Assembly: GCF_021401245.1 (NCBI RefSeq)
Contig: NZ_JACBFY010000003.1
Span: 620,001 to 684,000 of the forward strand
Direction of reading: 5' to 3'
DNA from: Pseudacidovorax sp. NFM-22
Lineage (GTDB): Bacteria > Pseudomonadota > Gammaproteobacteria > Burkholderiales > Burkholderiaceae_C
DNA: 64,000 bases
The position numbers and the translations under genes were made by a program. Numbering within the stretch: the first letter of the stretch is position 1; every line of letters begins with the position of its first letter. Positions 1 to 64,000 of the stretch are shown piece after piece. The notes below the pieces were generated by a model. It was not told where the DNA came from and ran no database searches. It saw only the letters and a program-made list of their open reading frames with translations.

Positions 1-969
1 CTGGGCTTCGTCAGCCTGGTGCTGTTCACCGTGCTGGTGGTGCTGAGCCTCTTCGCCGAGGTGCTGTCGTCCGACCGGCCGCTGGTGGTGCGCTACGACG
101 GCCAGCTCTACTTTCCGGTGCTGACCGACTATTCCGAGAAGACCTTCGGCGGCGACTTCGAGACGCCGGCCGACTACCTCGACCCATTCATCCGTGAGCG
201 CATCACGCAGGGTGGCAACTGGGCGTTGTACGCGCCGAACCCGTATGGGCCACGCACCCTGAACTACTTCGCCAGCCGGCCGAATCCCGCAGCGCCTTCC
301 TCGGAGAACCTGCTTGGCACCGACGACCGCGGCCGCGACCTGCTGGCCCAGTTGATCTACGGCTTCAGGGTGAGCGTGCTGTTCGCGCTGGCGCTCACGG
401 TCATCGGCGTGGTGCTGGGCGTGATCACCGGCGCCATTCAGGGCTTCTTTGGCGGCAAGACCGACCTGGCCTTCCAGCGCTTCATCGAGATCTGGGGCTC
501 CATGCCCGAGCTTTACCTGCTGATCATCTTCAGCGCCATCTTCGCGCCCAGCGTGGCGCTGTTGCTCGTGCTGCTCTCGCTGTTCGGCTGGATGGGGCTG
601 TCGGACTACGTGCGGGCCGAGTTCCTGCGCAACCGGCAGATGGACTATGTGCGCGCGGCCCGCGCGCTGGGCGTGGGCAACCTGGCCATCATGGGGCGCC
701 ACATCCTGCCCAACAGCCTGGTGCCGGTGGTGACCTTCCTGCCTTTCCGCATGAGCGCGGCCATCCTGGCGCTCACCTCGCTGGACTTCCTGGGCCTGGG
801 CGTGCCACCGGGCACGCCCTCGCTGGGCGAACTGCTCAACCAGGGCAAGGCCAACATCGACGCCTGGTGGATCTCGCTGTCCACTTTCGGCGTGCTGGTG
901 GTCACGCTGATGCTGCTCACCTTCATGGGCGACGCGCTGCGCGATGCCATGGATCCGCGGAAGGCCTGA
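1..969 (+). CDS. yejE: Peptide/microcin C ABC transporter permease YejE, 5' end outside window
   Basis: Inner-membrane permease of a Yej-type ABC importer for oligopeptides (the family also imports microcin C). The frame is open from base 1, so the start lies upstream; an internal ATG at 19 is not the true start. An N-terminal membrane helix is followed by a periplasmic stretch (about residues 15-100), then several membrane helices. The BPD_transp_1 coupling region reads YVRAARALGVGNLAIMGRH near residue 210. It is followed after 3 bases by the ATPase gene, which supports one operon. YejE is preferred over generic DppC/OppC because of the large N-terminal periplasmic segment and the fused double ATPase next door. 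Confidence 0.85.
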   Translation: MGFVSLVLFTVLVVLSLFAEVLSSDRPLVVRYDGQLYFPVLTDYSEKTFGGDFETPADYLDPFIRERITQGGNWALYAPNPYGPRTLNYFASRPNPAAPSSENLLGTDDRGRDLLAQLIYGFRVSVLFALALTVIGVVLGVITGAIQGFFGGKTDLAFQRFIEIWGSMPELYLLIIFSAIFAPSVALLLVLLSLFGWMGLSDYVRAEFLRNRQMDYVRAARALGVGNLAIMGRHILPNSLVPVVTFLPFRMSAAILALTSLDFLGLGVPPGTPSLGELLNQGKANIDAWWISLSTFGVLVVTLMLLTFMGDALRDAMDPRKA

Positions 970-972
970 CCC

Positions 973-2589
973 ATGACACAGCCTCTTCTGCGCGTGAAGG
1001 ACCTGCGCATCGCCTTCGATGGCAAGCCGGTGGTGCATGGCGTCGATTTCGATCTGGCCGCCGGCGAAAAGCTGGCGCTCGTCGGTGAATCCGGCTCGGG
1101 CAAGACGGTCACGGCGCTCAGCCTGCTGCGGCTGGTGCCTGATGCCCAGGTGAGTGGTGAAGCCTGGCTGGACGGCGATCCGCCGCGCAATCTGCTGGCC
1201 TTGCCCGAGCGCTCGCTGCGCGGCATCCGCGGCCGCGAGATCGCCATGATCTTCCAGGAGCCGATGACGGCCCTGAACCCGCTCTACCCGGTGGGCGACC
1301 AGATCGCCGAGGTGCTGCGGCTGCACGAGGGGCCGGACGCCCGCAGCGCGCACGAGGCCGCAGTGCAGTTGCTCGCCGACACGGGCGTGCCGGAGCCGGC
1401 GCGCCGCGCCCGGGCCTTTCCGCATCAACTGTCGGGCGGGCAGCGCCAGCGCGCCATGATCGCCATGGCGCTGGCCTGCAAGCCGCGCCTGTTGCTGGCC
1501 GACGAGCCGACCACGGCCCTGGACGTGACGCTGCGCGTGCAGATCCTCGACCTGCTCGATACGCTCCAGCAGCGCCATGGCATGGCCGTGCTGATGATCA
1601 CGCACGACCTGAACCTCGTGCGCCGCTTTGCCGACCGCGTCGCGGTCATGGAGCATGGGCGGCTGGTGGAGCAGGGCAGCGTGCGGCAGGTCTTCGATGC
1701 GCCGCGCCATCCCTACACCTGCAAGTTGATCGACAGCCGTCCCGAGCGGCGGGTGGCCGATGGGCCGGCGGAAGGCCGCGACACGCCGGTGTTGTCGGCC
1801 CGCGAGGTTGCTGTCAGCTATCCGGTGCCGCGTCCGGGCTTTCGCGGCTGGTTCGGACGCGACCGGTTCGTGGCGGTGCAGGACGCCGAACTCCAGATCC
1901 AGCCCGGCGAGACGCTCGGCGTCGTCGGCGAGTCGGGCTCCGGCAAGTCGACATTGGCGTTGGCTGCGCTCGGCTTGCTGCCCTTCGAAGGCGAGATGCG
2001 CGTCGCCGGTCAGGCCTGGCGCCGCGGCGCCAAGGCGGACCGCGCCCTGCGGCGGCAGGTGCAGGCCGTGTTCCAGGATCCGTTTTCGTCGCTGTCGCCG
2101 CGCATGACGGTGGCGCAGATCGTGGGCGAGGGTCTGTCGGTCCATGCGCCGGAGTTGACGGCCGCCGAACGGCATGCGCGTGTCGTGCAGGCGCTGGCGG
2201 AAGTCGGGCTTGAGGAAGCGCAGTTCCCGCAACTGTTGTCCCGCTATCCGCACGAGTTCTCGGGTGGCCAACGCCAGCGCATCGCCATCGCGCGTGCGCT
2301 GATCGTGCAGCCGCGCCTGCTGGTGTTGGACGAGCCCACCAGCGCGCTGGACGTCACCATCCAGAAGCAGGTGCTGGCCCTGCTGCAGCGGCTGCAGCGC
2401 GAGCAGGGCCTGGCCTACCTTCTCATCACGCACGATGTCGAGGTCGTCCAGGCGATGGCGCATCGCGTGGTCGTCATGAAGGATGGGCGCATCGTCGAGC
2501 AGGGGCCGGTCGATGTCGTGCTTGGCGCACCGGTCCATGTCTATACCCGTCAGCTCGTCTCCGCGGCGCTGGTGGGGCGTCCCACGTGA
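973..2589 (+). CDS. yejF: Double-ATPase ABC transporter subunit YejF
   Basis: Cytoplasmic ATPase that powers the Yej peptide importer. The 538 residues hold two ABC domains in tandem. The first has Walker A GESGSGKT near residue 38, signature LSGGQRQR near 156 and Walker B LLLADEP. The second has Walker A GESGSGKS near 318, signature FSGGQRQR near 432 and LLVLDEP. Both carry the C-terminal oligopeptide-transporter extension (PRHPYT, and PVHVYT near the end). Length matches YejF (about 530 aa). The ATG at 973 sits 3 bases after the permease stop. The last four bases overlap the GTG start of the MFS gene, so the three genes are probably co-transcribed. Confidence 0.9.
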   Translation: MTQPLLRVKDLRIAFDGKPVVHGVDFDLAAGEKLALVGESGSGKTVTALSLLRLVPDAQVSGEAWLDGDPPRNLLALPERSLRGIRGREIAMIFQEPMTALNPLYPVGDQIAEVLRLHEGPDARSAHEAAVQLLADTGVPEPARRARAFPHQLSGGQRQRAMIAMALACKPRLLLADEPTTALDVTLRVQILDLLDTLQQRHGMAVLMITHDLNLVRRFADRVAVMEHGRLVEQGSVRQVFDAPRHPYTCKLIDSRPERRVADGPAEGRDTPVLSAREVAVSYPVPRPGFRGWFGRDRFVAVQDAELQIQPGETLGVVGESGSGKSTLALAALGLLPFEGEMRVAGQAWRRGAKADRALRRQVQAVFQDPFSSLSPRMTVAQIVGEGLSVHAPELTAAERHARVVQALAEVGLEEAQFPQLLSRYPHEFSGGQRQRIAIARALIVQPRLLVLDEPTSALDVTIQKQVLALLQRLQREQGLAYLLITHDVEVVQAMAHRVVVMKDGRIVEQGPVDVVLGAPVHVYTRQLVSAALVGRPT

Positions 2590-3788
2590 GCGGCGCCGGT
2601 CAGGGCGGCCCGCGCTCCGAAAGCGCCCAGGCTTGGCGCGCCGCCCTGGGTTGCATGGTGGCGCTGGCGGTCGCCATGGGTCTGGGCCGTTTCGCCTTCA
2701 CGCCCATGCTGCCGGTCATGCTCGGCGAGGGACAGATCGACCTGCAAGCGGGCGGCGTGTTGGCCTCGCTCAACTACCTGGGCTATTTCCTCGGCGCCTT
2801 GTCCAGCGCCTGGCTGCGCGCCCCTGCGCGTACGCTGGTTCGCGGGGGGTTGGTGGCCACGGCCGCGCTGCTGGTCGGCATGGGGTTGCTGCATGGCTTT
2901 GCCTCCTGGGCCACCTTGCGCACGGCGGCCGGGCTCGCGAGCGCCTGGGTCTTCGTCTTTGCCAGCGGATGGGGTGCGCGCCGCCTGGCCGAGGCGCATG
3001 CGCCCGGACTGGGGGGCGTCATCTATGCGGGGCCGGGCCTGGGGATTGCGATCACGGGCTTCCTGGGTGGGCCGGCAGGGCGGTGGGGTGCTTCGATCGC
3101 CTGGTGCGTGTATGGCGTGCTGGCCCTGGCCTTGATTGCGCTGGTCTGGCGCGTTTTCGACGATGGGCGCGAGGGAGTGCCTGCTTCCGCAGCGGCTTCG
3201 TCCACGCCGCCCGCCTCGGGCGGCGGCGCCGAGGCGGGTTGGCTGGTCGGGCTGTATGGGTTGGCCGGCTTCGGCTACATCATCACGGCGACCTTCCTGC
3301 CGGTCATCGCCCGGCAGGCGTTGCCGGGCTCGACCTGGCCCGACCTGTTCTGGCCGCTGTTCGGCTTGGCCGTGGTGCCGGGGGTGCTGATCGGCGGCCG
3401 GGCACCGCAGCATTGGGACAACCGGTTGCTGCTCGCCAGTGGCTATGTCATGCAGGCGCTGGGTGTCCTGCTGTCGGTGACGTGGCCGACGATCACGGGC
3501 TTTGCGGTCGGCAGCATGCTCCTGGGCCTGCCCTTCACCGCGATCACCCTGTTCGCCGTGCGGGAGGCGCGCCGGTTGCGCGGCAATGCCGCGGCCGGAC
3601 TGATCGGCTATGCCACGGCCGCCTACGGCCTGGGACAGATCGTGGGGCCGCTCTTCGCCGCGCCGGTGGCGCAGCGCTGGGGCAGCTTTGCGCCGGCGCT
3701 GTGGGTAGCCGCGGCAGCGCTGATGCTGGGAGCTTTGCTGTTCGTGATCGTCTGGCACCGCACTGCATCCAAGGGGCGAGGGCGCTGA
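2586..3788 (+). CDS. MFS transporter, YbfB/YjiJ family
   Basis: Probable inner-membrane exporter of 400 residues with about 12 hydrophobic segments. The N-terminal sequence MVALAVAMGLGRFAFTPMLP is typical of the YbfB/YjiJ group of major facilitator proteins. The substrate cannot be told from sequence. The GTG start at 2586 overlaps the yejF stop (GTGA), so translation is likely coupled to the Yej transporter. A role in export or resistance linked to an imported peptide is only inferred from this position. The C-terminal residues are basic (HRTASKGRGR). Confidence 0.8.
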   Translation: MSGAGQGGPRSESAQAWRAALGCMVALAVAMGLGRFAFTPMLPVMLGEGQIDLQAGGVLASLNYLGYFLGALSSAWLRAPARTLVRGGLVATAALLVGMGLLHGFASWATLRTAAGLASAWVFVFASGWGARRLAEAHAPGLGGVIYAGPGLGIAITGFLGGPAGRWGASIAWCVYGVLALALIALVWRVFDDGREGVPASAAASSTPPASGGGAEAGWLVGLYGLAGFGYIITATFLPVIARQALPGSTWPDLFWPLFGLAVVPGVLIGGRAPQHWDNRLLLASGYVMQALGVLLSVTWPTITGFAVGSMLLGLPFTAITLFAVREARRLRGNAAAGLIGYATAAYGLGQIVGPLFAAPVAQRWGSFAPALWVAAAALMLGALLFVIVWHRTASKGRGR

Positions 3789-3818
3789 ATCCGGCGCGCT
3801 CGGTATGGCGAGGAATGC

Positions 3819-3858
3819 GAAAGGAAAGAGTGGCCATTCGGGCTCCCATTTGCCTTTC
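3819..3858 (+). terminator. Imperfect hairpin after the MFS gene
   Basis: GAAAGG at 3819-3824 pairs with CCTTTC at 3853-3858, and the stem continues imperfectly inward for about 17 bp. There is no clear T run after it, so it is at best a weak terminator for the yej/MFS operon. Confidence 0.3.
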
Positions 3859-3892
3859 TGCGTGAGTCTTGGCCGCTCCTGCTGAGCAGCAG

Positions 3893-3921
3893 GTGCAATT
3901 GCGACACAAATTCCCTATAAT
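3893..3921 (+). promoter_or_regulatory. Promoter of the rimP-nusA-infB operon
   Basis: A consensus -10 box TATAAT lies at 3916-3921. The -35 side (about 3893-3898, GTGCAA) is weak. Transcription would begin near 3928, only about 13 bases before the terminator hairpin at 3941. Confidence 0.6.
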
Positions 3922-3940
3922 CGGAGGCTCACGACCAAAC

Positions 3941-3968
3941 GGGCGGGTACTCACCGCCCTTTTTTTTT
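3941..3968 (+). terminator. Leader terminator / attenuator upstream of rimP
   Basis: The stem GGGCGG (3941-3946) with CCGCCC (3954-3959) has a 7-base loop and runs directly into nine Ts (3960-3968). This is a textbook intrinsic terminator placed between the promoter and the operon it serves, so read-through must be controlled. In E. coli the equivalent operon is autoregulated by NusA; NusA or another factor controlling this hairpin is inference. Confidence 0.75.
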
Positions 3969-4105
3969 GGTTGTCCCCCCTTCTTCGCCGCCTCGGGTAC
4001 TTGATGTTCAGGCCCGCCGGATGCACTGCCGTCCGGCAGGCCTTCGGTTCTGGTGCGGCAGCAAAGATCGGCCAGGGCTCTCAGTCAGAAGGACGCACGC
4101 GAACG

Positions 4106-4720
4106 GTGGCATTGCAGCAGACGGTAGAAAAAACGGTAGCCCAGACAGTGACTGGGCTGGGTTACGACCTGGTCGAGATCGAGCGCTCGGCCGGTGGATT
4201 GCTGCGTGTCACGATCGATCTGCCCTGGGCGGGCCCCGTTGCCGAAGGTGTTGAAGAAGCCTTCGTGACCGTCGAGGACTGCGAGAAGGTCACTCGCCAG
4301 TTGCAATACACCCTCGAGGTCGAAGGCGTCGACTACCAGCGGCTCGAGGTCTCCTCGCCCGGCATCGATCGTCCCCTTCGCCACGACCGCGATTTCGAGC
4401 GTTTCGCGGGCGAGGTCATCGACATCGTGCTCAAGGCGCCCATGGGCCAGGCAGCCGCCGGCCAGGTCAGCGCCAACCGCAAGAAGTTCCGCGGCACGCT
4501 CGAGCGCGTGGAGGCCGCTGACGGCAGCCATGGCTGGCAGATCGTCTGGAGCGACGAGCCCACGCCCGCCAAGCCGGGCCAGAAGATCAGCAAGAAGCGC
4601 GCGCCCGCCACGCTGCAGGCGCTGGGTTTCACCCTGGACGAGTTGCGCGAGGCGCGACTCGCCCCCATCGTGGATTTCAAGGGGCGCAAGCCCAAGAGCG
4701 GCGCGGCGACGCCGCAGTGA
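4106..4720 (+). CDS. rimP: Ribosome maturation factor RimP
   Basis: Cytoplasmic factor needed for 30S subunit maturation. The frame is open from 3869, but that upstream part would cover the promoter and terminator. The GTG at 4106 gives a normal protein (204 aa, starting ALQQTVEKTVAQ), with AGAAGGA at 4086-4092 as ribosome binding site. The RimP core motif ISSPGIDRPL appears here as VSSPGIDRPLRHDRDFERF near residue 88. The C-terminal half is a longer, lysine-rich version than in E. coli (about 150 aa), as is common in Burkholderiales. First gene of the operon continuing with nusA 25 bases later. Confidence 0.9.
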   Translation: MALQQTVEKTVAQTVTGLGYDLVEIERSAGGLLRVTIDLPWAGPVAEGVEEAFVTVEDCEKVTRQLQYTLEVEGVDYQRLEVSSPGIDRPLRHDRDFERFAGEVIDIVLKAPMGQAAAGQVSANRKKFRGTLERVEAADGSHGWQIVWSDEPTPAKPGQKISKKRAPATLQALGFTLDELREARLAPIVDFKGRKPKSGAATPQ

Positions 4721-4745
4721 CAAGAACGAACAGTAGGGTCATCGA

Positions 4746-6233
4746 ATGAATCGCGAAATGTTGATGCTGGTGGATGCGATCTCGCGCGAGAAGAACGTCG
4801 AGCGCGACGTCGTCTTCGCCGCCGTGGAATCCGCCCTGGCACAGGCGACCAAGAAGCTGTATCCGGGCGATGTGGACATCCGTGTGGCCATCGACCGCGA
4901 CACCGGCGCCTATGAAACCTTCCGCCGCTGGCACGTCGTGCCCGACGAGGCCGGCCTGCAGCTGCCCGACCAGGAGATCCTGCTGTTCGAAGCCAAGGAA
5001 GAAGTGGCCGACATCCAGGTCGACGAGTACATCGAGGAGCCCGTCGAATCGCTGCCCATCGGCCGCATCGGCGCCATGGCCGCCAAGCAGGTCATCCTGC
5101 AGAAGATCCGCGACGCCGAACGCGAGATGCTGCTCAACGACTTCATGTCGCGCGGCGAGCGCATCTTCACCGGCACCGTCAAGCGCATGGACAAGGGCGA
5201 CATCATCGTCGAGTCCGGCCGGGTCGAAGGCCGCCTGCGCCGCGGCGAGATGATCCCCAAGGAAAACCTGCGCAATGGCGACCGCGTGCGGGCCATGATC
5301 ATGGAGGTCGACCTGACGCTGCGCGGCGCGCCGATCATCCTGTCGCGCTCGGCGCCCGAGTTCATGATCGAGCTCTTCCGCAACGAAGTGCCCGAGATCG
5401 AGCAGGGCCTGCTCGAGATCAAGAGCTGCGCCCGCGACCCCGGCAGCCGCGCCAAGATCGCCGTGCTCAGCCACGACAAGCGCGTCGACCCCATCGGTAC
5501 CTGCGTCGGCGTGCGCGGCACCCGCGTCAACGCCGTGACCAACGAGCTCGCCGGCGAGCGCGTGGACATCGTGCTGTGGTCGGAGGATCCGGCCCAGTTC
5601 GTCATCGGCGCGCTGGCCCCGGCCAACGTGCAGTCCATCGTGGTCGATGAAGAGAAGCACGCCATGGACGTGGTGGTCGACGAGGAGAACCTCGCCATCG
5701 CCATCGGTCGCGGCGGCCAGAACGTGCGGCTCGCCTCCGAGCTCACGGGCTGGAAGATCAACATCATGGACGCGAACGAATCGGCCCAGAAACAGGCCGA
5801 GGAAACCGCCGTCACGCGCCAGCTCTTCATGGAGAAGCTGGACGTCGATGAAGAAATCGCCGACATCCTGATCCAGGAAGGCTTCTCCAGCCTGGAAGAG
5901 GTGGCCTACGTGCCCATCGCCGAGATGCTCGAGATCGAGGCGTTCGACGAAGATACCGTCAACGAACTGCGCGCCCGTGCCAAGGACGTGCTGCTCACGA
6001 TGGAGATCGCCCGCGAGGAGAAGGTGGAGGCCGTGTCGCAGAACCTGCGCGACCTGGAAGGCCTGACGCCCGAACTGATCGGCAAGCTGGCGGAAGCCGG
6101 CATCCACACCCGCGACGACCTGGCCGACCTCGCCGTCGACGAACTCACCGAAATCACCGGCCAGACCGCCGACGAAGCAAAGTCCCTCATCCTCAAGGCA
6201 CGCGAACATTGGTTCGACGGCGCGCAAGAGTGA
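4746..6233 (+). CDS. nusA: Transcription termination/antitermination factor NusA
   Basis: RNA-polymerase-associated factor that modulates pausing, termination and antitermination. 495 residues, as in E. coli. Domains in order: N-terminal polymerase-binding domain (starts [17 protein letters not shown]), S1 domain ([16 protein letters not shown] near 140), KH domains ([18 protein letters not shown] near 245; [18 protein letters not shown] near 320), and two C-terminal acidic repeats ending [18 protein letters not shown]. It is 23 bases from infB. With the leader terminator upstream, autogenous control is plausible. Confidence 0.97.
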
Positions 6234-6256
6234 TGTGATGGGAGGCACCAGATCCT

Positions 6257-9247
6257 ATGTCCAGCACTACCGTTGCAGAGTTCGCACAAGAACTCAAGAA
6301 GACGCCCGAAACCTTGCTTGACCAACTCCGCAGCGCCGGCGTGGCCAAGTCTGCCGCTTCGGATGCCCTCACCGAGGGCGACAAGCAGCGCCTGCTCAGC
6401 CACCTCAAGGCGAGCCATGGCACTGCCGCGCCGCCTGAGCGCAAGAAGATCACGCTGACCAAGAAATCGACCAGCGAAATCAAGCAGGCCGACGCTCTGG
6501 GCCGTGCGCGCACGATCCAGGTGGAGGTGCGCAAGAAGCGCACCTTCATGCAGCGCGACGATGCGCCGGTCGACAACGCCGCCGCGCAGCAGGAGGAAGA
6601 GGCCGAACTCGCCCGCCGTGCGGCCGAGCTGGCCCGCCGCGAGGAGGAGGCCCGTCAGGCCGCCGAGGCCTTGCGCCGGCAGGAAGAGGAACTCGCCCGG
6701 CAGCGCGCCGAGCGTGAGGCGGCCGAGGCTGCCGAGCGCGAGCGCCAGGCAAGAGAAGACGCCGAAGAGGCGGCTGCCCGTGCCAAGGCCGATGCCGTGG
6801 ACGCCGTGGACCGTACCCGCCGCGATCGCGAGGTGCAGGTCGAGCGTGCGCGTGCCGAGGCTGCCGCGCTGAACGCCGCTGCGCACCAGGCCCGCGTGGC
6901 GTCGTCACCCAGCGCCCGCGCCCAGGCCGAAGCCGATGCCGCCGCCGCCGCCAAGGCCAGCGCCGACAAGGTCGCTGCCGACCGCGCCGCGGCCGAGAAG
7001 GCCCGCGAGGATGCCAAGGAAGAAGCCCGCGCCAAGGCCGCCGCCGAATCCAAGGCCGCCGCCGACGCCGAGGCCGCCCGTGCCCGCGACCTGGACGAAC
7101 GCCGCCGCAAGGCCCTGGCCGAGGCCGAAGCCATCCGCCAGATGATGAACGCGCCCAAGCGCGTGCTCGTGGCCAAGAAGGAAGAGCCGAAGCCCTTCGA
7201 GGCCAAGCCGGCCGTCAAGGGCACGCTGCACAAGCCAGCCACCGGCACCGGCACGCGTCCTGCTGGCACGACGGCCGCCCCGGCTGCCGCTCCTGGCGCC
7301 GGCAAGGAAGTCAAGTCGGCCAAGCTGTCCTCCAGCTGGGCGAACGACAACGCCAAGAAGAAGGAAATCAAGACCCGCGGCGATGCCAGCGGCGGCGTGG
7401 GCCGCAACAACTGGCGCAGCGGGCCCCGCAGCCGCCGTGGCGGCGGTGATCGCGACGACGCGCCGCAGCAGTCGGCACCGGTCGAGCAGCGCATCATCGA
7501 AGTGCACGTGCCCGAGACGATCACCGTCTCCGAACTCGCGCACAAGATGGCCATCAAGGCGTCCGAGGTGATCAAGCAGCTGATGAAGCTGGGCCAGATG
7601 GCGACCATCAACCAGTCGCTGGACCAGGACACGGCCATGATCCTCGTCGAGGAAATGGGCCACAAGGCCGTCGTGGCCGCGCTGGACGATCCCGAAGCCT
7701 TCACCGAGGAAGAAGTGCAGGCCGCAGCGGCCGACGCGCTGCCGCGGGCACCGGTGGTCACCGTCATGGGTCACGTCGACCACGGCAAGACCTCGCTGCT
7801 GGACCGCATCCGCACCACCAAGGTGGCGGCGGGCGAGGCCGGCGGCATCACGCAGCACATCGGCGCCTACCACGTCGAGACGCCGCGCGGCATGGTGTCC
7901 TTCCTGGACACCCCGGGCCACGAGGCCTTCACGGCCATGCGTGCCCGTGGTGCGCAGGCCACCGACATCGTCATCCTGGTGGTGGCGGCGGACGACGGCG
8001 TGATGCCGCAGACCAAGGAAGCCATCAAGCACGCCAAGGCGGCGAAGGTGCCGATCGTGGTCGCGATCAACAAGATCGACAAGCCCGACGCCAACTCTGA
8101 GCGCGTGCGCAGCGAACTGGTGGCCGAAGAGGTGGTGCCGGAAGAATTCGGCGGCGACTCGCCCTTCGTCGAGGTCTCGGCCAAGACGGGCAAGGGCATC
8201 GACGAGCTTCTGGAGCAGGTGCTGCTGCAGGCCGAAGTGCTGGAACTCAAGGCGCCGGTGGATGCCGCGGCCAAGGGCCTGGTGATCGAAGCCCAGCTGG
8301 ACAAGGGCCGCGGCCCGGTGGCCACGGTGCTGGTGCAGTCCGGCACGCTGAAGGTGGGCGACGTGGTGCTGGCCGGTGCGACCTTCGGCCGCGTCCGTGC
8401 GATGACCGACGAGGACGGCAAGAACACCAAGTCGGCCGGTCCCTCCATCCCGGTGGAGATCCAGGGTCTGACCGAGGTGCCGCAGGCCGGCGACGATTTC
8501 ATGGTCATGGCCGACGAGCGCCGTGCCCGCGAGATCGCGACCTACCGCGCGGGCAAGTTCCGCAACACCAAGCTGGCGCGCCAGCAGGCCGCCAAGCTGG
8601 AGAACATGTTCTCCGAGATGACGGCCGGCGAGGTCAAGACGCTGCCGATCATCATCAAGGCAGACGTGCAGGGTTCGCAGGAAGCGCTGTCGCAGTCGCT
8701 GCTCAAGCTGAGCAACGAAGAAGTGCGCGTGCAGGTGGTGTACGCCGGCGTCGGTGGCATCAGCGAGTCGGACGTCAACCTGGCGATCGCTTCCAAGGGC
8801 ATCGTCATCGGCTTCAACGTGCGTGCCGATTCGGGCGCGCGCAAGCTGGCCGAAGGCAATGGCGTGGACATCAAGTACTACAGCATCATCTACGACGCCG
8901 TGGACGAGCTGAAGACGGCGATGGCCGGCATGCTGGCGCCCGAGCGTCGCGAAGAGGTCATCGGCCATGCCGAGATCCGCACGGTGTTCGTGGCCACGAA
9001 GATCGGTACGGTGGCGGGCTCGTATGTGCTGGACGGCGTGGTCAAGCGCGACGCCCACTTCCGCCTGCTGCGCGACAACGTGGTGATCTACACCGGCGAG
9101 CTCGATTCGCTCAAGCGCATGAAGGACGACGTCAAGGAAGTGCGCGAAGGCTTCGAGTGCGGTATCAAGCTCAAGAACTACAACGACATCCGCGAGGGTG
9201 ATCAGCTGGAGCTCTTCGAGATCAAGGAAATCGCCCGGACGCTGTAA
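6257..9247 (+). CDS. infB: Translation initiation factor IF-2
   Basis: GTPase that delivers initiator tRNA to the ribosome. 996 residues. There is an N-terminal IF2_N domain, then a long Ala/Glu/Arg-rich low-complexity region (about residues 110-300), and a basic Gly/Arg linker ([15 protein letters not shown]). The G domain has G1 GHVDHGKT near 505, G3 DTPGHEAF, and G4 NKID; domains II-IV follow. ATG at 6257 is preceded by GGGAGG. The low-complexity part produces long false reading frames on the other strand. Its length is typical for Burkholderiales. Confidence 0.97.
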
Positions 9248-9271
9248 GCGCCGGTCAGAGGTCCCTACGCC

Positions 9272-9643
9272 ATGCCAGCGAAGAAGTCATCCGTCCCCAA
9301 CCGCGGCTTCAAGGTCGCGGACCAGATCCAGCGCGATCTGTCGGAACTGATCGCCCGCGAGTTGAAGGATCCGCGCGTGGGTATGGTCACCCTGCAGGCC
9401 GTCGAGGTCACGCCCGACTATGCCCACGCCAAGGTCTTCTTCAGCCTGCTGGTGGGTGATCCGCAGGAGACGCAGGAGGCCTTGAACCAGGCCGCCGGCT
9501 TCCTGCGCAACGGCCTGTTCAAGCGGCTGCACATCCACACCGTGCCGACGCTGCATTTTGTGTTCGACCGCACCACCGAGCGTGCGGCGGACATGAACGC
9601 CTTGATCGCCAAGGCGGTGTCTTCGCGCTCGAAAGAAGAGTAG
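9272..9643 (+). CDS. rbfA: 30S ribosome-binding factor RbfA
   Basis: Small KH-fold protein that binds the 30S subunit during late maturation and cold adaptation. 123 residues, normal size. Recognised by [22 protein letters not shown] near the start and by the segment [19 protein letters not shown]. It lies 24 bases after infB and 4 bases before truB, the usual order. The slightly extended basic N-terminus ([11 protein letters not shown]) is common in this group. Confidence 0.96.
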
Positions 9644-9647
9644 ACCG

Positions 9648-10636
9648 ATGACGTCGCCATCCCGTGTCAGGGTGCAGCGGCGCCCTGTGCATGGGGTGTT
9701 GCTGCTCGACAAGCCGCTGGGCCTGTCCAGCAACCAGGCGCTGCAGAAGGCCAAATGGCTGCTGCGCGCCGAAAAGGCCGGCCATACCGGCACGCTGGAT
9801 CCGCTCGCGACCGGCGTGCTGCCGCTGTGCTTCGGCGCCGCGACCAAGTTCAGCCAGCTGCATCTGGACGCCGACAAGTGCTACGAGACGACGGTCCGCC
9901 TGGGCCGCACGACGAGCACCTGCGATGCCGAGGGCGAGGTGACCAGCGAGCAGCCGGTCCATTGCACGGCCGAGCAGGTGGAGGCCGTGCTGGTGCGCTT
10001 TCGCGGACCTATCTCGCAGGTGCCGCCGATGCACAGTGCCCTGAAGAAGGACGGCAAGGCGCTCTACGAATACGCCCGGGAAGGCATCGTGCTGGAGCGC
10101 GAGCCGCGCGCGGTCGTGATCCATGCGCTGACGCTGCTCGAGGCTCAGCTGGAGGGGCCAGAGCCCTTCCTGCGCCTGGCGGTGCAGTGCTCCAAAGGCA
10201 CCTACATCCGAACGCTGGGCGCTGACATCGGCGCGGCGCTGGGCTGCGGCGGCCACCTGACGGCCCTGCGCCGCACGCGCACCGGGCCCTTCTCGGCGCC
10301 GCAGTGCGTGTCGCTGCAGGCGCTGGAGGCCATGGACGACGTGCAGCGCCTGGAAGTGCTGCTGCCCACCGAAGCGCTCGTCGGCGGCCATGTGCCCGTC
10401 ACGCTGGGCACGGAGGATGCTGGTCGCTTCCTGTCCGGCATGCGCCGGCGTGGCCACTGGCCCGATGCCGAGGCTGTGGCCGTCTTTGGCGCACAGCCCA
10501 AAGCCTTCCTGGGCAGTGCCCATGTAAAGGCCGGCGAATTGATTCCCGGGCGACTGCTGAGCCCGCTCGAAATCCAGCAGACCCTATTGCAAACCCATTC
10601 AAAGTCACTTGAGCCCTCGCAGGAGGTAACGACACC

Positions 10637-10640
<4 letters not shown>
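9648..10640 (+). CDS. truB: tRNA pseudouridine(55) synthase TruB
   Basis: Makes pseudouridine 55 in the T loop of tRNAs. 330 residues. The catalytic motif [19 protein letters not shown] near residue 42 contains the active-site Asp. The C-terminal PUA-like part is present but short. N-terminal motif [19 protein letters not shown] is typical. The stop overlaps the typA start (ATGA, 10637-10640), so the two are translationally coupled. Coupling to typA rather than to rpsO is normal for this lineage. Confidence 0.96.
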
Positions 10641-12463
<1,823 letters not shown>

Positions 12464-13403
12464 TCCTGCGCGCTCGGCGCGGCGCGGCCTGACGCATGGC
12501 CGCGCCGTGGCCCTGATGGTGCTGGTCACGCTCATGTGGGCGACGGCCGGCGTCGTCACCCGCCAGCTGGAGCGGGCGGCCAGCTTCGAGGTCACCTTCT
12601 GGCGCAGCTTCTTCACGCTGCTGGCCATGGTGCTGATCCTCGGTGCGTGGCGCGGGCGTGGTCTCTGGCGCAGCCTGCGCGAGGGCGGACGTCACCTCTG
12701 GATCTCCGGCGCCTGCTGGAGCGTGATGTTCACCGCCTTCATGGTGGCGCTCACGCTGACCACGACGGCCAACGTGCTGGTCACGCTGGCCACCGGGCCG
12801 CTGCTCGCGGCCCTGGCAGCGCGCCTCTTCATCGGCCACCGCCTGCCGGCGCGCACCTGGGCGGCCATTGCCGTGGCCGGTGCGGGCATCGCCTGGATGT
12901 ATGGCGCGCAGATCGGCGACGACGGCGCGCTGGCGGGCACGCTGGTGGCCCTGTGCGTGCCCATCGCCGGGGCTTGCCACTGGACCAACGTGCAGCAGGC
13001 TCATGCCAGCGGGGCTGACGTCGATCTCCTGCCAGCCGTGCTCATCGGGGCTGCCATCTCGGCCGCCTGCACGCTGCCGCTGGCCTGGCCCTTCACGGCC
13101 AGCGGACGCGACCTGGCGCTGCTGGGCTTCCTGGGCGTGTTCCAGCTCGCCATTCCCTGCATGTTGTCGATGATGGCCGCGGGCGTGCTCAAGGCGCCCG
13201 AGGTGGCGCTGCTGGCCCTGCTGGAAGTGCTCTTCGGCATCGCACTCGCCTGGGTCGGGGCGGGCGAGGTGCCGGCGCCGACGGTGTTCAGCGGCGGCTT
13301 GCTGGTGATCGGTGCGCTGGTGGCCAACGAATGGCTGGGTTGGCGCGCAGCGCGTGGGCCGCGTTGATCCTCACTGGCGCGGTGTGAGCGCGCAGCAAAA
13401 GAA

Positions 13404-13424
13404 AAGGGGGCGGAATGCCCCCTT
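13404..13424. terminator. Bidirectional intrinsic terminator
   Basis: An 8-bp perfect stem, AAGGGGGC (13404-13411) with GCCCCCTT (13417-13424), has a 5-base loop. It is flanked by an A-rich run on the left (giving Ts for the minus strand) and by CTTTT on the right. It separates convergent genes. Confidence 0.85.
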
Positions 13425-13483
13425 CGTGCTTTTGGCGCCCTGGTCGCCCTTCAAGTGCGACCACGGCGCTTCTCAGCCTCGTC

Positions 13484-13885
13484 TCAAGGACGGGCAACCT
13501 TCCACGCACCGTTGAGCATGCCTTCGCCGGTGCGGTCGCCCGGCTTGGCGTCCTTCGACCAGTAGTAGAGCGGCCAGCCGTTGTAGGCCCACTGCTTGCT
13601 GCCGTCATCGCGCATCACGATGGTGTAGCCGCCCATGGGCTTGGGATCGGCCGGGGCCATCAGCGGCGGCCAGTTGGTGGCGCACTGGGCATTGCACATC
13701 GACTTGCCGCTGTTCTGCGCATCGCGGGCGAAGGTGTAGAGCGTCTTGCCGTTCGGGCCGATCAGCACGCCGTCCACGGTGCGGGTGGGCATGTCGGGCG
13801 CCGGGGTGGTGGCGCAGCCGGCGAGCAGTGCGGCCAGTGCGAGGGCGGGCACGCCGATCAGGGTGGTCTTCTTCATGGCAATCAT
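13484..13885 (-). CDS. Secreted lipoprotein with Lipoprotein_15 (COG4315) repeats
   Basis: A 133-residue protein with a lipoprotein signal (MKKTTLIGVPALALAALLAGC; lipobox LLAGC near residue 24). The mature part has the COG4315 pattern of Y-x-[FWY]-x-x-D type repeats, for example GKTLYTFARDAQNSGKSMC and NGWPLYYWSKDAKPGDRTG. The function of the family is unknown; it occurs often beside ECF sigma or redox genes. ATG at 13885 is well placed behind AGGAGA. It lies downstream of the sigma/anti-sigma pair on the same strand but has its own binding site and a 93-base gap. Confidence 0.85.
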   Translation of the reverse strand: MIAMKKTTLIGVPALALAALLAGCATTPAPDMPTRTVDGVLIGPNGKTLYTFARDAQNSGKSMCNAQCATNWPPLMAPADPKPMGGYTIVMRDDGSKQWAYNGWPLYYWSKDAKPGDRTGEGMLNGAWKVARP

Positions 13886-13978
13886 GCGGTTCTCCTGGTT
13901 GAACGAAAGACAGCGGGACGAGTGTAGGAAGGGGGGCGGGGCCTGGCGCGTAGGCGCAGGGCGAATTCGGTGCCTGCC

Positions 13979-14710
13979 TCACAGCTGCCCATGGACTGTT
14001 TGCGCCAGCGCAAGCAGGCGGTCGCGGCCGAGGGGCGCGCTCAGCGCATAGCCGAAGCCGTCGTCCACCCAATAGAAGGTCGACAGCTGTGGGCCGGCTT
14101 CGAAGCGGAAGGCGGCGCCCCTGGCTTCGGGTGTGCCGGCATCGAGCTGCCCGAGGTAGAGCGTCAGGCGCTGACCTTCGGCGTTCTGGTACATGAACTG
14201 CGCCCGCGCGCCCGCCGTGCCCGGCAGCAGGCGGCCGCCGACCAGCGCGTAGCCTTGCGATGCCAGGTCAGGCAGTTTCAGGGGCCGATCCAGCCGGCGC
14301 GACAGCCACTGCACCAGGTGCTGTTCCTCGGCGGCACCGACCTCGACCGGATGGCGCTTCTCGGGCACGTAGAGGCTGTAGGCCACGGCGGCTTCGCGGA
14401 CGAAGCTGTGCAGGGGCGGCGCCTGGGTTGCGGCCATGGTGTGCCCGCCGGTGGCACCTTGCAGTCCATTGGCCGACCAGCCAGCGCCGAAGGCGAGCAC
14501 GACGGCGGCGGCCATGCCGCTCCATCGCAGCGCCTGGGCTTGGCGACGCTTGCGCGCCACGGCTTCTTCGAATGCCTTGGCGGCGGCCAGGAGGCCGGGG
14601 GGCGGGGCTTCCTCCAGCACCGGCGCGTGAAGCTGCCGCAGCTGCTGGCGCAGGCGATCCCATTCCTCGTCAGGAGAATGGTGCGTTGGTGGCGGGGCGG
14701 GGCGGTTCAT
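13979..14710 (-). CDS. Membrane anti-sigma factor
   Basis: Probable inner-membrane protein that holds the neighbouring ECF sigma factor inactive. With the ATG at 14710 it has 243 residues: a cytoplasmic N-terminal part rich in charged residues (SPDEEWDRLRQQLRQLHAP), one membrane helix (about 63-83, WSGMAAAVVLAFGAGWSANGL), and a periplasmic domain ending LLALAQTVHGQL. It is 16 bases after the sigma gene in the same operon. The longer frame from 14776 would run into the sigma gene and was not chosen. No zinc-binding HxxxCxxC motif is visible. Confidence 0.8.
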   Translation of the reverse strand: MNRPAPPPTHHSPDEEWDRLRQQLRQLHAPVLEEAPPPGLLAAAKAFEEAVARKRRQAQALRWSGMAAAVVLAFGAGWSANGLQGATGGHTMAATQAPPLHSFVREAAVAYSLYVPEKRHPVEVGAAEEQHLVQWLSRRLDRPLKLPDLASQGYALVGGRLLPGTAGARAQFMYQNAEGQRLTLYLGQLDAGTPEARGAAFRFEAGPQLSTFYWVDDGFGYALSAPLGRDRLLALAQTVHGQL

Positions 14711-14726
14711 GGCGCGGGTCGTGGGC

Positions 14727-15251
14727 TCATTTGAGGCGCCGCAGGGCAGGGCGGCCGCTGGGGCCTGTGCCGGCACGCTCGGGCGGATGGCCGTCCATGA
14801 GCTGGCGCAGCCGCTCGCGGGCGCGGGACAGCCGCGACATCACAGTCCCGATGGGCACGCCGAGCACGCGGCCGATCTCGGCATAGGAGAGGTCTTCCAG
14901 CGCAGCCAGCAGCAGGACCGCACGCTGTTCGTCGGGCAGCAGCAACAGGCAGCGCTGGAGGTCGAGCGATCCGTCGGCTGCCGCGGACATGGCCGCGGGT
15001 TCCGCTTCCAGCGCGTCGATATCCACCGCAGGTGCCGGCGCCCGCCGCAGCTGGCTGGCGTGCAGGTTGTGCATCAGGGTGAACAGCCAGGCCCGCAGGT
15101 CGGTGCCCGGCGTCCACAGCGACCACTTGTGGCAGGCGCGTTCCAGCGTGTCCTGCACCAGGTCATCGGCGGCCCAGGCATCGCCCGTCAACGCGCGGGC
15201 GTAGCGCCGCAGGGCGGGGATCTGGCCGACGATGGCGTGGGAGGCGCTCAT
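14727..15251 (-). CDS. ECF RNA polymerase sigma factor, RpoE-like
   Basis: Alternative sigma factor of 174 residues with region 2 (ALTGDAWAADDLVQDTLERACHKW, LRAWLFTLMHNLH) and region 4 (LSYAEIGRVLGVPIGTVMSRLSRARERLRQ). The ATG at 15251 is preferred over one at 15260, because an ECF-type promoter ends at 15262 and would start the RNA near 15255. That layout suggests autoregulation and a nearly leaderless message. It is in an operon with the membrane anti-sigma gene. Confidence 0.88.
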   Translation of the reverse strand: MSASHAIVGQIPALRRYARALTGDAWAADDLVQDTLERACHKWSLWTPGTDLRAWLFTLMHNLHASQLRRAPAPAVDIDALEAEPAAMSAAADGSLDLQRCLLLLPDEQRAVLLLAALEDLSYAEIGRVLGVPIGTVMSRLSRARERLRQLMDGHPPERAGTGPSGRPALRRLK

Positions 15252-15261
15252 TGACTGCATG

Positions 15262-15287
15262 AACGCCAGCGCATCGCGGTTTATTCC
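15262..15287 (-). promoter_or_regulatory. ECF-type promoter of the sigma/anti-sigma operon
   Basis: Read on the minus strand: GGAAT (15287-15283), 17 bases, then CGTT (15265-15262). This matches the usual ECF -35/-10 pattern and sits directly before the sigma start, so the sigma factor probably transcribes its own operon. Confidence 0.65.
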
Positions 15288-15297
15288 AGGCGGGTCG

Positions 15298-15324
15298 AAA
15301 AAAATGTGTAGGCGCGGTGCCTAC
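15298..15324 (-). terminator. Intrinsic terminator of smpB
   Basis: On the minus strand GTAGGC (15324-15319) pairs with GCCTAC (15313-15308) over a 5-base loop, followed by ACAT and seven Ts (15304-15298). It isolates smpB from the sigma operon just downstream. Confidence 0.85.
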
Positions 15325-15366
15325 CCGCTGGATTCGCGCTGGCGCGCATCCGCCCGTCCGGCCGCC

Positions 15367-15846
15367 TCAGCGGTTGTGCACCTTGAGCGCCCGCTCGACC
15401 TCGCGTTTGCCTTCGCGGTCCTTGATGGTGTCGCGCTTGTCGTGCTCGGCCTTGCCCTTGGCCAGGGCGATCTCGCATTTGACCTTGCCGGCCTTCCAGT
15501 GCAGGTTGAGCGGCACCAGCGTGTAGCCCTTCTGCTCGACCTTGCCGGTCAGGCGTCGGATCTCTTCCTTGTGCAGCAGCAGCTTCTTGGTGCGGATGGC
15601 GTCGGGGTTGACGTGGGTCGATGCGCTCTTGAGGGGGTTGATCTGGCAGCCGACGATGAACATCTCGCCGTCGCGGATCATCACGTAGCCGTCGGTCAGT
15701 TGCACCTTGCCTTCGCGCAGTGCCTTGACCTCCCAGCCTTCGAGCACCATGCCGGCCTCGTGACGCTCCTCGAAGAAGTAGTTGTACGCCGCCTTCTTGT
15801 TGTCGGCGATACGGGGATTGGTGTTGTCCTGCTTTTTGTTGGCCAT
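15367..15846 (-). CDS. smpB: SsrA-binding protein SmpB
   Basis: Binds tmRNA and delivers it to stalled ribosomes in trans-translation. 159 residues, normal length. Motifs seen: [35 protein letters not shown], and a basic C-terminal tail ([26 protein letters not shown]) that mimics mRNA in the ribosome. It is divergent from ratA, with 62 bases between the start codons. Confidence 0.96.
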
Positions 15847-15908
15847 GTGGATTCCATTTGGGGGCGCATGGCATTCCTACAATCGGCCCGCACACACGTG
15901 CAGATTCT

Positions 15909-16367
15909 ATGAAAAGTGTCCATAAGTCCGTCCTGATCTGGTACAGCGCCACCGAGATGTATGACCTGGTGACCGATGTGGCCCGCTACCCCGAGTTCCT
16001 TCCCTGGTGCGATCGGGCCCAGGTGATCGAGCAGGACGAGGCAGGCATGACGGCCGAAGTCGGCCTCGCCTTCGGCGGCATCCGCCAAAGCTTCACCACG
16101 CGCAACACCCATGTGCCCGGCCGCGAGGTGCAACTCAAGCTCGTCAAGGGGCCGTTCTCGCAACTCGAAGGCATCTGGAAGTTCGCCCCCGTCGGCCAGG
16201 AGGGTGAACGGGCCTGCCGCGTCACGCTGGACCTGAACTACGGCTTCGACAACTTCGCGCTGCAGGCGCTGGTGGGGCCGGTGTTCGACAAGATCGCATC
16301 GACGCTGGTCGAGGCTTTCGTCAAACGGGCCGAGCAGGTCTACGGCGAGGGCGGCCCGGCCGCATGA
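15909..16367 (+). CDS. ratA: RatA/Coq10-family START-domain protein
   Basis: A 152-residue START-like protein of the RatA family, called a ribosome-association toxin in E. coli but also related to the ubiquinone-binding Coq10. Motifs: SVLIWYSATEMYDLVTDVARYPEFLPWCDRA near the start and FDKIASTLVEAFVKRAEQVYG at the end. ATG at 15909 is chosen over an upstream frame extension. TACAAT at 15878-15883 is a likely -10 box. Its stop overlaps the start of rnfH (ATGA), the usual ratA-ratB/rnfH pair beside smpB. Confidence 0.9.
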   Translation: MKSVHKSVLIWYSATEMYDLVTDVARYPEFLPWCDRAQVIEQDEAGMTAEVGLAFGGIRQSFTTRNTHVPGREVQLKLVKGPFSQLEGIWKFAPVGQEGERACRVTLDLNYGFDNFALQALVGPVFDKIASTLVEAFVKRAEQVYGEGGPAA

Positions 16368-16693
16368 TCGACATCGTCGTGTGCTGGTCTGCCGCGCCGC
16401 GACAGGTGGGCGAGCAGCGGTTGCAAGTTGCCGAAGGCTCGACGGTGCGCGAGGCGGCCGCCGCAAGCGCCGTGGGCGAGCAGTGGCCCGCCTGGGCCCA
16501 TGAAGCCAGCCCTGGCATCTGGGGGCGAGCGGTGACCTGGGAGACGCCATTGCGTCCTGGAGACCGTGTCGAGCTGTGCCGGCCTCTGCTGGTGGACCCG
16601 AAGGTGGCGCGGCGCGAACGCTTTCAACGGCAAGGTTCGCGGACGGCCGGGCTGTTTGCCAAGCGACGGCAGGGCGCCAAGGCGGGCTACTGA
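16364..16693 (+). CDS. RnfH-family ubiquitin-like protein
   Basis: A 109-residue beta-grasp protein of the RnfH (RatB/YfjF) family, beginning MIDIVVCWSAAPRQVGEQRLQV and carrying RVELCRPLLVDPKVARRER, the usual family signature. The function is not established. It overlaps ratA by 4 bases, so the two are co-translated. The basic C-terminus (LFAKRRQGAKAGY) is typical. Confidence 0.85.
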   Translation: MIDIVVCWSAAPRQVGEQRLQVAEGSTVREAAAASAVGEQWPAWAHEASPGIWGRAVTWETPLRPGDRVELCRPLLVDPKVARRERFQRQGSRTAGLFAKRRQGAKAGY

Positions 16694-16760
16694 GGCCCAC
16701 GGGCTCGCGCTTCGCCCGCGCGGACGCCGATGCGCCGGTGGCGCATCCCTGCGGCGGACT

Positions 16761-18781
<2,021 letters not shown>

Positions 18782-18796
18782 TCCAGCTGCGTGCTA

Positions 18797-18826
18797 AAAA
18801 GGGCCAGATTGTTCTGGCCCTTTTTT
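18797..18826 (+). terminator. Terminator of guaB
   Basis: AAAAGGGCCAG (18797-18807) pairs with CTGGCCCTTTT over the loop ATTGTT, and the arm ends in a run of six or more Ts. It separates guaB from the toxin-antitoxin pair. Confidence 0.9.
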
Positions 18827-18841
18827 CTTCGCCGGTTAGAA

Positions 18842-18861
18842 TATGGTCCGAATTCTCCATA
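18842..18861. promoter_or_regulatory. Probable operator of the toxin-antitoxin pair
   Basis: The arms TATGG (18842-18846) and CCATA (18857-18861) flank 10 bases including GAATTC. They lie just behind a -10-like TAGAAT (18837-18842) and 17 bases before the antitoxin start. Phd-type antitoxins bind such palindromes to repress their own operon; here this is inference. Confidence 0.45.
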
Positions 18862-18878
18862 GACGGGCCAGATTCGAC

Positions 18879-19223
18879 ATGCACACCGTCCCCATCCACC
18901 AAGCCAAGAGCCAGCTTTCCGAACTGATCCGCGCCGTCGAGAACGGCGAGGAGGTCGTGCTGACGCGCCACGGCAAGCGGGTGATCCGGCTGATCAAGGA
19001 GCCCGAGTCGGTGCAGCCCAGCATCGAGGCGCGGCGCCAGGCCATCGTGGCAGAGCTGCAGGCCCTGCGCGCCAAGGTGGCCGCGACGGCAGTGGAGCAG
19101 GGCGCTGGCTTCGACCTGCTGTGGCAGCAGCACGAGGCCGCCCAGGCAGCGCGCACGGGGTCGTGGGTCAAGAGCGACCTTCCCACCGCCGAGCACCCGA
19201 AGGACGACGATGCTGGTCATTGA
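18879..19223 (+). CDS. Phd/YefM-family antitoxin
   Basis: A 114-residue type II antitoxin of the prevent-host-death family. The DNA-binding N-terminal part reads MHTVPIHQAKSQLSELIRAVENGEEVVLTRHGKRVIRLI. The C-terminal half (about 45-114) is charged and probably wraps the toxin. ATG at 18879 is preferred to an upstream in-frame ATG at 18843, which lies in the operator. The 3' end overlaps the PIN-toxin gene by 14 bases, the usual antitoxin-toxin layout. Confidence 0.88.
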   Translation: MHTVPIHQAKSQLSELIRAVENGEEVVLTRHGKRVIRLIKEPESVQPSIEARRQAIVAELQALRAKVAATAVEQGAGFDLLWQQHEAAQAARTGSWVKSDLPTAEHPKDDDAGH

Positions 19224-19626
19224 CGCCTCGGCCTTCACCCGCTGGGCCTTCCCGGCCGAAGGCAGCGACCGCGTGTCGCAGGCGCTGATCCGCGTCATGA
19301 CCGAGGAAGAAAGCGCCACCAGCGCCGCCACCTTCCCGCTCGATGTGCTCCAGGCCACCGGTTGCGCGCTGGCCACCGGCCGGTTCACGACGGCCGTCCA
19401 CCAGCATGTGCTGCGGCTGCTGAGCCGGCTGCCGGTGGCCCTGGCGCCCATGCGCATCTCGCCGCTGGAGTTCTGGACCTGGGCGGAGTCGATGCAGCTC
19501 GGCCCTCACGATGCGGCCTACCTCAAGTTGGCCGTCGACCTCAAGGCGCCGCTGGTCACCATGGCGCCTGCGCTGCACCGCGCCTGCCTTCAACTGGACC
19601 ATCCCGTCATCACCGACCTGACCTGA
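19210..19626 (+). CDS. PIN-domain (VapC-like) toxin with an incomplete acidic site
   Basis: A 138-residue PIN-domain protein, the probable RNase toxin partner of the upstream antitoxin. The first acidic residue is present (VIDAS, D5) and a later one at D101 ([12 protein letters not shown]). The usual second-site Glu appears as Asp (PLDVLQ, D45). The family's T-x-D-x-x-L position reads TMAPAL, so the Asp is replaced by Ala. Activity may be reduced or lost. It lies between guaB and guaA and ends 44 bases before the guaA start. Confidence 0.8.
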
Positions 19627-19670
19627 CGCGGCGCCCACGCGGCCGCATCTCCCTTCTTTCGGAGCCCACC

Positions 19671-21290
<1,620 letters not shown>

Positions 21291-21308
21291 AATCGGGTTC
21301 TTCGGAGA

Positions 21309-21386
21309 CTATCGTCAGCTATCCAGAAGTCGTCGTAACGTGTTGATTCAGAAGCAAATATGTCACGGCAGCTATCGGAGCCTATC
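21309..21386. repeat. Paired CTATC repeats behind guaA
   Basis: CTATC occurs at 21309 and 21319, and again at 21372 and 21382, so each pair is spaced 10 bases (one helical turn). They lie between the guaA end and the integrase gene and could be integrase or accessory-protein binding sites. That role is inferred. Confidence 0.45.
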
Positions 21387-21466
21387 GCCGGCCAGCAGAA
21401 CAAGTTGGCGGTAAAGCTGACGGTCAATTTCCGATCCGGTCTCAGACCCACTCATTGATGATCGGC

Positions 21467-21567
21467 GCTTTTTCCGTCTTGACGGTAAAAAGCACCTCCG
21501 GAACTCAGTATCCATGCGGGTTTCCGGGCATCGACAGGTTTCCTAGCCCTTGACGGTAAAAACCGTC
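21467..21567. repeat. Inverted and direct repeats before the integrase gene
   Basis: CTTGACGGTAAAAA is present twice, at 21478-21491 and 21549-21562. The first copy lies in an inverted repeat: GCTTTTTCCGTC at 21467-21478 mirrors GACGGTAAAAAGC at 21481-21493, with one unpaired base. The second forms GACGGT-AAAA-ACCGTC (21552-21567). It ends 7 bases before the ribosome binding site of the integrase. These could be operator or recombination sites. Confidence 0.6.
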
Positions 21568-21588
21568 TTGAACAGGAGGAAAACCTCG

Positions 21589-22845
21589 ATGCTCACCGAC
21601 ACCGCGCTGCGCAACCTCAAGCCTAAGTCCTTGACTTACAAGGCTTCCGACCGTGACGGTATGTATGTGACGGTATCGCCGGCCGGCACTATCGCGTTCC
21701 GCTACGATTACCGTCTCAACGGCCGCCGGGAGACCCTGACCATCGGCCGCTATGGGCCGGCCGGCATCACGCTGGCCATGGCCCGCGAGAAGCTGCTGGA
21801 CGCCAAGCGGGCCATCGCCGAGGGCCGGTCCCCGGCAATGGAGAAGCAGCGCGAGAAGCGCCGCCTGTCCGCTGGTCAGAACTTCGGCGACATGACGCTG
21901 CGCTGGATGGCCGACGCGCGCATGGCCGACAGCACCCGAGCGATGCGCAAGCACATCGTCGATCGGGACATCCTGCCGGCGTTCAGGAATCGACTGCTCA
22001 CCGAGATCAGCGCCGATGACCTGCGCGCGCTGTGCGGCAAGGTGAAGGCGCGCGGCGCGCCCGCCACCGCAGTCCATGTCCGCGACATCGTGAAGCAGGT
22101 CTACGCGTTCGCCATCCTGCACGGCGAGAAGGTGGACAACCCGGCCAACGACGTGGGCGCGGCGTCGATCGCGACCTTCGTGCCGAAGGACCGGGCGCTG
22201 TCGCCGGCCGAGATCCGGCTGGCCTTCCACCAGTTGGAGTCCATCGCGACCTACCCGACGATTCGGCTGGCCCTGCGCATGGTCCTGCTGACGCTGGTAC
22301 GCAAGAGCGAGCTGATCGAGGCGACCTGGAGCGAAGTGGATTTCGAGAAAGCCACGTGGACGATCCCGAAGCAGCGCATGAAGGGCCGCAACCCGCACGT
22401 GGTCTACCTGTCGCGGCAGGCGCTGGACATCTTCGTGGCGCTGCACACATGTGCGGCCGGATCGAAGTTCGTGCTGCCCTCGCGCTACGAGCCCACGCGC
22501 TCCATGTCGCACGCGACCCTGAACCGGGTGACCCAGCTCATTGTCGAGCGTGCCAAGGCGGCCGGTCTGCCGCTGGAGCCGTTCACGGTGCATGACCTGC
22601 GCCGCACGGGCTCCACGCTGCTCAATGAGGTAGGCTTCAACGGGGACTGGATCGAGAAGTGCCTGGCGCACGAGGAAGGGCGCTCCTCGCGCTCGGTCTA
22701 CAACAAGGCCGAGTACGCCGAGCAGCGGCGCCACATGCTGCAGGAGTGGGCGGACATGGTCGATGCCTGGATCGATGGGCGCACCCATGTGCCGAAGCTG
22801 CTGCCGGACAACGTGGTGGTGCCGGTCCTCAGTGCGACGTTATAG
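21589..22845 (+). CDS. P4-type tyrosine integrase of the guaA island
   Basis: Site-specific recombinase of 418 residues expected to insert and excise the island. An N-terminal arm-binding domain of the DUF4102 type (LTDTALRNLKPKSLTYKASD) is followed by a SAM-like core-binding domain and the catalytic domain. Catalytic residues visible are Arg (LTLVRKSELIEATW), H-x-x-R (VHDLRRTGSTLL), His (CLAHEEG) and Tyr (VYNKAEYAEQ). ATG at 21589 is 8 bases behind AGGAGGA. It lies 300 bp behind guaA in the same orientation, as usual for islands using the guaA 3' end. Confidence 0.92.
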   Translation: MLTDTALRNLKPKSLTYKASDRDGMYVTVSPAGTIAFRYDYRLNGRRETLTIGRYGPAGITLAMAREKLLDAKRAIAEGRSPAMEKQREKRRLSAGQNFGDMTLRWMADARMADSTRAMRKHIVDRDILPAFRNRLLTEISADDLRALCGKVKARGAPATAVHVRDIVKQVYAFAILHGEKVDNPANDVGAASIATFVPKDRALSPAEIRLAFHQLESIATYPTIRLALRMVLLTLVRKSELIEATWSEVDFEKATWTIPKQRMKGRNPHVVYLSRQALDIFVALHTCAAGSKFVLPSRYEPTRSMSHATLNRVTQLIVERAKAAGLPLEPFTVHDLRRTGSTLLNEVGFNGDWIEKCLAHEEGRSSRSVYNKAEYAEQRRHMLQEWADMVDAWIDGRTHVPKLLPDNVVVPVLSATL

Positions 22846-22941
22846 GGGGGAGGGTCACACGATCGATCTCTTCGAGCCGGCGGCCGGAGCACGGCGGTCG
22901 ATTTGCTTTCGTTGCTGAAAGTCACTCAAGGTGATCTTTTC

Positions 22942-23121
22942 ATGGCTTATTTAAACCGCGGAAGCTCGGCGAGAGTTCACGAAAGCGGCATTTTGCTCGC
23001 CATGAGTGATCAGAATCCCGGAAAGCTGAACCGCCTGACGGCTGAACTGGGCGATACGCGCCTGGTCTCCACCCGCTGGCTGAGCGCGCACGGCTACTCC
23101 ATCAGCCTCGTCGCGCGCTAG
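22942..23121 (+). pseudogene. Truncated AbiEi-like antitoxin
   Basis: A 59-codon frame, MAYLNRGSSARVHESGILLA then MSDQNPGKLNRLTAELGDT, whose second half resembles the N-terminal winged-helix domain of AbiEi-family type IV antitoxins (about 200 aa). It stops with TAG directly after SLVAR, where family members usually continue with Tyr. The same frame runs on to 23346, but that sequence (GIDLAWLPVHDYAEDARLIAD and onward) no longer resembles the rest of an AbiEi protein as far as I can tell. Probably a remnant; no AbiEii toxin is present. Confidence 0.5.
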
Positions 23122-23411
23122 GTGGGTATCGATTTGGCCTGGCTGCCTGTGCATGACTATGCAGAGGACGCAAGGCTGATCGCGGACGCGCTCGCGTGGC
23201 TGGCCAACGCGCTGCGCGCCCGGCCTCTGCAACTGCAGGTGCAGACGTCAGCAGGGGAGGGGGCGAGGACAGTCACCCGGCTGGTGGCCAGACGCGGCCG
23301 TGCGTGCGTGCAGATGGTGCGATGGGTCTTGCCACTGCCAAGGTGATACAGGTTATGCCGGCGCGTACACGTTAGGGCGGACGCTGTGTACCCTTGCGGT
23401 GTGCGGCGGTC

Positions 23412-23798
23412 TTATCTCACCGGGCGGTACTGGCGCTGCCTCACGTCGGGGCCAATGGGAGTGCGGAGCTTCGCTGATCGCGAGTCCTGCTTGCGAGATT
23501 CGATCCAGGCCTCGACTTCTTCTAAGTCCCAGACGACGCAGCGGGGGGTGAGGCGGAAGCGTAGGGGGAATTCGCCGCGCTGCTCCATCTCGTAGATGGT
23601 GGTCTCGGCCAGGGGAACGATCTGGTGCAGTTCGTGGCGGCGGATCGTGCGGCGGAAAGGCAGCGGGGCGTTGGACGGGAACTGCGGGAGGTCACTGTAC
23701 CGTGCGGCACCAGGGTGCGGCAGGGCGGGGCTTCGCTCGGAAGACGGCGACGACGGCGTTTGCATAGTGGCAACCGTTAAGAGATCGTTGCCGCTCAT
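23412..23798 (-). CDS. AlpA-like phage/island regulator
   Basis: Small DNA-binding protein related to AlpA, which in P4-like elements activates the integrase or excision. The core is RRHELHQIVPLAETTIYEMEQRGEFP followed by VVWDLEEVEAWIESRK, an AlpA/MerR-like winged helix. The frame is open to 24011; ATG at 23798 gives 128 aa and ATG at 23765 gives 117 aa, and neither has a strong binding site. The variable N-terminal Pro/Ser-rich part looks unstructured. It lies on the opposite strand to the integrase, a common place for such regulators. Confidence 0.75.
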   Translation of the reverse strand: MSGNDLLTVATMQTPSSPSSERSPALPHPGAARYSDLPQFPSNAPLPFRRTIRRHELHQIVPLAETTIYEMEQRGEFPLRFRLTPRCVVWDLEEVEAWIESRKQDSRSAKLRTPIGPDVRQRQYRPVR

Positions 23799-23853
23799 GG
23801 TGGCTATCGAAGGTGATCGGAACAACCTGCTGGAGCGAAGCCTAGAGTGGGAT

Positions 23854-23877
23854 GGCCGTTTCAGACTGAAAGCGGCC
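23854..23877. repeat. Near-perfect palindrome upstream of the SIR2 gene
   Basis: GGCCGTTTCAG (23854-23864) mirrors CTGAAAGCGGCC (23866-23877) with one bulged base and a one-base centre. It lies between the alpA-like gene and the SIR2 gene and is followed by a TGAATGACTGC motif (from 23886) like the interspersed repeat found further right. Confidence 0.5.
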
Positions 23878-24068
23878 GGACACCCGTTAGCCGATGAATG
23901 ACTGCTGCTAGGAAACGCGGACAGTGGAAAGCTCAGCAATACGGGCAAGATTGCTTCGTTGTACTCTGTTGGGGCCTCAAGAGCATCAAGCTTTCCGAGT
24001 CCATCGGCCATTGCAAGTGCGGATGTGGCAGTATTTCGGGCTCCAACAAGAGCACGAGGGACAGGCGA

Positions 24069-25238
24069 GTGATCTCAATAGAAGACATCTACAACCAAGA
24101 CATCAATTTCCTGTTCGGATCAGGGGCCTCCTTCGGCCTACTTCCGACTCTCCAATTGCAGCTGCAGACGGGCGTTGAAGATCGTCGCTACAGCGTCGAA
24201 GAACTGGCAACCAAGTTCGAGCGCGAGAAGGACCGGCGGTTAATCCCGCTGTTCATGTACTACTACGCTAACTGCATCCGACCGGCGGAAATGCTACGGC
24301 TGGACGCTGTGACCGCCGAGCCTGGCGCAACGGTCATCAAAAACTACCGCACCTTCCTGCTCACGGCGCTGGAGATGGTGAAGCGACGAAAGGCGATGGA
24401 CAGGCGCTGCAACGTGTTTACAACCAACTACGACGGCTGTTTTCCCCTCGTGGCCGACGCTCTCATCAAGGACGGCAACATTGACTTCGTACTGAACGAC
24501 GGCGCTAGAGGGTTTATGCGTCGCATCGTGCAGGCCCGGAACTTCGGGGCCTACCTCTGCCACGCCGGCGTCTTCGGGCGCTACCAGAGTAGTGTCCCGC
24601 AGCTAAACCTAATCCATCTGCACGGTTCGGTCTACTGGCGCAAGCTGGAGGCGGCGATCCAGGTCGACTACGACCTGAAGGAGAGGGAGGACTTGCTGGA
24701 TGCCGACGCTCGGGCGCTGCTGCAGCCGTTTTCGGATGCGCTGAACAACCCGGCGGCCACGCTCGACGATTTGCCCGACACAGGTTTCACCGACGACACG
24801 CTGAATGCGTTCTGGGCCAAGTACGAGCTAATACCCATCGTGAATCCGACCAAGTGGAAGTTCCACGAGACGGTCTATGAGGAGCACTACTATCAGATGC
24901 TACGCCTGCTCAGCTATGAGCTGGAGAAGCCCAACGCTGTCCTGATCACCTTCGGCTTCTCGTTCGCTGACGAGCACATCCTCAACCTCGTCATACGTTC
25001 GCTGTCGAACCCGCGGCTGCAAGTGTTCATCTGCTGCTTCAACAGCTTAGAACGTACATCGATGGAGCAGAAGTTCAAGGGCTACCGTAGCGTCAAGTGC
25101 CTGCAGCTCGACGATGGAGTGATGAACTTCACCGCCTTCAACGAGAAGGTCCTGGCGTGGCCGGATGCGACAGACCTGGCGGCCACGGCTCCCGCCGCTG
25201 CCCACGCCGAAGCCGGCGGCGCTGGAGTGCCGGCATGA
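24069..25238 (+). CDS. SIR2-family NADase, effector of a SIR2-HerA defence system
   Basis: Probable NAD-degrading effector of an anti-phage system. From the GTG at 24069 (preceded by GAGGGA) it has 389 residues. SIR2 motifs: NFLFGSGAS at 13-21 (NAD binding), TTNYD at 118-122, LIHLHGS at 181-187 with the likely catalytic His, and ITFGFSFADEH near 328. The frame is open upstream to 23898 but that part lacks family features. Its stop overlaps the herA start (ATGA). In known SIR2-HerA (Nezha-type) systems the two proteins form one large complex that depletes NAD on infection; that role is inferred here. Confidence 0.85.
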   Translation: MISIEDIYNQDINFLFGSGASFGLLPTLQLQLQTGVEDRRYSVEELATKFEREKDRRLIPLFMYYYANCIRPAEMLRLDAVTAEPGATVIKNYRTFLLTALEMVKRRKAMDRRCNVFTTNYDGCFPLVADALIKDGNIDFVLNDGARGFMRRIVQARNFGAYLCHAGVFGRYQSSVPQLNLIHLHGSVYWRKLEAAIQVDYDLKEREDLLDADARALLQPFSDALNNPAATLDDLPDTGFTDDTLNAFWAKYELIPIVNPTKWKFHETVYEEHYYQMLRLLSYELEKPNAVLITFGFSFADEHILNLVIRSLSNPRLQVFICCFNSLERTSMEQKFKGYRSVKCLQLDDGVMNFTAFNEKVLAWPDATDLAATAPAAAHAEAGGAGVPA

Positions 25239-27028
25239 GCATCCGGGTCGGCGAGGTCATAGCGGTCCATGGCACCAAGGTGGTTCTGAAGATCGACGAG
25301 CAGTCAAGCAAGGAGACCCTGTTCTTCGAGGGCGACAAGTACAAGGGGGTGTCGATCCGCGAGTACCTGTCAATTCAGCGGGGCTTCCGCGACATCATTT
25401 GCATAGTTGAAGGCGAGTTTCTGGACGAGGGCCGCACGGAGCTGCAGGACGGAAAGCAGACCTTCGTGCGCAAGGTCGAGGCTAGGCCGATAGGCTACTT
25501 CGACCGTGCCGGCTTTACACAGGGCATCAAGTACCTGCCCATGATCCAAGATGCGGCCTACCTGATGCCTGAGGAGAAGATCAGGTCGATCTTCGATCGC
25601 AAGACTGATGGCGACTTTAGGATCGGGCGGATGCTCAAGGAAGAGATTGCTGTCGGGCTGCCGTGGCGGCGCCTGTTCAACAGCCACGTTGGCATCTTCG
25701 GCAACACCGGCAGCGGCAAGTCCAACACCCTGGCCAAGCTGTACACGGTGCTCTTCGACAAGAAGCTGCCGCTGATCGAAGGGAAGAGCCGGTTCGTCAT
25801 CCTGGATTTCAACGGCGAGTACGGCGGCGAGCAACTGGCACCGGCGGCCAGCAAGACGGTCTACCAACTCTCTACCCTGACCAACCCCGACCCGAACGAT
25901 CCGAAGGCGAGATTTCCCCTGGCACCGCAGGAATTCTGGGAGCTCGAGACTATGGCACTAATGTTCCAGGCCACCGCCAACACGCAGCGCCCCTTTCTCA
26001 ACAGGGTCATCACAGGTAAGCAACGCTTCGGTGTGAACCTCGCGTCACTGGCAGCGTATGCCAAAGCCAAGTTTCGGCAGTCATTCTGCGCCGGAGAGGT
26101 TAAACCGGCGACGCTAGACCTGATGCGCACGGTGGCCAAGCGGATGGGAAACCAGGACATACTCAATATGTTGGGCCACGTCACCTGGTATCGCAATGGC
26201 CGTTTCAATTATCACGGCGCGTTCATCGACCCGGACGGCGCCCAGTACAACGCACATATCGCGCCCATCGTGGATACGCTGGATGCCCAGGGCCTCGATG
26301 ACTTCGATCAGCTCGTGCTGCGGGTCAATCTTCAGCTGATCTCCGATTTGAACGCGGGCTACGTGCAGTTCGAGCACATCCAACCGCTACTCAAGCGCGT
26401 AGAGTCGTCGCTTGCTAGCCTGCGCAAGGTGCTGACTATCTCGGACGTTCCTCCCGTCGAGCGACTGCTGACGGTCATCTCAATGCGACGCTGCAACAAC
26501 GAGATCAAGAAGGTCCTCCCGCTGCTGTTCGCCAAACACTTCTACAACAGCCACAAGACCACGGTTGCCAACCCGCCAGACCGCACAATCCACCTCATCG
26601 TCGATGAGGCGCACAACATCCTGTCTGACCAGTCGGCGCGCGAGGCAGAGAGCTGGAAGGACTACCGGCTGGAGCAATTCGAGGAAATCATCAAGGAGGG
26701 CCGCAAGTTCGGCATGTTCATCACAATCGCGAGCCAGCGACCAGCCGACATCTCTCCCACCATCGTCTCGCAGCTACATAACTTCTTCATCCACAGGCTG
26801 GTAAATGACCGGGATCTCTATCTTGTCGAGAACACCATCTCGACGCTGGACGCTTTGTCTCGCAGCCTCATTCCAGGCCTCTCCCAGGGCTGCTGCGTCG
26901 TAACCGGCACGGCCTTCGAGTTGCCGATGGTGATCCAGGTGGATCGCCTGCCCAGCCACAAGCAGCCAGCCAGCGAGGACGTCGACCTCGAGAGGCTCTG
27001 GAGCACGCCGCCTGAGGCCGCTCACTGA
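25235..27028 (+). CDS. HerA-like hexameric ATPase of the SIR2-HerA system
   Basis: A 597-residue HerA/FtsK-type ATPase. A beta-barrel-like N-terminal domain (SIRVGEVIAVHGTKVVLKID) is followed by Walker A GNTGSGKS at 156-163, Walker B LIVDEAH near 455, and the sensor/Arg-finger stretch FITIASQRPADISPTIVSQLHNFF near 495. The true start is the ATG at 25235, overlapping the SIR2 stop; the longer frame from 25097 lies inside the SIR2 gene. HerA partners assemble with the SIR2 effector and usually provide ATP- or DNA-dependent control. Confidence 0.88.
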   Translation: MSIRVGEVIAVHGTKVVLKIDEQSSKETLFFEGDKYKGVSIREYLSIQRGFRDIICIVEGEFLDEGRTELQDGKQTFVRKVEARPIGYFDRAGFTQGIKYLPMIQDAAYLMPEEKIRSIFDRKTDGDFRIGRMLKEEIAVGLPWRRLFNSHVGIFGNTGSGKSNTLAKLYTVLFDKKLPLIEGKSRFVILDFNGEYGGEQLAPAASKTVYQLSTLTNPDPNDPKARFPLAPQEFWELETMALMFQATANTQRPFLNRVITGKQRFGVNLASLAAYAKAKFRQSFCAGEVKPATLDLMRTVAKRMGNQDILNMLGHVTWYRNGRFNYHGAFIDPDGAQYNAHIAPIVDTLDAQGLDDFDQLVLRVNLQLISDLNAGYVQFEHIQPLLKRVESSLASLRKVLTISDVPPVERLLTVISMRRCNNEIKKVLPLLFAKHFYNSHKTTVANPPDRTIHLIVDEAHNILSDQSAREAESWKDYRLEQFEEIIKEGRKFGMFITIASQRPADISPTIVSQLHNFFIHRLVNDRDLYLVENTISTLDALSRSLIPGLSQGCCVVTGTAFELPMVIQVDRLPSHKQPASEDVDLERLWSTPPEAAH

Positions 27029-27040
27029 GAAGCAGTCACC

Positions 27041-27466
27041 ATGGCCGATCCCGCCATCACGTTCAGCGTTGTCGGCGATGAACTGCACATGTACTACCAG
27101 ACCCGCGACAGGGATGACCGGGTCTATCGTCGGTTCGAAAAGGGGAAGGACTTGCTGGTCAGACGAACCTTCCGGCTGTTCAAGCAGTTTCTTGTCGACC
27201 CACTCGTGGCCGCGCTACATGCGGATGCAGGTGGCCGACAGGAACTGGAGTTCGGCGAACACGAGCCGATCCTGACTTTTGTCGTGGCGCGCGCGGTCGA
27301 CAGCCTGTACTTCGAGTTCGATGACAGCGTTCTGGAAGTAGGCATACCGGTCCTGCTGGAACGTGCTGCCCGACCAACATGGAGATGGTTCACTGCCGAG
27401 GAGAGAGTTTCGGTCAGGACAGTTCAGGCAACAGGACTTGCAGCAGCCCCGGTCGGCGTTCATTGA
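27041..27466 (+). CDS. Unknown small protein, third gene of the SIR2-HerA operon
   Basis: A 141-residue protein not recognised. ATG at 27041 lies 12 bases after herA on the same strand, so it is probably in the same operon. The first 110 residues look like a compact, mixed charged domain (FSVVGDELHMYYQTRDRDDRVYRRF, LTFVVARAVDSLYFEFDDSVLEVG). The last 25 residues (VRTVQATGLAAAPVGVH) look unlike the rest, and the frame may have shifted there. No signal peptide or membrane segment. It could be an added regulator or immunity-like factor, but nothing in the sequence proves that. Confidence 0.6.
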   Translation: MADPAITFSVVGDELHMYYQTRDRDDRVYRRFEKGKDLLVRRTFRLFKQFLVDPLVAALHADAGGRQELEFGEHEPILTFVVARAVDSLYFEFDDSVLEVGIPVLLERAARPTWRWFTAEERVSVRTVQATGLAAAPVGVH

Positions 27467-27880
27467 CGCTCGTACGGCCGGGACTGTTCGACCGGACGAT
27501 CGCCAATGCCCCGCGTCTTTCGGCCAACTAGGCCGATTGCTAGAGTGGCTGCGGCAATCACGACCCAGTCTGCAGAGTGATGGCATGATCGCGCAAGTCG
27601 GCGCACCAGAGGGCTTTCACGAATGCCCTCATTGCATCAGGTCGCAGTCATCATGATTTTCCCCACGAGGGGCGGCTTTCGCTGCATAGCTGCCGGTGCG
27701 GTGCCGAGGGGCAGCTTCAGACTGATTGCTGTCGCTCGCCTGCCCAGCCACGAAGGACGGCTTCGATCAAGAACGGACGCTGGCCACTTGCAAGACCATA
27801 TGCAGCCCACATGGTCACTCGTGGACAGCAGCATCAGGAAGGAGCATCTTCATGACCCATCCACTCGATGGGAGACCATC
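27467..27880. other. Intergenic stretch without a recognisable gene
   Basis: About 410 bases between the SIR2-HerA operon and the next recombinase. One clean hairpin is present: GAGGGC at 27609-27614 with GCCCTC at 27625-27630, without a T run. The frames across it do not resemble proteins. Confidence 0.5.
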
Positions 27881-28504
27881 ATGGAAGCCGCTGCCCCCGT
27901 TGTTAACCGCGAACCCTGGAACAATGGCAAGATCGTCGGTCAGAAGGCACCGCTCAAGCCCAAAGATATTTGGGCGCTGCGCGTACGCCTTCAGATGGAG
28001 AATCGAACACGAGAACTCGCGCTGCTCATCCTCGGGATCGACAGCAAGCTGCGCGGATGTGACCTCGTCGCACTCAAAGTCCGCGACGTCTGCCACGGCG
28101 ACCAAGTCGCTTCGCGTGCCGTTGTCATGCAGCAGAAAACGCGGCGTCCTGTGCAGTTTGAGATGACGGCCGCCACGCGCGAGGCACTTCAGTCCTGGAT
28201 CAAGGCGAGGTGCCTGAGATCCGAAGACTTCCTGTTCCCCAGTCGGCTGCACCGATCCCCTCATCTTGGCACCCGCCAGTACGCCCGAATACTGCATCAT
28301 TGGGTCGAACGGCTCGGCCTTGATCCAGCAGACTACGGAACGCACTCCATACGTCGCACCAAGGCGACGCTCATCTACCGCAGGACCAAGAATCTCCGCG
28401 CCGTGCAACTTCTACTCGGCCATTCCAAGCTCGAATCAACCGTGCGGTATCTCGGCATCGATGTAGATGACGCGCTCGATATATCGGAGCAAACCGAGCT
28501 TTGA
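27881..28504 (+). CDS. Orphan tyrosine recombinase, catalytic domain only
   Basis: A 207-residue recombinase that lacks an arm-binding domain. It begins MEAAAPVVNREPWNNGKIVG and carries a full catalytic set: Arg in SKLRGCDL, Lys in QQKTRRPV, H-x-x-R in THSIRRTK, His in LLLGHSKLE and Tyr in TVRYLGI. Stand-alone genes of this type are common on proteobacterial chromosomes and plasmids; their target is unclear to me. ATG at 27881 begins the conserved part; the longer frame to 27623 is not convincing. A short hairpin follows at 28530-28546. Confidence 0.85.
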   Translation: MEAAAPVVNREPWNNGKIVGQKAPLKPKDIWALRVRLQMENRTRELALLILGIDSKLRGCDLVALKVRDVCHGDQVASRAVVMQQKTRRPVQFEMTAATREALQSWIKARCLRSEDFLFPSRLHRSPHLGTRQYARILHHWVERLGLDPADYGTHSIRRTKATLIYRRTKNLRAVQLLLGHSKLESTVRYLGIDVDDALDISEQTEL

Positions 28505-28529
28505 AAGCACTTTGGTCGACGACGGTATG

Positions 28530-28546
28530 TGCCCCCTGGAGGGGCA
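28530..28546. repeat. Hairpin after the orphan recombinase gene
   Basis: TGCCCC (28530-28535) pairs with GGGGCA (28541-28546). No T run, so termination is uncertain. It lies in a 171-base gap that also holds GCGCTGCAGCGC and a GGCCAAAAG motif of the interspersed repeat. Confidence 0.4.
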
Positions 28547-28675
28547 TCCCTGCTGTTGCTTCGGCGCTGCAGCGCGGAGCGCAGCATCTCTCTTAGGTGC
28601 CACCCGCTGCTTCGAGGATCACGATCGGGCCAAAAGTTGCCCGTGTCCGCTGGCCAGCTTGAAGGGAACGAATCC

Positions 28676-28906
28676 ATGCTCTGCCGCTTCAATTTGTTCG
28701 GTCGAATTATTGCCGTCGAGCGGGTGGGGGAAGCCTGGACTGCGTACTTGGTGGGAAACGAGGGCAAGCGAAGGCCGGCAAGCCTCGCGATCCCGTCCGA
28801 TTTGGCCCCCGCCGAGCTGTCCCAGTACCTATACGACATCTACCATGAGGCTGCGACACCCACAAACGGCGATGTCTTCGAGATTCCCTCCGCTCAGAAT
28901 AGGTAG
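28676..28906 (+). CDS. Small DUF7661-like protein
   Basis: A 76-residue protein, MLCRFNLFGRIIAVERVGEAWTAYLVG at the start and ELSQYLYDIYHEAATPTNGDVFEI near the end. This pattern matches a family of small proteobacterial proteins that I associate with DUF7661; the number is from memory. Function unknown; no signal peptide. ATG at 28676 is preceded by GGGAACG. It may be coupled to the next small gene. Confidence 0.65.
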   Translation: MLCRFNLFGRIIAVERVGEAWTAYLVGNEGKRRPASLAIPSDLAPAELSQYLYDIYHEAATPTNGDVFEIPSAQNR

Positions 28907-28960
28907 CCCATCGTGGTTCGCGCTCTATCGACGGGCCTCGGCCGAGAGCGGACGCACCAG

Positions 28961-29242
28961 ATGAAAATAGTGGATAGAGAAGCGACCTTCGCCGCCATTG
29001 AGGCGGAGTTCCGAACACAGCAGTTGGGGTACGTCTTCCGAGAAGCCGAAGAGTTTGCTCGGTTTGACTTGCGCGCCACCTACGTTAGGGGCGACGACGC
29101 TCTGAAGGTTCGGCGATGCAGCGAACACCTCGCAGACCTGTACCACGCCGCCTGCGCACTGCCGCCTCGACCCGATGACCAGGCGGATGGAGCGCGGTCG
29201 AAAGCTGCCCTGCGCGCGTTCTTCCGGCACTTGTACGCTTAG
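28961..29242 (+). CDS. Small hypothetical protein
   Basis: Unrecognised 93-residue protein (MKIVDREATFAAIEAEFRTQ at the start), acidic, without signal peptide or membrane segment. A GTG at 28913 in the same frame would add 16 residues and lies 6 bases behind the previous stop. The coding look is moderate: the frame is clean and follows the DUF7661-like gene on the same strand. Confidence 0.5.
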   Translation: MKIVDREATFAAIEAEFRTQQLGYVFREAEEFARFDLRATYVRGDDALKVRRCSEHLADLYHAACALPPRPDDQADGARSKAALRAFFRHLYA

Positions 29243-29588
29243 GTTCGACGTCTGCTTTGGGCAAGGCCCGGCACTCAGCTTCGGGCCCTTCTCTCGACTT
29301 CGTCCAGAGGCTACAGTCGGCCAAGAGCGGAAGTCCAGGGTTGAGATACTATTGGTCTGCAAGCCGTAGCGAAGCAGTCACTGGGCGTGCTTCCCTTTCG
29401 TCAGCTCCGTGCTCGTTGCAGACCTCCGGCTGGGCTTGTCGAACAAGGGCGTCGGCCAAAAGCGGCCCCAGGCGGCTAACCCGCACCAGTGAATTGGCAC
29501 TCCGCTGGCGGATGCAGGCGTCAAACACATATGGTTCAGCTCTCAACTCTGCCCACGTCTGCCGCTCCTGCGTTCAAGGGGGGTTGAC
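29243..29588. other. Gene-free stretch with interspersed repeat copies
   Basis: About 350 bases without a convincing gene. It holds three copies or part copies of the interspersed motif: CTGCTTTGGGC near 29253, GTCGGCCAAGAGCGGAAGTC near 29318, and GTCGGCCAAAAGCGG near 29450. Short frames here look like chance. Confidence 0.5.
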
Positions 29589-29900
29589 CTAGAGCAGCGC
29601 TGCGCCAAGAATCGTTAGGTGCCCATCCGCGGTGTTGAAATAGCGGGTATTCGGACTGGCCGCCGTCCCCGGGTTGACGCTCACGCCGCCACCGTTGAAC
29701 AGCACCAGCACACTGTTCGAGGTGCCGCGCTTGAAACTAGCATGGTAGGGTGCGGCCAGTGCAGATTGGCTCCTGCGGGATAGACGCCATACCAAGTCCC
29801 CAGCTCGGCATCGGCGACAAAGGCCAGGAATTATTCCTTTGCTGCTTCTTGCAGTTCGCGTAGGCCGCAACAGCGCCGTCACGCTGGCGCTCAACAACGC
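29589..29900 (-). pseudogene. Decayed gene of unknown family
   Basis: On the minus strand the sequence codes well only if the frame changes. One piece reads AFVADAELGTWYGVYPAGANL. After a shift near 29760 it continues ASFKRGTSNSVLVLFNGGG, then NTRYFNTADGHLTILGAALL and the stop at 29589. Further upstream a third frame (AVAAYANCKKQQRNN) may belong to it. I do not recognise the family. It lies just behind the esterase gene on the same strand. Confidence 0.4.
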
Positions 29901-29952
29901 GTTGCCGAAGCAAATTTGGCAGACTGGGAGGGTGAGTTGCCGATGCGATTTC

Positions 29953-30948
<996 letters not shown>

Positions 30949-31154
30949 CCGAACATCCTCCCGCCGAGCAGATAATCGAGCGCAAAATTAAAGCTCAACC
31001 AACCTGCGGTTACACCGGTAGCAATCAGCACACAGATGATCGCGGCGCGCTTTTTTCGACAAGTCATGTAATTTTCTAAATAGGTTTGACGCGAACTTTC
31101 TTGGTTGCGGTCTGAAAGATTGGATAGGTAGGCATCGATCTTTGTCAGATACAG

Positions 31155-31325
31155 CTAGAACCTGTCATCGTCGTTCTCAACCCCGTGACCGGAGTTAAGA
31201 AACGTCGGTGCATCGTTTCGTTTCAGCGCATCCACGAGATGGCAGAAAGCCGATTTGCGACCACCTCGTAAAAGTTGCCGTAGGCCGCCAGGTTCGGCCG
31301 GGCGGCCTTCGTCAACGTCTTGAAC
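31155..31325 (-). pseudogene. C-terminal fragment of a second alpha/beta-hydrolase
   Basis: Reading leftward to the TAG at 31157-31155 gives HLVDALKRNDAPTFLN followed by SGHGVENDDDRF. This matches the end of the neighbouring esterase (LLQALERQGVPHDALVFPN then SGHGLNRD). Further upstream, in another frame, ARPNLAAYGNFYEVVANRLSA may belong to it, implying a frameshift. The rest of the gene is missing, so it is a decayed paralogue. Confidence 0.6.
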
Positions 31326-31340
31326 AAAGGCGTGCGAGCT

Positions 31341-31625
31341 TCAACGCATGTAGTGCGGCCGGCCGTGGTCGTCGCGCCAGTAGCGGCCACGTCCATCCTG
31401 GTAGACCTGTCGTTGCTTTCCGTCTTGCACGATGGCGCCGACCGCTGCGCCGCCCACCGCTCCGACGGCGGCACCGGCTATGGCATCACCGCCAGTCATG
31501 GCCGAGATGGCCGCGCCTCCCGCCGCCCCGATGAGCGCACCGCGCAGCGCGGAGCGCGACTGGCGATCGGTCGCGCAGCCGGTGGCAAGGGCGCAGCAGA
31601 GCATGGCAACAGTGAGGGCTTTCAA
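31341..31625 (-). CDS. Glycine-zipper lipoprotein
   Basis: A 94-residue envelope protein. A TTG start at 31625 has GGAGAGA just upstream and gives a lipoprotein signal (KALTVAMLCCALATGCATDR). A glycine-zipper two-helix region follows (ALRGALIGAAGGAAISAMTGGDAIAGAAVGAVGGAAVGA). The C-terminal tail RQVYQDGRGRYWRDDHGRPHY is hydrophilic. Related to Gly-zipper_2TM surface proteins of the SlyB / Rick17kDa type; function unknown. The frame is open to 31712, but that part lacks a signal. Confidence 0.75.
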   Translation of the reverse strand: MKALTVAMLCCALATGCATDRQSRSALRGALIGAAGGAAISAMTGGDAIAGAAVGAVGGAAVGAIVQDGKQRQVYQDGRGRYWRDDHGRPHYMR

Positions 31626-31774
31626 GACTTCTCTCCAACAATCCGGCCGGGGTTCGATGCAGACGATGGGCCAGTGATCAAGGTCCGCGTGTGCATCGTC
31701 ACTCAAGCCCATTGCCTCAACATTGCGCTAACCAGCGACGCGCCTGCCAAGGCGCGCAAGCGCGAGAGAAGGCG

Positions 31775-33130
31775 CTACTGCGAGCCCGCAGCCTGGCCGA
31801 TCGCGAGCCGCACGCTCGCGCCACCCAGTGGCGATTCCCCGATCTTCAGCCCGCCGTGATGGAGCTTGGCAACCTCTGTCACCAGATACAGCCCCAGTCC
31901 TGTACCGTGGCTCGATGAACCGAATCGCTTGAAGGGCTCGAGCACCCGCTCTCGCTGCGACGCCGGGATGCCTGGCCCAGAATCGTCGACCACCAGCGTG
32001 GCTGGCCGCTCGACCGACACACGAATCTCACAGCCTTTGCCGCCGTGATCGACGGCATTGAGAATCAGGTTGGAGAGCGCACGCTCGATCGATGGTGAAT
32101 CGGCATCGACCTTCGTCGTTGGCCCGGGCTCCAGCGAGATGGTGCACCCGCTGGCGATGACCAATGGCGCGAGGTCACCCACGACCTGCTCACACAGTTC
32201 TTGCAGGTCTACCGGTTGGAAGTTCGCCACAGGCCGCTTCAATCGCTGAACGTTCAGCAGGTTCTCCGCAAGCAGCATCAGGCGGGTCGTGTTGCGCTGC
32301 AGGATCAGCTTTTCCGAATGGGCATCCGGCAACGAATCAATTTGAATGCGCAGGGTGGAAATGGGCGTGCGCAGTTCGTGTGCGGCATCCGCCAGGAATC
32401 GCGCCTGACGCTCGTGTGCTTCGCGAAGGCGCTGAAACGCACGGTTGACGGCCTTGATGAAGGGGCGAAGCTCGGAGGGGATCTGATCGCCAGGCAGCGG
32501 CTGCGACAAGGATTCAATGTCAACGCGCTCGATCTGCGCCGCTGCAGTGGTAATTCGCCGAAGCGTTCGCTTAACGACAAATGGCGTGGCCACAGCCACC
32601 ACCAACGTCGTCACCATGGTGACCGGTGCAATCAGAATCAGATAGGCAAACAGCCACAGCCTCAATGTTTCGGTCACGGACATGGGGCCGCCTGCTTGCA
32701 CCACCAGATTGAAGGCTCCGTTCGGCGATTCGATGTGTTCCAGGCGAGCCTGCGGTCGCTGCTCTTCATCGAGCAAGTCCAGCGCGGATCGCCCTATTCC
32801 CTTGGCTGAACGTGCGAGCTCCACATAGCGCGGTGGCACATTGCCGCGTTGCAGTTCATGGCCCGCCTCGTCGCGCGCAATGAACCAGTAGTCGGGAGCC
32901 TTGTCAAAGACTTCGCGGGTCCGGGCGTTCGGCTCAAGCACCAGTTCGCCGCTTTCCGCTCGCAAGATGGCTTCACCCAGGACTTTCGCAATCCGTGCAC
33001 CGCTTTCGTCGACCATCCGGCCGGAGCCCCAGGACCATGCGACCAGGGCAGCGAGCACCGAAACGCCAGCGACGACCTGCAGCGTGATGAGCACGCGCAC
33101 CAGGCGACCACGCAAGGAACCTGCCTTCAA
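31775..33130 (-). CDS. Sensor histidine kinase
   Basis: Membrane sensor kinase of 451 residues. Two membrane helices (about 12-32 and 160-185) flank a periplasmic sensor domain. A HAMP-like linker follows, then the H box FLADAAHELRTPISTLR near 250, N box ALSNLILNAVDHGG, G1 VVDDSGPGIP and G2 GTGLGLYLV. Its start overlaps the response-regulator stop by 4 bases. Together with the PAP2 phosphatase upstream the set resembles envelope-modification regulators such as PmrAB or QseBC, but the signal is not known. Confidence 0.88.
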   Translation of the reverse strand: MKAGSLRGRLVRVLITLQVVAGVSVLAALVAWSWGSGRMVDESGARIAKVLGEAILRAESGELVLEPNARTREVFDKAPDYWFIARDEAGHELQRGNVPPRYVELARSAKGIGRSALDLLDEEQRPQARLEHIESPNGAFNLVVQAGGPMSVTETLRLWLFAYLILIAPVTMVTTLVVAVATPFVVKRTLRRITTAAAQIERVDIESLSQPLPGDQIPSELRPFIKAVNRAFQRLREAHERQARFLADAAHELRTPISTLRIQIDSLPDAHSEKLILQRNTTRLMLLAENLLNVQRLKRPVANFQPVDLQELCEQVVGDLAPLVIASGCTISLEPGPTTKVDADSPSIERALSNLILNAVDHGGKGCEIRVSVERPATLVVDDSGPGIPASQRERVLEPFKRFGSSSHGTGLGLYLVTEVAKLHHGGLKIGESPLGGASVRLAIGQAAGSQ

Positions 33131-33810
33131 GTGCGCCTCGCTCGTTCACGGAGGAGGTAGCCAACCCCTCTGACAGGATGGATCTCCACCAGAGCCTTCA
33201 TCTGCTCCAGCTTCGCGCGAAGACGCGATACATGCGCATCGAGCGAGTTGGACTGAATATCTTCCGCGTCGGCATAGACGCGGTCGACCAACCGGTTACG
33301 CGCCACGGTGCGGCCCGTGGAGAGCAAGAGCGTTTCCAGCACCAGCAACTCTCTTCTTGGCAGCGCGAGGTAGTCGTCGCCGATCCTGACATCACGCGTT
33401 TCGTAGTCGAACGTCAGATTGCCCACCTTGGCGACATCGCGAGCGACGACTGAAGGCCTGCGGGCCAGCGCTCGGATCCGCGCCAGAAGCTCGTCGATCG
33501 CGAAGGGCTTGGCCAAGTAGTCGTCCGCACCGCCGTCCAGGCTTCGCACCCGTTCGGCCACCTCGATCTTTGCAGTTAGCACCAGAACAGGCATGAACAT
33601 CTGCGCCGCCCGCACCTGCGCCACCAAAGAGAGGCCGTCTCCATCGGGAAGGCCGCGGTCGACGACCAGGACATCGTACGAAGCCGCAAAGACAAGCTCA
33701 CTGGCGTGCCGCAGTGAAGCGGCCACGTCGACGATCATCTTCTGGGCGCGCAGTGCACTGGCCAGCGCGGCAGCCAGGTCGGCGTCATCTTCGACAACAA
33801 GAAGTTTCAT
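33127..33810 (-). CDS. OmpR-family response regulator
   Basis: A 227-residue regulator. The receiver domain has the acidic pair (VVEDDADL), phospho-acceptor Asp in DVLVVDRGLPDGDG near 51, and Lys in YLAKPFAIDE. The winged-helix DNA-binding domain follows (LPRRELLVLETLLLSTGRTVARNRLVDRVY). It is overlapped by the kinase gene, giving a standard two-component operon. It is 21 bases downstream of the PAP2 gene, so all three are likely co-transcribed. Confidence 0.9.
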   Translation of the reverse strand: MKLLVVEDDADLAAALASALRAQKMIVDVAASLRHASELVFAASYDVLVVDRGLPDGDGLSLVAQVRAAQMFMPVLVLTAKIEVAERVRSLDGGADDYLAKPFAIDELLARIRALARRPSVVARDVAKVGNLTFDYETRDVRIGDDYLALPRRELLVLETLLLSTGRTVARNRLVDRVYADAEDIQSNSLDAHVSRLRAKLEQMKALVEIHPVRGVGYLLRERARRT

Positions 33811-33831
33811 GGGCGCCGGTAAGCACGGCTC

Positions 33832-34575
33832 TCAACGAGCCCGCGTTCGATTCGCAGCCGAAGATGATGGCTGCGCAGCAGAATCTTCGTCCAGCCCCGC
33901 GCGGAGTAGCTTGTGCGCGCCCGCTACCCAGTGCACGGCCACCCAGCCGGTGACCATCCCGCCAGCGACGTCCAACAGCACATGCTGGCGCGTTGCCAGC
34001 GTGGCGTAGACGACGGCCAGACACCAGGCGCCGTTGAACCATCGAGTCCAGCCGGGCGCCTGGATGCTGGCAAGCTGGCTGTGAAGCACACGCGCAGCGA
34101 AAAGAGCGAAGGCGACATGGAGCGAAGGAAAAGCGTTGCCTCCTGCATCGGAAGACTTGAGAAACTGCATCAGCGGATATTGTGACCAGTCGATCCCCGT
34201 GGCATCCACATACGTTGGCCACATCCAATAGACGAACATCGCCGTGACCACCATGACCAGCGCGCCGCTTGCGTAGGTCAGCAAGGCCTGCCTGTTGGCT
34301 GCGAAAGCGGCAGGTAATGAGACGTAGAGCCAAAGGGATGCGTAGGGCACGATCGCCCATTGCTGCACGCCGAGCCACGCATCCAGTCCGGTGACGGGGA
34401 CAGGTGCCGCCCTGTACGCCGTCGCCTGCATGATCCAGAAATAGATGGGAAAGAACGCGGCAATCGACAGCGATGTGCCTAGCATCTTGGTGAGCCAGAG
34501 CGTTCGCATTCGAACAGCCACGGCATGGGTCCAAGCGTGCTGGCGTTGTCTGCTCGAGTCCGGAGAGTCTTTCAT
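33832..34575 (-). CDS. PAP2-family membrane phosphatase
   Basis: Integral membrane phosphatase of about 247 residues with some six helices. PAP2 motifs: AFPSLHVAFALFAARV (the P-S-x-H box) and ATRQHVLLDVAGG (R-x-H-x3-D). The Leu in PSLH instead of PSGH points to the PAP2_3 / Aur1-like branch. Likely acts on lipid or isoprenoid phosphates; substrate unknown. ATG at 34575 is chosen; the longer frame to 34674 starts in a poorly coding leader. It leads the operon that continues with the two-component genes. Confidence 0.78.
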   Translation of the reverse strand: MKDSPDSSRQRQHAWTHAVAVRMRTLWLTKMLGTSLSIAAFFPIYFWIMQATAYRAAPVPVTGLDAWLGVQQWAIVPYASLWLYVSLPAAFAANRQALLTYASGALVMVVTAMFVYWMWPTYVDATGIDWSQYPLMQFLKSSDAGGNAFPSLHVAFALFAARVLHSQLASIQAPGWTRWFNGAWCLAVVYATLATRQHVLLDVAGGMVTGWVAVHWVAGAHKLLRAGLDEDSAAQPSSSAANRTRAR

Positions 34576-34937
34576 AGGAGGTCGCCTTTGGTGCACTGCA
34601 CCGAAGACGCCCAGCGTACGAACAAGCATTACGTGAACATTGCGCGAGAGGCCCGTAGTCGGCAAGTAGTGCAAACTTCTCTATCGCCCAGGCGGTTCGC
34701 TTTCCTGGGAACCACATCCGATGCGAGGGGTTCTTGTCGATCCAGACGGGCGCTGCAACCTCGCCTCGCCGCGAAAGCCGACGTTGGGGCTAGGACGGCT
34801 TGATGCCGAAAACCAGTCATTCCGGGGCGCAGGTGCCAAGGACGGCAACGGGCCCAAAGCTGACGGTCGTCCTGCCCCAAAGCGCACGGTCACTGAAGGT
34901 CTCGATGCGACCAAAGCTGCAAGAGGAGACCGGCTAA
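34576..34937. other. Gene-free stretch with repeat-like motifs
   Basis: About 360 bases with no gene I can support. From 34852 to 34930 three spaced C-[CA]-AAAGC motifs occur (GGGCCCAAAGCTGACGGTC, GCCCCAAAGCGCACGGTC, GACCAAAGCTGC), which look like degenerate copies of the interspersed repeat. Confidence 0.4.
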
Positions 34938-35462
34938 TCAGCTCTTTCGAATCTTGGTTGTTCCGTCTGACATGCGCAGCGCCTCAATCCGCCACTCGGG
35001 CTCGGGCATGCCATCGTGCCTCTGCACACCAAATACCTCGACTGCACCCTCTGCATTCGTCGGTCCGGCCGCCCACCATGCGGACTCGTAGGGCATGTCA
35101 CCGCGCTCGTGGTCGTAGCTCACCTCGATTTCCTCGGCCACGTCCATTGCCACTTGAGTCAACCAACGAAGCAGGGGGACATTCCATGTGCCCACATAAC
35201 CACAAAATTCCGGATCACCGAAGTCGTTCTCGCCAAGCACCTGTCGGGATCCCGCGGTTGCCCAAACAGTCTGGTCCCCGGGCGTCTGAGGATACTGTTT
35301 GCCGTACAGGTCCTCGACTAAGAGCAATTCGGTGATGCTCATGTAAAGCAAACCATCGTACGACTTGGCAGTCTCGAGAATCCGGCGTAGTGAGTCGCAG
35401 GTCTTCAAGTGGTCGACCGCTTGACCAGCCTCTAGAAGCTTTAGCGTTGCGTAAATTGGCAT
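34938..35462 (-). CDS. Hypothetical protein
   Basis: Unrecognised 174-residue soluble protein. Features seen: an acidic, Trp-rich middle (GYVGTWNVPLLRWLTQVAMDVAEEIEVSY) and a C-terminal segment EPEWRIEALRMSDGTTKIR. No signal peptide. It is bordered on its 5' side by one of the best copies of the interspersed repeat (35481-35506). Its isolated position and lack of partners fit a cassette-like gene. Confidence 0.55.
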   Translation of the reverse strand: MPIYATLKLLEAGQAVDHLKTCDSLRRILETAKSYDGLLYMSITELLLVEDLYGKQYPQTPGDQTVWATAGSRQVLGENDFGDPEFCGYVGTWNVPLLRWLTQVAMDVAEEIEVSYDHERGDMPYESAWWAAGPTNAEGAVEVFGVQRHDGMPEPEWRIEALRMSDGTTKIRKS

Positions 35463-35480
35463 AGGTAGGGGCGGGAGCGT

Positions 35481-35506
35481 GTGACTGCTTTTGGCCGACT
35501 GTAGCC
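35481..35506 (-). repeat. Interspersed repeat copy (TGCTTTTGGCCGACTGTAGCC type)
   Basis: Shares TGGCCGACTGTAGCC (15 bases) with the copy at 36347-36361 and TGCTTTTGGCC with the one at 36733. Lies between two small hypothetical genes. Confidence 0.65.
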
Positions 35507-35562
35507 CTCTGCCAGGCGTACGAGAAGGGCGCTAGGCGGACTTTGCTCTCCGCGCAAAGCGG

Positions 35563-35928
35563 TCACTCGTCGAGCTCATTTCCGCCATGCTCGGTGTCGC
35601 CAAGTTCTTGACGGGTGGGCGTCTTGCCCTTGATTCGTCGAAGGCTGGTGAACCCTTCTTCGGCTTCCTGAAGCGTGAGCTTCCCCCGATGCACGTCGCC
35701 GGCTTTGAACAGCTCGTGTGCCGCTCTGAGCTTGCTCCGAGATGCTTCCCACTGGGCAATCCGTTCTGGGTCTCTGAGTAGCGAACGGACCGATTCGTAC
35801 CCGTGCTCCAGGCCCGCGAACACATCCGCAAGCGTCAAGCCGAACTTGAAGTCGGGAGCGTAGGCTCCAGCCCAAGCTAACGCATCGCGGGTTTGAGCGA
35901 ATCCCTCGCGCTGGTACCTCAAAGTCAT
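35563..35928 (-). CDS. Hypothetical protein
   Basis: Unrecognised 121-residue soluble protein beginning MTLRYQREGFAQTRDALAWAG. It is mostly helical and charged (RDPERIAQWEASRSKLRAAHELFKAG) and ends in an acidic tail (GDTEHGGNELDE). No signal peptide, membrane segment or known motif seen. It is 36 bases downstream of the small HEAT-like gene on the same strand. Confidence 0.5.
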   Translation of the reverse strand: MTLRYQREGFAQTRDALAWAGAYAPDFKFGLTLADVFAGLEHGYESVRSLLRDPERIAQWEASRSKLRAAHELFKAGDVHRGKLTLQEAEEGFTSLRRIKGKTPTRQELGDTEHGGNELDE

Positions 35929-35964
35929 TGATTCCTCAACGTCTGCTGGTGGCCGCGGGCTGTC

Positions 35965-36297
35965 TTAAGCAAAAGCCGCGATGTCATCCAGCGCGTCTTC
36001 AACCCTTCCCGCGACCGCTGGGTCTGCAAGGAGCGGTGTCAGTGCTGCCACCGCCCGCGCCTTCTCCAGATTTCGATGCACCCTTGCAACGTGTCCTAGG
36101 CATGTTGCGGCCAGACCTCGGATGTCTGGGTCCGCGTTGGAGAGCTCTTCCAAGCAGCGGTCCTGAGCCCAGAGCCAATCAGGCTCGTGCAACGCGATGG
36201 CAATGAGCGCGCGACACACCACCGCCGACGACCGGGAGGCAAGTGCGTCCTCAGCGTCTTGCCGCGAGAGGGGAGAAACGTCGTCAAACCTTTTCAT
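35965..36297 (-). CDS. Small HEAT-repeat-like protein
   Basis: A 110-residue all-helical protein, MKRFDDVSPLSRQDAEDALAS and onward. Helix pairs such as ADPDIRGLAATCLGHVARVH and ARAVAALTPLLADPAVAGRVEDALDDI look like HEAT repeats. Similar small HEAT proteins occur as stand-alone or immunity-like genes in accessory regions; that role is only a guess. The repeat copy at 36334-36372 lies just before its start. Confidence 0.55.
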   Translation of the reverse strand: MKRFDDVSPLSRQDAEDALASRSSAVVCRALIAIALHEPDWLWAQDRCLEELSNADPDIRGLAATCLGHVARVHRNLEKARAVAALTPLLADPAVAGRVEDALDDIAAFA

Positions 36298-36333
36298 CGG
36301 GCAAGCTTATTTGCAGTATTGGGCGGCACGGTC

Positions 36334-36372
36334 GAATGACAGGTTGTGGCCGACTGTAGCCGGCTGTCATGA
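36334..36372. repeat. Interspersed repeat copy forming a hairpin
   Basis: ATGACAG (36336-36342) and CTGTCAT (36364-36370) form the outer arms, and TGGCCGACTGTAGCC (36347-36361) is the shared core. It lies between two genes on the minus strand. Confidence 0.65.
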
Positions 36373-36440
36373 CCACGCAAAGGCGCCCGAAGCAGATCGC
36401 CAGAGCACCCGCGAGCAGACATGCCAGATCCACGGCGCCA

Positions 36441-36722
36441 CTACTCTTTAGCCTCTGAGCACCGCTTGTGAATGGCGACGCTACGATGCCGAGTTCTTTG
36501 CTCGTACTGTTGTCCACGTCCAATGGCTTCGAGCCTCGCGGCGATTTCGGAGTCAATCGGTGCGCCCTGTTCCAGCCACCCTAGGGCAAGCGCTGGCCAG
36601 TAACCGGTCGGCCAATCTAGAGCACCAAGAAGAATCTCGCGTACCGGCATCGAGCCTGAATAGGACGTGTACGCTGACTCCAGCGCCGGTAGAAAGCGAA
36701 TGAACTCGGGGTCGGATGGCAT
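36441..36722 (-). CDS. Small hypothetical protein
   Basis: Unrecognised 93-residue protein from ATG 36722 (MPSDPEFIRFLPALESAYTS). The middle (LLGALDWPTGYWPALALGWLEQGAPID) is helical and Trp-rich, and the end is basic. A TTG at 36746 in the same frame would extend it into the repeat copy at 36731-36755. No known domain seen. Confidence 0.5.
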   Translation of the reverse strand: MPSDPEFIRFLPALESAYTSYSGSMPVREILLGALDWPTGYWPALALGWLEQGAPIDSEIAARLEAIGRGQQYEQRTRHRSVAIHKRCSEAKE

Positions 36723-36730
36723 GGCTTGGC

Positions 36731-36755
36731 GTCTGCTTTTGGCCAAAGGTGATTC
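36731..36755. repeat. Interspersed repeat copy
   Basis: GTCTGCTTTTGGCCAAAGG, sharing TGCTTTTGGCC with the copy at 35481-35506. It lies between two small minus-strand genes and slightly overlaps the end of the membrane-protein gene. Confidence 0.55.
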
Positions 36756-37068
36756 ATCCGACTTGCCAGTCTTTCTGGCTGGTTTTCACCCAGATCAGAC
36801 CGCCCAACACAGTTCCAATCGGGAAGCCGATGAGGAGCAGGGTGCCCAATACCCGCGACAGCGCTTTCCCCCAACCAGACCCAGCCTTCGCGCCGTGTGC
36901 CGCCCAAAGATGAAGACCAATGGGAACGGCCGCAATAAAGCCCAATATCCAAAGCCCGTCCAAGCTAGCCGTTGACCTAGTCACCACCGCGTAGACGATG
37001 AAGAGAAAGACGGCCAAATAGAAAGCTGCGATACCTCGGTGCAGGCGCACCAACGATGTGTTCCGCAT
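36754..37068 (-). CDS. Small membrane protein
   Basis: A 104-residue protein with about three membrane helices (IAAFYLAVFLFIVYAVVT, LWILGFIAAVPIGLHLWAA, VLGTLLLIGFPIGTVLGGLIWV). Function unknown. Similar small proteins are widespread as stand-alone genes. It is preceded on its 5' side by repeat sequences (37098-37215). Confidence 0.6.
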   Translation of the reverse strand: MRNTSLVRLHRGIAAFYLAVFLFIVYAVVTRSTASLDGLWILGFIAAVPIGLHLWAAHGAKAGSGWGKALSRVLGTLLLIGFPIGTVLGGLIWVKTSQKDWQVG

Positions 37069-37134
37069 ACGAGCCCTCGCTCCAATTGATTTGTAACTGG
37101 ACTGTAGCAGACAGCTTTTGAGCTGCCCACCCGA

Positions 37135-37215
37135 GCGTCGGCTCTTGGCCGACAGCGGCGGGCCGCAAGGATAGCCCGAGGGACCGCTTCCGCTGCATTG
37201 CAGCCCTCGTGACGG
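37135..37215. repeat. Long interspersed repeat copy
   Basis: Contains CTCTTGGCCGACAGCGG (about 37142-37158), AGGATAGCCCG (about 37168-37178) and GCTTCCGCTGCA (about 37186-37197). The last two blocks recur in the same order near 44198-44227. Confidence 0.6.
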
Positions 37216-39012
37216 TCACTCGTCCTCGTCTTCTCCGGCGTCGGCAACAGGGATGTCTCCGTCCTGGACAGGCTCGTCGGCGACTGGCGCTTGCTTCAGT
37301 AGTTCGTCGTGCATTGCCTTGACCATGCCGCTGAGCGCCTCGACGCCTGGACGAAAAGACTCCTCCAGCAGAACGTGACGTTTGACGCCGAATTCCAGGA
37401 TGCTGCAGTCGTCAGGCGGCACCCAGTTGTCCGGAATCGACTCGGTCGCGACCATGGTTTGGCCCGAATGAACTCGCTCCAGGATGGTGTCGAGCATCCG
37501 CCCGAGGCTCACAGGATCCTGACCCGACTGTTGCGGCGTATCGACGATGAACGGAAAGATGGGGCCGTCGCCGTACTTCGAGTGAGCCGACAGCAACGCA
37601 AGGTGGTTTGCCAATACTGCGCGTGGCGCGTAGCTCCCGCTTGCGTTCGGCGAGCGCGTGCCAATCGTCACCTTCGCAGCGATTTCGACCTTGGCGATGT
37701 CGAGCATATCTGCGTAGGAAATCAGGTCTTCCTTAAACGATGCACGAATCCGCTTCTCTCGTTCCTTGTCGGCCAAATCTTTGAGCCTGCTGTCGTACTC
37801 CTGAAACTCTTCAGTGGCAATGTCAAGTTCCGCCGCGAGATCGCGGCGTGTGACGTCGTAGGCATCCTTGAGTACGGACAGGCTTTTTGCGACCACTACG
37901 TCAGCCACCGGTCGGCCGTCGCGCTGAACCGTCAGAGACTCGTTCAGCGAGCGTAGGCGCTGTGCGACAGCATTGAGCTTGGTCTGGAGGGCCACCTCAT
38001 CACCTTGCAGCTTGTCTCTTGCCGTTTGCAACCGAATGACCACTTCGTGGATGTCGTGCGCGTCGGTGGCAAGCGCTTGTCGTGCGTGGAAAGTCGCCGT
38101 ATGGACGTGCGAGCAAGTGGGGCAGACCAGTGACTCGTCGTCTGAATAGTCGGCGAGGAAAGCTTGGTCCTCGACGAGTTCACGTTCGCTGGCCAGAGCC
38201 ATGTTCAACTCGGCCGTGAGCTGCTGCCGCTTCTGAGCAAGCTTGAATAGGTCCGCGCGTACCTCGTCTTGTTCGTCGCGCAACTTCTTCGTCAAATCCG
38301 ACACCTCGCGAAGCTCGTGAGCGAATTGGCTTTCGTCGAGAGTGGTCGTTTCCGCTGGGAGCATTTCCACCACACGCTTGTAGGAAGTCTCCTGTAGCTT
38401 CAAGTGCACCTTAGCGGTCTTGAGCTGAACGGCCGACCGCTCTCGATGCACCTGGGCGTCAAGGTAGGCCGCGGTCTTCAACCCGGTAAATGACGAGAAG
38501 AGCGGCGTTTGCCACTTCACGAACTGGCCCAGGTACGGGAAGGTCGCCCATTTCGGGCCCCATCCGCTGTCTTGGTCGATGTAGAACGGAAGCATGGCGT
38601 AGTCGGGCCCAGCCAAGCCAAACTCACCTTCCTCCTTGCGCTGAAGCATTAGCTTGAAGCCGAAGGTCTCAGAGAAGAACTCACTCCACTTCGAGCCGGA
38701 CTCGGTCGCAAATACAAGAAGTCCCAGGTCATCGAATGCGGCGCGCTTGCGACCTTGCCGCAGGAAGATGAACTTCCCCAACGAGCCAACAGACAGCTCA
38801 AGAGCTGCGACCACGTTCGCGTCGAACTCGCCCGCGGCACGTCTTGCCGGTTCGCAGCCGAGCGCCCAAACTAGGTGCTTCAGGACACGCGACTTGCCTG
38901 TGCCGTTATTGCCCGCCAGCAGGTTGCGTCGAGGATGAAATTTCAGCTGCCTCGCGCTCGCGTCTCTTTCGGACAGCAGCCAAAGCTCGTTGAATACCAC
39001 GATGGGGCTCAT
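37216..39012 (-). CDS. Rad50/SMC-like ATPase with zinc hook, partner of a DUF4297 nuclease
   Basis: A 598-residue SMC-like ATPase, probably the sensor or motor of a defence operon. The N-terminal ATPase half has Walker A GNNGTGKS at 34-41. Coiled-coil segments flank a CPTC zinc-hook motif near residue 294. The C-terminal half has Walker B FPFIVDTPQQ near 489, and no classic LSGG signature is clear. The acidic tail ends AGEDEDE. Its start overlaps the nuclease stop by 4 bases. Two-gene pairs of a Cap4/DUF4297 nuclease and an SMC ATPase are known in the Lamassu family; ABC-3C systems use related ATPases. Which group this belongs to is unsettled. Confidence 0.8.
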   Translation of the reverse strand: MSPIVVFNELWLLSERDASARQLKFHPRRNLLAGNNGTGKSRVLKHLVWALGCEPARRAAGEFDANVVAALELSVGSLGKFIFLRQGRKRAAFDDLGLLVFATESGSKWSEFFSETFGFKLMLQRKEEGEFGLAGPDYAMLPFYIDQDSGWGPKWATFPYLGQFVKWQTPLFSSFTGLKTAAYLDAQVHRERSAVQLKTAKVHLKLQETSYKRVVEMLPAETTTLDESQFAHELREVSDLTKKLRDEQDEVRADLFKLAQKRQQLTAELNMALASERELVEDQAFLADYSDDESLVCPTCSHVHTATFHARQALATDAHDIHEVVIRLQTARDKLQGDEVALQTKLNAVAQRLRSLNESLTVQRDGRPVADVVVAKSLSVLKDAYDVTRRDLAAELDIATEEFQEYDSRLKDLADKEREKRIRASFKEDLISYADMLDIAKVEIAAKVTIGTRSPNASGSYAPRAVLANHLALLSAHSKYGDGPIFPFIVDTPQQSGQDPVSLGRMLDTILERVHSGQTMVATESIPDNWVPPDDCSILEFGVKRHVLLEESFRPGVEALSGMVKAMHDELLKQAPVADEPVQDGDIPVADAGEDEDE

Positions 39013-40286
39013 GATGCTGCCTCAGGTTGCGAACCAGCCGCAGCAGTTGAAAGGTGTCGGAGTGGTTGTGCATTTTTGAGAGTCATCGCCATCAGGCAGT
39101 AGAGGAAGCCATCGGAGTACAGGTGTGAGTCCCGAACCTTCATCATGCGCAGGTCCGCCAGCCACGCCGGCAGTCGAGCCTTGAGGTCTCCGTTGGCTTT
39201 GTATTGGTTGTTCTTGATGTATAGGTCGACCAGCACTTGGGCAGTGAGCCAGACCACGCTGGCGCGATTGGTGACTTCCGCGCAAGCGGTGTTCACCGCA
39301 GCCTCCATCTCCTGGACCATCTCGTAGTCAGCCACCTCGGCATTCAGCCGCGCGATGACCTGCGCGACCAAGTCTTGTGTTCGAACGTGGGTGTCGTTGG
39401 CTGCAGCGAAGTATTGAGTCACCTCAGCCCTCGTAACAGCGCGCTCAAGCAGGCCCGCGAAGTCCTTGGCGTAGGCTCGCTTGCCGGCTCGCTGCTGCAC
39501 ATACGACGCTACGAGACAGATGGCAATGAACGGGGCATTGACTTGCGGCTCAATTTTCTTGAGCTGACACAGCTCCACCAACTCGCCAATGGCAAACTTG
39601 TGGGCTTCCTCAGTGGGACAGTTGGTCACAGTCAAGCGGAAGCCATCAAGGGCAATCGCTTCGTTTTCAGGCACTTCAAGTTGCTTGCGAAAAGCCTCTT
39701 GGACTTTGGCGACTGATGCGGCTGGCAAGTCGCATAGCTCTACTGCGGTCACCGTTTCGTTTTGGTCATCGTCCCCGACTCCAACGTAGAACGGTGCGTT
39801 CGAAGCGAAGATGAGTTCCGGAGGCCGCGTGAGCGCAGAAAAGCGCTGGCGGTGGAAATACAGTTTGGCCAGCGGGGACTGTCCCGGCTTGCGCGAGCGA
39901 AGGAGAATCCGTCGCTTCGGTGCGGCCGTTGCGCCTGTCTCGTCGATGTTCGCCTGCACTAGTTTTGCCGCAGGTGCCGGCGGTGGTGCCAGCAGTCCAT
40001 TCAAGGTCCAGTGGTGCGTCGATTCGTTCTTCTTGAGCTGGATGAACGTGACGCGCGTGGGCTGCTTGGACGAGTCAAGCACCGCTATGTCCTGCTGCCA
40101 TTCAAGTACGACGGCATAGTCCTCGCCGGTCGCATGTGCCTTTAGGGTCTCAAGCACAGCTTGCCAGACCTGAAAGCTGAACCCACGGACAGCATGCTGT
40201 CCTCCAGTCTCGTCTCCGCTCCTGTCTTTGAACAAGGAGAGAACGTCCTGAAGGCTCGGTTCGCCGCCTGAATTCGCGTTCGTCAT
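39009..40286 (-). CDS. DUF4297/Cap4-like nuclease, putative defence effector
   Basis: A 425-residue protein with an N-terminal restriction-endonuclease-like domain. It shows the DUF4297-type entry motif DETGGQHAVRGFSFQVWQAV near 26, a strand with acidic residues (AVVLEWQQDIAVL), and FIQLKK near 90, which fits the (E/Q)xK end of a PD-(D/E)xK site. The rest (about 150-425) is helical and probably a sensor or partner-binding region. It is the first gene of an operon with the SMC-like ATPase. The assignment rests on motif reading only. Confidence 0.72.
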   Translation of the reverse strand: MTNANSGGEPSLQDVLSLFKDRSGDETGGQHAVRGFSFQVWQAVLETLKAHATGEDYAVVLEWQQDIAVLDSSKQPTRVTFIQLKKNESTHHWTLNGLLAPPPAPAAKLVQANIDETGATAAPKRRILLRSRKPGQSPLAKLYFHRQRFSALTRPPELIFASNAPFYVGVGDDDQNETVTAVELCDLPAASVAKVQEAFRKQLEVPENEAIALDGFRLTVTNCPTEEAHKFAIGELVELCQLKKIEPQVNAPFIAICLVASYVQQRAGKRAYAKDFAGLLERAVTRAEVTQYFAAANDTHVRTQDLVAQVIARLNAEVADYEMVQEMEAAVNTACAEVTNRASVVWLTAQVLVDLYIKNNQYKANGDLKARLPAWLADLRMMKVRDSHLYSDGFLYCLMAMTLKNAQPLRHLSTAAAGSQPEAAS

Positions 40287-40325
40287 GCGCGAAGCTTATA
40301 ACAGTTGGTAACGCATTCGGTAGCA

Positions 40326-40350
40326 GTGTCCGCTTCTGGCCGAATTCTGC
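40326..40350. repeat. Interspersed repeat copy (GTGTCCGCTTCTGGCCG type)
   Basis: Shares the 17 bases GTGTCCGCTTCTGGCCG with the copy at 44165-44181. It lies between the nuclease gene start and the TPR gene end. Confidence 0.7.
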
Positions 40351-40383
40351 ACGACGGCCGCAGGGTGCCCGCAGCGTAGTACG

Positions 40384-40827
40384 TCACCACACGCCGGAAG
40401 CGGGCGGAGCAAGCTTCGTTTTCAAGAACGCGAAGTACTTGGGGTCGTCTAGAGCAAATATCTCCTTTCCTTCCAGCATGTACGCTCTTGTCAGATGTTC
40501 TGCTGCCACTTTCTCTTGCCCTCGCTCAAGTGCGCATTGGCCGAGGCGCAGATGAAGGAAGGGGTTGCCGAAACCACTTGGACAGCGCATCGCGTACTCC
40601 ATTGCCTCTGAACCTGAGACGAAGAAACCGCCGAGAAAGCATGCGTCGCCTATGGCGGCGAGGATCCAGGTACTGGGTTCCCAATCGGCCTGCGGTGCTG
40701 GCACCAACGCCCAAGCCTTGTTGTACGTCGCGATTGCCTCTTTATAGCGCCGCTGCTCAGCAAGCGCGTCCCCGTCAGCGCAAAACTGCTTGATATTGGC
40801 GTGGATGGCACTCGGCAAGTCGTTCAT
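40384..40827 (-). CDS. TPR-repeat protein
   Basis: A 147-residue soluble protein with tetratricopeptide-like helix pairs: GDALAEQRRYKEAIATYNKAWALVP, ILAAIGDACFLGGFFVSGSEAMEYA and LRLGQCALERGQEKVAAEHLTRAYML. It ends YFAFLKTKLAPPASG. This small TPR family is widespread in Proteobacteria, sometimes near secreted-toxin loci; function unknown. It has repeat copies on both sides (40326 and 40892). Confidence 0.75.
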   Translation of the reverse strand: MNDLPSAIHANIKQFCADGDALAEQRRYKEAIATYNKAWALVPAPQADWEPSTWILAAIGDACFLGGFFVSGSEAMEYAMRCPSGFGNPFLHLRLGQCALERGQEKVAAEHLTRAYMLEGKEIFALDDPKYFAFLKTKLAPPASGVW

Positions 40828-40891
40828 GGCGATTGGTGAACTGAAGGAAGGGCGGGAAGGTGAGCTTCTGGCCTGATTGTGTCGGTGATGC

Positions 40892-40921
40892 GAACGGCTG
40901 CTTCTGGCCGTACGCTGTCAT
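40892..40921. repeat. Interspersed repeat copy
   Basis: Contains GGCTGCTTCTGGCCGTACGC, related to the copy at 40326. A part copy (GAGCTTCTGGCCTGATTG) lies at 40862-40879. Both are in the gap between the TPR gene and the next minus-strand gene. Confidence 0.6.
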
Positions 40922-41081
40922 ACAGCATCCGGGCCCAAATCGCCTGATATCTGACTTCCGCGAAGTTCGCGCCGCTGTCCCATCGGTTCTGCGCTTCGTT
41001 GGCCAAGCATGCTTAGAGGCTGACTAGCGCCCGGGCTTTCCTCACGTAGGCGCCGAATGGGAGCACCTCTGCTATGGCCCC

Positions 41082-42671
41082 TCACTGCGGCCCGCGACGC
41101 GCTAGCAGCATAAATTCCACACCCTGCGCGCGCACTGATTGCATGTCGAAGTGCGCCAGGCTGGCTTGGCCCAGCAGCGATGCGCAATCTGCGCAGGCGA
41201 TGGCCGGCACGTTCTTGAGCTCGAATGGGCCGACCCTCATTGATTCGATGACGATGCCTCTCGCCAGCGCCACCCTGCCGTCGGCCGTCCTCATGTTCAC
41301 CTGCGGCTCAGTCACGCGATAGACCGCCTTCGTCTCACGCAGCACCGTGTCGCTGAGGCTCGTCCGGCTGGCACCGGTGTCGACCATGAAGGCTCGCGGC
41401 TTGCTGGAGCCGAGAGTTACCGGCGCGAAGAAGTGGCCACTGAAAGCCGGTAGACGCAGCGCCGTGCGCTCCACGTTCTTCTCAGGCTCGGCCTGCTCGA
41501 TGGCTGTCTCTATGGAAATCCGCTGCGCCACGAAGTACGGCCGCCCGCCCTTGGCTTCCAACTGGTTGTCGTAGGCCTGCAGCAGAGACAGCGCCTCGTA
41601 AGGCCGATTTGTCTTGAGCAGAAGGCTGGCCAAGTGCCCTCTGACGTCCACCAGGCTCGGCGCCACGGACAGCGCCTTGTATGACCATTCGATGGCATCT
41701 CCTGTGTGACCAAGCTTATCGTGGCTGTCGGCGTAGAACGCGAAGAGGTCGTATGCGCCTGCTCCGAGGTCCAGCGACCTCTTCAGGTGAACGAGGGCCT
41801 CCTCGTGCTTGTCGCGCAGATTCAGAACCATACCCAGGCGTGCGGCGCCGACGGCATCATCAGGTCGAAGCCGCACGTATTCGCGCCAGCTTGCCTCCTG
41901 GCAGCGCAGATCGCGCAACTGAACACACTTGTTGGCCTGAGAGCGGAGATCCTCTGCAGTCAAGTTGTCCCTATTGAACCAACGCTCCGCGTAGCCGCGG
42001 GTCACGAGCGTGCTTACCCCAGAGACCGCAAGCAGCACAGTGCAGCATCCGACGAAGACCTGGAGGCTTGTGCGCTGGCTCGGGTAGTCGCTCCAGAGCG
42101 AGAAGATGGCGACCCCTCCAACCGGCAGCAACAGGGCGCCAAGGCCGACGCCGAACGCGTAGGGCAGCGAAGCCCTCTCGGGAAGGTGAAAGGCGAGGCC
42201 AAACCAGACCAGCAACACGGCCAGCACGATCGCGATGGTCCACAGCGGCGCGCCCGCCGTGCGTTCGCGCAACCGATCCTGCTTGACGAACCCCGGCTCG
42301 TCATCGACGGGCGGCGCGGCCCGCCCCCTGGACAGTTCCGGGACATGGTGGAGCGCCTTCCAGGCCAATCGTCCTTCGCGCCAGACCTGCGTGTTCAAGC
42401 TGATGGTTCTCGCCTGGAGGAGCTCTTCGAGTTGCGCCGCGGACACTGGGCCGCCTCTGTTCTCACCTTCGGCGTACCACCAGACCTGTTCGGCTTCCTC
42501 AGCAACAGGGATGGCGGCCAGGGCAGGCGCCGTCCGCGATGGCAAGGAGGCAGGCGGGCCGGGCAAAGGCGCCTCTGCGAACACCGGGTCTTGCCGGTCC
42601 TCGAGCGTTTCCCGGCGCCCTGCGCGCGCGCAGGGACTTGAGCGGCTCCTGGTCCTCGGTCTGCTTGGCAC
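41082..42671 (-). pseudogene. GYF / TPR / aspartyl-protease part of a frameshifted fusion gene
   Basis: The 529-codon frame contains, in order: a GYF_2 (DUF4339)-like domain (VWWYAEGENRGGPVSAAQLEELLQ), membrane helices (LWTIAIVLAVLLVWFGLAFHL and the next), TPR-like helices (about 260-400), and a retropepsin-type aspartyl protease domain with the active motif FMVDTGASRTSLSD near 440. There is no good start: only a GTG inside the upstream gene. Adding two bases to the GC run at 42622-42631 joins it in frame to the DUF2569 part (read KSLRARAGRRETLEDRQD). One broken gene is therefore the best reading; two overlapping genes are possible. Confidence 0.7.
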
Positions 42672-43221
42672 CGAAGTAGGTATTCCTCACTCGCTCTGAG
42701 TTGGTGAAGTAGAGGTACCAGAGGAAGCTTGAAAAGAAGGCGCGCACTGTTTGTGCTATGTCCTCCCCTGCGCCGTTCACGTTCAGGAACGTCCAGGCAG
42801 CGCCCACGTCGCCCAGGTACATGACGAAAGGACTGATGGCAAGGTATCGCTTGGCATGCGCAACGCTGTCCGGCTCGAACCTCGTGCGCAGCCGGTTGGC
42901 CATCCAGACTTGCCAGCCGATGACGCCCAGCACCAGACACCAGCAGAACGCCTTGTACGGAACATAGCCTGGCAGTCCCAGGACGCCCGGCGTGCGGGTT
43001 TCAGCCGTTTCGAAGTTCCTGACGAGAGAGCCAATGCTGAGTAGTGGCGAAAGGACGAAAGAAACGACCAGGAAGAAGCCGAGCCAGCCTCCCGTCCCGT
43101 ACAGCCTCTGGACCTCTGTCACCTTTTGTCGGGTCAGGCGCCCAACGACCCACGCGCACCCGGCCACGAACGCAATGAATATCGCAAGTGGCGCCAGAGA
43201 GCCGATCTGCTCCTTGGTCAA
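42499..43221 (-). pseudogene. DUF2569 membrane part of the frameshifted fusion gene
   Basis: The first about 200 residues (MTKEQIGSLAPLAIFIAFVAG and onward) form a DUF2569-like membrane domain with four or more helices and the segment SSFLWYLYFTNSERVRNTYFG. After KSLRAR the frame turns into an Arg/Pro/Cys-rich tail that does not look like protein, while the overlapping frame continues naturally. It is therefore the 5' part of the gene whose 3' part is listed at 41082-42671. If translated alone it gives a 240-residue membrane protein. Confidence 0.7.
42622..42631. repeat. GC dinucleotide run at the frameshift point
   Basis: Five GC units. One more unit would put the DUF2569 frame and the GYF/TPR/protease frame together. 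Such runs change length by slippage. Confidence 0.85.
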
Positions 43222-43625
43222 TTTCCGCTCCTCAGTGTTTTATTAGTTCTGCAACCAGCCCACCTTCGGTCTCTCGCCCTCGCGGGAGACGCGGGCCAAC
43301 CTCGAGCAGGTTTTCGATGCGGCCGGCGAATGGCGGGCCCCGCCCCTGGTCAACGGTCGAGCGGATACTTCTGTCCTAAGTTGATGTTGCCACCTGTAGC
43401 TTATCCGCACACAGTCTTCTCTCCGAGATCAGTCTCGTGGCCCTGGGCTGCTGCCGGTTTCATTGACACCGACTCAAGCTTGTTGAGCTTGATCGAACCG
43501 TACGAGACTGACGTAGTCACCGGAGGCCGCAATCATCGGGCACCCCACGAAACTTGCCGCCACCCATCTGGAGGAGTCAGTTGCGCGGTGGCTGACTATG
43601 ATCAATATTCAGCGAGGGCGGGCAC
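43222..43625. other. Gene-free stretch with a coding remnant
   Basis: About 400 bases without a complete gene. On the + strand at 43246-43382 one frame reads PTFGLSPSRETRANLEQVF then DAAGEWRAPPLVNGRADTSV before a stop. It looks like the end of a real protein, but I do not recognise it. A CAAGCTTG palindrome lies near 43480. Confidence 0.4.
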
Positions 43626-44153
43626 TTAGCGCTTTGCACCCATGAGCCGGCTCACCATCTTCTCGGCCTCGTCCAGTTTGCCACTTGAAAGTCGCAGAGC
43701 TATCTTCCCACCAAGCGTGCCCTTGACACTTGCAACTATGCTGGGATTGCCATCGACGAGCACCGCCAAGAGGCCTCCCCTATTCCCAGCTGACCAATTT
43801 GCAAGCCTTGTGGTCGCATCCCTGTCGAAGGTGAGAAGCACTGCCGGCTCGTCGCAGTCCAGTACGGCCTCGGCAGACTCAACATCCGCAGTACTTGCGA
43901 GGCTGTCTTGGGCAAGCCAGAACTCCTGCATGCCGCTCACGTCTTGCTTCGGGTGAACTCGCCGGTAGTCTGGGCGGCCGGAACTACTGGCTGGTACCAA
44001 TTCAACCGTCGACTGCGGTGGGCCAGCTCTGTGCGGCGAACCCCCTGGAACTCGCACAATGCCGCACGTTGACTCAGCGCTCGCCCCGTAGGTCAGGAGA
44101 AGGCTCAAGCACAGCAGCCCAATTGTTCTCGCTGTTCTGGTAGCAAAAATCAT
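43626..44153 (-). CDS. Exported protein with a SecDF P1-head-like domain
   Basis: A 175-residue protein starting at ATG 44153 with a signal peptide (MIFATRTARTIGLLCLSLLLT, cleavage near SAES). The C-terminal region (LTFDRDATTRLANWS, then GLLAVLVDGNPSIVASVKGTLGGKIALRL) resembles the P1-head subdomain of SecD, found here as a stand-alone periplasmic protein. Function unknown. The longer frame to 44321 runs through a repeat copy and is rejected. Confidence 0.65.
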   Translation of the reverse strand: MIFATRTARTIGLLCLSLLLTYGASAESTCGIVRVPGGSPHRAGPPQSTVELVPASSSGRPDYRRVHPKQDVSGMQEFWLAQDSLASTADVESAEAVLDCDEPAVLLTFDRDATTRLANWSAGNRGGLLAVLVDGNPSIVASVKGTLGGKIALRLSSGKLDEAEKMVSRLMGAKR

Positions 44154-44164
44154 GACGTTCGCGA

Positions 44165-44240
44165 GTGTCCGCTTCTGGCCGGAACCGGCCGGTCGGGAGG
44201 ATAGCCCGGAGGTCTGCTTCCGCTGCACAGCCGTCATTCC
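44165..44240. repeat. Long interspersed repeat copy
   Basis: Begins GTGTCCGCTTCTGGCCG (44165-44181, identical to 40326) and continues with AGGATAGCCCG and GCTTCCGCTGCA, the blocks also seen at 37168-37197. It lies between divergent genes. Confidence 0.7.
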
Positions 44241-44319
44241 TAAGGCTCGGGAAAGTGCCAGCTCTGAATCATTGCGAAATGTTTCCGATTGAGGTAGCTT
44301 GCCTCCTGAGGAGAGCGCC

Positions 44320-45183
44320 ATGATGCGGAGACGAGGAAGAGCGAGTACGGCCGAAGACCTGATGGACTTGGTCGCGATGCTGCCCTGGTGGGCCGGGATC
44401 GGGCTGGCCGTGCTGAGCTATTTCTTGCTGCATGCGGTGGCGAGTTCGCCGCTGCCCCTCGCTAAGACGCCGCAGGACATCGGCCAGCTTGCCACCAGCG
44501 GCATCTGGCGCGGCTTGGCCTACGCAGGCCAATACATCGTTCCCTTCATTTGCGTCATGGGGGCACTCGCCTCGGCGATTCGCCGCCGTGAACGCCGGAC
44601 GCTGATCGGCTCTGTGGCTCGTAGTGATGCTGCGGACGCGCTGGATGGAATGGGTTGGAGGGAGTTCGAACTGCTCGTGGGTGAGGGCTTTCGGCAGCAT
44701 GGCTACGCGGTTTCGGAAGTTGGTGGCGGCGGGCCTGACGGCGGAATCGACCTCGTCCTCATCAAGGCCAGCGAGAAGTTTCTGGTCCAGTGCAAGCAAT
44801 GGAGAGCGTTCAAGGTCGGAGTGACCGTGGTTCGCGAGCTGTACGGTGTCATGGCGGCGCGCGGCGCGGCAGGTGGTTTCGTCGTGACGTCTGGGCGGTT
44901 TACCGAGGAGGCCAAGGCTTTTGCCAGTGGTCGCAACATCCGCCTGATCGACGGCCCCGCGTTGCTTCACTTGATTCGCCGAGGGCGGTCCATTTCGCCA
45001 GCTGTGTCCGAGCCTGCACATGGTGAGGCTGTCGCTGCTTCTTCCGCTCGCGGTGGGGCGCCCTTGTGTCCGGTCTGCTCGAAAGCAATGCTTCGCCGTG
45101 TCGCGAAGCGCGGAGCGTCGGCCGGGAATGCGTTCTGGGGATGCTCTGGCTATCCTGGCTGCAAAGGCACGCGGTCGATATGA
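44320..45183 (+). CDS. Membrane-anchored Mrr-like restriction endonuclease with zinc finger
   Basis: A 287-residue protein, start ATG 44320 with GAGGAG at 44308-44313. Two N-terminal membrane helices (about 25-45 and 68-85) are followed by an Mrr-type PD-(D/E)xK domain. This has REFELLVGEGFRQHGYAV, GGPDGGIDLVL with the catalytic Asp, and FLVQCKQW with the QxK. A C-terminal topoisomerase-type C4 zinc finger follows (CPVCSKAMLRR, then FWGCSGYPGCKGTRSI). It probably cleaves foreign or modified DNA at the membrane. It lies 50 bases before hxsB on the same strand. Confidence 0.82.
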   Translation: MMRRRGRASTAEDLMDLVAMLPWWAGIGLAVLSYFLLHAVASSPLPLAKTPQDIGQLATSGIWRGLAYAGQYIVPFICVMGALASAIRRRERRTLIGSVARSDAADALDGMGWREFELLVGEGFRQHGYAVSEVGGGGPDGGIDLVLIKASEKFLVQCKQWRAFKVGVTVVRELYGVMAARGAAGGFVVTSGRFTEEAKAFASGRNIRLIDGPALLHLIRRGRSISPAVSEPAHGEAVAASSARGGAPLCPVCSKAMLRRVAKRGASAGNAFWGCSGYPGCKGTRSI

Positions 45184-45233
45184 GGCGGCTGCGGGCAGCC
45201 TGTTTTCCGCAGGGTGCTGCGAGGGCATAGGCC

Positions 45234-46673
45234 GTGGCGTACGTGACCCAGGTACAGCCCTTTCGCAGTCGTGTGCTGCCGGATGGCTTTGTCGTGGCCA
45301 CAGCGCGCAGTGGTGACCACGCATTATTCTCCGCTGAGGAGTTCGATCAGTTCCAGCAGTCTCCGGCGAGCTTGCCGTTGCGACGGCAGGCCGAACTGCG
45401 TGCGCGGTTCCTGCTTGGTGACAGTGCGCCGTCGGCGGGCATGCGCCGGTTGATGAACTCGCGGGTCGCGGCGAAGCGAGAGACGGTCTCCGCGGGGCCT
45501 GCGTTGCACATCATCGTGCCGACCTTGCAATGTGCCCACTCCTGCCGCTATTGCCAGGTCAGTCGTTCGCTGCATGACCAGGGCCATACCCTCTCGACGG
45601 CTGACCTGGACGCCGCCTGCGACACGATCTTCGAAAGCCCGGCATCCACGTTGACCGTGGAGTTTCAGGGCGGGGATCCGCTGCTGCGCTTCGACCTGAT
45701 CGAGCGCGCCATCCTGCGCATCCAGGCTCGCAACGCGTTCGAGGGACGCCGCATCCGCTTTGTCGTCGCCTCGACGCTGCATCAGCTCGATGCTGCGATG
45801 TGCGATTTCTTCAAGACCCATGGGGTCTACCTGTCCACCAGCATCGACGGCCCGCGCGATCTGCACAACCGCAACCGGCCGATTCCCGGGCGCGATGCAT
45901 ACGAGCGGACGTTGACCGGTGTCGATCTGGCGCGAAGGCACATCGGGGTGGACGCAGTGGCAGCGTTGATGACCACGACCAAGGCGTCACTCGATCAGCC
46001 GGAAGCCATCGTCGACGAGTACGTTCGGCTGGGATTCGGCGAGATCTTTCTGCGGCCGCTGAGCAGTTATGGTTTCGCCAAACGCAACCAGGCTCTGCTG
46101 GGCTACTCGGTGCAGGACTTTTTCCGCTTCTACCAGCGAGGTCTGCAGCGCGTGCTGCATTGGAATCAGCAAGGCGTGGTGATCCGCGAGGTCTATGCGT
46201 CGATCCTGCTCAACAAGATGCTGTCCACCTTCGACGCCGGCTATGTGGACCTGCAGAGCCCGACCAGCGCCGGCGCCAGCGTGCTGGTCTACAACTATGA
46301 CGGCTACATCTATCCCAGTGACGAGGCGCGCATGATGGCCGAGACTGGCGACACCTCGCTGCGCATGGGGCGGATCGGAACGCCGCTCGAGGCGCTCCTG
46401 GTTTCGCCCGCACGGGCCGAGCTCGTGAAGGCCAGCAAGGTGGACGGCATGGCTGCGTGCCAGGCTTGCCCCTACAGCCTCTTCTGTGCCCCGAATCCCG
46501 TGGATGCGCAGGCGCAGTTCGGCACGCCCTTTGTCCCCCCACATAACACCGAGCATTGCCAACGTCACCTGGGCATGTTCGATGCCATGTTCATGGCGGT
46601 GCGTACGGCGGATGAGACCTTGCTGGACCTTTTCCACGCGTGGGCACGCCCGACGGCGGAGACCCAGGTCTGA
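45234..46673 (+). CDS. hxsB: His-Xaa-Ser system radical SAM maturase HxsB
   Basis: A 479-residue radical S-adenosylmethionine enzyme. The 4Fe-4S motif is C100-x3-C104-x2-C107 (LQCAHSCRYCQVSR). GGDP near 155 is the SAM-binding motif. A C-terminal SPASM-like region has further cysteines (MAACQACPYSLFCAPN, HCQRH). It likely modifies the His-Xaa-Ser repeat protein encoded two genes on. GTG at 45234 with GAGGG upstream is the start. The stop overlaps the hxsC start (TGATG). Confidence 0.88.
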   Translation: MAYVTQVQPFRSRVLPDGFVVATARSGDHALFSAEEFDQFQQSPASLPLRRQAELRARFLLGDSAPSAGMRRLMNSRVAAKRETVSAGPALHIIVPTLQCAHSCRYCQVSRSLHDQGHTLSTADLDAACDTIFESPASTLTVEFQGGDPLLRFDLIERAILRIQARNAFEGRRIRFVVASTLHQLDAAMCDFFKTHGVYLSTSIDGPRDLHNRNRPIPGRDAYERTLTGVDLARRHIGVDAVAALMTTTKASLDQPEAIVDEYVRLGFGEIFLRPLSSYGFAKRNQALLGYSVQDFFRFYQRGLQRVLHWNQQGVVIREVYASILLNKMLSTFDAGYVDLQSPTSAGASVLVYNYDGYIYPSDEARMMAETGDTSLRMGRIGTPLEALLVSPARAELVKASKVDGMAACQACPYSLFCAPNPVDAQAQFGTPFVPPHNTEHCQRHLGMFDAMFMAVRTADETLLDLFHAWARPTAETQV

Positions 46674-47806
46674 TGCGCAAGCTTAGGGCCACGTTCCAGC
46701 CGGGATGCGAAGTGCTCGTGCATCGGGTGGTCGGCTATGCCGAGGTCGGCGCCGAATGGACGCCTCACCTTCGCTTTCTGGTGAAGGTCGAGTCCAAGGA
46801 GGAGCGGGCTGGCGTCGAAGCGCTGAAAGATGCGGCGCTTGCCAACGTCGCCTGGGTTCAAAGTGCGGCGCTTCAGGACGGTGACGTCGTTGTGCCGCAT
46901 CCCGATAGGGACGAGGCCGTCGTGCTGATGCGGGAGTCGGACACGCACCACGCGTTGTTCATGACCAACCGGTGCAACAGCTACTGTCTGATGTGCTCGC
47001 AGCCGCCCACGCCGGGAGACGACAGTTGGCTGGTGGAGGAGGCCGTCGACGCCATCCGCCATCTGCGCCATTCGCCGGACGTGCTCGGATTGACCGGTGG
47101 CGAGCCTCTGCTGTTAGGGGCTGGACTCCGGCGGGTGCTCGATGCCGTCGCCCAACACCATCCACGGACCCGGGTGGAGGTGTTGACCAACGGGCGGCTG
47201 TTTGCCGATCCGAAGGTGGTGTCGACGATTCTTGACGGGCTGTCGGTGCCGGTCCGATGGCTGGTTCCGCTCTATGGTCATGCCGACTTCGTGCATGACT
47301 TCGTGGTCCAGGCGCATGGCGCCTATGACGAGACGTTGGCTGGACTGCTGGCGCTTCAGGCGAATTGTCAGGCCATTCAGCTTCGCATCGTGCTGATCGA
47401 ACCTGTGTTGCAGGTCCTGCCGGAGCTGGCAGGATTCATTGGCCGTAACTTGCCTTTTGTTCACGAAGTTGCCTTGATGGGGTGTGAGCCGACTGGATTC
47501 GCGCTGGCCAACCGCGCCTTGTGCGAGGTGGATCTGAGCGCGTGGGGCAGTACGCTGGAGCAGGCGGCACGCGTGCTCCGGCGCCATGCCGTTCCTCATT
47601 TATTCATGAATGCGCCGCTCTGCGCGCTACCCCGGACGCTGTGGCCCGTTGCCAGTCGGAGCATCTCCGATTGGAAGAACGTCTACGCCAGCGAGTGCGA
47701 CCGGTGCGCCGTCAAGGCCAGATGCGCGGGGCTGTTCGCGTGGCACGAGAAAGGCTGGAAGCCCGCGCCACTGAAAGCCATCGAGGCAGGGGAAGTCATC
47801 GCATGA
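46673..47806 (+). CDS. hxsC: His-Xaa-Ser system radical SAM maturase HxsC
   Basis: A second radical SAM enzyme of the Hxs system, 377 residues. Cluster motif C101-x3-C105-x2-C108 (TNRCNSYCLMCSQPP), SAM motif LTGGEPLLLG, and C-terminal cysteines (SECDRCAVKARCAGLFAW). It follows hxsB directly and overlaps hxsA by 4 bases (ATGA at 47803). HxsB and HxsC are thought to modify HxsA post-translationally; the reaction is not known. Confidence 0.88.
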   Translation: MRKLRATFQPGCEVLVHRVVGYAEVGAEWTPHLRFLVKVESKEERAGVEALKDAALANVAWVQSAALQDGDVVVPHPDRDEAVVLMRESDTHHALFMTNRCNSYCLMCSQPPTPGDDSWLVEEAVDAIRHLRHSPDVLGLTGGEPLLLGAGLRRVLDAVAQHHPRTRVEVLTNGRLFADPKVVSTILDGLSVPVRWLVPLYGHADFVHDFVVQAHGAYDETLAGLLALQANCQAIQLRIVLIEPVLQVLPELAGFIGRNLPFVHEVALMGCEPTGFALANRALCEVDLSAWGSTLEQAARVLRRHAVPHLFMNAPLCALPRTLWPVASRSISDWKNVYASECDRCAVKARCAGLFAWHEKGWKPAPLKAIEAGEVIA

Positions 47807-48468
47807 GCAAGTTCATCCGCAATCTCTCGCTGTTCGTTGCCAGTATTCCTCTGATGACCACCAAGAGTCTGTCAGTGGTTCCCGGCCCCAAAGCGGAGAT
47901 CGAGCCGCTGGACGCGACCGGGGCCGTTCCGCTGCGGCCATTGAACCTGGAAGCCGACAACCTGTTTGCGGGTCATCGCTCCCATTCCAGTCATCGGTCC
48001 CACTCGAGTCACAGCTCGCACTATTCGGGTTCCGGCGGCGGCAGTTCGAGCTATCGTGCTCCGGCCTATGTGGCTCCGAGTCCTGCACTCGCTCCGTCTT
48101 ATGTGCAGCCTGCACCAGCGACAGCACCCACGCCTTCGCGGGCTTCATCGCAGTACGAAGCAACTCCCGGGAACGCGACTAGTCGATTCTCAGCTCCCGG
48201 GTCCGCCGCGCGACCTGGGCAGACTGTCCCCGGCAACTCCGCGGCGGCGCGGGAGGAACTGACCCATTCGGAAAAGCTACGTCTCCAGATCATGCGCGTG
48301 CAGATCAAGCTCAGGGGGCTGGGGCTGTATGACGGACCGGTGGATGGGGCGATGAACGAAGACACGCGACAGGCGCTGCGCTATTTCCAGGACATCAAGG
48401 GCTTGCAGAAGACCGGCACGATGACGACGCCTACGCTCAACGCCATGGGCATTCCGGCAGTCAACTAG
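47803..48468 (+). CDS. hxsA: His-Xaa-Ser repeat protein HxsA
   Basis: Presumed substrate of HxsB/HxsC, 221 residues. A hydrophobic N-terminal leader suggests export. Six consecutive His-Xaa-Ser units fill residues 58-75 (HRSHSSHRSHSSHSSHYS). A Pro/Ser/Ala-rich linker follows. The C-terminal 65 residues form a peptidoglycan-binding domain (LRLQIMRVQIKLRGLGLYDGPVDGAMNEDTRQALRYFQ). Likely anchored in the cell wall. HxsD, normally a fourth member, is not found next to it. Confidence 0.9.
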   Translation: MSKFIRNLSLFVASIPLMTTKSLSVVPGPKAEIEPLDATGAVPLRPLNLEADNLFAGHRSHSSHRSHSSHSSHYSGSGGGSSSYRAPAYVAPSPALAPSYVQPAPATAPTPSRASSQYEATPGNATSRFSAPGSAARPGQTVPGNSAAAREELTHSEKLRLQIMRVQIKLRGLGLYDGPVDGAMNEDTRQALRYFQDIKGLQKTGTMTTPTLNAMGIPAVN

Positions 48469-48531
48469 CTTCAGGATGTTTGGCCGAGAGCGAGAGATGG
48501 ATGTCTCTTCATGGTCCTTGCCGATGAGCCG

Positions 48532-48858
48532 CTAGAACGGGATGTCGTCATCCATGTCGTCGAACGAAGCCGCGGGAGCGGCTGTCTGACCGGTGGGGCC
48601 GGGCGCTTTCGCAGGGGCAGGGCTTGCAGGCCGGGGAAAGGGCGCGGCAGGCGAGGGCGGGACCTCGACGCCGGCGCCATCGAGGGCAGCCTTCAAGGCC
48701 TCCTCCACGGCATCGATGCGCTGCTTGCAGACCTTATAAGCACTCACCGATTCAGTGACGATGGTCAGCAGGTCGTCAATGTTGGGTTCGTCCTGCGTGC
48801 GCAGGGTCTCGGCATGGCGTTGCAGCACGCCGTACGCTTCCCTAAAGCTGGTCGTCAT
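48532..48858 (-). CDS. Exonuclease VII small-subunit-like protein with SSB-type C-terminal tip
   Basis: A 108-residue protein. Residues 4-60 resemble XseB (FREAYGVLQRHAETLRTQDEP, then SVSAYKVCKQRIDAVEEAL), two helices that bind the large subunit. A Pro/Ala linker (about 65-97) follows and the protein ends SFDDMDDDIPF. This last stretch copies the SSB C-terminal tip (DDDIPF in E. coli SSB) that recruits DNA-processing proteins. Normal XseB (about 80 aa) has no such tail. It lies 17 bases after the xseA-like gene on the same strand. Confidence 0.8.
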   Translation of the reverse strand: MTTSFREAYGVLQRHAETLRTQDEPNIDDLLTIVTESVSAYKVCKQRIDAVEEALKAALDGAGVEVPPSPAAPFPRPASPAPAKAPGPTGQTAAPAASFDDMDDDIPF

Positions 48859-48875
48859 GGGCTTGTCTTTCGTGT

Positions 48876-50588
48876 CTAGCCGGCCGGCTGTGCGTTGATC
48901 CGGCCGTCTCTGAACTGGATGTCGATGGTGGTGAGTGCCTGGGCCTGGACGGTGTCGGTGACGGGTTGGCCGTCGGGCGCGCGGACGATGGCGAAGCCGC
49001 GGCTGAGCGTCTTCTCCGGACCCTGGCCCGTTACTTCGCGCATGAGGGCTTCGGCACCAGCCCGTGCCTGTTGAACCGAACCCTGCGCGCGCTCTGCCAG
49101 GCGCTGCATTTGGTCAGTCACAGACTGTCGCGTGGTTCGTACCGTCGCGCCGCCTTCGGCCGTGATTGCCTGGAAGCTCAGATCTGTCCTGCTGCGTGCA
49201 GCGCCGACCTGGTCCTGTGAGTGGACGCGGATGTCGTTCATCAGCGCGGGCACCTGCTGCCGCGCCGAGGACACATGCCGTGCTGCTTCGGTGTTGGTCT
49301 GGTGTAGGAGGGCCGTGCTGCTCACCCTGGCGTCATGGATCTGGTGCAGCGCGGCGGCCTGCAGTTGGTGCAGGGTTTCGGCACTGAACTGTCGGGCGCG
49401 GCTCAAATGGGTCCTGGCATCCGCCCGGACCTGCGCGTCGTAGCGCTCCGTCTCGCTCTTCGCGCGTTGGGCGATGCGGGAAGCCGCGGCGAAGATTTCC
49501 TGTGCGGCGCGGCTGGCCTCGCGCGCGCGTCGCAGGATGTGCTGCTCGATGCCCGCGATCACCTTGCTGGGGGTGTCGAAGCGGGTGTGGGCGACCTCGT
49601 CGGGCAGCGTGTTGTCGCGTTCATGACCGATCCCGGTGAGGACCGGGATGTCCAGATCACAGATGAAGCGAACCAGGTCGTAGTCGTTGAGCCAAGCCAG
49701 GTCGTTGACAGCGCCGCCTCCTCGGATGAGCGCGATGGCGTCGGGTGGGGTGGACTTGTTCGCTTGTTCGAGCGCCATTGCCATGGCCGAAACGATCTCG
49801 CGGGCGGCACCTTCGCCCTGGAAGCGGCTGTGGACGTAGATGAAGCGGCAGATGCCGAAGCGTTCCAGCCGCTCGGCCTCTTTGCGGAAGTCGCCGAGGC
49901 CCGCGCCGTCTTCGGGGGCGACCACGACGATTGTTCGGTAGTCCCAGGGCGGCGCCAGGCGGCGGTTCTGGTCGAAGGCGCCTTCCTTTTGCAGCCGATC
50001 CCGGATCTCCTTCTTGCGCGCTTCCAGGTCGCCCAGCGTGTAGTCGGGATCGATGGCATCGATGTCGAGGCTGAAGCCGTACTGGGCGTTGAAGACCGGC
50101 CGGGCACGCACCAGAAGCTTGATGCCGGCACCGATGACGGCGCCTGTGGCCTCCTCGAACTCTGGGAGGATGCGTGAGGCGGTTGAACTCCAGATGACGC
50201 CGCGGGCTTTGGCGATGGGCTGGCCGCTACTGTCGCGTTCGGACAGCTCAAGGTAGACGTGGCCGCGTGCGCGGGCTTCGACCACCTCGACCAGGGTCCA
50301 GACGCCCTTGTTGAAGGCCTGGGCGACTGCGTTGGCGACCCCGCCCAACAGGTGCGAGAGGGAGATGCCTTTGCCGGCGGCGAGGGCGAGCGCGCCCGCG
50401 GTTGTCGGAAGCGCCAGTTCTGCTGATGAAGCGGACGTGCTGACCGATGCGGGCAACCACTGGGCGAATACCGTCAGGTCACGTCCGTCTTCGACGTACC
50501 AGCGCTTGACCGCACCGTCGAAGCGCGCGCCAAGCGACTTGGCGGCGTCCTTCTGGGCGAAGGGGACGTTGAGGTAGTGCCGGGGCAT
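48876..50588 (-). CDS. xseA: Exonuclease VII large subunit with N-terminal DUF5710-like domain
   Basis: Large subunit of an exonuclease that trims single-stranded DNA, 570 residues from ATG 50588 (normal XseA about 450). Residues 1-46 (MPRHYLNVPFAQKDAAKSLG, KRWYVEDGRDLTVFAQWLP) form a DUF5710-like domain typical of plasmid and conjugative-element enzymes. An OB-fold (about 75-190) and the catalytic region follow, with RGGGAVNDL near 288 and TGIGHERDNTLPDEVAHTR near 315. Then come a long coiled coil and the usual C-terminal ending (RGFAIVRAPDGQPVTD). Probably an island-borne copy. The partner small subunit is next to it. Confidence 0.88.
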   Translation of the reverse strand: MPRHYLNVPFAQKDAAKSLGARFDGAVKRWYVEDGRDLTVFAQWLPASVSTSASSAELALPTTAGALALAAGKGISLSHLLGGVANAVAQAFNKGVWTLVEVVEARARGHVYLELSERDSSGQPIAKARGVIWSSTASRILPEFEEATGAVIGAGIKLLVRARPVFNAQYGFSLDIDAIDPDYTLGDLEARKKEIRDRLQKEGAFDQNRRLAPPWDYRTIVVVAPEDGAGLGDFRKEAERLERFGICRFIYVHSRFQGEGAAREIVSAMAMALEQANKSTPPDAIALIRGGGAVNDLAWLNDYDLVRFICDLDIPVLTGIGHERDNTLPDEVAHTRFDTPSKVIAGIEQHILRRAREASRAAQEIFAAASRIAQRAKSETERYDAQVRADARTHLSRARQFSAETLHQLQAAALHQIHDARVSSTALLHQTNTEAARHVSSARQQVPALMNDIRVHSQDQVGAARSRTDLSFQAITAEGGATVRTTRQSVTDQMQRLAERAQGSVQQARAGAEALMREVTGQGPEKTLSRGFAIVRAPDGQPVTDTVQAQALTTIDIQFRDGRINAQPAG

Positions 50589-51068
50589 GATTTGCAATGG
50601 TTTCCTGTGCGGAGAATTGTTGCAGACCGTGCCTTCTCAGGAACGCTGAAGACGGGTGACGTGCTTGCCGGCAGTTCCTGCCGTCGGGCTCTACGGGCTT
50701 CGCCCCAGGCCGACGCGGTCGTCCTGGCCGTTTGGCTTCGATCTCTCACGCCTTCCGGCTGTCTCTGTGCGCCAGCCCGCGCGCTCAGCTCGCCTCCACG
50801 ACACTGGTGGTGGGGCTGGCTTGCTGGTTCCCTTCATCCTTGCGCACCGTTCTGGGGTCACCCATAGCCTGACTCCACTCACCATCGGCCGTGGTCGTCA
50901 AGGTGGGTTGGGCGGACGCTTACTGATAGGTCGTGGTGAACAGCCGAGAGCGATATGCCGAGCCGTTGTCGATGATCATTCCAGCACGCATGTGATCAAT
51001 CGATTGGGCACTCACCCAGGCGTCTTTATGGCACTTACGATGAGCCAGTCAGGTTCACTCGCACCAGC
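50589..51068. other. Likely right-hand junction region, no gene seen
   Basis: About 480 bases upstream of the exonuclease genes without a convincing frame. It probably holds their promoter and leader (minus strand) and the unseen edge of the island. No copy of the guaA end was found. Confidence 0.4.
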
Positions 51069-51230
51069 ATGGACTAACAGGGCCACCAGTATCTTAAGGT
51101 CGACATCGACGACGACGGCGTGTGCGTCGTCACGCTCAATCGGCCCGACACGCTCAATGCTGCAGGCGGCCCGATGCATCCGGAGCTCGAGCGCATCTGG
51201 GTTGACATCAACGACGACCCCCGAATCAGC
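51069..51230 (+). pseudogene. Enoyl-CoA hydratase N-terminal fragment
   Basis: From the ATG at 51069 the frame reads MD, a stop codon, then QGHQYLKVDIDDDGVCVVTL, then NRPDTLNAAGGPMHPELERI up to DDPRI. This is clearly the start of an enoyl-CoA hydratase/isomerase, but it has an early stop and no catalytic part. It is a relic of chromosomal catabolic sequence next to the island. Confidence 0.7.
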
Positions 51231-51445
51231 ACCACGTCGCCCATGAAGGGTGGGATGCCCAGCATGTGCTCCCCTCCTCGATCTCTTTGGGATACACAGT
51301 GCAATCTGTCCTCGCGCCGTCCATGATTGGGTCGCCAGTGCCGCCGCATGGGTAAGTGATCCCACGCCGTCGCCCTTGAGCCCGCCGCAGACTGCGAGGC
51401 GCGCGTACTAGGCGCTCGAGGATTCGCGACGCGGCCGATTCGCGG

Positions 51446-51973
51446 CTATTCGCGGGCGTCGTCCGAGTGGATCTGGAGCGCCTCCAGGAATCGAGACACC
51501 ATGTTGTAGGCGGCGATGGTCGCCGTCAGCTCGATGATCTGAGATGGCTCGAAGTGCGTGGCCATTTCGGCGAACACGGCGTCGGGCACATGCACATGGC
51601 GCGTCATCACTTCGGTGTAATCGAGCACCGCACGTTCTTTCGCACCGAAGAGTTGGCAGTCCTGCCAGTGGCCGAGTGCATCCAGCTTGGCCTGGCTCAC
51701 GCCCTCCTTGCGGGCGATGGGCGCGTGTTGCTCGGCTTCGTATGGAGCGCCGTTGATCAGCGCGACGCGCATGATCACCAGTTCGCGCAGCGCACCGTCC
51801 AGTGAGCACTGATGGCGGATTGCCGTGAGGTAGCCGAGCCAGCCCTGCGCCACCGGCGGGCTGTGCAGCAGCATCTGGTAGAGGTGCAGCACACTGCCGC
51901 GCTCGGCGGTGATGCGCTCAGCGAGCGGGCGGACGGCGTCGTCGTCGAGTCGGGCGTAGGGAATGCGGGCCAT
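51446..51973 (-). CDS. Carboxymuconolactone decarboxylase / AhpD-like protein
   Basis: A 175-residue helical protein of the CMD/AhpD superfamily. The core segment ALRELVIMRVALINGAPYEAEQHAPIARKEGVSQ is typical. It lacks the CxxC of peroxidase-type members (reads NGAPYEAEQH), so a decarboxylase or hydrolase-like role is more likely than a thiol peroxidase. It is the last gene of an operon with a Bug receptor and an SDR enzyme, under the divergent LysR. Confidence 0.82.
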   Translation of the reverse strand: MARIPYARLDDDAVRPLAERITAERGSVLHLYQMLLHSPPVAQGWLGYLTAIRHQCSLDGALRELVIMRVALINGAPYEAEQHAPIARKEGVSQAKLDALGHWQDCQLFGAKERAVLDYTEVMTRHVHVPDAVFAEMATHFEPSQIIELTATIAAYNMVSRFLEALQIHSDDARE

Positions 51974-52018
51974 GCTGGGGAGCCTTGTGGCGAGGGGACG
52001 GGATGGGGTCGTGAAGCG

Positions 52019-52984
52019 TCAATCAGTGCCGACGACACCGCGCTTGACGAGGTCGGCCATGAGCGCCGAGTCCTTGTGCACACGCGCGGTGAACGCTTCG
52101 GGCGTGCTGTTGACAATATCAAAGGCGTTCTCGGCGAAACGTGCGCTCACCTGAGGATCCCGCATCGTGTCCTGCAGCGCCTGAAGGATTTTGGCGCGCA
52201 CCGCCGGGGGCAGGCCGGCGGGCGCGACCAGCCCGATCCAGGTCGGGAATTCGAAGCCGGGGATCAGTTCGTTCATGGCGGGCACCGAGGGCAACTGGCG
52301 CGACCGCGCCGGGCTGCTGACGGCAAGGGCGCGCACTTTGCCCGCCTGAATCTGCGGCAGCATCACGGACAGGCCAGCGAAAGCAAAATCGATGTGGCCG
52401 CCCAGCAGATCGGCGAGCAGTGGGCCGGCCCCTTTGTAGGGCGCGTGGGTGGTCTGCAGGCCCTTGATGATCGACAGCTGAGCGCTGTTCACGTGCCCGG
52501 CCGATGCCGTGCCGGCCGAACCATAGGCTGTGCCCGGATGCGCCTTCAAGTAGGCCACCAACTGATCGAGGTCGCGCACCGGCAATTCGTTGCGCACCAC
52601 CAGCACCTGCGGCGTGGTGACCAGCAGGCTCAGGTAATCGAAGTCCTTGAATGTGTCGAAGGGCAGGTTCTTGACGATCAGGTGATTCACGGCCTGCGAG
52701 TCCAGCGCCAGCATCAGCGTATGTCCGTCGGGCTTGCTGCGCCGTAACTCCCCGGCGCCGATCGAGCCGCTGGCGCCGGGCTTGTTCTCGACCACGACCG
52801 CCTGGCCGAGCCGCTCGCCCAGCGTATTGCCCAGCGTGCGGGCCGTCTGGTCGACGGCACCGCCCGGCGCGAAGGGCACGATCAGCCGCAAGGGGGCGTT
52901 GGATGGAGCCTGGGCTCCGGCCAGTGGGGGAATCGCGCACGCCGCGCACGCGAGAAGGATGTTCGTGAAGGTTCTACGAAGCAT
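52019..52984 (-). CDS. Bug-family (TctC-like) periplasmic solute receptor
   Basis: A 321-residue secreted receptor from ATG 52984, signal peptide MLRRTFTNILLACAACAIPPLAGAQ. Family motifs: LRLIVPFAPGGAVDQTARTLG, VVENKPGASGSIGAGEL near 75, and GLVAPAGLPPAVRAKI. It probably binds a carboxylate. No TctA/TctB membrane genes are adjacent, as usual for Bug proteins, which may share permeases or serve in sensing. The frame is open to 53059 but that part lacks a signal. Confidence 0.88.
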   Translation of the reverse strand: MLRRTFTNILLACAACAIPPLAGAQAPSNAPLRLIVPFAPGGAVDQTARTLGNTLGERLGQAVVVENKPGASGSIGAGELRRSKPDGHTLMLALDSQAVNHLIVKNLPFDTFKDFDYLSLLVTTPQVLVVRNELPVRDLDQLVAYLKAHPGTAYGSAGTASAGHVNSAQLSIIKGLQTTHAPYKGAGPLLADLLGGHIDFAFAGLSVMLPQIQAGKVRALAVSSPARSRQLPSVPAMNELIPGFEFPTWIGLVAPAGLPPAVRAKILQALQDTMRDPQVSARFAENAFDIVNSTPEAFTARVHKDSALMADLVKRGVVGTD

Positions 52985-53055
52985 GGGTTTGTCTCCTGTC
53001 GATGAATGTCTTGCTCGCCGACGACGTCGGTGGGCCGCACTTGGCGGCCGTATGC

Positions 53056-53850
53056 TCATCGTGTTGCAGCGACCAGGCCACCGTCGACGATGATCTCGGT
53101 GCCGGTGACGTAGCGGCTCTCGTCGGCAGCCAGGAACAGCGCGGCATGGGCCGTGTCCCAGCCGTCGCCCATTCGCTGCATCGGCACCTGGCCGTTGCGG
53201 TGCTCGATGAAGGCCTGGGTGTTCCCGTTGGCGTACTTCGCGGCCAGGCCTTCGATCAGGGGCGTATGCATCAGGCCGGGTACCACGCAGTTCATGCGGA
53301 TGCCGTCAGCGGCGTGGATCACGGCGCTGGTGCGCGTGAAATGCAGAAGCCCGGCCTTGGCGGCGGCGTACGCCACCTGCGGCTTGCCCACGTAGCGCAG
53401 GCCTGCCACCGAGGCGATGTTGACGATGGCGCCCGAACGCCGCGCCCGCATCCCAGGGATGACGTGCTTGCAGGTGAGGAAGGCGCTTTTGAGGTTCACG
53501 TCCATCTGTGCGTCCCAGACCGCCTCGTCCATGTCAGCGGGGCCGCCCGGCTGCGACAGGCCGACGTTGTTGACCAGCACGTCGATGCGGCCAAAGCGCG
53601 CGATACATGCGGCCACCGCCTGCGCCACCTGCGCGGACTGCGTCACGTCGCAGGCAAGCACCTCGGCTTGCCCCCCCTCGGACGCAATCAGGTCCAAAGT
53701 GGCCTGTGCGGCAGACAGCTTCAGGTCGGTGCCGAACACCTGCGCTCCTTGCCGTGCAAAGAGAACGGCGATGGTGCGGCCGTTGCCCCAACCGTCGGCC
53801 ACTGCCCCGCATCCCATCACCAGCGCCACCTTGTTCGTCATGTCCAGCAC
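53056..53850 (-). CDS. Short-chain dehydrogenase/reductase
   Basis: A 264-residue NAD(P)-dependent oxidoreductase of the classical SDR family. The cofactor Gly-rich motif (VMGCGAVADGWGNGRTIAV) has an insert after the first Gly residues. NNVG near 93, catalytic Ser in NIASVAGL, and YAAAK with Tyr and Lys follow. The GTG at 53850 is 5 bases behind GAGGAG. First gene of the operon; divergent from lysR, whose operator lies between. Substrate unknown. Confidence 0.88.
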   Translation of the reverse strand: MLDMTNKVALVMGCGAVADGWGNGRTIAVLFARQGAQVFGTDLKLSAAQATLDLIASEGGQAEVLACDVTQSAQVAQAVAACIARFGRIDVLVNNVGLSQPGGPADMDEAVWDAQMDVNLKSAFLTCKHVIPGMRARRSGAIVNIASVAGLRYVGKPQVAYAAAKAGLLHFTRTSAVIHAADGIRMNCVVPGLMHTPLIEGLAAKYANGNTQAFIEHRNGQVPMQRMGDGWDTAHAALFLAADESRYVTGTEIIVDGGLVAATR

Positions 53851-53893
53851 ATCGTCTCCTCAAAGATTCGAGAGCCGCGATGCTAGGGATCGC

Positions 53894-53949
53894 CCATTCA
53901 TGGGTGAAGTTCTTTCTTTCTATCCATTCATAGAATCAGTGCATGAATG
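53894..53949. promoter_or_regulatory. LysR-type operator and leaderless promoter
   Basis: CATTCAT (53925-53931), 11 bases, then ATGAATG (53943-53949): a T-N11-A type box whose right arm includes the lysR start codon. CCATTCAT occurs at 53894 and 53924, 30 bp apart. TAGAAT at 53931-53936 is a -10 box only 6 bases before the ATG. Confidence 0.6.
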
Positions 53950-54887
53950 CGTCTCCCCGCCAACTTCGGATGTTCCTTGCACTGTCCGTCTCGCTGAACT
54001 TCAGCCGGACGGCCGAGAAGTTCTTCGTAACCCAGCCCTCGCTGAGCAAGGCGATCCGCGACTTGGAGGAGGAGCTCGGACTCAAGCTGTTCGAGCGCAG
54101 CACGCGCAACGTACGGCTGACAGCGGCCGGAGAGCGCCTGGCCGTGGTTGCGCGGGACGTGGTGGGGGAATTCGACGCCGGCTTGCAGCGACTGCAGTCG
54201 CACGCGCAGCGGGAGATCAGGCAACTGAGCGTTGCAGCACTGCCATCGCTGGCGAGCGTGTTGTTGCCGGCAGTCTGCGCATCGCTGGAGGAACGATTCG
54301 GCGCGCCGCACATCACGATCCGCGACTGCAGCAATGCGGCGTCCATCGATCACCTTGCCAACCACCGGGTCGACTTCTCGCTCGGCTCGGTCGCGCCCTC
54401 GCATCCGGAACTCCACTATGAGGAGGTGTTGCGTGATCGCTTCGTGCTGCTATCTGCCGGCGCGCTGCGTCGGCGCGTCGGTGCATCCAGGACCTTGGAT
54501 GAACTCACGGCGCTGCCGCTGATCAGCATGACCGATGCCAGTACTGCGATGCGCTACATGTCCGCAGCCTATCTGCAGCGGGGAATGGAGTTCCGTCCCT
54601 GCATGCAATTCGATCAGGTCGGCACGATCGCCGGATTCGTGCGCCAGGGCCTGGGCGTCGCGGTGCTGCCTTACCTGGGCATGATGCCGCTGCTGGACCA
54701 GCGCGGCATGCGCGTTTCGGAGATCAGCGATGGACCCATTCGTTCGGTCGGCATCGTGACTCGCCGCCGCGGGCCGCTGAGCGAGATCGCCGAGCACGCA
54801 ACGCGGGCGGTGCGGACGGTCGCCGGGCAACTGATCGAGCGGCACGCTGGACTCGTGCTCGCGCCGAGCCGAAGCCTGCCGCATTGA
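53943..54887 (+). CDS. LysR-family regulator
   Basis: A 314-residue transcription factor. The N-terminal winged helix is LRMFLALSVSLNFSRTAEKFFVTQPSLSKAIRDLEEELGLKLFERSTR, and the effector domain follows from about residue 90. Divergently placed, it probably controls the SDR-Bug-CMD operon on its left. Its message may start at the ATG itself. It shares operator layout and strong sequence similarity with the second LysR at 58131. Confidence 0.9.
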   Translation: MNASPRQLRMFLALSVSLNFSRTAEKFFVTQPSLSKAIRDLEEELGLKLFERSTRNVRLTAAGERLAVVARDVVGEFDAGLQRLQSHAQREIRQLSVAALPSLASVLLPAVCASLEERFGAPHITIRDCSNAASIDHLANHRVDFSLGSVAPSHPELHYEEVLRDRFVLLSAGALRRRVGASRTLDELTALPLISMTDASTAMRYMSAAYLQRGMEFRPCMQFDQVGTIAGFVRQGLGVAVLPYLGMMPLLDQRGMRVSEISDGPIRSVGIVTRRRGPLSEIAEHATRAVRTVAGQLIERHAGLVLAPSRSLPH

Positions 54888-54926
54888 AGGACAGTGCCCG
54901 CTCGTTTCCCTAAAAGCATTGCCAGC

Positions 54927-56123
54927 CTAGGGCCGGTGCGCGGTCGCGGACAGGCCTGGGCGCAGAGGAACGAGGCAGGAGGAGTCCAACTGCGCGAGAG
55001 TGGTCATGCCCATCATGGCCATGTTCTTCGAGATCTCCTCGCGCAGCAGTGCGATTCCGTGCGCAACGCCAGCGGCGCCCGCCACCGAGGCTGCGTAGTT
55101 GAAGGGACGACCGATGAACACTGCCGCGGCGCCCAGGGCGATGGCCTTGACGACATCGGTTCCGCGCCGCGCGCCGCTGTCGAGCATGACTGGACCGCCG
55201 CGGAACTGTTCGAGCACAGCCGGCAATGCGCGCATCGGCGGGACGGCGCCATCGAGTTGCCGGCCGCCATGGTTCGACACGATGATGCCGTCGACGCCAT
55301 GATCGGCCGCCTTGCGGGCATCCAGAGGATTCAGGATGCCCTTGAGCACGAGCCTGCCCTTCCACCTGTCGCGGATCTGGGCGATATGGCCCCAGGTGAG
55401 ATGTCCGCGCTGTGCGATGTCCACATCGAGTGTCTTGGAGAAGATGGGCGCACCGCGCTCGCCATGCCAGTTCTCGAAGTGAGGCATCCCGTGATGGACG
55501 AAAGTGCGGGCGAGCACACCCAGCAGCCAGCGGGGATGGGTGAGGCCTTGCCACGCCAGACGCGCCGTAGGACGCAGCGGGGACGAAAAACCGACGCGTA
55601 CGTTGTTCTCCCGATTGGCCGGGGAGGGCGTGTCGACGGTGATGACCAGGGTGCCAAAGCCGGCGCGCGCCACGCGGTCGATCAGCGCATCCATCTGGTC
55701 CTGCCGGCGCGAAAGATAGGCCTGGAACCATGTTCCCGGTGCTGCGCGTGCGACCTCTTCCATGGGAATGAGTGACCAGCCGCTCATGATGGCGGGCACG
55801 TTGGCCCGTGCGGCGGACTCCGCCAGGACGATGTCGCCGCGATAAGCCGTCATGGATGCGACGCCCATCGGTGCGATGCCGAACGGCGCGCTGTAGCGGT
55901 GGCCGAAGATCTCGACCGACTGCTCTCGCGCCGAGATGTCGACCAGCACGCGGGTGGTCAACGCATAGTCCGCGAACGACTGCTCGTTCTCCCGCAGCGA
56001 GTGGCCATCCTCGCAAGCGCCAGAGACGTAACCGTAGAGCGCCGCAGGCAGGCGCTTGCGCGCGAGGGCCTCGAAATCCTTCAGTGCCAGAACCTTGGCA
56101 AGTGCGCGATGGGCGTGGGGCAT
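54927..56123 (-). CDS. FMN-dependent alpha-hydroxyacid oxidase/dehydrogenase
   Basis: A 398-residue flavoenzyme of the lactate dehydrogenase (LldD) / glycolate oxidase family that oxidises 2-hydroxyacids to 2-oxoacids. Motifs: DFEALARKRLPAALYGYVSGACEDG at the start, the catalytic His in VDGIIVSNHGGRQLDGA near 285, and FMN phosphate binding in DSGARRGTDVVKAIALGAAAVFIGRPF. It is 7 bases after the FAH-family gene in the same operon. Whether it uses lactate or another acid is not clear; neighbours suggest a specific catabolic substrate. Confidence 0.88.
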   Translation of the reverse strand: MPHAHRALAKVLALKDFEALARKRLPAALYGYVSGACEDGHSLRENEQSFADYALTTRVLVDISAREQSVEIFGHRYSAPFGIAPMGVASMTAYRGDIVLAESAARANVPAIMSGWSLIPMEEVARAAPGTWFQAYLSRRQDQMDALIDRVARAGFGTLVITVDTPSPANRENNVRVGFSSPLRPTARLAWQGLTHPRWLLGVLARTFVHHGMPHFENWHGERGAPIFSKTLDVDIAQRGHLTWGHIAQIRDRWKGRLVLKGILNPLDARKAADHGVDGIIVSNHGGRQLDGAVPPMRALPAVLEQFRGGPVMLDSGARRGTDVVKAIALGAAAVFIGRPFNYAASVAGAAGVAHGIALLREEISKNMAMMGMTTLAQLDSSCLVPLRPGLSATAHRP

Positions 56124-56130
56124 GTTCTCG

Positions 56131-56994
56131 TCAGGCTTGCGCGACGATGGGGTTACGCAGCGTTCCTATCGCCTCGATCTCGACCTCGCACAGGTCGCCC
56201 GGCTTCATGTAGACCGGCGGCGTGTGGCTCAGGCCCACGCCCGCCGGCGTGCCGGTGGCGATCACGTCACCGGGCGAGAGCGTGAAGATGGTCGACGCGT
56301 AGGCAATCAGCTTGGGGATTCCGAAGATCAGCAACTCCGTCGTGGCGTTCTGGACCTCCCTGCCGTTCAGGCGGGTGATCAGCCGCAGGTGGCGGCCGGG
56401 CGCGATCTCGTCGGCAGTGACCATCCACGGGCCGAAGGCGCCCGTCGATTCGAAGTTCTTCCCGGCGCAGATGGCCTTGGCATGGAACTGCCATTCCCGC
56501 ACGCTGCCGTCGTTGTAGCAGGCGTAGCCTGCAATGTGCTCATAGGCATCCGCCTCCGGAATATCTCGTCCGCCGCGTCCGATGATCACCGCGAGCTCGC
56601 CCTCCCAGTCGAGCGTCTGCGACACCCGGGGCGTGACCATGGGCGCGCCATGCGCGCACTGCGACCGCCACACGCGAAGAAAGATCGGCGGCTGCTCGTG
56701 GAGGTCGCCCTGGATGCCGATTGCCTGCACCTCCTTGTGGTGATCCAGGTAGTTGCGGGCGACGCACACGATCTTCTCGGGGCGCGGAATGACCGGCAGG
56801 AGCGTCAGGCCATCCACGAGCCCTACAGGAAGGCCCTGCGCGACAAGGTTTTCGCGCTGCGAATAGCGCTCGCTGGCCAGGAAGTCTGCGAGCGTGTCGC
56901 AGCCCGCGGCATCGCGCAGGTCGACGACCTGGCCGTCGCCGAGAACGGCACCCCACGATTCACGCCCGGCGTTCAGAAAAGACAGCAGTCGCAC
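56131..56994 (-). CDS. Fumarylacetoacetate hydrolase-family protein
   Basis: A 287-residue FAH-family enzyme, a metal-dependent C-C hydrolase or hydratase/decarboxylase. Motifs: IVCVARNYLDHHKEVQA, metal ligands in LDWEGELAVIIGRGGRDI, and GDVIATGTPAGVGLSHTPP. It is likely to cleave or hydrate a 2-oxoacid made by the neighbouring oxidase. Gaps of 9 and 7 bases to its neighbours show one operon with the Bug receptor and the oxidase. Confidence 0.88.
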   Translation of the reverse strand: MRLLSFLNAGRESWGAVLGDGQVVDLRDAAGCDTLADFLASERYSQRENLVAQGLPVGLVDGLTLLPVIPRPEKIVCVARNYLDHHKEVQAIGIQGDLHEQPPIFLRVWRSQCAHGAPMVTPRVSQTLDWEGELAVIIGRGGRDIPEADAYEHIAGYACYNDGSVREWQFHAKAICAGKNFESTGAFGPWMVTADEIAPGRHLRLITRLNGREVQNATTELLIFGIPKLIAYASTIFTLSPGDVIATGTPAGVGLSHTPPVYMKPGDLCEVEIEAIGTLRNPIVAQA

Positions 56995-57003
56995 GTCAGT
57001 ACC

Positions 57004-57978
57004 TCAATCCAGGGTGATGTTCTTGGACTTGATGAACGCTTGCCAGGTCTCGACATCCTTCTTCAGGTAGGCCGCGAACTCGTTCGGATTCATGTTGATC
57101 GTCTCGAAGCCCAGGGTCTTGAGCTTGGCCTGGGTCGCTGGATCCTGCAGCGAGTCGGAAACGGCCTTGTGCAAGGTCTCGACCACCGGCTTGGGCGTGC
57201 CCGCAGGCACCAGCAGGCCCATCCACGTCATGACGTCGAAGCCCTTGACGCCCTGCTCGGCGATCGTGGGCAGCTCTGGCGCCGCCTTCGAGCGTTTCTC
57301 CGTCGTCACGCCCAGGATGCGGATGCGACCGTCGGCGGCCATGGGCGCCGAGGAAGAGTAGCCGTCGAACATGGCGTGCACATTGCCCGCGACGAGGTCC
57401 ACCAGTGCAGGCGAGCTGCCCTTGTACGGCACGTGGGTCATCTCGATGCCAGCCATGCTCTTGAAGAGTTCAGCCTCCAGATGGGTCGTCGTGCCAGCCC
57501 CTACGGAAGCGTAGTTGACCTTGCCCGGGTTGGCCTTGGCCCAGGCGATGAACTCGCCCACGTTCCTGGCTGGGACCTGCGGATTCACCGACAGCACGTG
57601 CGTGATCGATGCCATCAGCGATACCGGTGAAAAGCTCTTGAGCGGGTCGTAGCCGACGTTGTTCTTGTAGAGCGACGGTGCGACACCGAGCGACGATGCG
57701 GCGAACAGCACGGTGTAGCCATCGGGCTGCGCGCGCGCCACGGTTGCCGAAGCGATCGTGGTGCCGGCGCCGGGCTTGTTGTCGACGATCACCGATTGCT
57801 TCAACTGCGTGGCCATGCGGACGGCAACCTCCCGTGCGAGCGCGTCGGCTGCGCCCCCGGCCGTGAATGGCACGACGATGGTGACGGGCTTGGCCGTGGG
57901 GAAGGCCTGTGCGAAGCTGCCGGAACTGCAGGCCAGCAGGCTCGCGCAAAGCAGCGTGTGAGCAAATCGTTTGTTCAT
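57004..57978 (-). CDS. Bug-family (TctC-like) periplasmic solute receptor
   Basis: A 324-residue secreted receptor, signal peptide MNKRFAHTLLCASLLACSSGSFAQ. Motifs: VTIVVPFTAGGAADALAREVA, IVDNKPGAGTTIASATVARA, and GLLVPAGTPKPVVETLHKAV. First gene of the operon with FAH and hydroxyacid oxidase, so it probably captures the substrate of that pathway. The divergent LysR at 58131 is the likely regulator. No dedicated permease genes nearby. Confidence 0.9.
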   Translation of the reverse strand: MNKRFAHTLLCASLLACSSGSFAQAFPTAKPVTIVVPFTAGGAADALAREVAVRMATQLKQSVIVDNKPGAGTTIASATVARAQPDGYTVLFAASSLGVAPSLYKNNVGYDPLKSFSPVSLMASITHVLSVNPQVPARNVGEFIAWAKANPGKVNYASVGAGTTTHLEAELFKSMAGIEMTHVPYKGSSPALVDLVAGNVHAMFDGYSSSAPMAADGRIRILGVTTEKRSKAAPELPTIAEQGVKGFDVMTWMGLLVPAGTPKPVVETLHKAVSDSLQDPATQAKLKTLGFETINMNPNEFAAYLKKDVETWQAFIKSKNITLD

Positions 57979-58091
57979 GGTGTCTCCTTTTCGTTGCGCG
58001 TGTGGGGGTACGGACTGCCGTGCACGTCAGCTCGCCCGTCAGTCTCCGATTCATAGCTGCGATACGAGCTTAGTTGCCAATGGGCACTGAG

Positions 58092-58131
58092 ATGAAGTTC
58101 CTTTTTCGACTTCATTGATAGACTGGAAGAA
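58092..58131. promoter_or_regulatory. LysR-type operator and leaderless promoter
   Basis: ATGAAG (58092-58097), 12 bases, then CTTCAT (58110-58115). TAGACT at 58119-58124 is a likely -10 box 6 bases before the lysR ATG at 58131. TGAAGTTC lies 38 bases before the start codon here and 39 bases before it in the other lysR. Confidence 0.6.
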
Positions 58132-59042
58132 TGAATCTGACGCCCCGCCAGTTGCAGGTGTTCGTGTTCCTGGCCCAGACACTGAGCTTCAGCCGCACCG
58201 CCGACGCATTCCATGTGGCGCAGCCGACGCTGAGCAAGACCGTCAGAGAAATCGAGGAGGCGATGGGCGTGCGCCTGTTCGAGCGAACGACCCGGACCGT
58301 GCGCCTGACGGTCGATGGCGAAGCCCTGCTGCCCTTGGCGCGGCGCCTGGTGGCGGACCTCGACGCTGGCATGACGGAACTGGAGGAGGTGTTGCGAGCA
58401 CGGTCTCACGGCCTGGCCATTGCGGCATTGCCCACGCTCGCCGCAACGCTGCTTCCGCCCATCGTGGCGCGCATCCGGCAGGAGGAGCCCCGGTCGGTGA
58501 TCCGCATCCATGACGTCGTCACCGACGAGGCGATCGACATGCTGCGTTCACGGCGGGTCGATCTCGCCCTCACGAGCATTGACATCGTCCATAACGACCT
58601 TGCCCACTCCGAGATTTTTCGTGAGCCCTTCGTGCTCTTGACGAAGGTCGAGCATGTGCCGCCCTTCTCGTCGTGGCTTCATGGCGAACTTGCAGCGCTC
58701 CCGATGATTTCCATGCCCAGGGGCACCGGCACGCGGCAGACGCTGGATGCCGCCTTCATGGATGCAGGCGTGCGTTTCCGCCCAGAGCTGGAGCTGCGCG
58801 AGCTCAACTCGATCGCGCGCTTCGTCCTGGCGGGGTGCGGTACCGCGCTGCTGCCGCTGACCGCTGCAGAGCTTGTTCGAATGCCGGGGCTGGCATGGCA
58901 TCGGCTCTCGGGTGCGCCGGAGCGGGTCGTGGGCATCGTGTCGCGCAAGGAGGTGGGCCTCACCGCCTTGGCTGCGCGAGCCATGGAGCTCATTCGCACC
59001 AGCGCTGCGCGATCACGCACCGGGCCGCCGCCCGATGCTTGA
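58131..59042 (+). CDS. LysR-family regulator
   Basis: A 303-residue transcription factor, winged helix LTPRQLQVFVFLAQTLSFSRTADAFHVAQPTLSKTVREIEEAMGVRLFER. The effector-binding domain runs to the end, with AALPTLAATLLPPIV matching the other LysR (AALPSLASVLLPAV), so the two are close paralogues. It probably controls the Bug-FAH-oxidase operon. The start codon is almost at the promoter, which suggests a leaderless message. Confidence 0.9.
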   Translation: MNLTPRQLQVFVFLAQTLSFSRTADAFHVAQPTLSKTVREIEEAMGVRLFERTTRTVRLTVDGEALLPLARRLVADLDAGMTELEEVLRARSHGLAIAALPTLAATLLPPIVARIRQEEPRSVIRIHDVVTDEAIDMLRSRRVDLALTSIDIVHNDLAHSEIFREPFVLLTKVEHVPPFSSWLHGELAALPMISMPRGTGTRQTLDAAFMDAGVRFRPELELRELNSIARFVLAGCGTALLPLTAAELVRMPGLAWHRLSGAPERVVGIVSRKEVGLTALAARAMELIRTSAARSRTGPPPDA

Positions 59043-59119
59043 GCCGTCCATGGGCTGACCGCAACGCCACCCATCGCACCCGCGGGCGCTCCTCTGCCAG
59101 TGGGGCCTTCCGGCGGCAA

Positions 59120-59135
59120 GCCGCTCTCGAGCGGC
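59120..59135. terminator. Hairpin between convergent genes
   Basis: GCCGCTC (59120-59126) pairs with GAGCGGC (59129-59135) over a 2-base loop between lysR and the acyl-CoA operon end. No T run; a weak terminator at most. Confidence 0.4.
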
Positions 59136-59140
59136 CCCTC

Positions 59141-59929
59141 TCAGGCGAACCGTGCCGCCCGTTTCTCCACGAACGCCATCACCGCCTCCCGGTGGTCCGC
59201 CGTCTTGTGCGCGATGGCCTGGTAGCCGGCCGACATTTCCAGCAAGGATTCCAGCGAGGCCTGCTGTCCTTCGCGCAGCAGCCGCTTGGTCATGCGCATC
59301 ACGGCACCGGGGTTGGCCGCAATGCGCTGGGCCAGTGCGCGGGCGGTGTCCAGCAAGGCCTCGGGCGCAACCACGCGGCTGACCAGGCCGCAGGCCAGCG
59401 CTTCGCGCGCGTCGATGGCGTCGCCCGTGAAGGCCATCTCCGATGCCTTGGCCATGCCCACGGCGCGGGGCAGCAGCCAGGCGCCGCCGTCGCCGGGCAC
59501 GATGCCCACGCGCACGAAGCTCTCTGCGAACGTCGCGGTCTCGCTGGCGATGCGGATGTCGCACATGCAGGCCAGGTCCAGCCCGGCGCCGATGGCGGGG
59601 CCGTTGATGGCGCAGATGACCGGCACGTCCAGGTGGTAGAGCGCGCGCGGAATGCGCTGGATGCCCTGGCGGTATTCCTCGCGGATGCGGTCGGGCGTGA
59701 GCGCGTCGTCGAAGAAGCGCTGCATGTCCTTGACGTTGCCGCCCGAGCTGAACACGGGGCCGGCGCCGGTCAGGATGACGGCCTTGACGCTGGCGTCGGC
59801 GCGAATGGCGTCGCACGCCTGGACGAACTCTTCCACCGCGGTGTTGCCGGTCAGGGCGTTGCGGGTCTGGGGCTGGTCCATGGTCAGGATGACGATGGTG
59901 CCTTCGCGGGTGTGGGTGAGGAAGGACAT
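59141..59929 (-). CDS. Enoyl-CoA hydratase/isomerase
   Basis: A 262-residue crotonase-fold enzyme, last gene of the acyl-CoA operon. Motifs: GTIVILTMDQPQTRNALTG, oxyanion-hole segment SSGGNVKDM near 66, and VICAINGPAIGAGLDLACMCDIRIA. GIVPGDGGAWLLPRAVG carries one of the usual acidic positions as Asp/Gly instead of the two classic Glu residues, so a variant activity is possible. The N-terminus is similar in style to the fragment at 51069. Confidence 0.88.
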   Translation of the reverse strand: MSFLTHTREGTIVILTMDQPQTRNALTGNTAVEEFVQACDAIRADASVKAVILTGAGPVFSSGGNVKDMQRFFDDALTPDRIREEYRQGIQRIPRALYHLDVPVICAINGPAIGAGLDLACMCDIRIASETATFAESFVRVGIVPGDGGAWLLPRAVGMAKASEMAFTGDAIDAREALACGLVSRVVAPEALLDTARALAQRIAANPGAVMRMTKRLLREGQQASLESLLEMSAGYQAIAHKTADHREAVMAFVEKRAARFA

Positions 59930-59944
59930 TGGGACAGCGGGCCT

Positions 59945-60973
59945 TCAGGCGGGTTGGGACACGGTGGGATCGGTGAGCGTGCGCAGCCAGTCGAGCGTGG
60001 TGTGCGCGCCCCCGTTGATCAGCGCGGCACCGGCCACGTCCCACCAGTAGGACTCGGCACCGCCGCACTGGCGCCAGGCATGGAGCCGGCGGGTGTGCAG
60101 TTGCAGGTCGAACTCGGCGGTGAAGCCGATGGCGCCATGGATGGCATGGCCAGCCTCGGCCACGGCCAGCGCGGCCTGGCTGCAGCGGGCCTTGGCGACG
60201 GCCACGCGCAGCCGGTCGGGCCAGGGTCCCGCCGCGGCGCAGCCCAGTTGCGCGGCCATGCGCGCGGCGAAGACCTGCTCGCTCATCACGGCCAGCTGAT
60301 GCTGGATTGCCTGGAACTTGCCGATCGGCCGGCCGAACTGCTGGCGCTCGTTGGCATGCGCCAGCGTGCGGGTGAACACGATCATCAGGCCGCCGGCCAG
60401 ATGTGCCGCGGCCTGGATGGCGAGCAGCGTGCGGGCGTCGATCCCGGTCGGCGCTTCGAGCGCCAGCCGCGGTGCATCGGCCATCGCGCCGGCCGACCAG
60501 TGCAGGCCGGCGTCGAGGACGAAGGCCGCGTCGCTCAGCGTGGCGGTGCGCACGGGCAGCAGGTGCCAGCCGTCGGCGGCCTGCACCAGCACCTGGGCGG
60601 CCACGCGGGCCGCCGCCACGCTCGCACAGCGCAGGCCGCCTTCGCCATCGGGCGAGGCCTCGGCCAGGGCGATGGGACCGGCGGGCGACGCATGGCCCGC
60701 CCTGGCGAGCAGCGCCCGCGCCAGCATGGTGGTGCCCAGGGGCAGCGGCAGCGCATGCGCCCCCGCCGACGCCCACAGGCCGAAGACCTCGGGCAGCGAG
60801 AGTCCGGCGCCGCCCTGCGCCTCGGGCACCAGGGCATCGGCAAAGCCGGCGTCTTCGAGCGCTTTCCAGAGGGTGGTGATGTCGCCGCCCGCCTCGATGG
60901 CGCGCACGGCCTCGGGGGTGCAGCGGTCGCGCAGCAGTGCCTCGGCCGCGTCGGTCAACAGATCGTCTTGCAT
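59945..60973 (-). CDS. Acyl-CoA dehydrogenase (short form)
   Basis: A 342-residue member of the acyl-CoA dehydrogenase family, from ATG 60973 (MQDDLLTDAAEALLRDRC). The C-terminal helical domain is clear (FTRTLAHANERQQFGRPIGKFQAIQHQLAVMSEQVFAARMAA, GAIGFTAEFDLQLHTRR). The middle beta domain is short and divergent. Such short partners often form a heteromeric enzyme with a second dehydrogenase, here the next gene (11 bases away). The long frame that runs on to 62020 is a shadow of that gene. Confidence 0.85.
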   Translation of the reverse strand: MQDDLLTDAAEALLRDRCTPEAVRAIEAGGDITTLWKALEDAGFADALVPEAQGGAGLSLPEVFGLWASAGAHALPLPLGTTMLARALLARAGHASPAGPIALAEASPDGEGGLRCASVAAARVAAQVLVQAADGWHLLPVRTATLSDAAFVLDAGLHWSAGAMADAPRLALEAPTGIDARTLLAIQAAAHLAGGLMIVFTRTLAHANERQQFGRPIGKFQAIQHQLAVMSEQVFAARMAAQLGCAAAGPWPDRLRVAVAKARCSQAALAVAEAGHAIHGAIGFTAEFDLQLHTRRLHAWRQCGGAESYWWDVAGAALINGGAHTTLDWLRTLTDPTVSQPA

Positions 60974-60984
60974 GTGTCTTGTCC

Positions 60985-62145
60985 TCAGCGCAGGCCCAGG
61001 CCGCGGGCGATCATGCCGCGCAGGATGTCGCGGGTGCCGCCGCGCAGCGAATACGAAGGCGCCACCTCGGTCACGTAGCGCAGGGTGCGCAGCAGCTCGG
61101 CGGGTACGTCCACCGCGTCGCGACTGAAGATGTCGTCGGCGATGGCGGCGGGAATGAACTGCTCCAGCGTCGTGCCCAGCTCCTTGACGAGCGCGGCTTC
61201 GACGATGGGGCTCTGGCCGCGCACCAGCCGGTCCTGAACGGCCACCGACATGGCACGCAGAGGCGCCAGCTCCGTGAGAATGCGTCCGGCCAGGCGCAGC
61301 GCGGCCTCGCTGCGGCCCTGCGGCGTGCGCACCCAGGCCAGCCATTCGTCGAAGAGCACGATGCTGGAGAACAGGCGCTCGGGCCCGCTGCGCTCGAAAG
61401 CCAGTTCGGCCGTCACCTGTTCCCAGCCCTGCCCTTCGCGGCCGATGAGCGCGTCGGCCGGCAGCTGGACGTTGTCGAAGAAGACTTCGCAGAAATGCCG
61501 GTCGCCCGACAGGTCGGTGATGGGCCGCACGGTCACACCGGGCAGGCTCAGGTCCACGATGACCTGCGACAGGCCCTGGTGACGGTCGGTGGCCTCGCCC
61601 GAGGTGCGCACCAGCGCGATCATGTACTGGCAGTGGTGGGCGTTGGTGGTCCAGATCTTCTGGCCGTTGAGCACGAAGCCGCCGCCTTCCCTGGGTACGG
61701 CGCGGGTGCGCACGCTGGCCAGGTCGGAGCCGGCGCCGGGCTCGCTCATGCCGATGCAGAAGAAGGCCTCGCCGCGGCAGATGCGCGGCAGGTAGTAGCG
61801 CTTCTGTGCCTCGGTGCCGTACTTGAGGATCAGCGGCCCGCTCTGGCGGTCGGCGATCCAGTGAGAGCCCACGGGCGCGCCGCAGGCCAGAAACTCCTCC
61901 ACCAGCACATAGCGCGCGAAGGCCGTGCGTCCACCGCCGCCGTATTCGGGCGGAAGGGTGATGCCGATCCAGCCGCGCTGGCCCAGCGCGCGGCTGAGCT
62001 CGGTGCTGTAGCCGCCCCACGAGCGCGCCCGCACATGTGGCGGCAGGCCGGCGACGGCCTCGGCCAGGAAGGCGCGCACCTCGGCACGCAGGGCTTCGTC
62101 CTCGGCCGGGATGGCGGTGAGTGCGAGCGAATCGAGCACGCTCAT
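60985..62145 (-). CDS. Acyl-CoA dehydrogenase
   Basis: A 386-residue FAD-dependent dehydrogenase. Motifs: CIGMSEPGAGSDLASVRTRA (FAD/substrate loop), VLNGQKIWTTNAHHCQYMIALVRT, and the C-terminal GGTRDILRGMIARGLGLR. Catalyses the alpha-beta oxidation of an acyl-CoA. It forms a likely alpha/beta pair with the short dehydrogenase downstream and overlaps the CoA-transferase stop by 4 bases. Confidence 0.9.
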   Translation of the reverse strand: MSVLDSLALTAIPAEDEALRAEVRAFLAEAVAGLPPHVRARSWGGYSTELSRALGQRGWIGITLPPEYGGGGRTAFARYVLVEEFLACGAPVGSHWIADRQSGPLILKYGTEAQKRYYLPRICRGEAFFCIGMSEPGAGSDLASVRTRAVPREGGGFVLNGQKIWTTNAHHCQYMIALVRTSGEATDRHQGLSQVIVDLSLPGVTVRPITDLSGDRHFCEVFFDNVQLPADALIGREGQGWEQVTAELAFERSGPERLFSSIVLFDEWLAWVRTPQGRSEAALRLAGRILTELAPLRAMSVAVQDRLVRGQSPIVEAALVKELGTTLEQFIPAAIADDIFSRDAVDVPAELLRTLRYVTEVAPSYSLRGGTRDILRGMIARGLGLR

Positions 62146-63386
62146 GCCAGGACTCCTTGATCGAACAGTTGTTGAATGGCTTCGGCCGACAGGCCCAGGT
62201 GGTCGGTCAGCACTTCGCGGGTGTGCTGGCCCAGCTGCGGAGCGGCAGCCCGGTAGCTGACCGGGGTGTCCGACAGTCGGATCGGGCTGGCGACCATCGG
62301 CACCGGGCCGGCTTGCGGATGCGGCATGGTCATGCGCAGGCCGCGGGCGATGACCTGCGGGTCCTCGAACACGTCGGCCACGGTGTTGATGGGACCGCAG
62401 GGCACGGCGTGCTGCTCCAGCAGCGCGATCCAGTCGCGGGTGCTGCGCGTGCGGGTGAGTGTGCGCAACTGCGCCACCAGCACTTCACGGTTTGCCAGCC
62501 GGGCCGTGTTGGTGGCAAAGCGCGCGTCCGCGGCCCAGTCGGGCTGGCCTGCGGCGTCGCAGAAGCGGCGGAACTGCCCGTCGTTGCCGATGGCCAGGAT
62601 CATGTGGCCGTCCGCCGTCTGAAAGTCCTGGTAGGGCACGGTGTTGGGATGCGCGTTGCCCATGCGGCGCGGCACGCCGCCGCCATAGAGGTAGTTCATG
62701 CCCTGGTTGGCCAGGCAGGCGACCTGCACGTCCAGCAGAGCCATGTCGATGTGCTGGCCGCGACCGGTGTGTTCGCGCGCCTGCAGCGCAGCCAGGATGG
62801 CCGTGCTGGCGTACAGGCCGGTCAAGATGTCGGCCAGGGCCACGCCGACCTTGGCCGGTCCGCCGCCGGGTGCGTCGTCGGGTTGGCCCGTCACGCTCAT
62901 GAGGCCACCCATGCCCTGGATCAGGAAGTCGTAGCCGGCCCGGTGCGCATACGGCCCGGTGTGGCCGAAGCCGGTGATGGAGCAGTAGACGAGGCGCGGG
63001 TTGATCGCCAGCAGGCTGTCGGCGTTCAGCCCATAGGCGGCCAGGCCGCCCGTCTTGAAGTTCTCGATCAGCACGTCGCTGCGCTGCGCCAGTTCGCGCA
63101 CCAGCGCCTGCCCCGCGGGCTGGGTGATGTCGATCGCGACCGAGCGTTTGTTGCGGTTGGCGCACTGGTAGTAGGCCGACTCGCCGGTGGGCTGGCCAGC
63201 GGCGTCGGTGACGAAGGGCGGGCCCCAGGCGCGCGTGTCGTCGCCTGAGCCGGGCCGCTCCACCTTGATCACGTCCGCGCCCAGGTCGCCCAGCGTCTGG
63301 CTGGCCCAGGGGCCGGCCAGCACGCGCGACAGGTCCAGCACGCGGATGTGGCCGAGCGCGCCGGCCGGCGTGGCGCCCAGGGTCAT
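62142..63386 (-). CDS. CoA-transferase family III (CaiB/BaiF)
   Basis: A 414-residue family III CoA-transferase that activates a carboxylic acid by moving CoA. Motifs: IRVLDLSRVLAGPWASQTLGDLGADVIKVERPGSGDDTRAWGPPF, the nucleophile Asp in VGVALADILTGLYAS near 180, and GMGGLMSVTG. ATG at 63386 overlaps the stop of the Bug gene; the extension to 63425 is inside that gene. It provides the acyl-CoA used by the dehydrogenases in the same operon. Confidence 0.9.
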   Translation of the reverse strand: MTLGATPAGALGHIRVLDLSRVLAGPWASQTLGDLGADVIKVERPGSGDDTRAWGPPFVTDAAGQPTGESAYYQCANRNKRSVAIDITQPAGQALVRELAQRSDVLIENFKTGGLAAYGLNADSLLAINPRLVYCSITGFGHTGPYAHRAGYDFLIQGMGGLMSVTGQPDDAPGGGPAKVGVALADILTGLYASTAILAALQAREHTGRGQHIDMALLDVQVACLANQGMNYLYGGGVPRRMGNAHPNTVPYQDFQTADGHMILAIGNDGQFRRFCDAAGQPDWAADARFATNTARLANREVLVAQLRTLTRTRSTRDWIALLEQHAVPCGPINTVADVFEDPQVIARGLRMTMPHPQAGPVPMVASPIRLSDTPVSYRAAAPQLGQHTREVLTDHLGLSAEAIQQLFDQGVLA

Positions 63387-64000
63387 TGCAGCGGCACCTT
63401 CGCCTGCTCGACGATGCGCTTCCACAGCGCGATCTCCTTCTGCTGGAAGTCGCGCATCTGCGCCGGGCCGCCGGTCATGGGTGTGGCGCCCAGGCGCTCA
63501 TAGAAGGCGCGCGTCTCGTCCATGCGCGACACGGTGGTGAAGAGCTCGGCCAGGCGCGCCGTCTCTGCCGCCGGCGTGCGTGCCGCCACCATGGCGCCCA
63601 CCCAGGTGTAGGCCTCGAAGCCGGGCAGGCCGGCCTCGGCCGCGGTGGGCACCTCGGGCGCCACGGCGACGCGGCGGTCGGCGGCCACCGCCAGCACTTT
63701 CACGCGGCCACCGCGTGCCAGCTCCTGCACGGCCGTGACTTCGGCGAAGGTGTAGTCCACCTGGCCGCCCGCCACGGCCGTGATCGCTTCGGCCGCGCTT
63801 TTGAAGGGCACGTGCACGGTCTGCACCTTGGCCACGTCGTTGAGCAGCTCGCCCATGAGCTGGTAGCCCGCCGAGCCCGCGCCGAAGTTGATGCGCCCCG
63901 GCTCGGCGCGGGCCTTGGCCAGCAGGCCCTGCAGGTCCGCATAGGGCGCCGCGGGCCCGACGGCGAGCATGGCGGGCGAGCGCATCATCATCGTTAGCGG
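63383..64000 (-). CDS. Bug-family solute receptor, 5' end outside window
   Basis: The C-terminal about 205 residues of a TctC-like receptor; the frame stays open to base 64000. Motifs: GRINFGAGSAGYQLMGELLNDVAKV, VPFKSAAEAITAVAGGQVDY, and GFEAYTWVGAMVAARTPAAE. It overlaps the CoA-transferase start by 4 bases and so leads the acyl-CoA operon. The signal peptide lies beyond the window. Confidence 0.85.
   Translation of the reverse strand, partial: PLTMMMRSPAMLAVGPAAPYADLQGLLAKARAEPGRINFGAGSAGYQLMGELLNDVAKVQTVHVPFKSAAEAITAVAGGQVDYTFAEVTAVQELARGGRVKVLAVAADRRVAVAPEVPTAAEAGLPGFEAYTWVGAMVAARTPAAETARLAELFTTVSRMDETRAFYERLGATPMTGGPAQMRDFQQKEIALWKRIVEQAKVPLQ

Follow-up and report, generated by a model that had tools for sequence, protein, structure and literature searches.

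An SSB-like C-terminal tip on the small subunit of an accessory exonuclease VII in a Pseudacidovorax defence island

SSB is seen as a hub, whose tail recruits genome-maintenance proteins. How exonuclease VII (ExoVII) is recruited is, to our knowledge, poorly understood. In Pseudacidovorax sp. NFM-22 an ExoVII small subunit ends like SSB, raising the question of what such a tip does on a nuclease. We analysed 64,000 nucleotides around this locus (contig NZ_JACBFY010000003.1, positions 620,001 to 684,000), hereafter called the window. The original prediction had described an island-borne XseB-like protein of 108 aa with a Pro/Ala linker and an SSB-like tip, paired with a large subunit carrying an extra N-terminal DUF5710, and had suggested a role in DNA transfer or under phage attack.

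The accessory ExoVII and its island

The genes, domains and defence loci recognized in the window were:

48532..48858, minus strand: accessory xseB, ExoVII small subunit, 108 aa (NF045605 match; two-helix structure model)
48676..48858, minus strand: helical core of XseB, residues 1-61 (NF045605 over residues 3-60; fold like the 1vp7 and 8txr small subunits)
48565..48675, minus strand: Pro/Ala-rich disordered linker of XseB, residues 62-98 (low pLDDT, without secondary structure in the model)
48535..48564, minus strand: SSB-like C-terminal tip FDDMDDDIPF, residues 99-108 of XseB (identical to the end of the host SSB)
48876..50588, minus strand: accessory xseA, ExoVII large subunit, 570 aa from ATG (profile matches; model matches 8txr)
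50451..50582, minus strand: DUF5710 of XseA, residues 3-46 (PF18974, E 1.7e-19; pLDDT about 83-89 over residues 1-40)
50052..50363, minus strand: OB fold of XseA, residues 76-179 (PF13742, E 2e-9)
48888..49976, minus strand: ExoVII nuclease and coiled-coil region of XseA, residues 205-567 (PF02601, E 1.3e-59)
23898-27466, plus strand: SIR2 and HerA defence genes, then a short frame weakly like SduA (PADLOC)
37216-40286, minus strand: LmuB-type ATPase and LmuA/Cap4-type nuclease, a Lamassu-like pair (Pfam, PADLOC)

The xseB gene lies downstream of xseA, separated from it by 17 bases, and a promoter and terminator scan gave no signal exceeding that of shuffled sequences. The housekeeping xseA and xseB of the same genome sit at separate other loci. 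The accessory XseA matched TIGR00237 with 246.5 bits (cut-off 180), and its structure model matched 8txr, the H238A mutant of E. coli ExoVII, by fold (E 8.7e-22). When aligned to this structure, D233, R289, H322 and D325 corresponded to D155, R205, H238 and D241 of E. coli, which we take to be the catalytic residues of ExoVII, and none of the four varied in an alignment of the window with 43 relatives (44 rows). XseA is, by its profiles and alignment, an intact-looking nuclease with an added N-terminal DUF5710, the extra domain that had been predicted.

The small subunit was recognized by NF045605 (xseB_Acin_var; E 5.3e-30, 103.4 bits, cut-off 40), confirming the predicted XseB-like protein with its linker and tip. 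It fell below the cut-offs of TIGR01280 (E 4.7e-4) and of PF02609, Exonuc_VII_S (E 0.018, 15.5 bits, cut-off 24 bits). Because of this weak score, a PF02609 search of the genome gave the housekeeping gene only. The XseB model had two helices (residues 5-21 and 27-61), with coil after them, and its fold search placed 1vp7 and 8txr in the top three, with TM-scores by target of 0.75 and 0.81, respectively, at an E of about 1. SSB models matched the tail only (best E 0.0017, residues 61-108). Neither these models nor the structure model gave an SSB OB-fold domain, the body being two helices, so the protein does not align better to SSB than to XseB.

The island seems to start at an integrase (21550), after guaB- and guaA-like genes recognized by sight. 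From 21550 to 48468 another 27 genes are predicted, ten of which were scanned with Pfam and eight with PADLOC. Besides the defence loci listed above, an Mrr-type endonuclease was found. The description of the ExoVII as island-borne was supported. The suggested role in DNA transfer found no support: the island genes scanned coded for integrases, defence proteins and a hydrolase, and the HerA gene alone matched a coupling protein, weakly. No att pair of direct repeats was seen at the island end among 20 of the 23 repeat families. With PADLOC, XseA matched no defence model and XseB matched only BrxC, unconvincingly (E 4.6e-4). Beside the ExoVII genes, on the plus strand (45234-48468), we recognized by sight two adjacent radical-SAM-like genes and a His-Ser-rich repeat protein, presumably a peptide-modifying system.

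The ExoVII module was present in three of the 15 genomes of the window's genus, its own included, with flanks matching partly. The stretch 44216-50860 is common to the window and one relative (L005) at 93%.

The tip in the host genome and across relatives

XseB carries a free acidic C-terminal peptide with a final Pro-Phe, as does the host SSB (XseB C-terminal end: ASFDDMDDDIPF). Its last ten residues are identical to those of the main SSB of the host, which likewise has a lead-in rich in Pro and Ala; the genome's second SSB-domain protein lacks such a tip. The codon pattern DD[I/V]PF-stop occurs at only two sites in the 6.4-Mb genome, ssb and the accessory xseB, with none in the reversed control. 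Across 60 genomes of the family it occurred at 70 sites in 58 genomes (reversed control, two). At about one site per genome, the pattern is close to an SSB signature. A recent gene fusion with ssb, or a recent copy of its end, was rejected, because the tip codons of xseB and ssb differ synonymously.

Short stretches of P0002, used to scan 84,980 species genomes, gave 66 loci; this method finds close relatives, so that distant ones are under-sampled. Together with four plasmid loci and the window, these gave 66 XseB sequences, five loci yielding none. A full tip was found in 47, a weaker tip ending in PF in five and no tip in 13, and one sequence was cut by a contig end. Thus, 52 of the 65 XseB with complete ends carry an SSB-like tip, the window included, although these counts are not independent because of near-duplicate rows (L037/L075, L051/L052, L030/L059). 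The tip classes require the final PF, so that part holds by construction. Position -4, which this criterion does not fix for all, was D or E in 51 of the 52, and position -3 was I, V or L in 47. In the window flank and the relatives' loci, an end of the form [DE][DE][ILVP]PF was found on 34/53 clustered xseB genes versus 1/1116 other predicted genes.

The codons were compared among the six closest sequences (the window and L004-L008), whose 15 pairs are non-independent. Over these pairs, the last six codons had 30 synonymous and no amino-acid differences, the linker (54% identity) 167 and 241, and the core 230 and 58, respectively. Placed by hand on the XseA tree, the last six codons showed six synonymous changes and no amino-acid change. 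Judging from these codons, the tip is fixed by selection and the linker varies almost freely.

A quick tree of XseA (65 rows) required the tip state to change at least eight times, a count that does not distinguish gain from loss. Tipped members were spread throughout, from a Rouxiella on a long branch, the position of which is uncertain, to the window's group, a pattern that would suit an old trait lost several times. The expectation that homologues keep the acidic tip therefore held for most XseB, but not for the 13 tipless ones, which indicate that ExoVII can do without it. No tip was found on 31 housekeeping XseB (30 of 59 matches and the genome's own), and the one housekeeping XseA tested, that of the same genome (L002), lacked DUF5710, in line with the claim that normal ExoVII has neither extra. 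The tip was also absent from all 29 accessory XseB whose XseA lacks DUF5710 (28 distinct sequences, many near-identical and Acinetobacter-type, plus L074). Of the 52 tipped rows, 49 had DUF5710 on the same XseA frame, the exceptions being two loci truncated at contig ends (L062, L067) and the broken L005. The domain was also present in 12 of the 13 tipless rows and so does not require the tip. A Vibrio plasmid XseA of the DUF5710 type adjoins a tipless small protein. Among the ExoVII examined, and as far as their sequences tell, the tip is a selected feature of one accessory branch, that with DUF5710-XseA, 13 members of which lack it.

Tips hidden by frameshifts were looked for in three frames over ~330 bases downstream of 11 tipless and two odd-ended copies, and none was seen. 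A phage origin of the tipped form was considered and set aside, as no relative of P0002 was confirmed in viral contigs; 23 distant viral relatives had neither DUF5710 nor the tip. Four module copies (L005, L013, L071, L076) were broken by a stop, split frames or an interruption, as expected of accessory genes. On a Polaromonas plasmid, the SSB adjoining a tipped ExoVII (L070:14064-14471, minus strand) ends in DDLDDGCPLEF, an altered tip, and the XseB in DDPDDIPF.

Around the relatives no genes other than xseA (at 62 loci) and xseB (at 53) recurred, the next cluster being in eight, and with no conserved neighbourhood the context names no pathway. We scanned 128 immediate neighbour proteins from 38 loci as one set, drawn from 135 proteins of L004-L042 only, minus three from L031 and two each from L033 and L036. 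Among the matches listed, given by family and not by number of proteins (the first 25 of 98 families in one scan, of 105 in the other), some neighbours matched TRIP13 of CBASS, Zorya, Dpd, Iet or AbiD models, and others ordinary metabolic families. The claim is confined to a mobile, defence-rich setting at some loci and does not extend to enrichment.

Possible roles of the tip

The best reading, which we hold with moderate confidence, is that the accessory ExoVII docks via its tip on the partner proteins of SSB. XseB carries a copy of the SSB docking peptide on a flexible linker, and the complex would show many such tips, because ExoVII holds many small subunits (four large and 16 small chains in the E. 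coli entry, PDB 8txr, from which the stoichiometry here is taken). The tip would enter the pocket with which SSB partners, or phage proteins exploiting the host SSB, take up the SSB tip. Candidate SSB partners are RecO, RecG, RecQ-type and DinG-type helicases, PriA and the chi subunit. The nuclease would thereby be placed where SSB-coated single-stranded DNA is processed, and would digest that DNA.

Published excerpts agree with such a use of the peptide. In E. coli, the acidic tip of SSB brings in at least 17 partner proteins (PMC10018359, excerpt), and a change of the last SSB residue, F177C, abolishes DinG binding (PMC11981726, excerpt). PriB with a grafted SSB C-terminal domain stimulated PriA, which suggests that the tail works on a foreign carrier (PMC8509808, excerpt).

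The most likely use would be the degradation of phage replication or recombination intermediates, because the setting is a defence island; the alternative is ordinary repair. The fit between a phage-attack role and the gene neighbourhood is circumstantial. Competition of the accessory ExoVII for SSB partners, or a role as a hub, as originally proposed, is plausible. If docking is true, the selection-fixed tail would make the nuclease complex a natural second hub or a competitor of SSB. ExoVII would then gain a concrete docking route, and loss of one final Phe should abolish docking.

Alternatively, the acidic tip could act inside the complex as a regulator that silences the accessory nuclease, sitting on the OB fold of XseA or in its active site, much as the SSB tail does on the OB folds of SSB, until it is pushed out by single-stranded DNA. 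XseB restrains XseA, and XseA has an OB domain, both in keeping with such a role. Modelling also predicts binding of the tip to the OB domain of SSB (PMC12143593, excerpt). However, an internal regulator would not need a ten-residue match to the host SSB, related XseA in the branch without DUF5710 have a tipless small subunit, and the tip state changes repeatedly on the XseA tree, so we regard internal regulation as fairly unlikely. An accidental, functionless C-terminal extension is the least credible explanation, and a very improbable one. Its absence from 13/65 XseB and the several broken module copies would agree with it, but the tip is found throughout a branch spanning several families, and the codon differences, counted over the same 15 non-independent pairs for tip and linker, speak strongly against it.

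The tip might instead be a decoy or sensor, capturing phage proteins, such as annealing proteins and Orf-type mediators, which take over the host SSB, with inhibition of the captured proteins or local nuclease activity as the immune output. The defence-island location is consistent with this, and the phage-type Orf protein YbcN needs the SSB C-terminus to bind (PMC4118853, excerpt). Responses to phage SSB are reported for several defence systems (PMC12904381 and PMC10732053, excerpts), and TIR, CAP12-type TIR and HerA-like proteins end in the same tip (see below). On the other side, neither ExoVII subunit had a convincing match to a defence model, and some relatives have ordinary metabolic neighbours; we consider a decoy or sensor unlikely.

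From the 60-genome scan we read 49 distinct tip sites of the 70, besides the two of the window genome, and 39 of the 49 were SSB (two by eye or Pfam). From a scan of 274 genomes, we read 40 sites among those listed, in 20 multi-site genomes, which are not a random sample; 21 were SSB by sequence search or Pfam, and a few were cut or chance frames. The tip-pattern scans also found two further tipped XseB (L183, L192). The other tip-bearing proteins, some of which match no model, included:

L184:768-1505 (plus strand), L220:59-1015 (minus strand), L223:79-1029 (minus strand) and L238:2504-3436 (plus strand): stand-alone TIR-domain proteins, ending in FDDDIPF, WDDDIPF or SDDIPF
L181:724-1500, plus strand: CAP12-type TIR protein (PF10137, E 3e-23)
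L179:750-1553, plus strand: deoxyribosyltransferase-like protein (weak Pfam match; TIR-effector model, E 2e-8)
L224:2-1567, plus strand: HerA-like ATPase
L205 and L219 (DUF3127), L182 and L230 (DUF6511): small proteins
L176, L188, L206 and L212: small proteins of unknown function

The TIR domain (PF13676) was found on L184, L220 and L223 with E from 3e-9 to 1e-13. L220 and L238, the latter from a Klebsiella plasmid and ending in SDDIPF, are 56% and 53% identical to L223, respectively, and L184 is more distant. Four of the six TIR-family members with ends read had the tip, and two at 34-39% identity did not. Six plasmid records of the TIR protein were found; the Klebsiella one was read, and four others match it only in part and stop before its end.

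The tip on TIR and other proteins is a lead that supports its reading as a docking tag. More broadly, and only tentatively, SSB-tip mimicry may be something that bacterial immunity and mobile elements use repeatedly. Unrelated effectors (accessory ExoVII and the TIR, CAP12-type TIR, deoxyribosyltransferase-like and HerA-like proteins above) would each have acquired the tip, tethering them to the SSB network on DNA under replication or recombination, the place where a phage first becomes noticeable. Should the tip act alike on the TIR and HerA-like proteins, immune effectors would share a way to watch replication forks.

Comparison with known systems

Among the matches listed from the open PMC literature, with subscription papers outside the scope, neither an ExoVII nor a TIR protein with an SSB tip was described, which agrees with the original statement that no description of the pairing was known. 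The excerpt of the sole DUF5710 paper found (PMC11233732) reports the domain also in plasmid Rep proteins and gives no function.

The accessory ExoVII resembles the housekeeping enzyme (PF02601, PF02609; 8txr and the Bordetella XseB 1vp7) in its two subunits, OB fold, four catalytic positions, long helical region and two-helix small subunit. It differs in the DUF5710 added to XseA and in the linker and SSB tip added to XseB. With the plasmid- or phage-borne accessory ExoVII of the NF045605 type (Acinetobacter, Moraxella and others), it shares an adjacent xseA-xseB pair on mobile DNA, whereas those XseA are without DUF5710 and the XseB short and tipless in all 29 examined.

Like the C-terminus of SSB, the accessory XseB has the acidic stretch, the final Ile-Pro-Phe and the Pro/Ala-rich lead-in, with the last ten residues identical; unlike in SSB, they sit on a nuclease subunit instead of an SSB with its OB fold. 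Exonuclease I and other SSB-interacting nucleases and helicases reach SSB-coated DNA via a pocket for the tip. Those proteins own the pocket, whereas the accessory ExoVII owns the peptide. The nearest engineered counterpart is the PriB-SSBc chimera (PMC8509808, excerpt), which also has an SSB tail on a non-SSB protein but was made in the laboratory, while the join of ExoVII and tip is natural and conserved. Finally, the defence systems with a reported response to phage SSB (PMC12904381 and PMC10732053, excerpts) sense SSB, whereas here a nuclease itself bears the tip.
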